This document shows, piece by piece, positions 1-36,836 of a DNA stretch of 36,836 nt. The stretch comes from Arcicella rosea (GTDB lineage Bacteria > Bacteroidota > Bacteroidia > Cytophagales > Spirosomataceae): positions 1-36,836 of the forward strand of contig NZ_JACHKT010000043.1 of NCBI RefSeq assembly GCF_014204325.1. The letters are read 5' to 3'. A program made the position numbers and the translations under genes. The notes under the pieces were generated by a model. The model ran no database searches, was not told the origin of the DNA, and saw only the letters and a program-made list of their open reading frames with translations. Every line of letters begins with the position of its first letter. Position 1 is the stretch's first letter.

Positions 1-78
1 TTACAAGAAACTTTTCAACTACTTTTAACGCCAGATTTGAGAAATTATCAACAATGTTTAATCATCAGCCCAGTTTAA
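1..78 (+). CDS. possible 3' end of a truncated upstream gene
   Basis: Frame 1 is open from the first base to a TAA at 76-78, giving a 25-residue tail that ends ...YQQCLIISPV. It reads like an ordinary protein C-terminus and stops just before the REP-hairpin region. A short hairpin (CAGCCC...GGGTTG, about 67-84) straddles the stop codon. The fragment is too short to assign a family, and chance openness over 75 bases in AT-rich DNA is possible. Frame 3 is also open but runs into the REP hairpins, so it is less likely to code. Confidence 0.25.
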   Translation, partial: LQETFQLLLTPDLRNYQQCLIISPV

Positions 79-110
79 GGGTTGAGCCTAAATTTATTTG
101 GATTTGTACT

Positions 111-260
111 GATGCCAACGGCATCACAGGTTTATAACTAAACTAATCCCGAGAGAATCTATGACCCCAACGGGGTCACACTTTTTTTGTCGTCCATCAT
201 TTCTGCTATAAATCTTCAATCCCAAAGGGATTATTTCTGATTCCAACGTCATAACAGTTT
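111..260. repeat. cluster of REP-like short hairpins
   Basis: Three short inverted repeats share a purine-rich 3-base loop: GATGCC-AAC-GGCATC (111-125), TGACCCC-AAC-GGGGTCA (162-178) and AATCCC-AAA-GGGATT (218-232). A fourth degenerate copy (GATTCCAACGTCAT) starts at 239. Starts are 50-56 bases apart. The first and fourth units are followed by similar tails (CACAGGTTTATA and AACAGTTTTATA), so the unit is longer than the hairpin. They sit directly upstream of the Y1 transposase gene, the usual arrangement of REP elements and REP-associated or IS200-like transposases. Confidence 0.7.
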
Positions 261-334
261 TATATTATGTTTTTTTGTTTTTTATCTTGATTTTCAATAT
301 TTTAGATTATTCAAAACCTAAAATACAATTAGAT

Positions 335-802
335 ATGCCTTCAACATTTTCACAAATTTATATCCAAATCGTATTCGCTGTAAAGAACAGAGAAGCTTTA
401 ATTCTGCCAGATTGGGAAGACAGATTATACGAATACATCACAGGCATTATACAAAATAAAGGTCAAAAACTAATTGCCATTAATGGTATGCCTGACCATA
501 TCCATATCTTTATCGGAATGAAACCCAATTGCAGCATTAGCGATTTGGTAAGAGAAGTCAAGAAATCAAGTAATGATTTTATCAATGAAAATAAATTATC
601 CAAACATAAGTTTAGTTGGCAAGGAGGATTTGGTGCATTTTCATACAGTCATTCGCATATAGATAATGTTTACAAATATATACAGAATCAAAAAGCACAT
701 CATAAAAAACAATCATTTAAAGATGAGTATAAACTATTCTTAGAGAAATTCAAGGTTGATTATGATGATAAGTATTTATTTGATTGGATTTTAGATGCTT
801 AG
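335..802 (+). CDS. tnpA: IS200/IS605-type Y1 (HUH) transposase, possibly REP-associated
   Basis: Single-strand DNA transposase of the HUH/Y1 superfamily, 155 residues from the ATG at 335. That is the usual length and matches the common Bacteroidetes start (MPSTFSQIYIQIVFAVK). An in-frame ATG at 275 would add 20 residues reading out of the REP region and is not preferred. The HUH motif is H55-I-H57 inside PDHIHIF. The probable catalytic tyrosine is Y115 in VYKYIQNQ, with Q119 and the H122-H123 pair after it. The frame is intact. No TnpB or IscB partner lies next to it. Its family cuts and rejoins hairpin-flanked single strands, which fits the REP-like hairpins upstream and the complex palindromes downstream. 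Classic IS200 and domesticated REP-associated forms cannot be separated by eye. Confidence 0.9.
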   Translation: MPSTFSQIYIQIVFAVKNREALILPDWEDRLYEYITGIIQNKGQKLIAINGMPDHIHIFIGMKPNCSISDLVREVKKSSNDFINENKLSKHKFSWQGGFGAFSYSHSHIDNVYKYIQNQKAHHKKQSFKDEYKLFLEKFKVDYDDKYLFDWILDA

Positions 803-861
803 AATAAACTAAACAGCTTATACACAATTAAAAGATCTGTCAGAAAATTGCTTCTCCCCCT

Positions 862-948
862 CTTGGCGTAGTGTTTTTCGCTACGTCTTGTGTACTGCAA
901 TGTTACATTGCTTACAACTCTGACGTAGTGTAGGAACACTACACCAAG
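862..948. repeat. 87-nt nested inverted repeat (three stacked stems)
   Basis: Outer arms CTTGGCGTAGTG (862-873) and CACTACACCAAG (937-948) pair over 12 positions, with one G-T-type pair. CTACGTC (881-887) pairs with GACGTAG (922-928). The centre is GCAATG-TTA-CATTGC (897-911). A competing local hairpin, GTAGTGT-AGGA-ACACTAC, lies at 926-943. There is no T-tract. It lies 59 bases after the transposase stop and may be the right-end structure recognised by that enzyme, or an independent REP-like element. Confidence 0.6.
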
Positions 949-958
949 CTAGGGATAC

Positions 959-996
959 ATTCAATAGGTCTAGGTTTAAACCCAGACCTATTGAAT
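959..996. repeat. 38-nt near-perfect palindrome
   Basis: Arms of 13 bases (ATTCAATAGGTCT at 959-971 and its complement at 984-996) surround GGTTTAAACC, itself a palindrome. The only break in symmetry is the A/C pair at 972 and 983. No T-run follows on either strand, so a simple intrinsic terminator is unlikely. The rest of the 803-1156 gap holds the nested repeat at 862-948 and the presumed promoter region of the GH51 gene, where no convincing promoter was found. Confidence 0.75.
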
Positions 997-1156
997 TCAT
1001 GTCATTAGCCCTTGTTTGGTGCTCTAAGTGACCCCATAAAAACGCTATCAAGGTCAGAAAATAAAAACTTTCAACATATTCTAAGTAATTTTATTTGAAA
1101 AAGTACTTATCTAAGAAGATATTATTCAACCAATCATTTCAATTTATTTCATTATA

Positions 1157-3145
1157 ATGAATCTTAAAAAACTTAGCATCTTTTCTTTGCTCATTGCTGC
1201 AATTACATTGCAAGGCAAAACTCATGCCCAAACCCCAGTCATTAACATTAAAGCCACACAGCCTGTTGCTGAAATTCAGCCTACTATGTGGGGAGTATTT
1301 TTTGAAGATATTAATATGGGTGCCGATGGTGGTATTTATGCAGAATTAGTTAAAAACCGTTCTTTTGAGTTTCAAAAGCCTTTAATGGGTTGGAAAGTAG
1401 AAAGAAAAAAAGCTGAAGAAGGCGATGTAATTATTCAAAATCGTCAAGGAAATACAGCTAATCCTCGTTTTATCAGTATCAAAGCCAATAATACATCAAA
1501 AGGTGATATTGGTATTACCAATGAAGGTTTTAAAGGAATGGGGATTAAAAAAGGACTTAGATATGATTTCTCTGTTTTGTATCGCCACCAGAACGGTCAT
1601 GTAAAATTACATTTAGAACTTATTGACGCAAAAGGCAATATCATCGGAGGAACATTACTTACTCCAACCAGTAACGGTCATAACTGGAAAAAAGAAGCTA
1701 TCAGTTTTAACGCTACCGAAACCGAAGCAAAAGGCAAATTTAGAATTTGGTTTGAAGGAAATGGCGAAATAGACCTCGATATGGTTTCATTATTTCCAGA
1801 AGATACTTGGAAAAAAAGACCGGGTGGAATGCGTGCTGATATGATTCAATTGTTAGCTGATATGAAACCAGGGTTTATTCGTTTTCCGGGTGGATGTATT
1901 GTAGAAGGAATTGATTTGGCGAATCGTTATCAATGGAAAAAAACACTTGGGCCAATCGAAGAACGCCAGTTGATTATCAACCGCTGGAATGTAGAGTTTG
2001 CTCACCGTCCATCACCAGACTACTTCCAAACTTTTGGTTTAGGTTTCTTTGAATATTTTCAATTAGCGGAAGATATTGGTGCAGAAGCACTGCCAATCTT
2101 AAACTGCGGAATGGCTTGTCAATTTAACACTGCCGAGGTTGTGCCAGTCAATGAATTAGAACCCTATATTCAAGATGCCTTAGATTTGATAGAATTTGCC
2201 AATGCTGAACCAAATACAAAATGGGGAAAAGTACGTGCAGATATGGGTCACCCCGCTCCTTTTGATTTGAAATTTTTAGGAATTGGAAACGAAAACTGGG
2301 GACCACAATACGTAGAACGTTTGAAAATTTTCACGAAAGCTATCAAAGCTAAATATCCTCATATCAAATTGGTAAACAGTGCTGGTACTGACCCTAGTGG
2401 CGATAGATTTGACTATTTGAACAAAGAATTACGTGCGATGAATGCTGACATTATCGACGAACATTATTATCGTACTCCTGATTGGTTTTTGAAAAATGCT
2501 GGTAGGTATGATGCTTACGACCGTAATGGCTCAAAAATATTTGCAGGTGAATATGCTGCACAAAGTGACAAAACTGTAAGTGTAAACAATCGTAATAACT
2601 GGAAATGTGCTTTATCAGAAGCTGCTTTCATGACAGGTTTGGAGCGTAACGCACAAGTAGTTAATATGGCTTCGTATGCACCACTATTTGCTCATGCAGA
2701 AGGCTGGCAATGGACACCAGATTTAATTTGGGTAGATAATCTTCGTTCTTACGGAACGCCAAATTATCATGTTCAAAAACTATATTCTACCAATAAAGGA
2801 ACACATGTTTTGAACACTACTCAGCATGGAAACCCTCTTACTGGTCAAGATGAATTATACGCTTCGGGTATTTTAGACAAAAAAACGAATGAAGTTATCT
2901 TGAAAGTAGCAAATGTTTCAGACAAGGAACAAGTTCGTGAAGTAAACTTAGAAGGAATCAAAAAATTTGATGTAAAAGCAAAATTAATTGTGTTGAAAAA
3001 TGCTAATCCAGAAGCATTAAACACTTTTGAAAATGCTACAAATGTCAGTCCTGTAGAGGAAACTATCATCCTAAATCCAAAGAAGAAAATCTCTTTAATT
3101 TTAGCACCAAATTCTTTTACGGTATTAAGAGTAAAGTTACTTTAA
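1157..3145 (+). CDS. secreted alpha-L-arabinofuranosidase, family GH51
   Basis: Retaining exo-enzyme releasing terminal alpha-L-arabinofuranose from arabinan, arabinoxylan or arabinogalactan, 662 residues. A signal peptide covers about residues 1-24 (hydrophobic core, then THAQ). The GH51 N-terminal motif MWGVFFEDIN follows, then a carbohydrate-binding-like beta insert (about 80-215), the (beta/alpha)8 barrel and a C-terminal beta domain (about 500-660). The acid/base is E379 in GIGNENWG. The nucleophile is E465 in FAGEYAAQ. Family members are known to act on plant cell wall polysaccharides; export to periplasm or surface is inferred from the signal peptide. The next gene, a GH97, lies 110 bases downstream past a hairpin, so the two are probably a small degradation locus. 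No SusC/SusD pair is in the window. Confidence 0.93.
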   Translation: MNLKKLSIFSLLIAAITLQGKTHAQTPVINIKATQPVAEIQPTMWGVFFEDINMGADGGIYAELVKNRSFEFQKPLMGWKVERKKAEEGDVIIQNRQGNTANPRFISIKANNTSKGDIGITNEGFKGMGIKKGLRYDFSVLYRHQNGHVKLHLELIDAKGNIIGGTLLTPTSNGHNWKKEAISFNATETEAKGKFRIWFEGNGEIDLDMVSLFPEDTWKKRPGGMRADMIQLLADMKPGFIRFPGGCIVEGIDLANRYQWKKTLGPIEERQLIINRWNVEFAHRPSPDYFQTFGLGFFEYFQLAEDIGAEALPILNCGMACQFNTAEVVPVNELEPYIQDALDLIEFANAEPNTKWGKVRADMGHPAPFDLKFLGIGNENWGPQYVERLKIFTKAIKAKYPHIKLVNSAGTDPSGDRFDYLNKELRAMNADIIDEHYYRTPDWFLKNAGRYDAYDRNGSKIFAGEYAAQSDKTVSVNNRNNWKCALSEAAFMTGLERNAQVVNMASYAPLFAHAEGWQWTPDLIWVDNLRSYGTPNYHVQKLYSTNKGTHVLNTTQHGNPLTGQDELYASGILDKKTNEVILKVANVSDKEQVREVNLEGIKKFDVKAKLIVLKNANPEALNTFENATNVSPVEETIILNPKKKISLILAPNSFTVLRVKLL

Positions 3146-3160
3146 TCTTTGCTTTGTATT

Positions 3161-3219
3161 AAATCGTCTTGCCTCATGAATTACCAATATCAATGCTATA
3201 AGGCAAGACGATTTTTTTA
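3161..3219 (+). terminator. long-stem terminator after the GH51 gene
   Basis: A perfect 14-bp inverted repeat (AAATCGTCTTGCCT at 3161-3174 with its complement at 3201-3214) is separated by a 26-base loop and followed by a T-run. The large loop is unusual. It starts 15 bases after the stop codon. Readthrough into the GH97 gene is possible. Confidence 0.75.
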
Positions 3220-3255
3220 ATTTAACTCATTCTAATAAAATCAGCTTTCCTTACA

Positions 3256-5175
3256 ATGAACCTAAAATCATCATTACAAGTATTTCTTCTTTTGTTACTT
3301 TCATTTGGTACTTTCTCGCAGAAAGTATTCAGTCCTAATCGACAAATTGTTGTCGATTTTTCTGTCAAAAACCAGCAAGCTAAGTATTCTGTTAGCTTTC
3401 AAGGCAAAACGGTTTTGGCTTCTTCCAGTTTAGGACTTATCCGTGAAGACGGCGATTTCAGCAAAGGACTTTTGCTATTGAGCAGCACAAAACCGACTTT
3501 GGTAAAAGACCAATACAGCATTAAAACCAATAAGAAAAGTAATATCACCTATACAGCCAACCGTCAGGTTTTTAAATTAAAAAATGCCGATGGAAAAAAA
3601 ATAGACATTATTTTTCAAGTATCAAACGATGGCGTAGCTTTTAGATATTTCTTCCCTGAGAAATCAACAGATATTAAAAAAATCAGCGAAGAAATTACTT
3701 CTTTCAAATTTCCAGAAGCCACCAAAGCTTGGCTTCAACCTATGAGTGATGCCCAAACTGGTTGGGAACATTGTCATCCTTCGTATGAAGAATTTTATGA
3801 AAAAAATATTTTAGCAGGCATTATTTCGCCTATCAAAGCAGGCTGGGTATATCCTGCACTTTTTCAAAGCAATGGCTCTTGGGTTTTATTGACCGAAGCA
3901 GGTTTAGATGGTACTTATTGTGCTACTCGCCTTAGAGCCGAATCGCCAAATAATGAGTATAAAATTGGTTTTCCGCAAGCACCAGAAGTATTCACAGGTG
4001 GCGAGCTTAATCCACAATCAAGTTTGCCTTGGCTTTCGCCGTGGAGAGTAATTACAGTTGGTTCGTTAAAAACCATTACTGAATCTACTTTGGGTACAGA
4101 TTTAGCCCAACCTGCGGTGAAAATGGATACTTCGTTTATCCAAACAGGAAAATCTTCTTGGAGTTGGATTATTAAAAAAGATGAATCTGTCAACTTTGAA
4201 ACAACGAAAGACTATATCGATTTTGCCGCTAAAATGCACTGGGAATATTGTTTAATTGACGCCGATTGGGATACCAGAATTGGCTATGATAAAATTAAAT
4301 GGTTGGCAGATTATGCTAAAAATCAAAAAGTAAAACTTATTCTTTGGTATAATTCGGCAGGCGATTGGAATACCGTAAAGTATCATCCAAAAGGTTTGTT
4401 GCTTACGCATGAAGGTAGAATGAAAGAGTTTAAGAGAATTCAGGAAATGGGTATCGCTGGCGTAAAAATTGATTTCTTCGGTGGCGATGGACAGTCGATG
4501 ATTAAGTATTATTTGACTATTTTGGAAGATGCTGCCCAAGCAAAACTTTTAGTGAATTTTCATGGAGCAACTTTACCAAGAGGTTGGCACAGAACTTATC
4601 CAAATCTTATGTCAGCTGAAGCTGTAAAAGGCTTTGAAATGGTAACATTTGACCAAAAAGCTGCCGACGAACAGCCAGCACATTGTACAACTTTGCCTTT
4701 TACTCGAAATGCTTTCGACCCGATGGATTTCACACCGATGAATTTGTATAAAGTACCAAACATTCAAAGACGCACTACTACAGCTTTTGAATTAGCTTTA
4801 TCAGTTGTTTTTATCTCAGGTATCCAGCATTTTGCAGAAGAACCAGAAGGCATGGCTCATGTCCCTGCTTTCGCACAGCAATATTTACAAACACTACCAA
4901 GTACTTGGGATGAAACTCGTTTTATTGATGGTTTTCCGGGAAAACTTTTTGTCGTTGCCCGCAAATCAGGAAATAAATGGTACGTGACTGGTATCAATGG
5001 CGAAGGAATTGCCAAAGATTTGAACCTTGATTTATCTTTCTTGAAAAACAAAAAAGGTCAATTAATTTCAGATGATGAGCAAACACTTTTGAAAGAAACA
5101 GCTCTTAATATTTCAAGTTCTTCAACAAAAATTTCTCTAAAAGCCAATGGTGGTTTTGTAGCAGTTTTTGAATAA
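3256..5175 (+). CDS. secreted GH97 alpha-glycosidase (retaining, alpha-galactosidase-like)
   Basis: Family GH97 exo-alpha-glycosidase, 639 residues, with a signal peptide (about 1-21, ...LSFGTFSQ). The N-terminal beta-sandwich domain (about 25-270, SPNRQIVVDFSV through LGTDLAQPA) is followed by a catalytic barrel (about 280-550) and a C-terminal beta domain. D406 in GVKIDFFGGDGQ sits where retaining GH97 enzymes such as BtGal97b have their nucleophile. E455 in LMSAEAVKGFE is the probable acid/base. Inverting SusB-type glucosidases use a pair of glutamates as base instead, so a retaining alpha-galactosidase-like enzyme is more likely; substrate specificity is inferred. The neighbouring GH51 arabinofuranosidase suggests attack on arabinose- and galactose-decorated plant glycans. 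A terminator follows the stop. Confidence 0.9.
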   Translation: MNLKSSLQVFLLLLLSFGTFSQKVFSPNRQIVVDFSVKNQQAKYSVSFQGKTVLASSSLGLIREDGDFSKGLLLLSSTKPTLVKDQYSIKTNKKSNITYTANRQVFKLKNADGKKIDIIFQVSNDGVAFRYFFPEKSTDIKKISEEITSFKFPEATKAWLQPMSDAQTGWEHCHPSYEEFYEKNILAGIISPIKAGWVYPALFQSNGSWVLLTEAGLDGTYCATRLRAESPNNEYKIGFPQAPEVFTGGELNPQSSLPWLSPWRVITVGSLKTITESTLGTDLAQPAVKMDTSFIQTGKSSWSWIIKKDESVNFETTKDYIDFAAKMHWEYCLIDADWDTRIGYDKIKWLADYAKNQKVKLILWYNSAGDWNTVKYHPKGLLLTHEGRMKEFKRIQEMGIAGVKIDFFGGDGQSMIKYYLTILEDAAQAKLLVNFHGATLPRGWHRTYPNLMSAEAVKGFEMVTFDQKAADEQPAHCTTLPFTRNAFDPMDFTPMNLYKVPNIQRRTTTAFELALSVVFISGIQHFAEEPEGMAHVPAFAQQYLQTLPSTWDETRFIDGFPGKLFVVARKSGNKWYVTGINGEGIAKDLNLDLSFLKNKKGQLISDDEQTLLKETALNISSSSTKISLKANGGFVAVFE

Positions 5176-5182
5176 TTTACGG

Positions 5183-5226
5183 CCCCTAAAGTTTTGATTT
5201 ACTAAAACTTTAGGGGTTATATTTTT
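5183..5226 (+). terminator. intrinsic terminator after the GH97 gene
   Basis: A perfect 13-bp stem (CCCCTAAAGTTTT at 5183-5195 with AAAACTTTAGGGG at 5204-5216) has an 8-base loop and is followed by TTATATTTTT. It ends the GH51-GH97 unit. Confidence 0.85.
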
Positions 5227-5553
5227 CCCAAAATATGAAACACTTCATTGTTGCTTTATTTTCTCTGTTATTTAGTTGGTATAGTATATTATTCAAATCA
5301 AAACCCTCTTTCTGTTAGCTCATAACTAACCTTAGTACTTTTCAGCTGATTTCTCAAACTTCTCAAAGGAATCTATTAAAACACTCCCTGACATTCCTAG
5401 TGATTATTTAATTAAAAAACAATAAATAACATTCTATTTGTACAAATAAATAACCCTATATTTATATAAAAATATTAATAACCTTGGTTTAACTTAATGG
5501 TTAGTAATTCATCTACGATGCAAAATAAATTTTAACTATAAATTAAAGCTCCT
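5227..5553. other. AT-rich gap with a signal-peptide-like mini-ORF
   Basis: No full gene is visible here. An ATG at 5235 opens a 27-codon frame (to TAG 5316-5318) coding a hydrophobic, signal-peptide-like sequence that starts MKHFIVALFSLLFSW. It may be the remnant of a decayed secreted protein gene or a chance ORF. The remainder is very AT-rich and leads into the next gene. No clear TAnnTTTG promoter element was found. Confidence 0.3.
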
Positions 5554-6027
5554 ATGAAAACTCTCTTTACCCATCTAAAAGTATTCATTGCACTTAGTAT
5601 TATCTCCATGGGAACTAGTGTGAGTTTTTTATTAAACTCTTGCCAACCTTGCCATCAGGCATTATCAATGCCTATTAACCAAAAATGGAAGGTAACTAGT
5701 ATTGTTTACAGAAATAAAGGGAAAATTAGCCTTAGTAATACAGAATCATTCATTATACAATTGGATGCTTCCAATAAACTTATAGAAACAACCTATAAAG
5801 ATAATGTTATCAAAAGTTCTGTAGAAATAACTAAACAAGAAGGGGCTTTGGTCAATTGCTCAAAAGATGATTTTGGAGATGTCACAATATATTATTCTAA
5901 CGGACTAAGAAGAAAAATCTGGAAAAGTTCAAATGAAAATTCTCCTTCAATAGAATCAACTGGTTATGTGAATGTACTCGGAAGTGAAGCCGATACTTTA
6001 AAATATTATTACGAAAGAATTGAGTAA
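5554..6027 (+). CDS. hypothetical lipoprotein-like secreted protein
   Basis: 157 residues of unknown function. A hydrophobic N-terminus (about 10-28) ends in FLLNSCQPC. Cysteine 30 sits in a plausible lipobox (L-N-S-C), so the protein may be lipid-anchored and face the periplasm or cell surface. The mature part has alternating beta-strand pattern (WKVTSIVYRNKG, SFIIQLDASNK, DVTIYYSNGLRRKIW) reminiscent of the lipocalin-like small beta proteins frequent in Bacteroidota, but no family could be named. It is a stand-alone gene, convergent with the cytochrome c gene, with only 23 bases between the two stop codons. Confidence 0.7.
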   Translation: MKTLFTHLKVFIALSIISMGTSVSFLLNSCQPCHQALSMPINQKWKVTSIVYRNKGKISLSNTESFIIQLDASNKLIETTYKDNVIKSSVEITKQEGALVNCSKDDFGDVTIYYSNGLRRKIWKSSNENSPSIESTGYVNVLGSEADTLKYYYERIE

Positions 6028-6038
6028 TATAGATAGAC

Positions 6039-6066
6039 AAAAAAAGGGAATCATTTTTTGATTCCC
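6039..6066 (-). terminator. terminator for the cytochrome c gene, overlapping its stop
   Basis: Stem GGGAATCA (6046-6053) and TGATTCCC (6059-6066) with a 5-base loop. Read on the minus strand it is followed by seven Ts. The stop codon of the minus-strand gene (6051-6053) lies inside the stem. On the plus strand there is no T-tract, so it mainly serves the minus-strand gene. Confidence 0.75.
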
Positions 6067-6449
6067 TCTACTGTTTTCACATCAATAATTTTAGCTGATT
6101 TATTTCCCCAAGAATTTGAAATATAATTCATCACATCAGCAATTTCTTCATTTTCTAATCCGGGTTCGGGCATCATGCCACTGTACTTTATTCCTTTTAC
6201 TTCAATCGTATCTTTTAATCCAAATTTGATAGCTTTAATGGCTTTTTCGGGAGTTTTCATCAAATAATCTGAACCTGCTAGCGGTGGATTTAATTTTTCG
6301 ACACCCTCTCCTTTTCCCATATGGCAAACAATACAATTGTTTAAATAGATTTCTTTACCACGTGCGATACTCTCGGATAATTCATCTTCATTCTGACGCC
6401 AAAATGGTGATAAAAATATCATTGAAACAATTAATAAAATAACTTTCAT
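6051..6449 (-). CDS. monohaem class I c-type cytochrome
   Basis: Small exported electron carrier, 132 residues. An N-terminal hydrophobic segment (residues 2-16) acts as signal peptide or membrane anchor. The haem-binding motif C39-I-V-C42-H43 is followed by GKGEGVEKLNPPLAGSDYL, typical of the cytochrome c_C/CBB3-III-like fold. SGMMPEPG supplies the probable distal methionine ligand. The C-terminal helix pattern ADVMNYISNSWG is typical of class I. It is downstream of the PQQ-type dehydrogenase on the same strand, 143 bases away, so it may accept electrons from it. That pairing is inferred from position. A long imperfect inverted repeat lies between the two genes. Confidence 0.88.
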   Translation of the reverse strand: MKVILLIVSMIFLSPFWRQNEDELSESIARGKEIYLNNCIVCHMGKGEGVEKLNPPLAGSDYLMKTPEKAIKAIKFGLKDTIEVKGIKYSGMMPEPGLENEEIADVMNYISNSWGNKSAKIIDVKTVEGIKK

Positions 6450-6469
6450 TTCTCTTTAAGGGGGATTTT

Positions 6470-6580
6470 GGCTGTCGGATATTGGTCATCAATATTCAGC
6501 TTTAGATTATCAAATTTTTTTGTACAACAGTTGGCTTTTAATGATAAAAACCGACTGCTGATGACCGAAGACCGATAGCC
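6470..6580. repeat. 111-nt nested imperfect inverted repeat
   Basis: Outer arms 6470-6491 (GGCTGTCGG...GGTCATCA) and 6559-6580 (TGATGACC...CCGATAGCC) match at 17 of 22 positions when one is reverse-complemented. An inner pair (CAGTTGGCTTTTA with TAAAAACCGACTG, about 6525-6556) extends the fold. The element fills most of the gap between the dehydrogenase and cytochrome genes. It resembles a small non-coding mobile or REP-type repeat rather than a terminator. Confidence 0.5.
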
Positions 6581-6592
6581 ATTTGCTAAAAT

Positions 6593-7765
6593 CTATTTCT
6601 CTGGACTAATTTTAACGATTGAACCTGTACTTTCAACAGCTACATAAATGTTTCCGTCTGGTCCTTCTTTAATGTCTCTTACTCTACCAATATTTTCAAA
6701 AATCGTTTCTTGACTCACTACTTTATTGTTTTTGATTACACAACGTTTGATATAATGAAATTTCAAAGAACCAATCAGCAAATTACCTTTCCAATCTGGA
6801 AATTTCTTACTTGTCACGAAAGTCATACCACATGGAGCAATAGAAGGTCTGTAATAAGTAATTGGTTGTTCCATTCCTGCACGTGCCGTATCGGAACTGA
6901 TAACTGCATTATCATAGCCAATTCCGAAAGTAATAGCGGGCCAGCCGTAATTTGCCCCTTTTTTCAAAATGTTTACTTCATCGCCACCTTGAGGGCCATG
7001 TTCATGCTCCCATAAATCACCCGTTGTTGGGTTAATTACAAAACCTTGTGGATTTCTATGACCATAAGAATAAATTTCTGGTCTAGCACCTTCTTTTCCG
7101 ACAAATGGGTTATCTGTTGGCACAGTTCCATCATCATGCAAACGAACCACTTTCCCTTGGAAAGTCGTAAGCTTTTGTGCTTCATCCTGTTGCCCTCTTT
7201 CTCCTACCGTTAAGAACAAATATCCTGCTCTATCAAAAGCAATTCTTCCGCCGTAATGGTGGTTTGTAGTAACGTTTGGAGTAGCCTTGAAAACTACTTT
7301 TTGTTCTGTTAAAGTATTTCCAACCAATTTAGCACGCATTAAAGCTGTATTGGAACCTTTACCAGTTTCTCCTTCAGCCGCAGGCGAAGAATAAGTAAAG
7401 TAAATCCATCCATTTTTAACATAATTTGGATGAAGTTTAATATCTAAAAGTCCGCCTTGTCCTTTAGAAACAATAGCAGGAAGCCCTTGAATGGGTTCAG
7501 CTACGAGTTTGCCTTCATGAACTAATCTTAATTGACCTGTTCTTTCAGTAACTAACATATCTCCATTTGGTAAAAAGGCAATTCCCCAAGGCACGTTCAA
7601 GCCTGTAACAACCGTTTCTATTTTTAAGCCTTCTGTACTAGATTTGGTTATTTTTTTGGAAAAAGGAGTATCCTTGCTGATGTTTACATTACTTATCGCA
7701 TCTGTAGATATTAACAAGCCAGCCAATAAAGGAAGGATTCCAATAGAGAACATTTGTTTTTTCAT
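6593..7765 (-). CDS. PQQ-dependent aldose sugar dehydrogenase (sGDH/YliI-type beta-propeller)
   Basis: Periplasmic six-bladed beta-propeller oxidoreductase, 390 residues, oxidising aldoses at C1 with pyrroloquinoline quinone. There is a signal peptide at about 1-25. Family hallmarks in order are VPWGIAFLPNGDMLVTER (about 57-74), GGLLDIKLHPNY, NHHYGGRIAFD (H170 aligns with the proton-abstracting histidine of sGDH), LTVGERG, HRNPQGFVINP, EHGPQGGDEVN and NYGWPAITFG (PQQ and Ca site regions). PQQ biosynthesis genes are absent from the window, so the cofactor may be scavenged. The cytochrome c gene follows and is a plausible electron acceptor. The sugar substrate cannot be told from the sequence. 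Confidence 0.9.
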   Translation of the reverse strand: MKKQMFSIGILPLLAGLLISTDAISNVNISKDTPFSKKITKSSTEGLKIETVVTGLNVPWGIAFLPNGDMLVTERTGQLRLVHEGKLVAEPIQGLPAIVSKGQGGLLDIKLHPNYVKNGWIYFTYSSPAAEGETGKGSNTALMRAKLVGNTLTEQKVVFKATPNVTTNHHYGGRIAFDRAGYLFLTVGERGQQDEAQKLTTFQGKVVRLHDDGTVPTDNPFVGKEGARPEIYSYGHRNPQGFVINPTTGDLWEHEHGPQGGDEVNILKKGANYGWPAITFGIGYDNAVISSDTARAGMEQPITYYRPSIAPCGMTFVTSKKFPDWKGNLLIGSLKFHYIKRCVIKNNKVVSQETIFENIGRVRDIKEGPDGNIYVAVESTGSIVKISPEK

Positions 7766-7847
7766 TGTTGAGTTTATATTCTTTGTTTGTGATAAAGTTA
7801 ATGAGAAACATATTTTACATTGTACTGCTTTCTATGTATTAAATTAC

Positions 7848-8633
7848 TTATAGGCTAGTTCTTTCTGTAAGTTGAGACATGTTCAATTTATCTGTAATGG
7901 CTTTAATTCTTAATTCCGAACGTTTTACTTCTGCTCTTAAATTTTGTTTTTCGGTCACCAGCTTGTTAATCAGCGCATCATTCTTTTCAATTTTTTTCTT
8001 AGCAGCATTTATCTCATTTTGAATTTTCTGAATTTCAGAAAGCTCTCTGTTCATTAAACGTTGCTTAATTGAGTTTGTTCGTTTTTTAATTTGCTTATTT
8101 CGCTGTTTTTCAAGAAAATCTTCCGAACTAAAATAAGCTTTCTTTTCAGCATTGATTCGTCCTATACCTTCTTTTCTTACTTTTAAGGCAATTTCAGGAT
8201 TTACTTTTAATCCTAAAGAACGCATCTTTTTATAGACTACACCGTATCTAAAACCGAGATGCTCACAAATTTCAGGAAGAGGTTTTGTATAATGATGTTC
8301 TTTGAGATAATTGATGGCTTCTTCAGACCATTTCGTAACGCCTTCCCTCCCCGATGGAACACCTTTTCGACTTGCTTGACGGACTTTTCTGAGTTCTTCT
8401 CCTACAGTAAGCTTAAACCTTTTTAGTTGTCCTCGTACAGATTCCCAGCTTCTGCCAAGTTTGTCTGAAATTTCTCTTGATGTTAAATATTGGAAGTTCT
8501 CTTTTAAGAAATTGATTTCCTCCTCAGTCCATTTTGATGTAATTCTTTTTGGTGGTTCTGGTGCAACTTCGCTTCTTAATACCACTCCATCCTTTACGTA
8601 GTTGATGATTCTTAATTTGTTTTTCTTTGCCAT
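7848..8633 (-). CDS. two SANT/Myb-like DNA-binding repeats plus C-terminal coiled coil
   Basis: 261-residue basic protein of unknown role. Two homologous helix-turn-helix-like units run W35-L75 (WTEEEINFLKEN...) and W102-L142 (WSEEAINYLKEH...). Their tryptophans are exactly 67 residues apart and each ends in a basic recognition-helix pattern (VRGQLKRFKL, VYKKMRSLGL). A very basic stretch (about 145-190) follows. The final 65 residues are a predicted coiled coil (IQKIQNEINAAKKKIEKN...), probably for dimerisation. This looks like a Myb/SANT-type sequence-specific DNA binder; targets are unknown. Its upstream region holds a 19-bp palindrome (8658-8676) that could be an autoregulatory operator. 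It lies downstream of the desaturase gene, past a terminator. Confidence 0.8.
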   Translation of the reverse strand: MAKKNKLRIINYVKDGVVLRSEVAPEPPKRITSKWTEEEINFLKENFQYLTSREISDKLGRSWESVRGQLKRFKLTVGEELRKVRQASRKGVPSGREGVTKWSEEAINYLKEHHYTKPLPEICEHLGFRYGVVYKKMRSLGLKVNPEIALKVRKEGIGRINAEKKAYFSSEDFLEKQRNKQIKKRTNSIKQRLMNRELSEIQKIQNEINAAKKKIEKNDALINKLVTEKQNLRAEVKRSELRIKAITDKLNMSQLTERTSL

Positions 8634-8657
8634 TTTTTAGTGATTCTTACTGGGTTT

Positions 8658-8676
8658 TAATACAGTACTTGTATTA
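8658..8676. promoter_or_regulatory. operator-like palindrome upstream of the SANT/Myb protein
   Basis: TAATAC-N7-GTATTA, with perfect 6-base arms and a 7-base centre (AGTACTT), lies 25 bases before the start codon at 8633. The position suits autoregulation. No confident promoter was found next to it. Confidence 0.4.
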
Positions 8677-8690
8677 GGGGTACAATGAAA

Positions 8691-8716
8691 AATGTTTTGA
8701 GGAGCCTCAAAACATT
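8691..8716 (-). terminator. strong hairpin in the leader of the SANT/Myb gene
   Basis: AATGTTTTGAGG (8691-8702) and CCTCAAAACATT (8705-8716) form a perfect 12-bp inverted repeat with a 2-base centre. On the minus strand the hairpin runs into TTTTTC, so it resembles an intrinsic terminator. The desaturase gene already has its own terminator at 8810-8843, so this second one could insulate, or could attenuate transcription of the SANT/Myb gene if its promoter lies at about 8720-8800. Confidence 0.5.
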
Positions 8717-8809
8717 AAGTATTATTAATTAGCAAAGGGTTTTTGTATAACAAACATCGCATTTTATTCTTAAAAAAACAATATACTCTGTAGGGGTATT
8801 CTAGTTTTT

Positions 8810-8843
8810 CTGAAAATAAAAATAGCCCCCATGAGGGAGCTAT
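8810..8843 (-). terminator. intrinsic terminator after the desaturase gene
   Basis: On the minus strand ATAGCTCCC-TCAT-GGGGGCTAT forms a stem with one mismatch (8822-8843) followed by TTTTATTTT. It starts 37 bases past the desaturase stop. Confidence 0.7.
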
Positions 8844-8879
8844 CATAACGAAAATTATTGTGTGAAAGTACAGAAATAA

Positions 8880-9887
8880 TTAAATTTTCTGTTCTGCCAT
8901 CTGAATATCTGGGATTGAAGTGTCATCTAAACCTACACGACCTCTTTCTTTTCTTACAATTCTTGAATACAAGCCTACTTCTTGACTGAATAGAAAAGTA
9001 AAGAATAATTTAACAAAAGAAGTATGATATTTCAAGTCATCATAAAATTCTGGAGCTGCTGCTTTCAATTTTGGCAGGTTATTCCAAGGTACTGAAGGCA
9101 TATCGTGGTGTTCGTTATGGTAACCTACATTCATGTTGATTAAATTCAAACCACCATAATAACTGTAAGTTTCTTGGTCTTTATCCAATACTAAATAATG
9201 TTCCTGAATCCATCTTGCACCAAGTGGATGTAAACCTACAGAGAACATAAAACTTGCACCCATGTATCCTAATGCAGACCATCCCCAGAAATACCAAATC
9301 ACAACATCAAAAGCAATTTGTGCAAAAATATTCATTAATACCCAACGATCAATAACCGCTAATTCTAAACAACGAAGCGTACGAATTACTTGGAATATTG
9401 GGAATAATAACAACCAAATTGCTTTACCAATTGCATAATTATTAATCATCTTAGCTTCCCATTTATCAGGTAAATCAGCATCTAATTCATGAACTCCTTG
9501 AAAAGCGTGATGCTTTAAATGATAGTTTTTGAAAGAAATTGCTGTTGGCACTAACGAAGGGAAATTAGCAATAATACCAGCGTAAACGTTCCAAGAAGGT
9601 TTTTTAAATACAAGGTTGTGTGAAGCTTCATGAATACAAATAAACAAAGTATGTGAAGGGAAAGCACCAATACACCAAGCCGCAGCCAAAATAATGTACC
9701 ATGCCTGGTCTTTCACCAAATAAGTCATCAGGATTTGAAGTGACACACAAGCCAAAATCCAAACCATCGTCATTGGATTTTTGGTGATTAACTTTTTGAC
9801 CTCCGGGTGAGCCTTTAAAATCTGCCTTGTACGCAAGCGGTGAGGTTCAGAACCTGTGACATGAGTAAAATCTTGTTGATACGCCAT
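8880..9887 (-). CDS. sphingolipid delta-4 desaturase-like membrane di-iron enzyme (DEGS1 type)
   Basis: Membrane fatty-acyl desaturase superfamily, 335 residues. It parallels eukaryotic dihydroceramide delta-4 desaturase along its whole length: the N-terminal EPHRLRTRQILKAHPEVKKL block, a first hydrophobic pair (about 42-78), histidine box 1 H86-EAS-H90, ISFKNYH123LKHH127 (box 2), a second hydrophobic region (about 155-220), GLHPLGARWIQEHY, then ETYSYYGGLNLINMNVGYHNEHHDMP with box 3 (H257, H260, H261). Bacteroidota make dihydroceramides, so introduction of the 4,5 double bond of a sphingoid base is a reasonable inference, but another long-chain substrate is possible. It has its own promoter and terminator, and no sphingolipid synthesis genes sit beside it. 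Electron donors are not encoded nearby. Confidence 0.85.
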   Translation of the reverse strand: MAYQQDFTHVTGSEPHRLRTRQILKAHPEVKKLITKNPMTMVWILACVSLQILMTYLVKDQAWYIILAAAWCIGAFPSHTLFICIHEASHNLVFKKPSWNVYAGIIANFPSLVPTAISFKNYHLKHHAFQGVHELDADLPDKWEAKMINNYAIGKAIWLLLFPIFQVIRTLRCLELAVIDRWVLMNIFAQIAFDVVIWYFWGWSALGYMGASFMFSVGLHPLGARWIQEHYLVLDKDQETYSYYGGLNLINMNVGYHNEHHDMPSVPWNNLPKLKAAAPEFYDDLKYHTSFVKLFFTFLFSQEVGLYSRIVRKERGRVGLDDTSIPDIQMAEQKI

Positions 9888-9946
9888 TTAATATTAATTT
9901 AATTTGTTATTGAAATTACTGTTTAAATTCTATTTTAAAAATCTTT

Positions 9947-9978
9947 CAAATATACTGCGAACCAAACGTTTTATCAAT
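9947..9978 (-). promoter_or_regulatory. Bacteroidetes-type promoter of the desaturase gene
   Basis: On the minus strand ATTG (9975-9978) is followed after 20 bases by TATATTTG (9947-9954), a full match to the Bacteroidetes -7 consensus TAnnTTTG. The start codon is about 60 bases further on. Confidence 0.6.
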
Positions 9979-9989
9979 TTGTTTGATAA
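9971..9989. promoter_or_regulatory. operator-like inverted repeat over the desaturase -33 box
   Basis: TTATCAA-N5-TTGATAA, perfect 7-base arms, covers the -33 element of the desaturase promoter. It also lies 10 bases past the acylase stop, but there is no T-run on the minus strand, so regulator binding is more likely than termination. Confidence 0.45.
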
Positions 9990-9998
9990 TATTTACAT

Positions 9999-12179
9999 TT
10001 ATTCACCGGGATGGTACTTTTTTTCTGCATTTTTCAAGACATCTTCCTTATAAAAAAGGACATCTTTGAATTTTCCTTTTGTGTACATCAACAATTGGTC
10101 ATTAAAGTGTTTGGAGCTTGGGTCGCCACTTTCACCACCTGCTAAAAGCGATTTTGCTTTAATTTTCTTGCCAAATTCAACCGCACAAATAAAACTGTTT
10201 CCTCCTACTCCGTATCTTTTGTTCGTTCCTTGATAATATCGACTGTTATAAGAAGGTAAAGAACCCCATAAAGCAGAAGCAAAACCTACAGGAACACTTG
10301 GTTCGTTGTCGTTATACTTGGCTTGTAAATCTCCATTTAGTCGTTGAAAACGATTGATTTTCCCCCATGCTATTTCCCAAGTACCAAACTTTTTTGTTAA
10401 ATCATTGATAACTGTTATCAAAGCTGGCATCAATTGAGCAACCGTAGCATTCGCAGCAAATCTTTTCGTATTTTCTACTTGGTCGGTTTCTCCTTGGTCG
10501 ATGTACAATCTTTGTATAACTGGATTCAACTTCTGAGCCCATTCTACCGCCAAAGTAGTAGCAACAGAATTTTCAGACGAATAATAATCCCATTTTTTCA
10601 GTACTTCAATCGGTGCTTTTAATTGATTATAAAGTGAATCGCTTGGTTTCACATCACGTTCATAAGTTTTTACCAAAGCAGGAATAAGGACTTCAAAAGC
10701 TGATAAATAAGTATCATAACCCGCTTCAATTACTTTATCAATTGTATATTTTTTCTCACGGTCTAATACTCTTACGGCATTTACACCTCTGAAATTTTCG
10801 CCATCTGGAGCCATATAAGATGGATAATTTTCTCGTTTCGGGCTATTCACTCCTGCTACCGAAAAAGGCGTTGAATTACAATTTTGTAACCAACCATTCA
10901 CTGGATTATACAAATGAACGGTTTCATCAACAGCATGTAAACCTTTCCATTCTGTTGCCGCAATTGAACCGTCAACTGGTTTTGCCCAATTGTATTGATT
11001 ATCTCTTTTGGGAATATAATTTCCATGCCAATAAGCGATATTTCCTTTATTATCTGCAAAAACAGTATTGTTTGAAGTATTCGCTTTCAAAGCCATTACT
11101 TGTTTATAATCTTCAAAACCTTTGGCTTTGGTTCGTTTCCAACTCTGAATTAAGCTGACAACCGAACGATTATAAGACTTTAAACTCAACCATTTATCAT
11201 CTCTTTTCGCCATGATTGGCCCGTGATGTGTAAAGTAAGTTGTAAAGGTTTTTTGTTTTAATTCGTTTCCTGATTGATAACTAATTGTAATTTTCTTTTC
11301 AGAAACAGGCTTTAATACTCCTTCATATTCATAAAAATACTTTTCGCCCTTTTTGATAATTTTTTCTGCATAAACATCGGCAACATCAACGTTACTAGAT
11401 GTGTGCATCCATCCACAATAAGGATTAAAACCCTGATAAACAAACATTTGACCCCAAGTAACTGCTCCATAAGCATTTAATCCTTCTTCGCTAATTACTT
11501 GTACTTCTGGTCTGAAATAAAAAGTGACGTGTGGATTGATGTACAAAATGGCATTGCCAGAAGCCGTAATTTTAGGAGAAAAAGCAAAACCATTTGAACC
11601 TGTTTGATGGTCTGAAAGTTTAGGAACAGCCACTGCCGAGACCAAACTTCCTGAGTAAAAATTCTTTAAATCTGCAATACTTAGATCCGCCGTACTGATA
11701 GCACCAATACTTCCATCCGTCCATAATAAAGGATACCAAGGTTGAAAACGAGTCAATATCGCTGGTTTTACAGCTGGATGCGTGTGCAAATAATAATTAA
11801 TTCCATCGGCATAAGCGTTTAATAACTTCTTCAACCAAGGTGCTGCTTTTTGATAATCCGCTTTGGCTTCGGTTGTATCAATCAGCAAACGAATTTGTAA
11901 ATCATTATACAATTCAGATTCACCTTTTAGCTCCGAGATTCGTCCTAATTTTTCAATATAATTCATTTCTACCCGTTTGAAATCGTCTTCGCATTGTGCA
12001 TAAAGTAACCCAAAAACAGCATCAGCATCCGACTTTCCATAAATATGAGGAATCCCCCAATTATCCCGAATAATGTTTACTCGCTGAGCTTGTTGCTTAA
12101 AACGACTGATTTCTAAAGTAGAAAATTTTTGAGCGAAAATAGAGAAAGGAAGAAAAAGCAGTAAAATAACTTTTTTCAT
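9999..12179 (-). CDS. penicillin acylase family Ntn-hydrolase
   Basis: Secreted N-terminal-nucleophile amidohydrolase of the penicillin G acylase / acyl-homoserine-lactone acylase family, 726 residues from the ATG at 12177-12179. That start places a proper signal peptide first (MKKVILLLFLPFSIFAQ); the longer frame from 12227 adds 16 residues before it and is rejected. The alpha-chain motif is RDNWGIPHIYGKSDADAVFGLLYAQ (pre-processing chain). The nucleophile is S195 in TGSNGFAF, exposed by autoproteolysis at G194-S195. The beta chain continues to the C-terminus and includes INPHVTFYFRPEV and GGESGDPSSKHFNDQL. Substrate could be beta-lactams, N-acyl amino acids or acyl-homoserine lactones; the sequence does not decide. 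It runs divergently from the LanB gene. Confidence 0.9.
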   Translation of the reverse strand: MKKVILLLFLPFSIFAQKFSTLEISRFKQQAQRVNIIRDNWGIPHIYGKSDADAVFGLLYAQCEDDFKRVEMNYIEKLGRISELKGESELYNDLQIRLLIDTTEAKADYQKAAPWLKKLLNAYADGINYYLHTHPAVKPAILTRFQPWYPLLWTDGSIGAISTADLSIADLKNFYSGSLVSAVAVPKLSDHQTGSNGFAFSPKITASGNAILYINPHVTFYFRPEVQVISEEGLNAYGAVTWGQMFVYQGFNPYCGWMHTSSNVDVADVYAEKIIKKGEKYFYEYEGVLKPVSEKKITISYQSGNELKQKTFTTYFTHHGPIMAKRDDKWLSLKSYNRSVVSLIQSWKRTKAKGFEDYKQVMALKANTSNNTVFADNKGNIAYWHGNYIPKRDNQYNWAKPVDGSIAATEWKGLHAVDETVHLYNPVNGWLQNCNSTPFSVAGVNSPKRENYPSYMAPDGENFRGVNAVRVLDREKKYTIDKVIEAGYDTYLSAFEVLIPALVKTYERDVKPSDSLYNQLKAPIEVLKKWDYYSSENSVATTLAVEWAQKLNPVIQRLYIDQGETDQVENTKRFAANATVAQLMPALITVINDLTKKFGTWEIAWGKINRFQRLNGDLQAKYNDNEPSVPVGFASALWGSLPSYNSRYYQGTNKRYGVGGNSFICAVEFGKKIKAKSLLAGGESGDPSSKHFNDQLLMYTKGKFKDVLFYKEDVLKNAEKKYHPGE

Positions 12180-12498
12180 ATTTGATTTTATTGAATGATG
12201 AAGTTTTCTGTATAAACAAACATACAAAATTCATAGAAATTTCAGCCACTTTTAGGTTTAAACTTTATCTCTTTCTTCCTTTATAAATGAATTCTTTCGG
12301 AAAATTGGGGAAATTTTGAAGCTAGAAAAATGATATTGCTAAAGAGCTTTTAGTGATATATGTTAAGAAAAATAATGATTGAAACAATAATATTTCCTTA
12401 AAATGTTCTTTAAAACGATAATAAAATTATCAATTCGTACAATTTTAGGCATTAAGCATTAAATTTGGAGATACCGTCAAACCAATCGTTAGCTTTTA
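12180..12498. other. divergent intergenic region between acylase and lanB-like genes
   Basis: 319 bases separate the two divergent genes. On the minus strand TATGTTTG (12217-12224) is a perfect -7 box for the acylase gene, with a weak -33 region. On the plus strand TAAATTTG (12460-12467) matches the -7 consensus before the LanB gene, but no TTG is correctly spaced. Only tiny ORFs exist (for example 12403-12462, 19 codons), none resembling a lanthipeptide precursor. Confidence 0.4.
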
Positions 12499-15400
12499 AT
12501 GTCGAATTCATATCAATTTCTGAAAAAAATCATTGTAAGAACGCCCACGCTTCCATTTGCAGATGATATTTCAGAAGATTTCTTAAAAAAAATACTCAAC
12601 CATCCGCCTTTCTTAGAGGCACTTTATTTGGCTTCTCCTATACTTTTTAATGAAGCACAACTTTGGAAAGATGGGAATATTACTAATGTTAAAAAAGCTC
12701 AAAAAATAGTCTTTTCGCTCAGTAAATATTATTCCAGAATGTGTAGTCGATGTACTCCTTTCGGGCTTTTTGCGGGTTGTTCGGTCGTTGAGTGGAGTGA
12801 TGAAACAGCTTTAACTATCGCTTCCGAAAAAAGAAGAAGTACTCGTTTGGATATGCACTACGCAGGTGCTTTGGCACAAAGTTTATCCGAAATCCCTTTC
12901 ATCAAAAGTCATTTATTGTATTTTCCAAACTCAAGTATTTATCAAATCGGTCAAGAAATTCGCTATGTTGAATATAAATATGTTGATGGAAAAAGAACAC
13001 ATCAAATTTCCGCTTTTGAATGGTCTGAATACATTGCTCTGGTATTGGATGCTTGTAAAAAAGGAGCAAAAATGTCGGATATTGCACCACTTTTGATAGA
13101 CGATGACATTTCGGAAGAAGATGCTTTGGGTTTTATCGAACAATTAGTTGATGCTCAACTCTTGATTAATGAATTAGAACCAGCTATTACTGGTGAAGGT
13201 TTGACACAACAAATTATCAAAGTACTTCAGAAAATCAATGTCGATGAACATTATCTTGATACTTTACAAAGTATTGAAAATCAATTAAAAGCAATTGATA
13301 GTCAGCAGATTAATGAGATAAGTATTTATCAGGAAATTACAAAACTTATTACAAAAATTGGCGTTCCTTTTGAAGAAGGGAAATTATTTCAAACAGATTT
13401 GGTAAATCTATTTCATGAGAACAAACTTTCGTCAGTTTATCAAGAAGCATTAAGTGAAATTGCTGAGCTTTTGATTCAAGTAAGTGAAAAAAGAGAGAAT
13501 CCAACGCAAAGTGATTTTATTCAAAAATTTTATGAGCGTTATGAAAATCAAGAAATTCCTTTACTCATTGTAATGGATACAGAAACAGGTATTGGCTACG
13601 GACAAACTGGCAAAAGTAATTTTACCCCAATTGCCAATGGCTTTGAATTAAATCATGAAAAAAAAGAGGAAATTACGGTTAAATTAAATGCTTTTCAGCA
13701 ACATCTTTATGGAAAATACTTGAATGCCCTTAAAGAAAATGCTTTACAAGTAAATTTGAATGAAGATGATTTTAAGCCTTTTCTGCAAAAAAAAGACAAA
13801 ACACCAAGTTCTACTTCGATGATTTTTAGATTGACTGGCGATGAAGAATTGCCAATTTATCTGGAAAAATTGGGTGGAACAAGTGCCGTCAATTTATTAG
13901 GAAGATTCGCACATACCGACAAAGCTATTTTGGATATTATTCAAGAAATTACTGAAAAAGAACAAGCATTGAATCCAGAAGTGGTCTTTGCTGAAATTGT
14001 ACATTTACCAGAAAACAGAATTGGAAACATTTTACTTCATCCTGCTTTTTGGAAATATGAAATTCCGTACTTAGCCAAATCGTCTTTGCCAGAAAATCAG
14101 CAAATTTTATTGGAAGATTTATTGGTTTCTGTGGATATTAGTCAACAAAAAATCAGGTTAAAATCAAAAAGATTAAACAAAGAAGTAATTCCAAGGCTCA
14201 GTAATGCCCATAATTATTCAATGAATGCCTTACCCATTTATCATTTTTTATGTGATTTACAAAGTGCTAATCTAGTGGTTGCCTTTGATACTGGCTGGAG
14301 AAAAGTTACTCAGAATACCAGATTTTCACCTCGACTTACTTATAAAAATATTATCCTTGAAGCTGCAACTTGGCAATTCAAGAAAGAAGATTTTGAACAT
14401 TTACTCATCAATTCTCCTGAAAATTTATTAGTAATTTTCCATGAATTCAGTGTAAAATGGCAATTACCAAAGCGATTTGTATTAGTGGATTTTGATAATG
14501 AATTGTTAGTAAATACTGAAAACTTACTGAGTATTCAGACTTGGCTCGATGCTATTAAAAATCGTGATAAGATTGAGCTAAAAGAATTCTTATTTACACC
14601 CAACAATGGGCACATCGTTAACCAATCAGGAGCATTTTTTACGAATCAGTTTATTGCATCTTTAATTAACAAGAAAACTATTTTTGAGCAAATTCCAGCT
14701 CAAAAACCTTTGAATCATGATATTCAACGTACTTTTTCTTTAGGTTCAGAATGGCTTTATCTTAAAATTTATTCAGGAGTTAAAGCTGCTGATGATATTT
14801 TAGCACAAAACATTAAGTCTTTGGTTGAGCAATTTCTGGAAAAGCAATTAATTGACAAATGGTTTTTTATCCGCTATACCGACCCTGATAATCATATTCG
14901 CTTACGACTTCATTTTACTGATTTGAAGCATTTGGGTGAAGTAATTCTTGGTCTGAAAGAGACTTTAGACGATTTAGAAAAAGAAGGAATTATCTGGAAA
15001 ATTCAATATGATACTTATCAAAGAGAAATAGAAAGATATGGTGCTGATGTCATGATTTTAACTGAAAATATCTTTTTTCATGATAGCGAAACCATTGCAA
15101 ATCTGTTGGCACAAACTTGGGGCGATGAAAGAGAGCATTTGCGTTGGCAATTTGCGATGAAACTAATTGATACTTTTCTTGATGATTTTGGGTTTTCACT
15201 TTACCAAAAACTTGATTTGATGTATCTAATGAAAGAAAATTTTGCCCAAGAATTTCATATTGACAAGCCTTTCAAACTACAAATGGATAAGCGTTTTAGA
15301 GAATACAGAAAAAATATCGAAATGATTCTTGGGTCAGAAACAAATGAAGAGTACGCACTTCTATTTGAGAGTATTCAACAAAAAAGCAAAAAAATAAAGG

Positions 15401-15591
15401 AGAATATCGAGCAAATAAAAGCCTTAAAATCTAAACATACACTAAACAAATATTTATCAAGCATCATTCACATGACAGTAAACAGAGTTATTGCCAACAA
15501 CCAACGTTTTCATGAATTAATTATTTATGATTTTATGTATAGATTTTATCAAGCGGAAACCGCTAAACAAAAGAAAGCTGATAAAATGTAA
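12499..15591 (+). CDS. full-length LanB-type lanthipeptide dehydratase
   Basis: Class I lanthipeptide dehydratase, 1030 residues, close to NisB in length. The N-terminal glutamylation domain (about 1-720) adds glutamate from glutamyl-tRNA to Ser/Thr of a precursor peptide. Its signature is SRCTPFGLFAG (R84, T86). The C-terminal elimination domain, also called thiopeptide-type or SpaB_C (about 745-1015), starts at SEWLYLKIYSG and contains WFFIRYTDPDNHIRLRLHF, the usual catalytic arginine and substrate region. Cytoplasmic, no signal peptide. The frame is intact, so it is probably functional. A MarR regulator gene follows after 22 bases, apparently in the same transcript. LanC cyclase, transporter, protease and precursor genes, normally adjacent, are absent, so the peptide substrate is unknown. 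Confidence 0.9.
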   Translation: MSNSYQFLKKIIVRTPTLPFADDISEDFLKKILNHPPFLEALYLASPILFNEAQLWKDGNITNVKKAQKIVFSLSKYYSRMCSRCTPFGLFAGCSVVEWSDETALTIASEKRRSTRLDMHYAGALAQSLSEIPFIKSHLLYFPNSSIYQIGQEIRYVEYKYVDGKRTHQISAFEWSEYIALVLDACKKGAKMSDIAPLLIDDDISEEDALGFIEQLVDAQLLINELEPAITGEGLTQQIIKVLQKINVDEHYLDTLQSIENQLKAIDSQQINEISIYQEITKLITKIGVPFEEGKLFQTDLVNLFHENKLSSVYQEALSEIAELLIQVSEKRENPTQSDFIQKFYERYENQEIPLLIVMDTETGIGYGQTGKSNFTPIANGFELNHEKKEEITVKLNAFQQHLYGKYLNALKENALQVNLNEDDFKPFLQKKDKTPSSTSMIFRLTGDEELPIYLEKLGGTSAVNLLGRFAHTDKAILDIIQEITEKEQALNPEVVFAEIVHLPENRIGNILLHPAFWKYEIPYLAKSSLPENQQILLEDLLVSVDISQQKIRLKSKRLNKEVIPRLSNAHNYSMNALPIYHFLCDLQSANLVVAFDTGWRKVTQNTRFSPRLTYKNIILEAATWQFKKEDFEHLLINSPENLLVIFHEFSVKWQLPKRFVLVDFDNELLVNTENLLSIQTWLDAIKNRDKIELKEFLFTPNNGHIVNQSGAFFTNQFIASLINKKTIFEQIPAQKPLNHDIQRTFSLGSEWLYLKIYSGVKAADDILAQNIKSLVEQFLEKQLIDKWFFIRYTDPDNHIRLRLHFTDLKHLGEVILGLKETLDDLEKEGIIWKIQYDTYQREIERYGADVMILTENIFFHDSETIANLLAQTWGDEREHLRWQFAMKLIDTFLDDFGFSLYQKLDLMYLMKENFAQEFHIDKPFKLQMDKRFREYRKNIEMILGSETNEEYALLFESIQQKSKKIKENIEQIKALKSKHTLNKYLSSIIHMTVNRVIANNQRFHELIIYDFMYRFYQAETAKQKKADKM

Positions 15592-15613
15592 TAATCAATT
15601 ATTCGAAAAAACT

Positions 15614-16060
15614 ATGACTACCAATCCAGCAGATAATAGAGCTTACTTTTTTAAGATAGATACTACTATCAAAAAAATAAGGCTCATCCTTCAAAAGAAA
15701 ATTGACGATGCCAAAATAGACTTAACAGTTGACCAATGGGTTTTGCTTGATCATATTAAAAGAAATGAAGAGTTTGGCATTAGCCAAAATGAACTGGCAG
15801 AAATGACTGTTAAAGATGCTCCTACAGTTACTAGAATCATTGATTTGTTAGTAAAAAAAGGATTTGCAGAAAGAAGTATGATGCCAACCGATAGGCGTAG
15901 ATTTATGATTACTTTAACGGATGCGGGAAGGGATATTTTTGAAAAAGCCTATCCAATTGTTGTTGAAGTAAGAAGAAAAGGTTGGGGAGATTTGTCGGAG
16001 GAAGATTATAAGAATTTTGTAAAAATCCTTGATACTATTTATTCAAATATAACGCATTGA
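15614..16060 (+). CDS. MarR-family winged-helix transcriptional regulator
   Basis: 148 residues from the ATG at 15614. The frame is open upstream to 15527, but that would overlap the LanB gene. The MarR layout is clear: N-terminal dimer helix (about 8-35), then the winged helix with LTVDQWVLLDHIKR, GISQNELAEMTVKDAPTVTRIIDLLVKKGF (recognition helix about 70-85) and the wing DRRRFMITLTDAGRDIF, then a C-terminal dimer helix. Members usually sense small aromatic or toxic compounds and repress nearby genes. Placement 22 bases after lanB suggests co-transcription and control of the dehydratase operon, an inference. It ends just before a 46-bp perfect palindrome and is convergent with the asparaginase gene. 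Confidence 0.9.
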   Translation: MTTNPADNRAYFFKIDTTIKKIRLILQKKIDDAKIDLTVDQWVLLDHIKRNEEFGISQNELAEMTVKDAPTVTRIIDLLVKKGFAERSMMPTDRRRFMITLTDAGRDIFEKAYPIVVEVRRKGWGDLSEEDYKNFVKILDTIYSNITH

Positions 16061-16084
16061 TAGCAACGCCGTTTAAAATTTGTG

Positions 16085-16130
16085 ATTTTCCTATTAGCTG
16101 GCGAATTAATTCGCCAGCTAATAGGAAAAT
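16085..16130. repeat. 46-bp perfect palindrome between convergent genes
   Basis: Two 23-base arms (ATTTTCCTATTAGCTGGCGAATT and its exact complement) meet at 16107/16108 with no spacer and no mismatch. It sits between the MarR stop and the asparaginase stop, as a bidirectional terminator would. However, the T-runs are on the 5' side of each strand and A-runs on the 3' side, the opposite of an intrinsic terminator, and no T-tract follows on either side. Confidence 0.9.
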
Positions 16131-16154
16131 ACTTGATGAGTGAAATTTTACTAA

Positions 16155-17219
16155 CTAAGACATTTCTCCAGCGATTGAATATCTCAGATTTTTCTTTTTC
16201 TCAGCAAAGTAAGTATCCTGCCCCAAAACAAACATTAATTTAGTAATAGCCGCTTCCGTGGTTAAATCTGCACCACTAACAACTCCGATTTCTTGTAAGT
16301 ATTGACTCGTCTGATAATGTCCTTGAATTACTCGTCCGCCATTGCATTGTGAAACATTGTAAATGATAATTCCCTTATCAATGAATTCTTTCATTAAATC
16401 CAAAAACCATTGAACCGTCGGTGCATTTCCTGAGCCAAATGTTTCCATGACAACGCCTTTTAAGCCTTCAATTCCCAGAATACTTCTTACAACTTTTTCC
16501 GAAATACCAGGAAAAATTTTTAGAATTACCACATTTTCATCCAATTTCTCATGCACAATCAATTTTGCATTGGGATGATGATGTTTGATATAAGGTTTGT
16601 TGTACTCTATTTTCACGCCAGCTTCTGCTAAAACTGGATAATTTTCTGATTCAAAAGCATTGAATTGAACACTTTCACTTTTTCTCGTACGATTTCCTCG
16701 CAATAAAACAGAATTAAAATAAATACAAACTTCTGAAATAATTGGTTGATTATTGAGCCTCGCCGCCGCAATTTCAAGTGCAGTAATGAAATTTTCTTTG
16801 GCATCTGTTCTGGCTACTCCGATTGGTAATTGTGCTCCTGTTAAAATGACTGGCTTGTTCAAATTTTCTAATAAATAACTCAAAGCAGAAGCCGTGTAAG
16901 CCATCGTATCTGTACCATGAAGAATGACAAAAGAATCATACGCTTCATATTTTTCTCCGATAATTTTAGCCAGAGTAATCCAAACTGAAGGATTAATGTT
17001 AGAGGAATCAAGCAGTGTTTCAAAAGTAAGTACTGAAATATCAAAATCTAAACGAGCCATTTCTGGTAAGTTCTCAGGAATCTGAGCAAAATCAAAAGGT
17101 ACTAAACCATCCGATTTGGCATCATAAACCATTCCTAATGTTCCTCCAGTGTAAATCACGAGTACTTTTACATCGCCTTTACTATCTGATTTCGTATTGA
17201 TTTTTATAATATTATACAT
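16155..17219 (-). CDS. ansA: cytoplasmic type I L-asparaginase
   Basis: Hydrolyses L-asparagine to aspartate and ammonia; 354 residues, no signal peptide, as for the cytosolic type. Catalytic motif 1 is YTGGTLG, with T27 as the nucleophile-position threonine. Motif 2 is LHGTDTMAYTASALSYLL, with T103 and D104. GAQLPIGVARTDAKENF is the type I signature region, and GSGNAPT and YNVSQCNGG belong to the smaller C-terminal domain. It is the second gene after tatD on the minus strand (48-base gap), so probably co-transcribed with it. The pair is a common housekeeping arrangement in this phylum. Confidence 0.92.
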   Translation of the reverse strand: MYNIIKINTKSDSKGDVKVLVIYTGGTLGMVYDAKSDGLVPFDFAQIPENLPEMARLDFDISVLTFETLLDSSNINPSVWITLAKIIGEKYEAYDSFVILHGTDTMAYTASALSYLLENLNKPVILTGAQLPIGVARTDAKENFITALEIAAARLNNQPIISEVCIYFNSVLLRGNRTRKSESVQFNAFESENYPVLAEAGVKIEYNKPYIKHHHPNAKLIVHEKLDENVVILKIFPGISEKVVRSILGIEGLKGVVMETFGSGNAPTVQWFLDLMKEFIDKGIIIYNVSQCNGGRVIQGHYQTSQYLQEIGVVSGADLTTEAAITKLMFVLGQDTYFAEKKKNLRYSIAGEMS

Positions 17220-17267
17220 AACATAATTTAGTTGTTGTGAATGATGAATAGCTTTTGTAAACCTAAT

Positions 17268-18047
17268 TTATTGGCATAAGTTAAGTGCGTTTTGAGTACT
17301 CTGTTCGATTACTTTTTCTACGCTACATTCCATCAAATCGGCTACTCTTTGGGCAATGATGGTCAAGTAAGCTGGCTCGTTTCTTTTTCCTCTGTACGGA
17401 ACTGGTGCTAAATAAGGTGCGTCGGTTTCTAAAACAATTGAACTCAAGTCAACATGAGGTAAAATTTTATCTAATCCGCCATTTTTGAAAGTAGCCACAC
17501 CGCCAATTCCCAACAAAAAACCTAATTCAATGGCTTTTTGAGCTTCCTCTAAAGTACCCGTAAAGCAGTGAAAAATACCTTTTAAATTCGGATCAGCATT
17601 TTTTTCTATCAAATTCACTGTTTCCCAAAAAGCATTTCTCGAATGAATATCAATCCATAAATCGTGTTTTTTTGCTAACTGACATTGATATAAAAAAGCT
17701 TCTTCTTGCTGTTTTACAAAGGTTTTGTCCCAGTACAAATCCATTCCAATTTCACCAATAGCAATAAATTTATACTTATTTAACCAATCTTCCACAATGG
17801 CTAATTCTTTTTCAAAATCTTCTTTCACATAACAGGGATGTAAACCCATCATCGGAAAACATTGCTTAGGATATTTTTCAGCCAAAGCCATCATTCCATC
17901 AATGGTTTCTGCGGCACAATTCGGCATCCAGATTTGCGATACTCCTGCCGAAAATGCCTTTTTTAACATTTCCTCACGGTCTTCCTGATAAGTTTCATCG
18001 TAAATATGGGCGTGTGTTTCAATAATTTGTAAGGATGAATTATTCAT
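17268..18047 (-). CDS. tatD: TatD-family metal-dependent hydrolase/deoxyribonuclease
   Basis: 259 residues, full length for the family. It is a TIM-barrel metallo-hydrolase with the metal-binding H12-A-H14 in ETHAHIYD, the bridging acid in AIGEIGMDLYWD, WIDIHSR (metal histidine), IFHCFTG (metal histidine) and the late aspartate in VLETDAPYLAP followed by PYRGKRNEP, the family C-terminal signature. TatD proteins are 3'-5' DNA/RNA exonucleases used in repair or DNA degradation. It heads a two-gene unit with ansA. A long palindrome lies in its upstream region, 18077-18109. Confidence 0.92.
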   Translation of the reverse strand: MNNSSLQIIETHAHIYDETYQEDREEMLKKAFSAGVSQIWMPNCAAETIDGMMALAEKYPKQCFPMMGLHPCYVKEDFEKELAIVEDWLNKYKFIAIGEIGMDLYWDKTFVKQQEEAFLYQCQLAKKHDLWIDIHSRNAFWETVNLIEKNADPNLKGIFHCFTGTLEEAQKAIELGFLLGIGGVATFKNGGLDKILPHVDLSSIVLETDAPYLAPVPYRGKRNEPAYLTIIAQRVADLMECSVEKVIEQSTQNALNLCQ

Positions 18048-18076
18048 TAGATATTTTAATTGGCTGTATTTGACTC

Positions 18077-18109
18077 AGATTTGACAACTTTTAAAAAGTT
18101 GTCAAATCT
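18077..18109. repeat. 33-nt perfect inverted repeat upstream of tatD
   Basis: AGATTTGACAACTTTT (18077-18092) and its complement (18094-18109) flank a single A. It sits between the glycosyltransferase stop and tatD start. No T-tract follows the fold on the minus strand, so it is not a typical terminator; it may be a REP-type palindrome. Confidence 0.85.
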
Positions 18110-18151
18110 AAATATTGTACTTAAAAAAATTAGATATTCTTCATTCAAAAC

Positions 18152-19162
18152 TCAACGATAAATTCTTCCTTTCCAATCAACCGCAACGGGTGAATAATAG
18201 AAAATTATCATCGTTAATTGCCAGCAATTGGCATAAATTTCGTACAAAAGTAAATGTTTTATTAAGTGAAATCGCCTTAATTTTAAAATTGTTGGCAAGA
18301 CTGTAATACTTTGGTTCAACCATTTTACAAACCATAAAATACCTGCCAGCTGCCAAGAAAAAGTAAAACCAACTACTCCCAAAATCGGCAATAGAAGTGC
18401 TTGTAAAAAAAGTAAAGTAACTATCCACCAAGGGCATTGCAAAGCTCCAACCATCCAACGTTTTCTTTGATGCAAGAACTCTTTGAGGTTCATCATCGGT
18501 AAAGTTTGGTTGAATATTTTACGATTAATGGTATTTTTAAAGCCAAAACCTTTGCCGACTACTTCATGGAAAAGTGCAAAATCTTCTGTAATAGAAAAAG
18601 GGATTTTTGCGTAACCGCCCGTAGATTCGTAAGCCTTGCGAGTAATGGCTGAATTATTTCCCAAACCCGTTAAGGGAATTTTTAAATCCGCTGCAATTTT
18701 CAATAAAGTAAGGGCATGAAGCCAGTCGATTGACTGAAAATGATGCCAGACGTTTGTCCCTTTAATATCTGTAATACCCACTTGATGACCGATATTTTCA
18801 TCGGCTTCAAAATTGGTAATCATTCCTTCTATCCAATCAGGATTTACCGTAACGTCGGCATCACAAATTAGAAAATATTTTCCTGTAGAATACTCATACA
18901 AATTTGCTAAAACATTGGCTTTCCCTCTCTGATTATTGATTACTATCTGAATATCAATAAGTTGAAAATAAGGCTTATCTTTTATGAAATCTTCAACCAA
19001 AGCTTTTGTTTGATCTTCCGACTGGTCGTTTCCAATGAGTACTTGTAGTTTTTCTTTAGGATAATTGATTTCGTTGATAGAGTTTAGACAATTAATAATC
19101 GTCTCTTCTTCATTACGAGCAGCTATCCAAATCGTAATATTTGGCTGTTGTGAAGTATCCAT
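18152..19162 (-). CDS. membrane family 2 glycosyltransferase
   Basis: Processive-type inverting GT2, 336 residues. The GT-A domain occupies about 8-240: IAARNEEETI (nucleotide-binding start), D46, D101-A-D103 (metal/UDP site), T192-E193-D194 (catalytic base region) and Q232-RKR-W236 (QxxRW), all in the order seen in cellulose/hyaluronan synthase-like enzymes. Two to three C-terminal membrane segments (about 243-320) anchor it. It probably uses a nucleotide-sugar to build an envelope glycan or glycolipid. It lies 15 bases after the polysaccharide deacetylase gene, so they form an operon. The sugar and acceptor are not evident. Confidence 0.88.
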   Translation of the reverse strand: MDTSQQPNITIWIAARNEEETIINCLNSINEINYPKEKLQVLIGNDQSEDQTKALVEDFIKDKPYFQLIDIQIVINNQRGKANVLANLYEYSTGKYFLICDADVTVNPDWIEGMITNFEADENIGHQVGITDIKGTNVWHHFQSIDWLHALTLLKIAADLKIPLTGLGNNSAITRKAYESTGGYAKIPFSITEDFALFHEVVGKGFGFKNTINRKIFNQTLPMMNLKEFLHQRKRWMVGALQCPWWIVTLLFLQALLLPILGVVGFTFSWQLAGILWFVKWLNQSITVLPTILKLRRFHLIKHLLLYEIYANCWQLTMIIFYYSPVAVDWKGRIYR

Positions 19163-19177
19163 TTATTCCATTTAGGT

Positions 19178-19822
19178 TTACAGTGCCTTAAAAGTAAAAC
19201 CTTTTTCTGAGAAATGAGACAATACTCTTGGCAAAGCGTAAGACATATTTGTGTTGGCTTTGATGCTATCATGGAACAAGACAATAGAACCATTTTCTGC
19301 ATATTGCAATGTTTTTTTCAATACTTTTTCGGGTGATAATTCTTGAGAAAAATCCCCAGAAAGTACATCCCACATAATAATTTCGTGGCTTGGCAAAATG
19401 GCTTTGGCTTGACTTTTCTTGATGCGTCCATAAGGCGGACGAAACTTCTTTTTATTGAAAATCAAGCTATCGGGAAGCAGAAAATCCTGTTCTAAAATTG
19501 CCTCACATTCCTTGAAGTTTTGTAAGTAAAGTTCATCTTCTGTCACCCAACCTTTCAAATGATTAAAAGTATGATTTCCAACAACATGACCTTGTTGTAT
19601 TATTTTTTGAAATACTTCGGGATGTTTTCTGACATTATCTCCGATACAAAAAAAAGTAGCCTTTGCCTGATACTTTGCTAATTCTTCCAAAACAAATTCC
19701 GTAACATCAGGAATTGGGCCATCATCAAAAGTCAAGTAAATTACTTTTTCATCACGCTTGATATTCCAGATAAAATCTGGATACAAAGCCCGCATCAGGA
19801 AGTTGGTTTTATGAATGAACAT
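19178..19822 (-). CDS. polysaccharide deacetylase, NodB domain
   Basis: Carbohydrate esterase family 4 enzyme, 214 residues, removing N- or O-acetyl groups from glycans. Motif 1 is TFDDGP (D33 base, D34 metal). Motif 2 is GNHTFNH with H84 and H88 as metal ligands. Motif 3 is FRPPYGR, motif 4 is MWDVLSGDFS and motif 5 is IVLFHDS. All five are present, so it should be active. No clear cleavable signal peptide is visible; a short hydrophobic start and downstream membrane glycosyltransferase suggest action at the cytoplasmic membrane. It is the first gene of a two-gene unit with the GT2. It could modify the glycan made by its partner. Confidence 0.92.
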   Translation of the reverse strand: MFIHKTNFLMRALYPDFIWNIKRDEKVIYLTFDDGPIPDVTEFVLEELAKYQAKATFFCIGDNVRKHPEVFQKIIQQGHVVGNHTFNHLKGWVTEDELYLQNFKECEAILEQDFLLPDSLIFNKKKFRPPYGRIKKSQAKAILPSHEIIMWDVLSGDFSQELSPEKVLKKTLQYAENGSIVLFHDSIKANTNMSYALPRVLSHFSEKGFTFKAL

Positions 19823-19978
19823 TGAATTAAATAGTAAACTTAATCAAAAAAATGTAAGTTAATTTTTATCTTTTGAATTTACGTACTGTTAGCAATTCTA
19901 AAAAATTTCAGTTAAAATCAGCCTAATACGAGTACGTAAATGGATCTAATTTTTATCTATAATATCATAGCTTAATCT

Positions 19979-20482
19979 TCAAAACAAAGTTTCTTCATCT
20001 GATTTTTTATCCTCACTTCTCTCATTATGATATTTTTCAAATTCTTTACAACTACATAAATCACCAAAAGGGCATTTAGCAATATCATATTGACAAAACT
20101 CTATCATCCAAAAACCGTCTCCTTCTCCTATAAATACTTCTTTTTCCAAAGTACTCACCAATAAACTATATGCTGTTTCAATTGCCAATCCATCTGGTAA
20201 ATCTGTTGAAATATTATAACTATAGAGCAACTTATCAAAACCTTCAACGATACTTAGCATCTGATTATCAGTCAGTTTATCAATTGGAGGAAATTGTTCA
20301 TTTGTAAAACCAATTATTGTTGAAATTTTCTGTTCATAATCACCACTCAAATAACGTTCAACATCCTCGAAATGCTTTTCGAGATTATCTATGTTGTTAT
20401 ATTCCTTCTCCTCAAACGGTTCTCTTTGAGGTCTTTCTGCTGAAAGCATATCTTCTAATAACTGTAAAATATATTCTTGCAT
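19979..20482 (-). CDS. hypothetical acidic protein with cysteine cluster
   Basis: 167 residues, not recognised. It is acidic and helical, without a signal peptide or membrane segment, so probably cytoplasmic. Near the C-terminus, ...CQYDIAKCPFGDLCSCKEFEKYH... carries four cysteines and a histidine, which could bind a metal. It sits alone between the two glycosyltransferase units (123 bases from the upstream GT2, 156 from the deacetylase), so it need not belong to their pathway. An inverted repeat (19878-19940) lies in the gap after it. Confidence 0.65.
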   Translation of the reverse strand: MQEYILQLLEDMLSAERPQREPFEEKEYNNIDNLEKHFEDVERYLSGDYEQKISTIIGFTNEQFPPIDKLTDNQMLSIVEGFDKLLYSYNISTDLPDGLAIETAYSLLVSTLEKEVFIGEGDGFWMIEFCQYDIAKCPFGDLCSCKEFEKYHNERSEDKKSDEETLF

Positions 20483-20605
20483 TTTATTAAGATTTAGGTA
20501 CTGAAAAAGTGATTAAAATTCATATTAAATATAACATCTCTACGGATTCAATCATTTATCCAAGCTCTAAAATCTCTATAAATTTTTCAACTAAATCCAC
20601 ATTTT

Positions 20606-21718
20606 TCACTCCAAGCTCCTCCCCTTCCAACGATAACCTTTCCCTTGTGCCAACAAACCGAAAAACACTACGTAAAAAGGATAAATAATTTGTACGATTG
20701 GAATGTACTTAGCCTTGTTTTCATAACCTAAAAACTTGATAACGGAGTATAAAAAGTAAAATTCTGCTGAGAATTTTATCAATAAAATGCTTTTTCCAAA
20801 ATAATTATCCAACATACAATAAGCCGCCAAAACACTTAGATTTGCCAAGAAAATAAAAACTGCCAAAGCCGTTACTTGCCAATTATCATAATGTTTCCAT
20901 TTACTTGCCCAGCGTCGTCTTTGTTGGTAAAATTGGGCTAAATCTGCCTGTGATTCCGTTCGCACGATGGCATCAAAATCTGGATTGAAAAATACTTTAT
21001 CAGGATATTTTTTGGCTATTTTGTGCATCAAAAATTCGTCATCGCCAGAGGCTACATTTTCATTTCCAGCAAAACCATTTACTTCATCAAATACTTCACG
21101 GGTATAAGCCAAATTGGCTCCATTGCACATATTGGGCTTTTTTAGGTACATCGCACACGCTCCTGAGCCTATCAAACTGGCAAATTCTATGATTTGAATC
21201 GTATTCCAAAAGGTATTTTTTTCAGTAAAAGTTACTGGCGAACTGATGAGTTTTGCATCATTATTTTTATACAATTGCTGTATCGAAATCAGCCAATTGG
21301 GCGAAACGCTACAGTCGCCGTCGGTAGTTATCAAAAGTTCACCCGAAGAAATTTCTATACTTTTTTGTATTGCTCTTTTTTTGGGCGAAGCACTGGCATC
21401 GTTTAATAAATTTAAGATTTTCAGTGAATATTTGGCTTCTTCTTGATAGTTCAAAACGATACTTTCGGTACTGTCGGTAGAGCCGTCATTGGTAACAATC
21501 ACTTCAAAATTATCGGCTGGATAGCTTTGTTCATTTAGGTTTTTAAGTAATTGAAGTATATACTTTTCTTCGTTCCGAACAGGAATAATTACCGTCAGTT
21601 TAGTGTCAGTATCTTGAGGTAATACTTTGTGTTTCGCCATCATTTCTCTCCAAACTGCTATCAAAATCAGGTTGAAAATAAAATACAAACTGTTGATAAT
21701 TAAGATGATAAAAAGCAT
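20606..21718 (-). CDS. membrane family 2 glycosyltransferase
   Basis: Second GT2, 370 residues. An N-terminal membrane segment (about 2-22) precedes the GT-A domain (about 40-280): VIIPVRNEEKY, D133-G-D135 (DGD, metal site), SGD226-DEF (catalytic base region at D226/D227-E228) and Q266-RRR-W270. C-terminal hydrophobic segments (about 275-360) complete the membrane anchor. It ends in YRWKGRSLE, like the other GT2 here (DWKGRIYR), so the two are related paralogues. It follows the flippase-like membrane protein gene on the same strand. Role in cell-surface or lipid glycosylation is inferred. Confidence 0.88.
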   Translation of the reverse strand: MLFIILIINSLYFIFNLILIAVWREMMAKHKVLPQDTDTKLTVIIPVRNEEKYILQLLKNLNEQSYPADNFEVIVTNDGSTDSTESIVLNYQEEAKYSLKILNLLNDASASPKKRAIQKSIEISSGELLITTDGDCSVSPNWLISIQQLYKNNDAKLISSPVTFTEKNTFWNTIQIIEFASLIGSGACAMYLKKPNMCNGANLAYTREVFDEVNGFAGNENVASGDDEFLMHKIAKKYPDKVFFNPDFDAIVRTESQADLAQFYQQRRRWASKWKHYDNWQVTALAVFIFLANLSVLAAYCMLDNYFGKSILLIKFSAEFYFLYSVIKFLGYENKAKYIPIVQIIYPFYVVFFGLLAQGKGYRWKGRSLE

Positions 21719-21729
21719 AATTTTTTAAT

Positions 21730-21851
21730 TTGATGATTTGAAAATTTGAAAATGGGAACTTGATTTGAAAGTTTGGAGATTTGAAAATTTGAAAACAAAA
21801 AAACTATAACCTTCAAATCAAAAAAAAGCTCATCTTCAAATCTTCAAATTA
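21730..21851. repeat. degenerate TTTGA(A)-based repeat, partly inverted
   Basis: The gap between the GT2 and flippase genes is built from TTTGA-like units about 8 bases long. The 18-mer GATTTGAAAATTTGAAAA occurs twice (21735-21752 and 21778-21795). The complementary form (CTTCAAATC units) fills 21811-21851, so the block can fold on itself. A similar degenerate GAGTTTGGAGTGAGGAG stretch follows ruvC at about 23455-23471. Confidence 0.55.
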
Positions 21852-22838
21852 GAAGACTCTTGTTTTTAGTACTAAAATACTTCCTAAGAGTACTGGAAAC
21901 AGAATATTAATCAGCCACAATACAAAAGTAGCGGCAATTACTGCGGAAGTATTGACATGATAAAAACCAAAAAAATAAATGGCAGAAAACTCTCTGATGC
22001 CTAAATCTCCCAAAAAATTAATGGCTGGCACAATGGTTTTTACCAGAAAAATCAAACAGACAATTGCTAATAAATCAACTAAATTTAGGTCGATGCCAAA
22101 AATTAATAAGACCAAGACAAACTGTAAGGAAATCGTTAGATAACGCATCAAAGCCCAGAAGAAAACTTCCATAACTTCTTGAATTTCAAAATTTTCTAAA
22201 ACTTTTACGGTATGAGCAAATCTTTTCAGAAAAGGTATTTTTAAAAGAAAAAGATAAAAAAGATGTCGCTTTAAATAAGCAAAAAAGCCCAGATACAAAC
22301 TAAAACTAAATATCAAAATCAGAATGAAATTAATACTTGTAAACTGTTCTTTTCTGAAAACAAAATAAACAAAAGATAAAGTACCAAAGAGCAAAGAAAT
22401 GTAAAATTGAATGCCATTTCCCAAAAGAATTGCACCAATGCTTTCAGCTCTTTTTTGATGTTGAAATTTCCACATTCTGCCAGCATAATCACCCAAATTG
22501 GCTGGTGTAATAAAGCCCAAAGACAAGCCCATTAAAACGCCTTTGAAGGCTTCTTTGAAAGAAATATCTTCAATTTTCAAAGCCAATTGTTGCCATTTTT
22601 TTGCTTCAAATCCCCAATTAAAAAAAATTAAGAGTATCAATAAAATGCCTTTCCATAGATTCTCCCAAAGCAAAGTTTTCTGGCATTCTACAATCAAATC
22701 TCCAATATTTTGCTGTTTTTCTTTGAATGTTTTGTAAAGCATCCAGACGATGACTACAAAAAGCAAAATTTTGAACAGTGAAATTAGTTTTTCAGATAAA
22801 ATGCTTGTTTTAGGATTTGTTTCGTTGGTATTTTGCAT
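21849..22838 (-). CDS. flippase-like integral membrane protein (LPG synthase membrane-domain type)
   Basis: 329 residues with about eight hydrophobic segments. It matches the pattern of the lysylphosphatidylglycerol synthetase transmembrane-region/UPF0104 family: an N-terminal membrane helix, GLSLGFITPANLGDYAGRMW at about 105-125 (the conserved P-A-G-E-like region), and LGDLGIREFSAIYFF near the C-terminus. It lacks the soluble aminoacyl-transferase domain, so it is a stand-alone flippase-like protein, probably moving a lipid or glycolipid. It leads the minus-strand group and starts 40 bases from divergent ruvC. Linkage with the GT2 gene 130 bases downstream suggests a glycolipid function (inferred). 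Confidence 0.85.
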   Translation of the reverse strand: MQNTNETNPKTSILSEKLISLFKILLFVVIVWMLYKTFKEKQQNIGDLIVECQKTLLWENLWKGILLILLIFFNWGFEAKKWQQLALKIEDISFKEAFKGVLMGLSLGFITPANLGDYAGRMWKFQHQKRAESIGAILLGNGIQFYISLLFGTLSFVYFVFRKEQFTSINFILILIFSFSLYLGFFAYLKRHLFYLFLLKIPFLKRFAHTVKVLENFEIQEVMEVFFWALMRYLTISLQFVLVLLIFGIDLNLVDLLAIVCLIFLVKTIVPAINFLGDLGIREFSAIYFFGFYHVNTSAVIAATFVLWLINILFPVLLGSILVLKTRVF

Positions 22839-22878
22839 GAAAAGATAAAAGCAGGGACGGAAATTTTTGTGCTAAACA

Positions 22879-23442
22879 ATGAATAATAATACAGAGAAAA
22901 TAATTTTAGGCGTTGACCCCGGTACTCGTTTTATGGGTTATGGCGTGATATTGGTTGAACGTAACGAAATGAAAGTTTTACAGTATGGCGTTATCAACGT
23001 CAGCAAATATAGCACGCAGGAAATTAAGTTAAAGAAAATTTATGAACGAATCATTTCGGTCATAGAAGAATTCATGCCTGACGAAATGGCAATTGAAGCT
23101 CCTTTCTTTGGAAAAAACGTTCAGTCGATGTTGAAATTGGGTAGAGCTCAAGGCGTTGTGATGGCGGCGGCTTTATCACGGGAAATCCCGATTGTAGAGT
23201 ATTCGCCAAAAACAGTAAAACAATCGGTGACGGGCAACGGAAACGCCTCGAAAGAACAAGTAGCACACATGCTCGACCAATTATTGAAAATGAAATTGGA
23301 TTCAAAAATGTTTGATGCAACCGATGCTTTGGGCATTGCGGTTTGTCATCATTTTCATGGAACAAGTATCATGGCAACCAACAAAGGAACAAAAAAAGGT
23401 TGGGGAGCTTTTGTGAACGAAAATCCTGAAAGAATCAAATAA
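22879..23442 (+). CDS. ruvC: Holliday junction resolvase RuvC
   Basis: Cleaves Holliday junctions during recombinational repair, as a dimer with RuvAB; 187 residues, cytoplasmic. The four acidic active-site residues are in place: D13 in ILGVDPGTR, E73 in MAIEAPFFGKN, and D146 and D149 in FDATDALGIAVCHH. The stretch SMLKLGRAQGVVMAAAL and KTVKQSVTGNGNASKEQV (junction binding) are typical. The C-terminal tail (about 160-187) is a little longer than in E. coli. It starts 40 bases from the divergent flippase gene. The start codon choice is unambiguous because no nearby in-frame ATG lies upstream. Confidence 0.97.
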   Translation: MNNNTEKIILGVDPGTRFMGYGVILVERNEMKVLQYGVINVSKYSTQEIKLKKIYERIISVIEEFMPDEMAIEAPFFGKNVQSMLKLGRAQGVVMAAALSREIPIVEYSPKTVKQSVTGNGNASKEQVAHMLDQLLKMKLDSKMFDATDALGIAVCHHFHGTSIMATNKGTKKGWGAFVNENPERIK

Positions 23443-23527
23443 GTGAAGAGTGGCGAGTTTGGAGTGAGGAGTTTTATACTTATTTGATTTTCTATAATTT
23501 AACTAATCATCTAAACATAATCATTGT

Positions 23528-24772
23528 ATGAAAAAGTCTATCCTCCTCAAAAAACCATCTTTTATTCTCGTACTCATTTTGTCTTTAAGTCATTTTTCAT
23601 CGGCACAAGTCTCTAATAAACAAGGAATTAGTTCTATCAGCATTCATCCTTCGGCTACTTTATTTACTTTTGGTTTACCGCAAAATACTTCGATTACAGA
23701 TGGTTTTCAACAAGGAGCGTTTTCTTATAATGTTTTTCCATTTACTGCATTGCCTATTAATACGAGCGTCAACAGAAATGGGAAAACAGAATTATATGGT
23801 TTGATTGGTTCTTTTGATTTGGGAATTAATTATTCAAAATTGCTGAAAAATAATCGAATTTTCAAAACAGAAATCGGTGCTTATTATACTTCATCACCGA
23901 ATAGTTACGCTATTAAAGACCAATACCATTATTTTGTAAACGGTAAGGAATCAAGCATTTGGCAAAATACTTTAGAATACTCTGGCTTTTCTGCAAGTGT
24001 AACCTATACTTCGAAATCAAGAGGAAGAAGAGGTTTGGGAGAAGTTAGAAATTATTTGGAAGTAGGTGGAAGAACGATGAATTTCTTGAATCAGTCTGCA
24101 AAAGAAAGCGAAGATTGGATTGCAAATGGGCAAGGTTTCAGGATTGAAAGTAAAGTTGTCAATAGAACAATCAATATGGTTTTCTTTGAAATTGGCAAAA
24201 CTTTTTGGCGACCAACCAACGATATGCGTTCATTGAATATGGGCATCAGAGTTGGTATTCCTTTATCGCATTTTGTTGAAAATACTTATTCGGGAATTGT
24301 CAATAACCAAGTGGTAGCTTCTACTTCTGCTTTGGAAAACGGTGCTTATATTGGCTTTCAACTTTCATATCATTTACCTATCAAAACCATCACAAAATCT
24401 TATCTCGAAAGAAAAGCAGAGAAAATTTACTGCGAAATGGAGCGAAAAGTAAAAATTAAGCATCATTTTAAAGTAAATAAAGATGAATTAAACATCGAAA
24501 TGTTCGACCATGAAAACGAAGATGGCGACATTGTTTCGCTTTGCTTCAACGGACAATATATCCTTGAAAAACATTTATTGACTCGAAAACCTAAAGTTTT
24601 AACTTTAAAATTAAAAGCCAATCAAAAAAATATCCTCACAGTTTTTGCCAACAATACAGGCAAAGAAGGAGCAAATACCAGTGCCATTCGTTTTACCATA
24701 AATGGCAAAAAAGAAGAAATTATTTTGTACGCAGATAAGAAGGAATCTGAGGGGATTTCTTTTGAAAATTAG
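23528..24772 (+). CDS. secreted protein with C-terminal beta-sandwich domain
   Basis: 414 residues, unknown function. A signal peptide covers about 1-26 (ends HFSSAQ). The middle part (about 30-300) is rich in amphipathic beta strands and aromatic residues (SFDLGINYSKLLKNNRIFKTEIGAYY, NMVFFEIGKTFW), consistent with an outer-membrane beta-barrel-like or periplasmic beta protein. The C-terminal 95 residues, from LNIEMFDHENEDGDIVSLCFNG to the end, match a small beta domain often attached to secreted Bacteroidota proteins (pattern D-x-x-x-EDGD-x-V/I-x-L...NG). It is alone in its orientation between ruvC and the toxin-antitoxin pair. Confidence 0.8.
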   Translation: MKKSILLKKPSFILVLILSLSHFSSAQVSNKQGISSISIHPSATLFTFGLPQNTSITDGFQQGAFSYNVFPFTALPINTSVNRNGKTELYGLIGSFDLGINYSKLLKNNRIFKTEIGAYYTSSPNSYAIKDQYHYFVNGKESSIWQNTLEYSGFSASVTYTSKSRGRRGLGEVRNYLEVGGRTMNFLNQSAKESEDWIANGQGFRIESKVVNRTINMVFFEIGKTFWRPTNDMRSLNMGIRVGIPLSHFVENTYSGIVNNQVVASTSALENGAYIGFQLSYHLPIKTITKSYLERKAEKIYCEMERKVKIKHHFKVNKDELNIEMFDHENEDGDIVSLCFNGQYILEKHLLTRKPKVLTLKLKANQKNILTVFANNTGKEGANTSAIRFTINGKKEEIILYADKKESEGISFEN

Positions 24773-24786
24773 TAGTAAAACGAAAA

Positions 24787-24815
24787 TTTAATTTTCAAAT
24801 TATTACTTATTTTTG
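24787..24815 (+). promoter_or_regulatory. possible promoter of the toxin-antitoxin operon
   Basis: TATTTTTG (24808-24815) matches the Bacteroidetes -7 box TAnnTTTG. A TTTA -33-like element lies 17 bases upstream at 24787. The first gene starts 57 bases further on. Confidence 0.3.
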
Positions 24816-24871
24816 TAAATGTAATTCTATTGAATTGCCTTTACTTATGACTAATTCTTAAATTAAACACA

Positions 24872-25087
24872 ATGAATTTACAATATTTAGCTGACAGTAC
24901 AGGAAGTATAACAGGTGTTTATATTCCAATTCAAGAATGGGACATCATTCGTAAGAAATTACATTTGCCTGACGAATCAAAAGCAGTACATCGTCAAGAA
25001 TTAATGGAAGCTTTTGAGGAAATGAAACTCATCAAAACTGGAAAAATGCCTAAACCAAGCTTAAATGATTTTTTAAATGAACTTTGA
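24872..25087 (+). CDS. putative antitoxin of a type II toxin-antitoxin pair
   Basis: 71-residue acidic-leaning protein that overlaps the downstream toxin gene by 11 bases, the classic antitoxin-first layout. The sequence MNLQYLADSTGSITGVYIPI at the start, then short helices (WDIIRKKLHLPD, ELMEAFEEMKLIKTGK) and SLNDFLNEL at the end resembles the small partner proteins of ParE/RelE-type toxins in Bacteroidota. The C-terminal helix is the likely toxin-binding part. No recognisable HTH is seen, so DNA binding through the N-terminus is only a guess. Confidence 0.75.
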   Translation: MNLQYLADSTGSITGVYIPIQEWDIIRKKLHLPDESKAVHRQELMEAFEEMKLIKTGKMPKPSLNDFLNEL

Positions 25088-25409
25088 TGTAATTCCTCTT
25101 TCGGCGTTTCAAAAACAGGCTAAAAGGTTAATCAAAAAATTCCCTTCACTTAAACAAGAATTATTGGATTTAATCGAAAGCCTCAAGAAAAATCCTCAGC
25201 AAGGTACTTCATTGGGAGACGATTGCTATAAAATCAGACTTTCAATTGCCAGTAAGAACAAAGGAAAGTCTGGTGGTGCAAGGGTCATTACCTGTGTTTT
25301 GATTGCAGAAACAGAAGTATTTTTGTTATCAATCTATGATAAGTCTGAGCGTTCATCTTTAAATGATAAAGAAATTAAGGATTTAGTTAAGCTAATTAAA
25401 GATAACTAA
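25077..25409 (+). CDS. RelE/ParE superfamily toxin
   Basis: 110 residues with the RelE/ParE fold pattern: [38 protein letters not shown] (two helices), [34 protein letters not shown] (beta sheet with the R/K-rich active face) and [25 protein letters not shown]. The GDDCYKIRL...GKSGGARVI signature is typical of this toxin group. Members either cut ribosome-bound mRNA or poison gyrase; which one cannot be said. It starts inside the antitoxin gene. Its stop codon overlaps the stop of the convergent YyaL gene by 4 bases (CTAA), so the two operons share their ends. Confidence 0.85.
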
Positions 25410-27379
25410 CGTCTAATCTGCTCCCAAGCCTCTTCAACCGTTTTTACTGGCAATTGGCAAGTTTTGTCATAACAAACGAATACCAAGGTTTCGCATTCTT
25501 TGGTACTTCTATTTTCTAATAATGGTAATTTACTAATGGTTGCAGTTCCAGAGAGTACTTTATTGGGGAAAAACTGTTGGTCGAATTGTTTTCTGAAAGT
25601 CAAAAAGTCTTTTCCTACAATGGCAATTTCTGGAGTTTTAGTAAGCATTTGTGTTGCCAAACAAGCCCAATTGGTTAAATAATCTACATTTTTCAATAAT
25701 AGATTTTTTATTTTAGAAAGCATCAATTTTGATAAATCTAAAAAGTCTTCTCTTTCCAAAATCAATCCTAAAGTATAGAGATTTCTCGCCATCATAGAAT
25801 TTGAACTTGGTACAACATTATCAAAAATTTCTTTTTTACGAGCTATCAATTCCTCCGCATTTTTATCGGTAAAGAAAAACAATTCGTCCTCCTCATCCCA
25901 GAAATTTTGATAAGCATACAATGCTAACTTTTCGGCATAATGTAGCCAAATTTCATCAAAAGTAGCTTGGTATAAATTGATGTAAGCATCAATCAAAGCT
26001 GCATAATCTTCTAAAAATCCTTGAATTTTAGTTTCCCCATTTTTATAACTGTGCATCAATTGCTCGCCTACCAAAAACTTATCTTTGATAAAATGTGCAT
26101 TCTGAACAGCTAAAGTCAAGAAGTTTTCATCGTCAAACACTCTGTAAGCATCTACCAAACCTTTTAGCATCAAAGCATTCCAAGAACAAAGTATTTTATC
26201 ATCTAATCCCGGACGAATACGTGTATTCCTAATCGTATTCAATTGGGCAATTTGTACTTTAAATGCTTCGTTCAAAGTTGGCTCGTATTTCCATAAAATA
26301 TTTACGCCATGTTCCCAATTCCCTTCTTCCATTACTTGATAATTTTGACAAAATGCTTCGGCTTCGTCGCCTAAAATGGCTTCAATTTCATCTTTGGTCC
26401 AGACATAATATTTACCTTCTACTCCTTCCGAATCAGCATCTAAAGCCGAATAAAAACCGCCTTCTTCGTTCGTCATTTCTCGTTTTAGCCAAGCTACGGT
26501 TTCATAAACTACTTCTTTGTACAAGGCTTCGCCAGTTAAAGAATAGGCTTCGGAATATAGACATACCAATTGTCCATTGTCGTACATCATTTTTTCAAAA
26601 TGTGGACAAAACCATTCGCCATCGACTGAATAACGAGCAAAACCTCCACCTAATTGGTCATAAATTCCACCAATTGCCATACGATTTAGCGTTAATTTTA
26701 CATGATTCAGTACTTTTTCATCTTTCGTTTCATGAACATATCTCAATAAAAAAGCCCAAATTGAAGGCATTGGAAATTTTGGACTTCTTTCAAAACCACC
26801 CCAAACATCATCAAAAGTATCGGCTAATTTATAAGCCATTACTTGTAAATCTTCTTTGGTAAAAATCTGACTTTCAGGCTCTAAACCGTACTTTACCGAA
26901 TCTTTAAAAAGCATATTTTGCGTAAAACCTTCTGCTGATTTTTGCAATTCTGCTTGACTATTTGTAAAACCAGTATTAACGGCTTGGAGTAATTTCAACC
27001 AATTATTTTTCGGGAAATAAGTACCTCCGTAAAAAGGTTTTCCGTCGGCCATCAAAAAGACATTCAAAGGCCAGCCGCCATGTACGCCCATTGCCTGAAC
27101 GGCATCCATATAAACAGCATCTACGTCTGGACGCTCTTCTCTATCTACTTTTATATTCACAAAATAGCGATTCATCACTTCGGCTACTTCCTCTTTCTCA
27201 AAACATTCATGTTCCATTACATGACACCAATGACAAGCCGAATAGCCAATACTTACTAAAATTGGTTTATTTTCAGCTTTGGCTTTATCTAATGCTTCTT
27301 TCCCCCACGGAAACCAATCGACAGGATTCTGAGCGTGCTGTAATAAATATGGCGATGTTTCTTTGGCTAATCTGTTCAT
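25406..27379 (-). CDS. YyaL/DUF255 thioredoxin-domain protein
   Basis: 657 residues, the size of the YyaL/spermatogenesis-associated protein 20 family. The N-terminal thioredoxin-like domain (about 1-170) begins with [25 protein letters not shown] and has the redox-like motif C49-H-W-C52-H53. It is followed by [14 protein letters not shown] and [24 protein letters not shown]. The remainder is an (alpha/alpha)6 barrel resembling glycosidases/epimerases ([28 protein letters not shown]). Exact reaction unknown. The start codon overlaps the stop of the upstream T9SS protein gene by one base (TAATG), so translation is likely coupled. Confidence 0.92.
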
Positions 27380-28998
27380 TAATTGATTATAATTTTTTTA
27401 GTAACACTTTTTTCTCCTTCTATATATTTCAAAATATAATTGCCCGAAGGTAGATTCAAATCAAACTCCATTTTTGAAGAAATATAACTTGAGGCAGAAT
27501 TGTAATCTTTTGAATATACTTCTCTACCCAAAACATCATAAATCTTGAAATTTCCCTTTAAAAAACCTTCTCCATAATATTCAAAAATGAATTTTCCTGT
27601 TGTAGGATTTGGATAAAGTAAGTAGCTGTTTTGTAAATCAGGCAAAGTAAACTTACATAAAAAAGTCTCTTTCCCTTTTAAAGTAATTTTCCGAGACCAG
27701 TCACCATAATGAACAGTTAGTTCAGTACTTTCTCCATCTTGAGCAAATTCATTGATGGCTGCTATCAAAATCTCGTTGCCTTTGACAATTCCTCTCCAAA
27801 TAGCATCTTGATCTCTAAAATGGTCATAAGCAGTTTTAGGAATCACCAAGCGATAATTTCCAGTAAAGAAATCCTTGAATTCAGAAAGTCTGTATAGTCC
27901 ATAAATATAAGATTCGTAAATAGAATAATTCACATTATCGGGAGTGTATGGACCTTCCCAAAGCCAAAGCCCTTTTGCCCCAGAAAAAAATGGAAAAATT
28001 CCCTGAGCCTCTGCTAAGTATTTTTTGATATTAACATTGAAACCATAAGTAGAACTTTCTTGACATTTATTGTAAGTCAGCCATTGGAATAACATGACAT
28101 CTTTATTACTTCTTGCAATATTTGCTTCAACTTGAAATAACTGATAGGCAATGTTTGAGTACTTCAATGAATTATACTCATAGCAGAAATATGCTGAAGG
28201 TGCTAAAAAAGTATTTTGTTGATAGAATTTACCTCCTGTTAGGTTCGTAATTGTATCTTTCATATAATAATTCAGCACTTTATCACTGGTCAGCCATTCT
28301 TGCCAAGTATAATTGAGAGGAAATTCACTATTTTTTATCGGAGCGTCTGAATATGAGGCAAATTGAGTACTTGCCGGAATACTTTTTTGCTGAAGATAAG
28401 TAATTGGTTCGGCGTACAATTTGGATAAATCTCTTTTGTAACGTTCTTTAAAATCAATATCAGACAAAGCCCGATACTGAGATGGGATTGAAGAATCTGC
28501 TTTCAAAGCCCGAATCGCTGGATCAGTCGGAATTTCCCTTTCAATATCCAACATTAAAATATCCAAATTGGGCATCGCTTTTCCTTGCGTATCGTTGAAC
28601 AAACCAGCCATTCCACGCATATCATCGTCCCATTTTGCTTTGTATTTGTTTAAATCATTTGCCCACGGACTTTCGATTTCATACCAAGGCTGCCCTACCA
28701 AGCTGGCTACTCCTCCCCATAAAATCGCTCTGTTTTCTTTAGGCAAACTAGCATCTGCTGCCGTAAATGTAGCAAGATGCGTAAAGCCATGTTTTAACGG
28801 AAGTCGATTCGCATCATTGAAGCGTGGGCCTGTATAGACTATCTTAAAGGGTAATGAAAATTCAGGAAATTGTCCCCAATTAATTACTCCATTTTGTGTC
28901 GATGACGTATAACGAAAAACAGGCTGGCAGTCGGACTGTGCGAAAGCCAATTGCATTGATAACAATAAGATAAATATAATAATAGACGGTTTTTTCAC
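27379..28998 (-). CDS. T9SS-exported protein with Por C-terminal sorting domain
   Basis: 539 residues. A signal peptide (about 1-20, ...MQLAFAQ) and a C-terminal Por/type IX sorting domain (about 458-539) mark export by the type IX system to the surface. The domain opens with YPNPTTGKF (Y462), continues with [14 protein letters not shown] and [24 protein letters not shown]. The central region (about 25-450) was not identified; it is rich in Trp and Tyr, and [13 protein letters not shown] plus [15 protein letters not shown] suggest a TIM-barrel-like glycosidase. Its stop shares a base with the YyaL start, so the two are translated from one message. Confidence 0.85.
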
Positions 28999-29062
28999 GT
29001 TTCGTGATTGTATTTTAATAGTGTTTGAAGGATAACTTCTGGCAATTTCGGAAGAAAACCTT

Positions 29063-29070
29063 TAACTTTG
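29063..29070 (+). promoter_or_regulatory. possible -7 box before the lipoprotein gene
   Basis: TAACTTTG matches TAnnTTTG, 42 bases before the start codon. The -33 region (TTCTGGC, about 29037) is a poor match. Confidence 0.25.
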
Positions 29071-29112
29071 TTAAAGAAAATTCGATTCTTGAATTTTTAA
29101 ACTTGAAACAAC

Positions 29113-29556
29113 ATGAAACTAAATCATTTCCTCTTTTTATTCTTTTTTGCAATTGTCGCTTTTTCTTGCTCTGATGATAATCCTGCTCCAGTTACCGAGA
29201 CTAAGGTTACGGTTATTCAGTCTTCCGAGTGGCAAATAGATCGTTTTACCACTACAACTGGTTCAGTAGTTGACCCTACTTTGTTCGGTGGCAATTCAAA
29301 ATTGATTGGTGAACTTACTTATGTTTTCGATAAAACATTCACAGTTCGTTCTTATGACAAAGTTTCAAAACAAGCCCAAGCTTATGGTGCATGGAAATTT
29401 GTTGAAAATGACACAAAACTAGACATCAATATTCAAGGCTTTACAGGTATTTTTGAGGTGGTTTCATTAACAAAGCAAAAAATGATTTTAAAAAATAATA
29501 TCGTTTATGCTGGCGTTTCCGTACCAATTCACATGGAATTTGTTCCTTTCAAATAA
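29113..29556 (+). CDS. lipocalin-like lipoprotein, function unknown
   Basis: 147 residues. The N-terminus MKLNHFLFLFFFAIVAFSCSDDNPAP is a lipoprotein signal with cysteine 19 after AFS; the acidic S-D-D after it fits the surface-export signal of Bacteroidota lipoproteins. The body has the beta-strand rhythm and closing W-x-F...I-x-L pattern of the small lipocalin-like family (SSEWQIDRFTT, ELTYVFDKTFTVRSYD, YGAWKFVENDTKLDIN, KQKMILKN). Ligand and function are unknown. It stands alone, divergent from the T9SS gene, with a strong terminator 16 bases after its stop. Confidence 0.8.
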   Translation: MKLNHFLFLFFFAIVAFSCSDDNPAPVTETKVTVIQSSEWQIDRFTTTTGSVVDPTLFGGNSKLIGELTYVFDKTFTVRSYDKVSKQAQAYGAWKFVENDTKLDINIQGFTGIFEVVSLTKQKMILKNNIVYAGVSVPIHMEFVPFK

Positions 29557-29571
29557 GTAAACTTTATTCTT

Positions 29572-29622
29572 CCCGTAAGTTTTTTTTACTTCTTTTTGGT
29601 AGAAAACCTTACGGGTTTTTTA
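29572..29622 (+). terminator. intrinsic terminator after the lipoprotein gene
   Basis: CCCGTAAG (29572-29579) pairs with CTTACGGG (29608-29615), extended by TTTT/AAAA inside, and is followed by TTTTTT. Confidence 0.85.
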
Positions 29623-29713
29623 TTGACTTTAAGCTAGCTATTCATCAACAATCTTATTAAAAACTTTTTCCAGACGAAATTATTATTCATTTAAGGATAA
29701 AAACCTTACAAAC

Positions 29714-31288
29714 ATGAGAAAACATATATCATTAGTTTTAGAACCAGAAATTGCATTCGACCAAGAAAGTTTCAAAAATCATTTAAGTAAATTACTTCAA
29801 TTCCCTGCCGATGCAGATGTGATTGTTCGTCCACTGAAAAGGTCGATTGATGCACGTGGACGACAAGTAAAAGTAAATATCGAAGCCGAAGTATTTTTGG
29901 ATGAAACGCCTACTCCAAGAATTGAATTTCAAAAAAATTATCAAAACGTATCAAAAGCTAAACAAGCAATTATTGTTGGTGCTGGACCAGCTGGACTGTT
30001 TGCAGCTTTGAGAATGATTGAATTGGGCGTAAAACCGATTCTGTTAGAAAGAGGAAAAGACGTTAGAAGTAGAAGAAGAGATTTAGCAGCCATCAATAAA
30101 GAACATATCGTCAATCCAGAATCAAATTATTGTTTTGGAGAAGGCGGAGCTGGTACGTATTCCGATGGAAAGTTATACACAAGAAGTAAAAAAAGAGGAG
30201 ATATTAGAAGAGTACTTGAAATCTTTGTAGCCCATGGTGCAACAGAGGAGATTTTAGTAGATGCCCATCCACACATCGGCACCAATAAATTACCACAATT
30301 GGTTGCTGAACTCAGAGAAAGTATTCTTAACGCTGGCGGAGAGGTACATTTTGATACTAAAGTTGTGGATTTTATTATTCAACAAAAGGAAATCAAAGGA
30401 GTTGTATTGGAAGATGGAAGAGAAATTGCTGGAATTGGAGTAGTTTTAGCTACTGGACATTCGGCAAGAGATATTTTTGAATTATGTCAGAAAAAAGATG
30501 TTCTGATTGAATCAAAACCTTATGCTATGGGTGTTAGGATTGAACATTCACAATCTTTAATCGACTCTTTACAATACAACTGTAAAGAACGAGGAAAGTA
30601 CTTACCCGCAGCTTCTTACAGTTTGGTTGCACAAACTTTTCACAAAGGAATCCAGAGAGGAGTATTTTCATTTTGTATGTGTCCGGGTGGTTTTATTGTT
30701 CCATCGGCTACAGCTCCTGGTGAATTAGTAGTAAATGGTATGTCTCCTTCCCGTCGTGATTCACGCTTTGCCAATTCGGGAATGGTGGTTGCCATTAATG
30801 AAATAGACGTTTTACCTTACAAACAATTTGGAGCTTTGGCAGGTTTGCAATTACAAAAAGAACTTGAACAAAAAGCTTGTAAAATGGCTGGAGGAGGGCA
30901 AACCGCACCCGCACAATTAGTAGATGATTTCATCAAACAACGTGTATCGAAAAATCTTTTAGATACCTCTTACCAGCCCGGGCTTGTTTCGATGGATATG
31001 TTGGAAGTACTTCCAGATTTTATTGGAAAACCTTTACAGGATGGCTTACAGCAATTTGGCAAAAAGATGAGAAATTATGCGTCAAATCAAGCTCAAATTA
31101 TTGGGATTGAAAGTAGAACATCCTCACCTGTTCGTATTCCTAGAGACAAAGAAAACCTAGAACATCTTGAAGTAAAAAGATTATTCCCTTGTGGCGAAGG
31201 TGCTGGATATGCGGGCGGAATTATGTCGGCAGCAATGGATGGCGAACGTTGTGCAGAAAAATTGGTGGAAAAATATGCTAAAAGTTAA
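29714..31288 (+). CDS. FAD-dependent NAD(P)-type oxidoreductase, COG2509-like
   Basis: 524-residue cytoplasmic flavoprotein of a widely conserved but poorly characterised family. A basic N-terminal domain of about 80 residues precedes the Rossmann fold AIIVGAGPAGLFAALRM (G89, G91, G94), with the acidic ribose-binding end at LLERG. Further family blocks are NYCFGEGGAGTYSDGKLYTRSKKRG, DAHPHIGTNKLPQL, VLATGHSARDIFEL, SFCMCPGGFIVPSAT and LFPCGEGAGYAGGIMSAAMDG (second FAD contact). The substrate is unknown. It is followed after 87 bases by a Nudix hydrolase, possibly on the same transcript. No signal peptide. Confidence 0.9.
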   Translation: MRKHISLVLEPEIAFDQESFKNHLSKLLQFPADADVIVRPLKRSIDARGRQVKVNIEAEVFLDETPTPRIEFQKNYQNVSKAKQAIIVGAGPAGLFAALRMIELGVKPILLERGKDVRSRRRDLAAINKEHIVNPESNYCFGEGGAGTYSDGKLYTRSKKRGDIRRVLEIFVAHGATEEILVDAHPHIGTNKLPQLVAELRESILNAGGEVHFDTKVVDFIIQQKEIKGVVLEDGREIAGIGVVLATGHSARDIFELCQKKDVLIESKPYAMGVRIEHSQSLIDSLQYNCKERGKYLPAASYSLVAQTFHKGIQRGVFSFCMCPGGFIVPSATAPGELVVNGMSPSRRDSRFANSGMVVAINEIDVLPYKQFGALAGLQLQKELEQKACKMAGGGQTAPAQLVDDFIKQRVSKNLLDTSYQPGLVSMDMLEVLPDFIGKPLQDGLQQFGKKMRNYASNQAQIIGIESRTSSPVRIPRDKENLEHLEVKRLFPCGEGAGYAGGIMSAAMDGERCAEKLVEKYAKS

Positions 31289-31375
31289 TTTGTATAATAA
31301 ATTAATGTTAATTTACTAATTGAATTATTTCAATAAAACTTATCAGCACATTCTTAATCAAACAATACACAGCTT

Positions 31376-32011
31376 ATGATAGGTTTTGTACCATTTACTG
31401 AAAATATAAAAAAACGGCTTCAAGAACCTTTACCCGGAAAAACTGCTCATGAAAAAATGGCATCCGATGCAAGGCTTAAATTGAAAATGCCTTCACCTAG
31501 CGAGCGCACGAGAGAAAGTGCTGTGTTGATTTTATTTTACCCACAAAACGATAAAATTTATATTCCCTTAATTTTGCGTCCTCAATACGATGGAGTGCAT
31601 GGCGGACAAATGGCTTTCCCTGGTGGAAGAGCAGAAAAAGAAGATGAAAACCTCATCAGAACAGCCATGCGTGAAGCCCAAGAAGAAATTGGTGTCCGTT
31701 TAACAGATGTTAAAATTCTAGGAAAACTCACGAAGCTTTTTATCCCAGCTTCCAATTTCTATGTACAACCCGTCATTGGATTCATGAATCATAAACCAGA
31801 ATTCTATCCAGATGCCCGTGAAGTTGACAAAGTAGTAGAAGTAGCTTTAGACGACATTTTAAATCCTGAAATTATTGGCAGAAAAGTATTGAATGTACGT
31901 GGTGTAGAAGTAGATGCACCTTTTTACCAAATTCAAGAACATGTAGTTTGGGGAGCTACTGCTATGATGATTGCAGAACTTGTAGCAGTATTGGAGTCTA
32001 GTAATAATTAA
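31376..32011 (+). CDS. Nudix CoA pyrophosphatase
   Basis: 211 residues, cytoplasmic. The Nudix box (about 84-106, GRAEKEDENLIRTAMREAQEEIGV) matches GX5EX7REUXEEXGU. Upstream, IPLILRPQYDGVHGGQMAFPGG is the extra motif of the CoA pyrophosphatase (NudL/UPF0035) branch, which splits coenzyme A into phosphopantetheine and 3',5'-ADP. The N-terminal lead (HEKMASDARL...SPSERTRESAVLILFYP) is typical. It lies between the COG2509-type flavoprotein and a membrane protein and may be co-transcribed with the former. Confidence 0.9.
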   Translation: MIGFVPFTENIKKRLQEPLPGKTAHEKMASDARLKLKMPSPSERTRESAVLILFYPQNDKIYIPLILRPQYDGVHGGQMAFPGGRAEKEDENLIRTAMREAQEEIGVRLTDVKILGKLTKLFIPASNFYVQPVIGFMNHKPEFYPDAREVDKVVEVALDDILNPEIIGRKVLNVRGVEVDAPFYQIQEHVVWGATAMMIAELVAVLESSNN

Positions 32012-32082
32012 ATGTATGTTTATCAATCAATCTGCACTAATTTTACGGGCGTACAAGTAGCTCCAAACATTAAAGAATAGAT

Positions 32083-33810
32083 ATGAACCTTATTAAAAAG
32101 AACTCATTTTCGACTATCGCATCATATTTTGCCATAATATTGGTTATTTGTTTCTTTTATTACGTCTGTTATTCTTACTCATTTAACTTCTTTTTTCAGG
32201 ATGATTACCATCTACTCAGTTTCGTAAATACTACTCATAATCCACAGTTAAGTTTTGGAGATAAATTAAAAGCACTTTGGAGTTTACACAACGAACACCG
32301 AATTGTTTTTCCTAGACTTTTCGTTTTTATAGGTGATTATTTTCAAGGACATATCGACTGGAAAGTATTAAATACCATCGCTACGTTATATTACTTGGGT
32401 ATTTTCATCATTTTTGGTAAGTTTCTGCAGCAAATGAAATTGGCAATTTGGTATTTAGTGCCAGTCGCTTTTTATATCTTCCAACCAGCCTGTACCGAAA
32501 ATTATCTTTGGACGATTTCTACTTTACAACAAGTCGGCAATATTTTTTGGGCAATGCTACTTTTTTATAGTATCGCTTTTTTTAAAAGAAAATACTTCTG
32601 GATTTCCATTCTACTCGTCATTATTCTTACGTTTACTCATGGCAATGGTTTATTCAGTTTTCCTGTAGTTGCTTTAATCTTGATTTTTCAAAAAAGATTT
32701 AAAGCATTGGTAATCTGGTTATCATTGATGATTTTTATGGCTGTCATTTACTTCTGGGGCTATCAAAACGGACAAAATTCAAATTTAGCTGGCAGTTTGA
32801 GTAATCCACTTAGATTAATTTTATGCTTTGGTGCATTTTGGGGAAGTTTTATTTCTGTAGCTTCACATAGTTTGGCTACTTTTTATTGGGCAATAGCATT
32901 AGGTTTTTTTGTTTTTATTCCATTATCCTTTTTCAATATAAAAACGATTTATACCAATACGATTTACTTATTCAGAAAAGATCATAAGAACTTGTCAAAC
33001 AATCACTTAAACAATGAAAATCTTTTTTTATTAGCATTATTTTTATTTTTTAGCATTACTGCACTTTTGGTGGCATTAAGTAGGTCATGGTCTGGACTAG
33101 AATCAAGTTTTGCTAACAGATATTTACATAATTCTTACATTATTTTTGTGTTATTTTACTGTGGACTATTGTGCTACTTACCAAAATTCAGCGTACTGAT
33201 TGGAAACATTTTTTTAGTGACTGGTCTTTCGTTTAATCTATTCGCTTGGTATCAAAATTTTGATAAAATAATTTTTCAAAAGCACTTGAATCAAAGTGAA
33301 GCTTATAATTATCAGCATAATAAAACCACGATTGAAAACGTATCTTCGTTCAATCAAAACATTAGTGTTGTTCTTGCTCGTTCTTTTCAAAATGGAGTAA
33401 GTGTTTTTCCAGAAAACTACTTAAATCAACCCATTTCAGTCATTAATCCCGAGAATGCTAAAGTTGAAAATACATACAAGGTTGAAATCTCAAAAGACTC
33501 TTCTATCTTATTAGATGCCAAAAAGACAATTTATTTGCCCAGAGTACTCCTAAAAAATACGCAATTAGCCTATCAAGGTCAAGCTTTTGTGCTCTTCAAA
33601 TCTCCTAAGAATACTTACATTTATCCTGTTTACCATCAAAAATCTGGACGAAGAAAATTCCTTCAATTGGAGTCCTATTTTACAGCTGGCTTTTATACTT
33701 CAGTACTTTTAGATTCATTTGAAAAAAATACTTATCAGATTGGTATCGTCCAAAAAATAAATAATCGCATCGTCTGCCATTTCACGAAACAATCGATTGT
33801 AATTCAATAA
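32083..33810 (+). CDS. polytopic membrane protein, GT-C-like
   Basis: 575 residues with about ten hydrophobic helices over residues 12-390 and a soluble C-terminal part (about 400-575). The first periplasmic loop carries FFQDDYHLL (residues about 36-44) and HNEHRIVFPRL, resembling the DD/acidic loop motifs and layout of GT-C glycosyltransferases that use lipid-linked sugars. The match is too weak to name a family, so this is a suggestion. It is AT-rich like its neighbours and stands alone upstream of parC, with 186-192 bases between them. Confidence 0.75.
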   Translation: MNLIKKNSFSTIASYFAIILVICFFYYVCYSYSFNFFFQDDYHLLSFVNTTHNPQLSFGDKLKALWSLHNEHRIVFPRLFVFIGDYFQGHIDWKVLNTIATLYYLGIFIIFGKFLQQMKLAIWYLVPVAFYIFQPACTENYLWTISTLQQVGNIFWAMLLFYSIAFFKRKYFWISILLVIILTFTHGNGLFSFPVVALILIFQKRFKALVIWLSLMIFMAVIYFWGYQNGQNSNLAGSLSNPLRLILCFGAFWGSFISVASHSLATFYWAIALGFFVFIPLSFFNIKTIYTNTIYLFRKDHKNLSNNHLNNENLFLLALFLFFSITALLVALSRSWSGLESSFANRYLHNSYIIFVLFYCGLLCYLPKFSVLIGNIFLVTGLSFNLFAWYQNFDKIIFQKHLNQSEAYNYQHNKTTIENVSSFNQNISVVLARSFQNGVSVFPENYLNQPISVINPENAKVENTYKVEISKDSSILLDAKKTIYLPRVLLKNTQLAYQGQAFVLFKSPKNTYIYPVYHQKSGRRKFLQLESYFTAGFYTSVLLDSFEKNTYQIGIVQKINNRIVCHFTKQSIVIQ

Positions 33811-33933
33811 TTTACAACTACAAATACTCTTTTTATCTATTATTTTTTAATTAAAATACGGTAAAATATTACGCTATGGATAATGTTTTATTGATGATAA
33901 ATCATGAATGATACTAGATAGAGATGCTTTTTC

Positions 33934-33963
33934 TTGGCATTTTTTGTGTAAATTAGAGTTTTG
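33934..33963 (+). promoter_or_regulatory. possible promoter of parC
   Basis: TTG (33934-33936), 19 bases, then GAGTTTTG (33956-33963), which matches TAnnTTTG except at the first base. The start codon is about 40 bases downstream. Confidence 0.35.
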
Positions 33964-34002
33964 AAATACCACAAAAAACGTAGAGAAGTAAAATAAGTGT
34001 CA

Positions 34003-36669
34003 ATGGAAAACGAAAGTCTGCCTGAAAATTTAGAAGAAAACACAAACGATAATCCTCAAGATGATGCCTTACATCAACAAGTTGCTGTGGCAGGGTTGTA
34101 TGAAAACTGGTTTTTGGAATATGCTTCTTATGTAATTTTAGAAAGAGCTGTACCTGCAATTGAGGACGGATTAAAACCTGTTCAACGTCGTATTTTACAT
34201 GCACTAAAAGAAATGGACGATGGACGTTTCAATAAAGTTGCCAATGTAATCGGACAAACCATGCAATATCACCCGCATGGTGATGCTTCCATCAATGAAG
34301 CAATGGTCAATTTAGGTCAGAAAGATTTAGTTTTTGATTGTCAAGGAAACTGGGGAGATTATCGCACTGGCGATGGTGCTGCGGCAGCTCGTTATATTGA
34401 GGTAAGACTTTCAAAATTTGCCCTTGATGTAATTTTTAATCCACAAACTACCGACTGGCAACTTTCTTATGATGGTCGTAAACGTGAACCTGTTGCCCTT
34501 CCAGTAAAATTCCCTTTATTATTAGCACATGGTGTAGAAGGTATCGCTGTTGGTCTTTCAACTAAAATTATGCCTCATAATTTTGTTGAGTTAATTGAGG
34601 CTTCTATTGCTGTACTTAAAAACAAACCATTTGAATTATATCCAGATTTTTTAACGGGTGGTTCAGTTGATGTTTCTAACTATCAAGATGGTCATCGTGG
34701 TGGAAAGATTAGAGTAAGAGCCAAAATCGAAGAATTTGATAAGAAAACACTTGTTATCAAAGATATTCCTTTCTCAACTACAACTACGAATTTGATTGAA
34801 TCTATCATCAAAGCAAATGATGCTGGAAAAATCAAAATCAAAAAAGTAATTGATAATACTGCAAAAGATGTAGAAATACAAGTGCAATTGGCACCGGGTG
34901 TTTCGCCAGATGTTACCATTGACGCTTTGTATGCTTTTACGGATTGTGAAATTTCAATCTCGCCAAATGCTTGTGTAATTATTGCTGATAAACCTCATTT
35001 TGTTGGAGTTTCTGAAGTACTAAAAGTTTGTACTCAACAAACAGTAAAACTCCTAGAAAGAGAATTAGAGATTCGACGAGATGAATTGATGGAGAAATTA
35101 TTATTTAGTTCTCTTGAAAAAATCTTTATTGAAAATCGTATCTATCGTGATATTGAAGAATGCGAAACTTTTGAAGACGTAATAAAAACGGTTGACAAAG
35201 GTTTAGAACCTTACAAACCTGAATTTTACAGAGAGATTGTTGAAGAAGATATTTTAAGATTATTAGAAATTCGAATCAAGCGTATCTCAAAATATGATGG
35301 TTTCAAGGCAGAAGAAGCCATGAAACGCTTGCAAGAAGAGTTGGCAGAAGTGTTAGATAATCTTGCAAACATCATCCGTTATTCTATTGATTACTTCAAA
35401 AATATCCTGAAAAAACATGGCAAAGGACGTGAGCGTAAAACTGAAATTAAAAACTTCAATACAATTTCTGCGGCTGTTGTAGCTGCTGCAAACCAGAAAC
35501 TTTATGTTGACCGTGTTGGCGGTTTCATTGGCTATGGCTTGAAGAAAGAAGAGTATGTGATGGATTGTTCCGACATTGATGACATCATCGTTTTCCGACA
35601 AGACGGCCGTTGCGTTGTTACTAAAGTTCAAGAAAAAGTATTCGTTGGAAAAGACATTATTTATGTTTCTGTTTTCAAAAAGAACGACGATAGAAAAGTA
35701 TATAATTTAGCCTATTTTGATGGCAAAACAGGTATTTCTTACGTAAAACGCTTTAAAGTAACAGCCGTAACTCGTGACCGTGAGTATGATTTAACAGCGG
35801 GCAATCCGAAATCTAAACTATTGTATTTTACAGCCAATGAAAACGGTGAAGCAGAAACAATCCAAATCAACCTTACTGCTTCTTGTACAGCAAGAGTAAA
35901 ACAATTTGAATATGATTTTAAAGAATTACTCATCAAAGGCCGAGATTCAATGGGGAATTTATTGACTAAATATCCTATCCGAAAAATCACTTTGAAATCA
36001 GCTGGCGTTTCAACTTTGGGCGGTGTTGATATTTATTATGATGAAAATGTTGGTCGTCTCAATCGAGATGAACATGGAAAGTATCTTGGAAATTTTGATG
36101 CAAAAGATAACATTTTAGTGATATACAAAGATGGTCAATATGAGTTAACAAACTTTGAATTGACTAATCGCTATGAGGCCAAAGACATTGTTTCGCTAAG
36201 TAAATTTATTCCTGATGGAATTATTACGGCACTTTATTTTGATGGTGCTTCTAAACTATATTATGTAAAACGTTTCAGGATAGAGACTACCACGATTGAC
36301 AAAAAATTCTTGTTTATTTCGGACGAAAAAGGTTCAAAACTAATTTTAGCAAGTATTGATGTGTATCCACGCATCGAAATGTCTTACAAAAAAGACAATC
36401 AATCTGGTCTAATTAAAGAAGAAGTTAATCTTGATGAAATTGCTGAAGTAAGAGGCTGGAAAGCAATGGGAAGTAAATTATCTACTTTCAAAGTGCAGCA
36501 AATTACTCCTTTAGCATCTAAAATTGTAGAAACACCAGTCATTGAACAGGAAGAATTTTCAAAAGAGAAAGAAGAAGGTACTCAAACATCTAAGCTGATT
36601 CCTCCAGAAGAAATTGAATTCCCTGAGTCGGGCGAGGCTACAACAGGTGAACAATTAGGATTATTTTAA
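34003..36669 (+). CDS. parC: DNA topoisomerase IV subunit A (gyrase A family)
   Basis: DNA-cleaving subunit of the type IIA topoisomerase that decatenates daughter chromosomes; 888 residues. The frame also has a GTG two codons earlier (33997); ATG at 34003 was chosen. The breakage domain starts ASYVILERAVPAIEDGLKPVQRRIL. The quinolone-region sequence YHPHGDASINEAMVNLGQ follows, then the active-site tyrosine in AAARYIEVRL (Y131 from this start). A coiled-coil arm (about 340-460) and a beta-pinwheel C-terminal domain (about 490-840) with repeated strand motifs follow. The tail, acidic and low in complexity, is typical of the Bacteroidota form. It is followed by a terminator. The partner parE is not in the window. 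Confidence 0.93.
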   Translation: MENESLPENLEENTNDNPQDDALHQQVAVAGLYENWFLEYASYVILERAVPAIEDGLKPVQRRILHALKEMDDGRFNKVANVIGQTMQYHPHGDASINEAMVNLGQKDLVFDCQGNWGDYRTGDGAAAARYIEVRLSKFALDVIFNPQTTDWQLSYDGRKREPVALPVKFPLLLAHGVEGIAVGLSTKIMPHNFVELIEASIAVLKNKPFELYPDFLTGGSVDVSNYQDGHRGGKIRVRAKIEEFDKKTLVIKDIPFSTTTTNLIESIIKANDAGKIKIKKVIDNTAKDVEIQVQLAPGVSPDVTIDALYAFTDCEISISPNACVIIADKPHFVGVSEVLKVCTQQTVKLLERELEIRRDELMEKLLFSSLEKIFIENRIYRDIEECETFEDVIKTVDKGLEPYKPEFYREIVEEDILRLLEIRIKRISKYDGFKAEEAMKRLQEELAEVLDNLANIIRYSIDYFKNILKKHGKGRERKTEIKNFNTISAAVVAAANQKLYVDRVGGFIGYGLKKEEYVMDCSDIDDIIVFRQDGRCVVTKVQEKVFVGKDIIYVSVFKKNDDRKVYNLAYFDGKTGISYVKRFKVTAVTRDREYDLTAGNPKSKLLYFTANENGEAETIQINLTASCTARVKQFEYDFKELLIKGRDSMGNLLTKYPIRKITLKSAGVSTLGGVDIYYDENVGRLNRDEHGKYLGNFDAKDNILVIYKDGQYELTNFELTNRYEAKDIVSLSKFIPDGIITALYFDGASKLYYVKRFRIETTTIDKKFLFISDEKGSKLILASIDVYPRIEMSYKKDNQSGLIKEEVNLDEIAEVRGWKAMGSKLSTFKVQQITPLASKIVETPVIEQEEFSKEKEEGTQTSKLIPPEEIEFPESGEATTGEQLGLF

Positions 36670-36795
36670 TGATTAGCCAAAATACAAGAAGATACCATTT
36701 CAAGGAAAAATACAAAAATTGCTGATTATAAATATAAAAAAAGGCTTCCCTTTATGAGTGTAATCTTTTAATAATCAATATATTACCAATAAAAT

Positions 36796-36836
36796 AACCC
36801 CGAAAAAGTGTCAATATTGGCAATTTTCGGGGTTTT
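36796..36836 (+). terminator. intrinsic terminator after parC
   Basis: AACCCCGAAAA (36796-36806) pairs with TTTTCGGGGTT (36824-36834), with more T at the window end. The stretch before it, 36670-36795, holds no gene. Confidence 0.8.

Follow-up and report, generated by a model that had tools for sequence, protein, structure and literature searches.

An orphan LanB dehydratase of Arcicella rosea and candidate cysteine-free substrate peptides encoded elsewhere in the genome

Class I lanthipeptide biosynthesis is typified by the nisin system (NisA, NisB, NisC and NisRK), in which NisRK are regulators of a type other than PF06580/LytTR. In pheromone systems of the agr/com type, a small peptide gene adjoins the genes for a histidine kinase and a LytTR regulator, and PEARLs are small LanB proteins without a glutamate-elimination domain. 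The roles of the NisB catalytic residues are treated in passages of PMC4341554 and PMC4979651, and related enzymes, according to a passage of PMC11117183, attach a tRNA-borne amino acid to a scaffold peptide. As described in parts of the two papers, one large survey took LanC as the starting point and searched its vicinity (PMC7268733), while another large one demanded at least one cysteine in the peptide and an adjacent cyclase (PMC11251773), so that, on these terms, Cys-free peptides and LanBs acting in trans fall outside the latter.

The dehydratase and its neighbourhood

The window analysed here (36,836 nucleotides) is the entire contig C43 of the A. rosea genome (G000), and the view of the neighbourhood therefore stops at the contig ends. 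It contains the following features:

12499..15591, + strand: lanB, full-length LanB dehydratase of 1030 aa (Pfam, TIGR03891, phmmer)
12601..14535, + strand: Lant_dehydr_N (glutamylation) domain, residues 35–679 (Pfam)
14752..15549, + strand: Lant_dehydr_C (glutamate elimination) domain, residues 752–1017 (Pfam)
15614..16060, + strand: MarR-family regulator of 148 aa, ATG at 15614 (Pfam MarR_2, 2.6e-11)
9999..12227, − strand: divergent penicillin-amidase family protein, judged unrelated (Pfam Penicil_amidase, 2.5e-117)
12228..12498, no strand: intergenic region upstream of lanB, with no precursor-like ORF

A preliminary description of this DNA had claimed a full-length LanB with glutamylation and elimination domains and intact motifs. 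This was confirmed: with Pfam, run on 10 proteins of the window, the profiles of both dehydratase domain families, the check that had been proposed, matched one chain above their curated cut-offs, as is expected of a LanB (Lant_dehydr_N, 3.6e-137, 458.7 bits vs. a cut-off of 28; Lant_dehydr_C, complete, 5.1e-69, 233.7 bits vs. 24.4). TIGR03891 also matched (3.1e-65), the motifs SRCTPFGLFAG and RYTDPDNHIRLRLHF were both found, and PDB 9g04 and NisB (4wd9/6m7y) were near full-length phmmer matches. In the phmmer alignment, on which NisB residue numbers were counted by hand (H961 being taken from its match line), Y77, R80 and R84 correspond to NisB Y80, R83 and R87, and R803, R846 and H991 to NisB R786, R826 and H961. 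All of these residues are kept in the 14 members of the clade described below, where R14, T86, R469 and W625 are likewise invariant. The protein is the sole PF04738 match in the genome, whose assembly is 99.99% complete, and is best read as a working tRNA-Glu-dependent Ser/Thr dehydratase, a putative activity.

The preliminary description was also right that a divergent acylase precedes lanB, that a MarR gene follows 22 bases after its stop on the same strand, and, within the scope of the searches given below, that LanC, transporter and precursor genes are lacking nearby. The amidase ORF runs from a TTG at 12227, its probable start being at 12179, ahead of a signal-like MKKVILLLF; the sole ORF of at least 25 aa in 12228..12498 has 29 aa, lies on the opposite strand and is not precursor-like. 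Neither a LanC-like frame nor a match to our leader profiles A2, A3 and A4 was found in the window, nor were homologues of the kinase, regulator, DUF5686 and peptidase-ABC proteins discussed below (frames of at least 60 aa, E≤1e-5). Scanning the window against Rfam and for tRNA genes gave no matches, and by eye no small ORF within 1.5 kb of lanB recurred over the 14 orthologous loci. An SDR gene (cluster 2) near lanB in six of the seven other members of the genus, and a 3-keto-disaccharide hydrolase family gene (cluster 10) in four of the seven, were not taken as partners, since both are absent from the window and not universal.

In the tree, the LanB is one of 14 orthologues from four genera (support 100), and no LanC was found in the fetched stretch of any of them. 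Further LanBs without LanC in the fetched stretch were also placed in the tree, e.g. L083, L084, L086 and L088–L090. Relatives of the enzyme are under purifying selection, with dN/dS values of 0.08–0.15 in six near pairs.

Three alternative views of the enzyme and its setting can be weighed against these data. A LanC gene lies beside the near kin L046 and L070, suggesting loss of LanC, and the LanB might be all that is left, in decay, of a class I lanthipeptide cluster; however, the frame is open and the catalytic residues are intact in each of the 14 clade members, dN/dS among relatives is about 0.1, and LanB is retained in all 8 genus members appearing among the genomes listed, which makes this hardly credible. 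Scarcely more probable is a PEARL-like enzyme that joins an amino acid to a scaffold peptide with no dehydration: such attachment from tRNA is known for related enzymes (a passage of PMC11117183), but the elimination domain is complete here and carries R803, R846 and H991. The preliminary description had itself offered an enzyme under MarR control with the acylase tailoring or degrading the product, a reading to which the 22-base gap on one strand lends itself. Yet the comparison of lanB-marR synteny that it proposed went against it. Of the other 13 genomes of the clade, all but G121 (no match at E≤1e-30) have a MarR orthologue (68–78% identical), in 9 on the lanB contig at about 3.6 to 49 kb from lanB and in 3 on another contig, the adjacency thus being peculiar to this genome among the 13 with MarR; MarR is therefore probably outside the system. 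Since no acylase homologue was found in the stretches fetched around the 13 orthologues, 2 of these stretches starting only 1.3–2 kb before lanB, the tailoring role is unsupported, and this reading, too, is very unlikely.

Candidate substrates encoded in trans

The suggestion that the peptide substrate is encoded elsewhere gained support, since candidate precursor genes were found on two other contigs of this genome and similar ones in 13 of the 14 orthologue genomes:

G000:C6:48555-48683: candidate precursor of 42 aa (leader family, adjacent kinase/regulator)
G000:C36:6651-6776: candidate precursor of 41 aa (leader family, adjacent kinase/regulator)

The leaders of the two peptides are related to each other and to those of the relatives. 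A lanthionine core combines Cys with Ser/Thr, and both peptides carry Ser/Thr in the C-terminal part and contain no Cys; neither has a repeated core. Their genes are unlinked to lanB, and visual comparison of the regions upstream of lanB and of the peptide genes showed no common promoter element. At both loci the peptide gene adjoins genes for a histidine kinase and a LytTR-type response regulator, the arrangement of a pheromone system; on C6, the kinase matches PF06580, a type which we take to be LytS-like, and the regulator matches LytTR. The whole-genome precursor search proposed earlier thus yielded candidates, but their scores in blind profile searches were weak (C6, E 0.058 with A2; C36, E 0.025 with A3); A4 matches both, but both are rows of A4. 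With NF038153 (lant_leader_L1a, 'class I lanthipeptide'), ten peptides other than that of C36 were scanned: the G116 peptide scored 22.7 bits against a cut-off of 22 and four further ones 13.3–18.2 bits, while the C6 peptide and the four others were unmatched at E≤1.

In four related LanBs (G131, G146, G130 and G046), peptide, kinase and regulator are encoded in cis. Profile A2, the rows of which are the peptides of these four genomes, two LanC-type peptides and one from G152, detected leaders of this kind in trans in the clade genomes. Over 222 genomes, A3 matched 17 at E≤1e-3; apart from G108, all of them (16) have a LanB belonging to the 14- or the 4-member clade, a co-occurrence drawn from related genomes with profiles first built on LanB-bearing ones. 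An A4 match in G261 (22.7 bits), which fell within a reading frame of 984 aa, was discarded as spurious. The peptides are conserved, adjoin two-component genes and co-occur with this LanB type. By homology to the C6 pair, kinase and regulator adjoin 20 of 21 peptides, and a DUF5686 gene, possibly for an outer-membrane receptor or porter, adjoins 10 of the 21, a count that leaves out a partial match of 166 aa close to the peptide of G146; in G152, a run of unknown bases in the interval obscures the DUF5686 locus. Cys is absent from 15 of the 21 peptides and present in 6, those of G130 and G046 among them, so that rings are possible in some genomes.

Tandem arrays occur among the peptide genes (G116–G119), their Ser/Thr cores being repeated and the copies differing mostly silently (in G117, 7 copies with 13 variable nucleotides and no variable residue). 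G120, of the same genus as G116–G119, has no LanB, and its locus keeps kinase, regulator and DUF5686 genes but not the peptide. The G121 peptide was identified from position alone, and none was found in G042, where a kinase fragment and the regulator stop at the contig edge. Three Hymenobacter plasmids carry together lanB, LytTR and kinase genes, an unannotated Cys-free peptide and a triad-less LanC-like gene. Among 16 loci tested, a peptidase-ABC-like gene lies within 6 kb of the peptide in three (G000, G039, G108) and an ABC gene near that of G043b; neither was found within 6 kb in the other 12.

The genome-wide LanC search that had been called for returned none at the Pfam cut-off, PF05147 having no match in G000 at E≤0.001. 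A 248-aa C6 protein gave a sub-threshold LANC_like match (20.1 bits vs. 23.2), with Y-K-S at the triad positions and no zinc ligands; the zinc triad was found in none of seven LanC-like proteins adjoining such peptides, and G000 has no zinc-triad LanC of the kind found in class I systems.

Proposed function and alternative products

We propose, from these sequence comparisons, that the substrates of the LanB are encoded in trans, here by the C6 and C36 peptide genes. LanB would bind the leader, glutamylate Ser/Thr of the core and then eliminate glutamate to give Dha/Dhb; with a core that lacks Cys and no LanC that carries zinc, a lanthionine ring would mostly not form. The dehydropeptide would be trimmed and then exported, and the adjacent kinase and regulator would most likely read it, whether it serves as autoinducer or is a product that induces. 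Modification of C6/C36-type peptides by this LanB is likely, and mainly ring-less products are fairly probable, whereas the chances that the peptides are signals appear evenly balanced; taken as a whole, with orphan LanB, trans substrates, mostly ring-less products and probable signals for the adjacent kinase, the proposal is one that we favour with some reserve. The zinc residues are likewise missing from class III cyclases (a passage of PMC7268733), which still make rings, so a triad-less LanC is no proof against cyclisation. As most candidate cores lack Cys, the non-lantibiotic product suggested earlier is plausible. More tentatively, and with rather less than even confidence, these loci may represent a Bacteroidota family of ring-less dehydropeptide pheromones with remote Cys-free loci, in which dehydration without cyclisation is the functional modification. 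One chromosomal orphan LanB would then serve at least one remote locus, with cores often repeated and each locus having its own kinase/LytTR pair, and LanC would be lost or a zinc-less pseudoenzyme.

The trans peptides might instead be modified by LanB into an antimicrobial or other effector, with kinase and regulator sensing it for induction. NisRK and nisin offer a precedent for sensing to induce production, and the kinase/regulator genes that accompany 20 of 21 peptides, the tandem gene copies and core repeats, which would suit high output, the plasmid-borne Hymenobacter versions and the peptidase-ABC-like gene in 3 of 16 loci are all consistent with it; but such an exporter is missing from most fetched loci, and a LanB in all 8 listed genus members is more like a housekeeping gene, making an effector somewhat unlikely. 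The true substrates may also be other peptides or proteins, the small peptides being co-inherited passengers: at the C6 locus of A. rosea, the only one where NHLP peptides were sought by profile, three NHLP-leader peptides are encoded along with an exporter of the NHLP type (TIGR03796, 1057.7 bits). We consider this improbable, as peptide, kinase and regulator recur over several genera and, in related clades as well as on plasmids, LanB and small peptide are encoded in cis.

Significance and relation to known systems

If the proposed scheme is true, defined and immediately testable substrates exist for at least one orphan LanB group, dehydration is the end point of modification for a class I peptide, and there is a candidate family of modified peptide signals for a Gram-negative phylum. 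The data suggest a possible kind of bacterial peptide, for signalling or defence, that has drawn little notice and for which the G120 contrast and the G116–G119 arrays are ready test systems. As far as the designs outlined in parts of PMC7268733 (LanC-anchored) and PMC11251773 (Cys also required) indicate, a LanB whose Cys-free substrates are encoded remotely would be missed by both surveys.

Like the nisin system, the present one combines a full-length LanB, in which the catalytic residues of NisB are kept, with short leader-bearing precursors and two-component genes beside the precursor. It differs in that G000 has no zinc-triad LanC, the precursor is unlinked to LanB, 15 of 21 precursors are Cys-free, the regulators are of the PF06580/LytTR type, and part of the set has repeated cores and tandem gene arrays. 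Most cores also lack Cys in contrast to the NF038153 family, and the Gly-Gly leader end of the LanC-type peptides L106 and L117 is, by eye, absent from all 21 peptides. 'B-Unk' of PMC11251773, in the part describing it, resembles the Hymenobacter cassettes in combining LanB with a LanC-like protein without the Cys-Cys-His triad. As in cyanotins and prochlorosin-type systems, a single enzyme is accompanied by precursors dispersed in the genome, and some LanM-linked cyanotin precursors are also Cys-free (a passage of PMC7268733), but those are class II LanM systems, whereas here a class I LanB has no fused cyclase and a two-component pair lies beside each peptide. Finally, although the hosts are Gram-negative Bacteroidota, LanB is a putative modifying enzyme and the signalling is putative, the adjacent small peptide, histidine kinase and LytTR regulator genes resemble the agr/com-type systems.

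Identity, conservation and neighbourhood of the LanB

The host genome (G000; 5.31 Mb, 77 contigs, completeness 99.99%), of which contig C43 is the entire window, encodes the following protein:

12499-15591, + strand, full-length LanB (Lant_dehydr_N and Lant_dehydr_C)

Both Pfam domains were matched nearly end to end, and most of the protein aligns with NisB and PDB 9g04 (phmmer). Dehydration by NisB depends on Y80, R83, R87, R14, W616 and H961 (PMC4341554), and elimination on R786, R826 and H961 (PMC4979651). The counterparts in the window LanB are Y77, R80, R84, R14, W625, H991, R803 and R846; the NisB numbers were counted by hand on the phmmer alignment except for R14, which precedes the printed alignment and was placed by motif. 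It is the sole LanB of the genome, in which no LanC was detected at E<=0.001, confirming the preliminary description of an orphan full-length LanB.

LanB was found in 117 of the 222 genomes of the family. The window LanB belongs to a 14-member clade (SH-aLRT 100 in one tree, 100/100 in a second) spanning genera g1 (8 genomes, i.e. every g1 genome among those listed, some LanB-free genomes lying outside the lists), g11 (4), g12 and g24, and all 14 members keep the NisB-equivalent catalytic residues. Values of dN/dS (Nei-Gojobori) were 0.08–0.15 in six near pairs of relatives and 0.17 in a seventh, the window versus G041, for which dS is near-saturated. Clade conservation and low dN/dS in relatives argue strongly against reading the window LanB as a relic; judged by its sequence, the orphan is conserved.

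No LanC-like frame was found in the fetched stretches of the 14 clade lanB loci (36.8 kb in the case of the window, 15–19 kb in each of the others; the contig ends 1.3, 2.0 and 4.8 kb from lanB in G045, G044 and G041, respectively). Genome-wide, 8 of the 14 have no LANC_like match, and the sole match in G152 is a protein without the Cys-Cys-His zinc ligands (the triad). Matches in G039, G040, G045, G117 and G121 lie away from the clade lanB, those of G039, G040, G117 and G121 being near other LanBs.

The MarR regulator and penicillin acylase, previously raised as possible local partners, failed on comparison. A MarR orthologue is present in 13 of the 14 clade genomes but adjoins lanB in the window genome only; it lies on the lanB contig about 3.6–49 kb off in 9 others and on another contig in 3, and adjoins a biopterin-dependent hydroxylase gene in G042 and G043. 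No acylase homologue occurs in the 13 other fetched orthologous stretches. Visual inspection of the surroundings of the 14 lanB genes showed no recurrent small ORF. A perfect inverted repeat, TTTTCCTATTAGCTGGCGAATT / AATTCGCCAGCTAATAGGAAAA, seen by eye at 16086-16129 of the window between marR and a convergent asparaginase gene, is likely their shared terminator. In six genus members (L033, L034, L036–L039) a short-chain dehydrogenase gene lies upstream of lanB, beside or near it, joined in four of the six by a gene of the 3-keto-disaccharide hydrolase family; the window has neither.

Candidate substrates encoded away from lanB

In the loci of four related LanBs (G131, G146, G130 and G046; 33–38% identity to the window LanB), an ORF of 37–51 residues lies past a LytTR regulator and a histidine kinase in reverse orientation. 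Its leader reads L-x-I-R-K-T-T-V-x-K-[FLM], and three of these four ORFs also contain short repeats (e.g. HTIPF x4, CHTIPY x2). A leader profile of 7 rows (A2: these four peptides, one from G152 and two of LanC type) was searched against 20 genomes (the 14 of the window clade, the four just named, G108 and the LanC-type G164). At a permissive E<=10 some match was obtained in 19 of the 20, the useful ones being tandem gene arrays remote from lanB in G117 (7 genes), G116 (7), G118 (8) and G119 (3). The match in the window genome, on contig C6, was weak alone (E=0.058).

A second profile (A3, 15 rows including the C6 peptide) matched at E<=1e-3 in 17 of 222 genomes (G000, G039–G041, G043–G046, G108, G116–G119, G130, G131, G146 and G152). 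Nineteen genomes have a LanB of the 14-member clade, of the 4-member clade (G131, G146, G130 and G046) or of G108, and these include all 17; none of the 203 others matched. The Fisher value (1.5e-23) cannot be taken at face value, because the genomes are related and A3 was built from LanB-bearing genomes. Since the G108 LanBs fall outside both clades in trees, including G108 was a choice made after seeing its match. Matches not among the A3 rows were those of G041 (1.6e-6), G044 (2.0e-6), G152 (5.1e-4; its peptide had been an A2 row), a second G045 locus (0.018) and contig C36 of the window genome (0.025). The two genomes missed were G042, with a best E of 0.196, and G121, whose best match (0.007) is a LanC-type GG peptide, and the best genome outside the 19 was G107 (0.0046).

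The earlier suggestion that the substrate is encoded elsewhere thus gained two candidates on other contigs of the window genome:

G000:C6 (L122), candidate peptide MKNSTKLILKKGTITQFNSEVNIGNLQQKSLTNISTVRTWGI, from leader profile A2
G000:C36 (L178), candidate peptide MKNSKLNISKKTVSSLSLKAHAPKSGKTNLVTADTMVTFII, flanked by a kinase/regulator pair on one side and a DUF5686 gene on the other

Such small leader peptides are candidate LanB substrates in trans. The C6 peptide neighbours a divergent His_kinase (2.4e-20) and LytTR regulator (1.4e-17). Genes downstream of the peptide encode a LanC-like protein (about 250 aa, no zinc ligands), an AraC-type regulator and a cNMP-binding protein, together with TolC, HlyD and a peptidase-ABC exporter of NHLP type; three NHLP-leader peptides lie past the two-component genes. 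This stretch (L122 1051-6647 and 13366-17708) holds an NHLP-type export set (TIGR03796 ABC, HlyD, TolC, cNMP-binding protein), its three peptides accompanied by a possible glycosyltransferase. The C36 kinase, regulator and DUF5686 gene were identified by homology to C6 and G117 genes; their layout is common to G040, G041, G043, g11 and G121 and, as far as its contig reaches, to G044. G000 has 8 kinases of the C6/C36 type at E<=1e-25.

Genome position provided a further check. In G121 the kinase-DUF5686 interval encodes a 47-aa peptide (MKNLTSNSKLKFNKNTVVSFD...) unreported by the A2 and A3 searches. G120, a g11 genome with no LanB, keeps DUF5686, kinase and regulator, and its DUF5686-kinase interval of about 200 bp has no peptide in any frame; the best A3 match elsewhere in that genome is 0.29, in an 18-aa frame. 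This absence is informative, though from one genome, because in the congeners of G120 the peptide is not linked to LanB. G129 (genus g20), with no LanB and absent from the A3 match list, is less telling, since the two are linked in its kin. No peptide was found in G042, where a kinase fragment and regulator halt at the contig end.

Features of the peptide loci and their LanC-like proteins

Of the 21 peptides tabulated, each array or locus contributing one, 20 have a kinase and regulator nearby: within 0.9 and 1.5 kb, respectively, at all 16 loci of the first table, the other four being G041, C36 of the window genome, G045:C29 and G121. In G044 the contig breaks off, and a kinase fragment and regulator of the expected kind open another contig. 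Fifteen of the 21 lack Cys, and 11 have, by eye, repeated cores (e.g. TASIISNF x3, MTGGISSHP x2, FGTGAMTMM x3), with none seen in the C6 and C36 peptides. Variable nucleotides versus residues among array copies number 13/0 in G117, 26/3 in G118, 9/3 in G119 and 12/2 in G116, all variable residues being at position 25 or earlier, ahead of the repeats. This mostly silent variation points to translation and constraint of the array peptides; gene conversion, too, could homogenise the copies. A DUF5686 / carboxypeptidase-regulatory-like outer-membrane-type gene, which may import or sense the peptide, lies beside 10 of the 21 loci (L123–L127, L129, L176–L178, L212, L216).

Beyond the family, a sample of 390 genomes of the order gave matches to a third profile (A4) at E<=0.001 in 8: six known genomes used in A4, G261, whose match inside a 984-aa frame is spurious, and G532, of another family, in which peptide, kinase, regulator, LanC-like protein and LanB lie together. 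The best three plasmid matches of the window LanB (Hymenobacter NZ_CP141187.1, NZ_CP114769.1 and NZ_CP110137.1) carry lanB, LytTR, kinase and LanC-like genes with an unannotated Cys-free peptide, picked by eye, whose leader is of the same kind. A few kb separate the plasmid-borne lanB cassette of Hymenobacter sp. GOD-10R from a TOMM-type set (YcaO, SagB-like and leader-binding proteins; L238 941-4103).

The zinc ligands of NisC are C284, C330 and H331 (PMC9889658). None of the seven LanC-like proteins beside such peptides (C6, G039, G152, G532 and the three Hymenobacter) has this triad, which is present in 30 of the 39 other LanC-like frames of at least 330 aa in the set. Two changes on the tree are required for this type, which is compatible with either one origin or two. 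Two adjacent LanC-like genes occur in the LanB clusters of L052, L064, L078, L085 and L087, one with the triad and the other with Cys + hydrophobic + aromatic (CMY, CLY, CLF). In a Bacteroidales MAG (L002 1377-4546), the LanB beside LanC reads as a pair of ORFs (754 and 302 aa) with a slight overlap, by its frames a split or interrupted gene.

Proposed mechanism and known systems

In the best-supported mechanism, LanB would act in trans, converting core Ser/Thr of the leader peptides to Dha/Dhb; with a Cys-free core, lanthionine cannot form. The gene order suggests that the product is sensed by the neighbouring kinase and regulator; the sequence is equally compatible with a pheromone and with an effector inducing its own production. 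With regard to export and leader removal, G000, G039 and G108 have a peptidase-ABC-like gene, and G043b an ABC gene, no more than 6 kb from the peptide; neither was found within that distance at the other 12 of the 16 loci tested.

A LanC-anchored lanthipeptide survey inspected seven genes on each side (PMC7268733), and a second demanded at least one Cys in the peptide and a cyclase nearby, tabulating 14 peptides with LanB and a triad-less cyclase (PMC11251773). Among the matches listed, open-access titles and abstract openings yielded no report of Cys-free peptides next to LytTR systems as substrates of a LanB. Cys-free substrates as such are already known: Cys is absent from some scattered LanM substrates (cyanotins) and from some LanM precursors beside LanKC (PMC7268733). 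Orphan LanBs were noted in 2010 in Spirosoma linguale, where one of the 4 LanB belongs to a cluster (PMC3091789). The LanB observation is real, the gene is conserved, and the case goes beyond that of an orphan standing alone. As enzyme and leader type are known and cyclisation is the half that is absent or changed, the system is a candidate LanB-based variant with remote, mostly Cys-free putative substrates.
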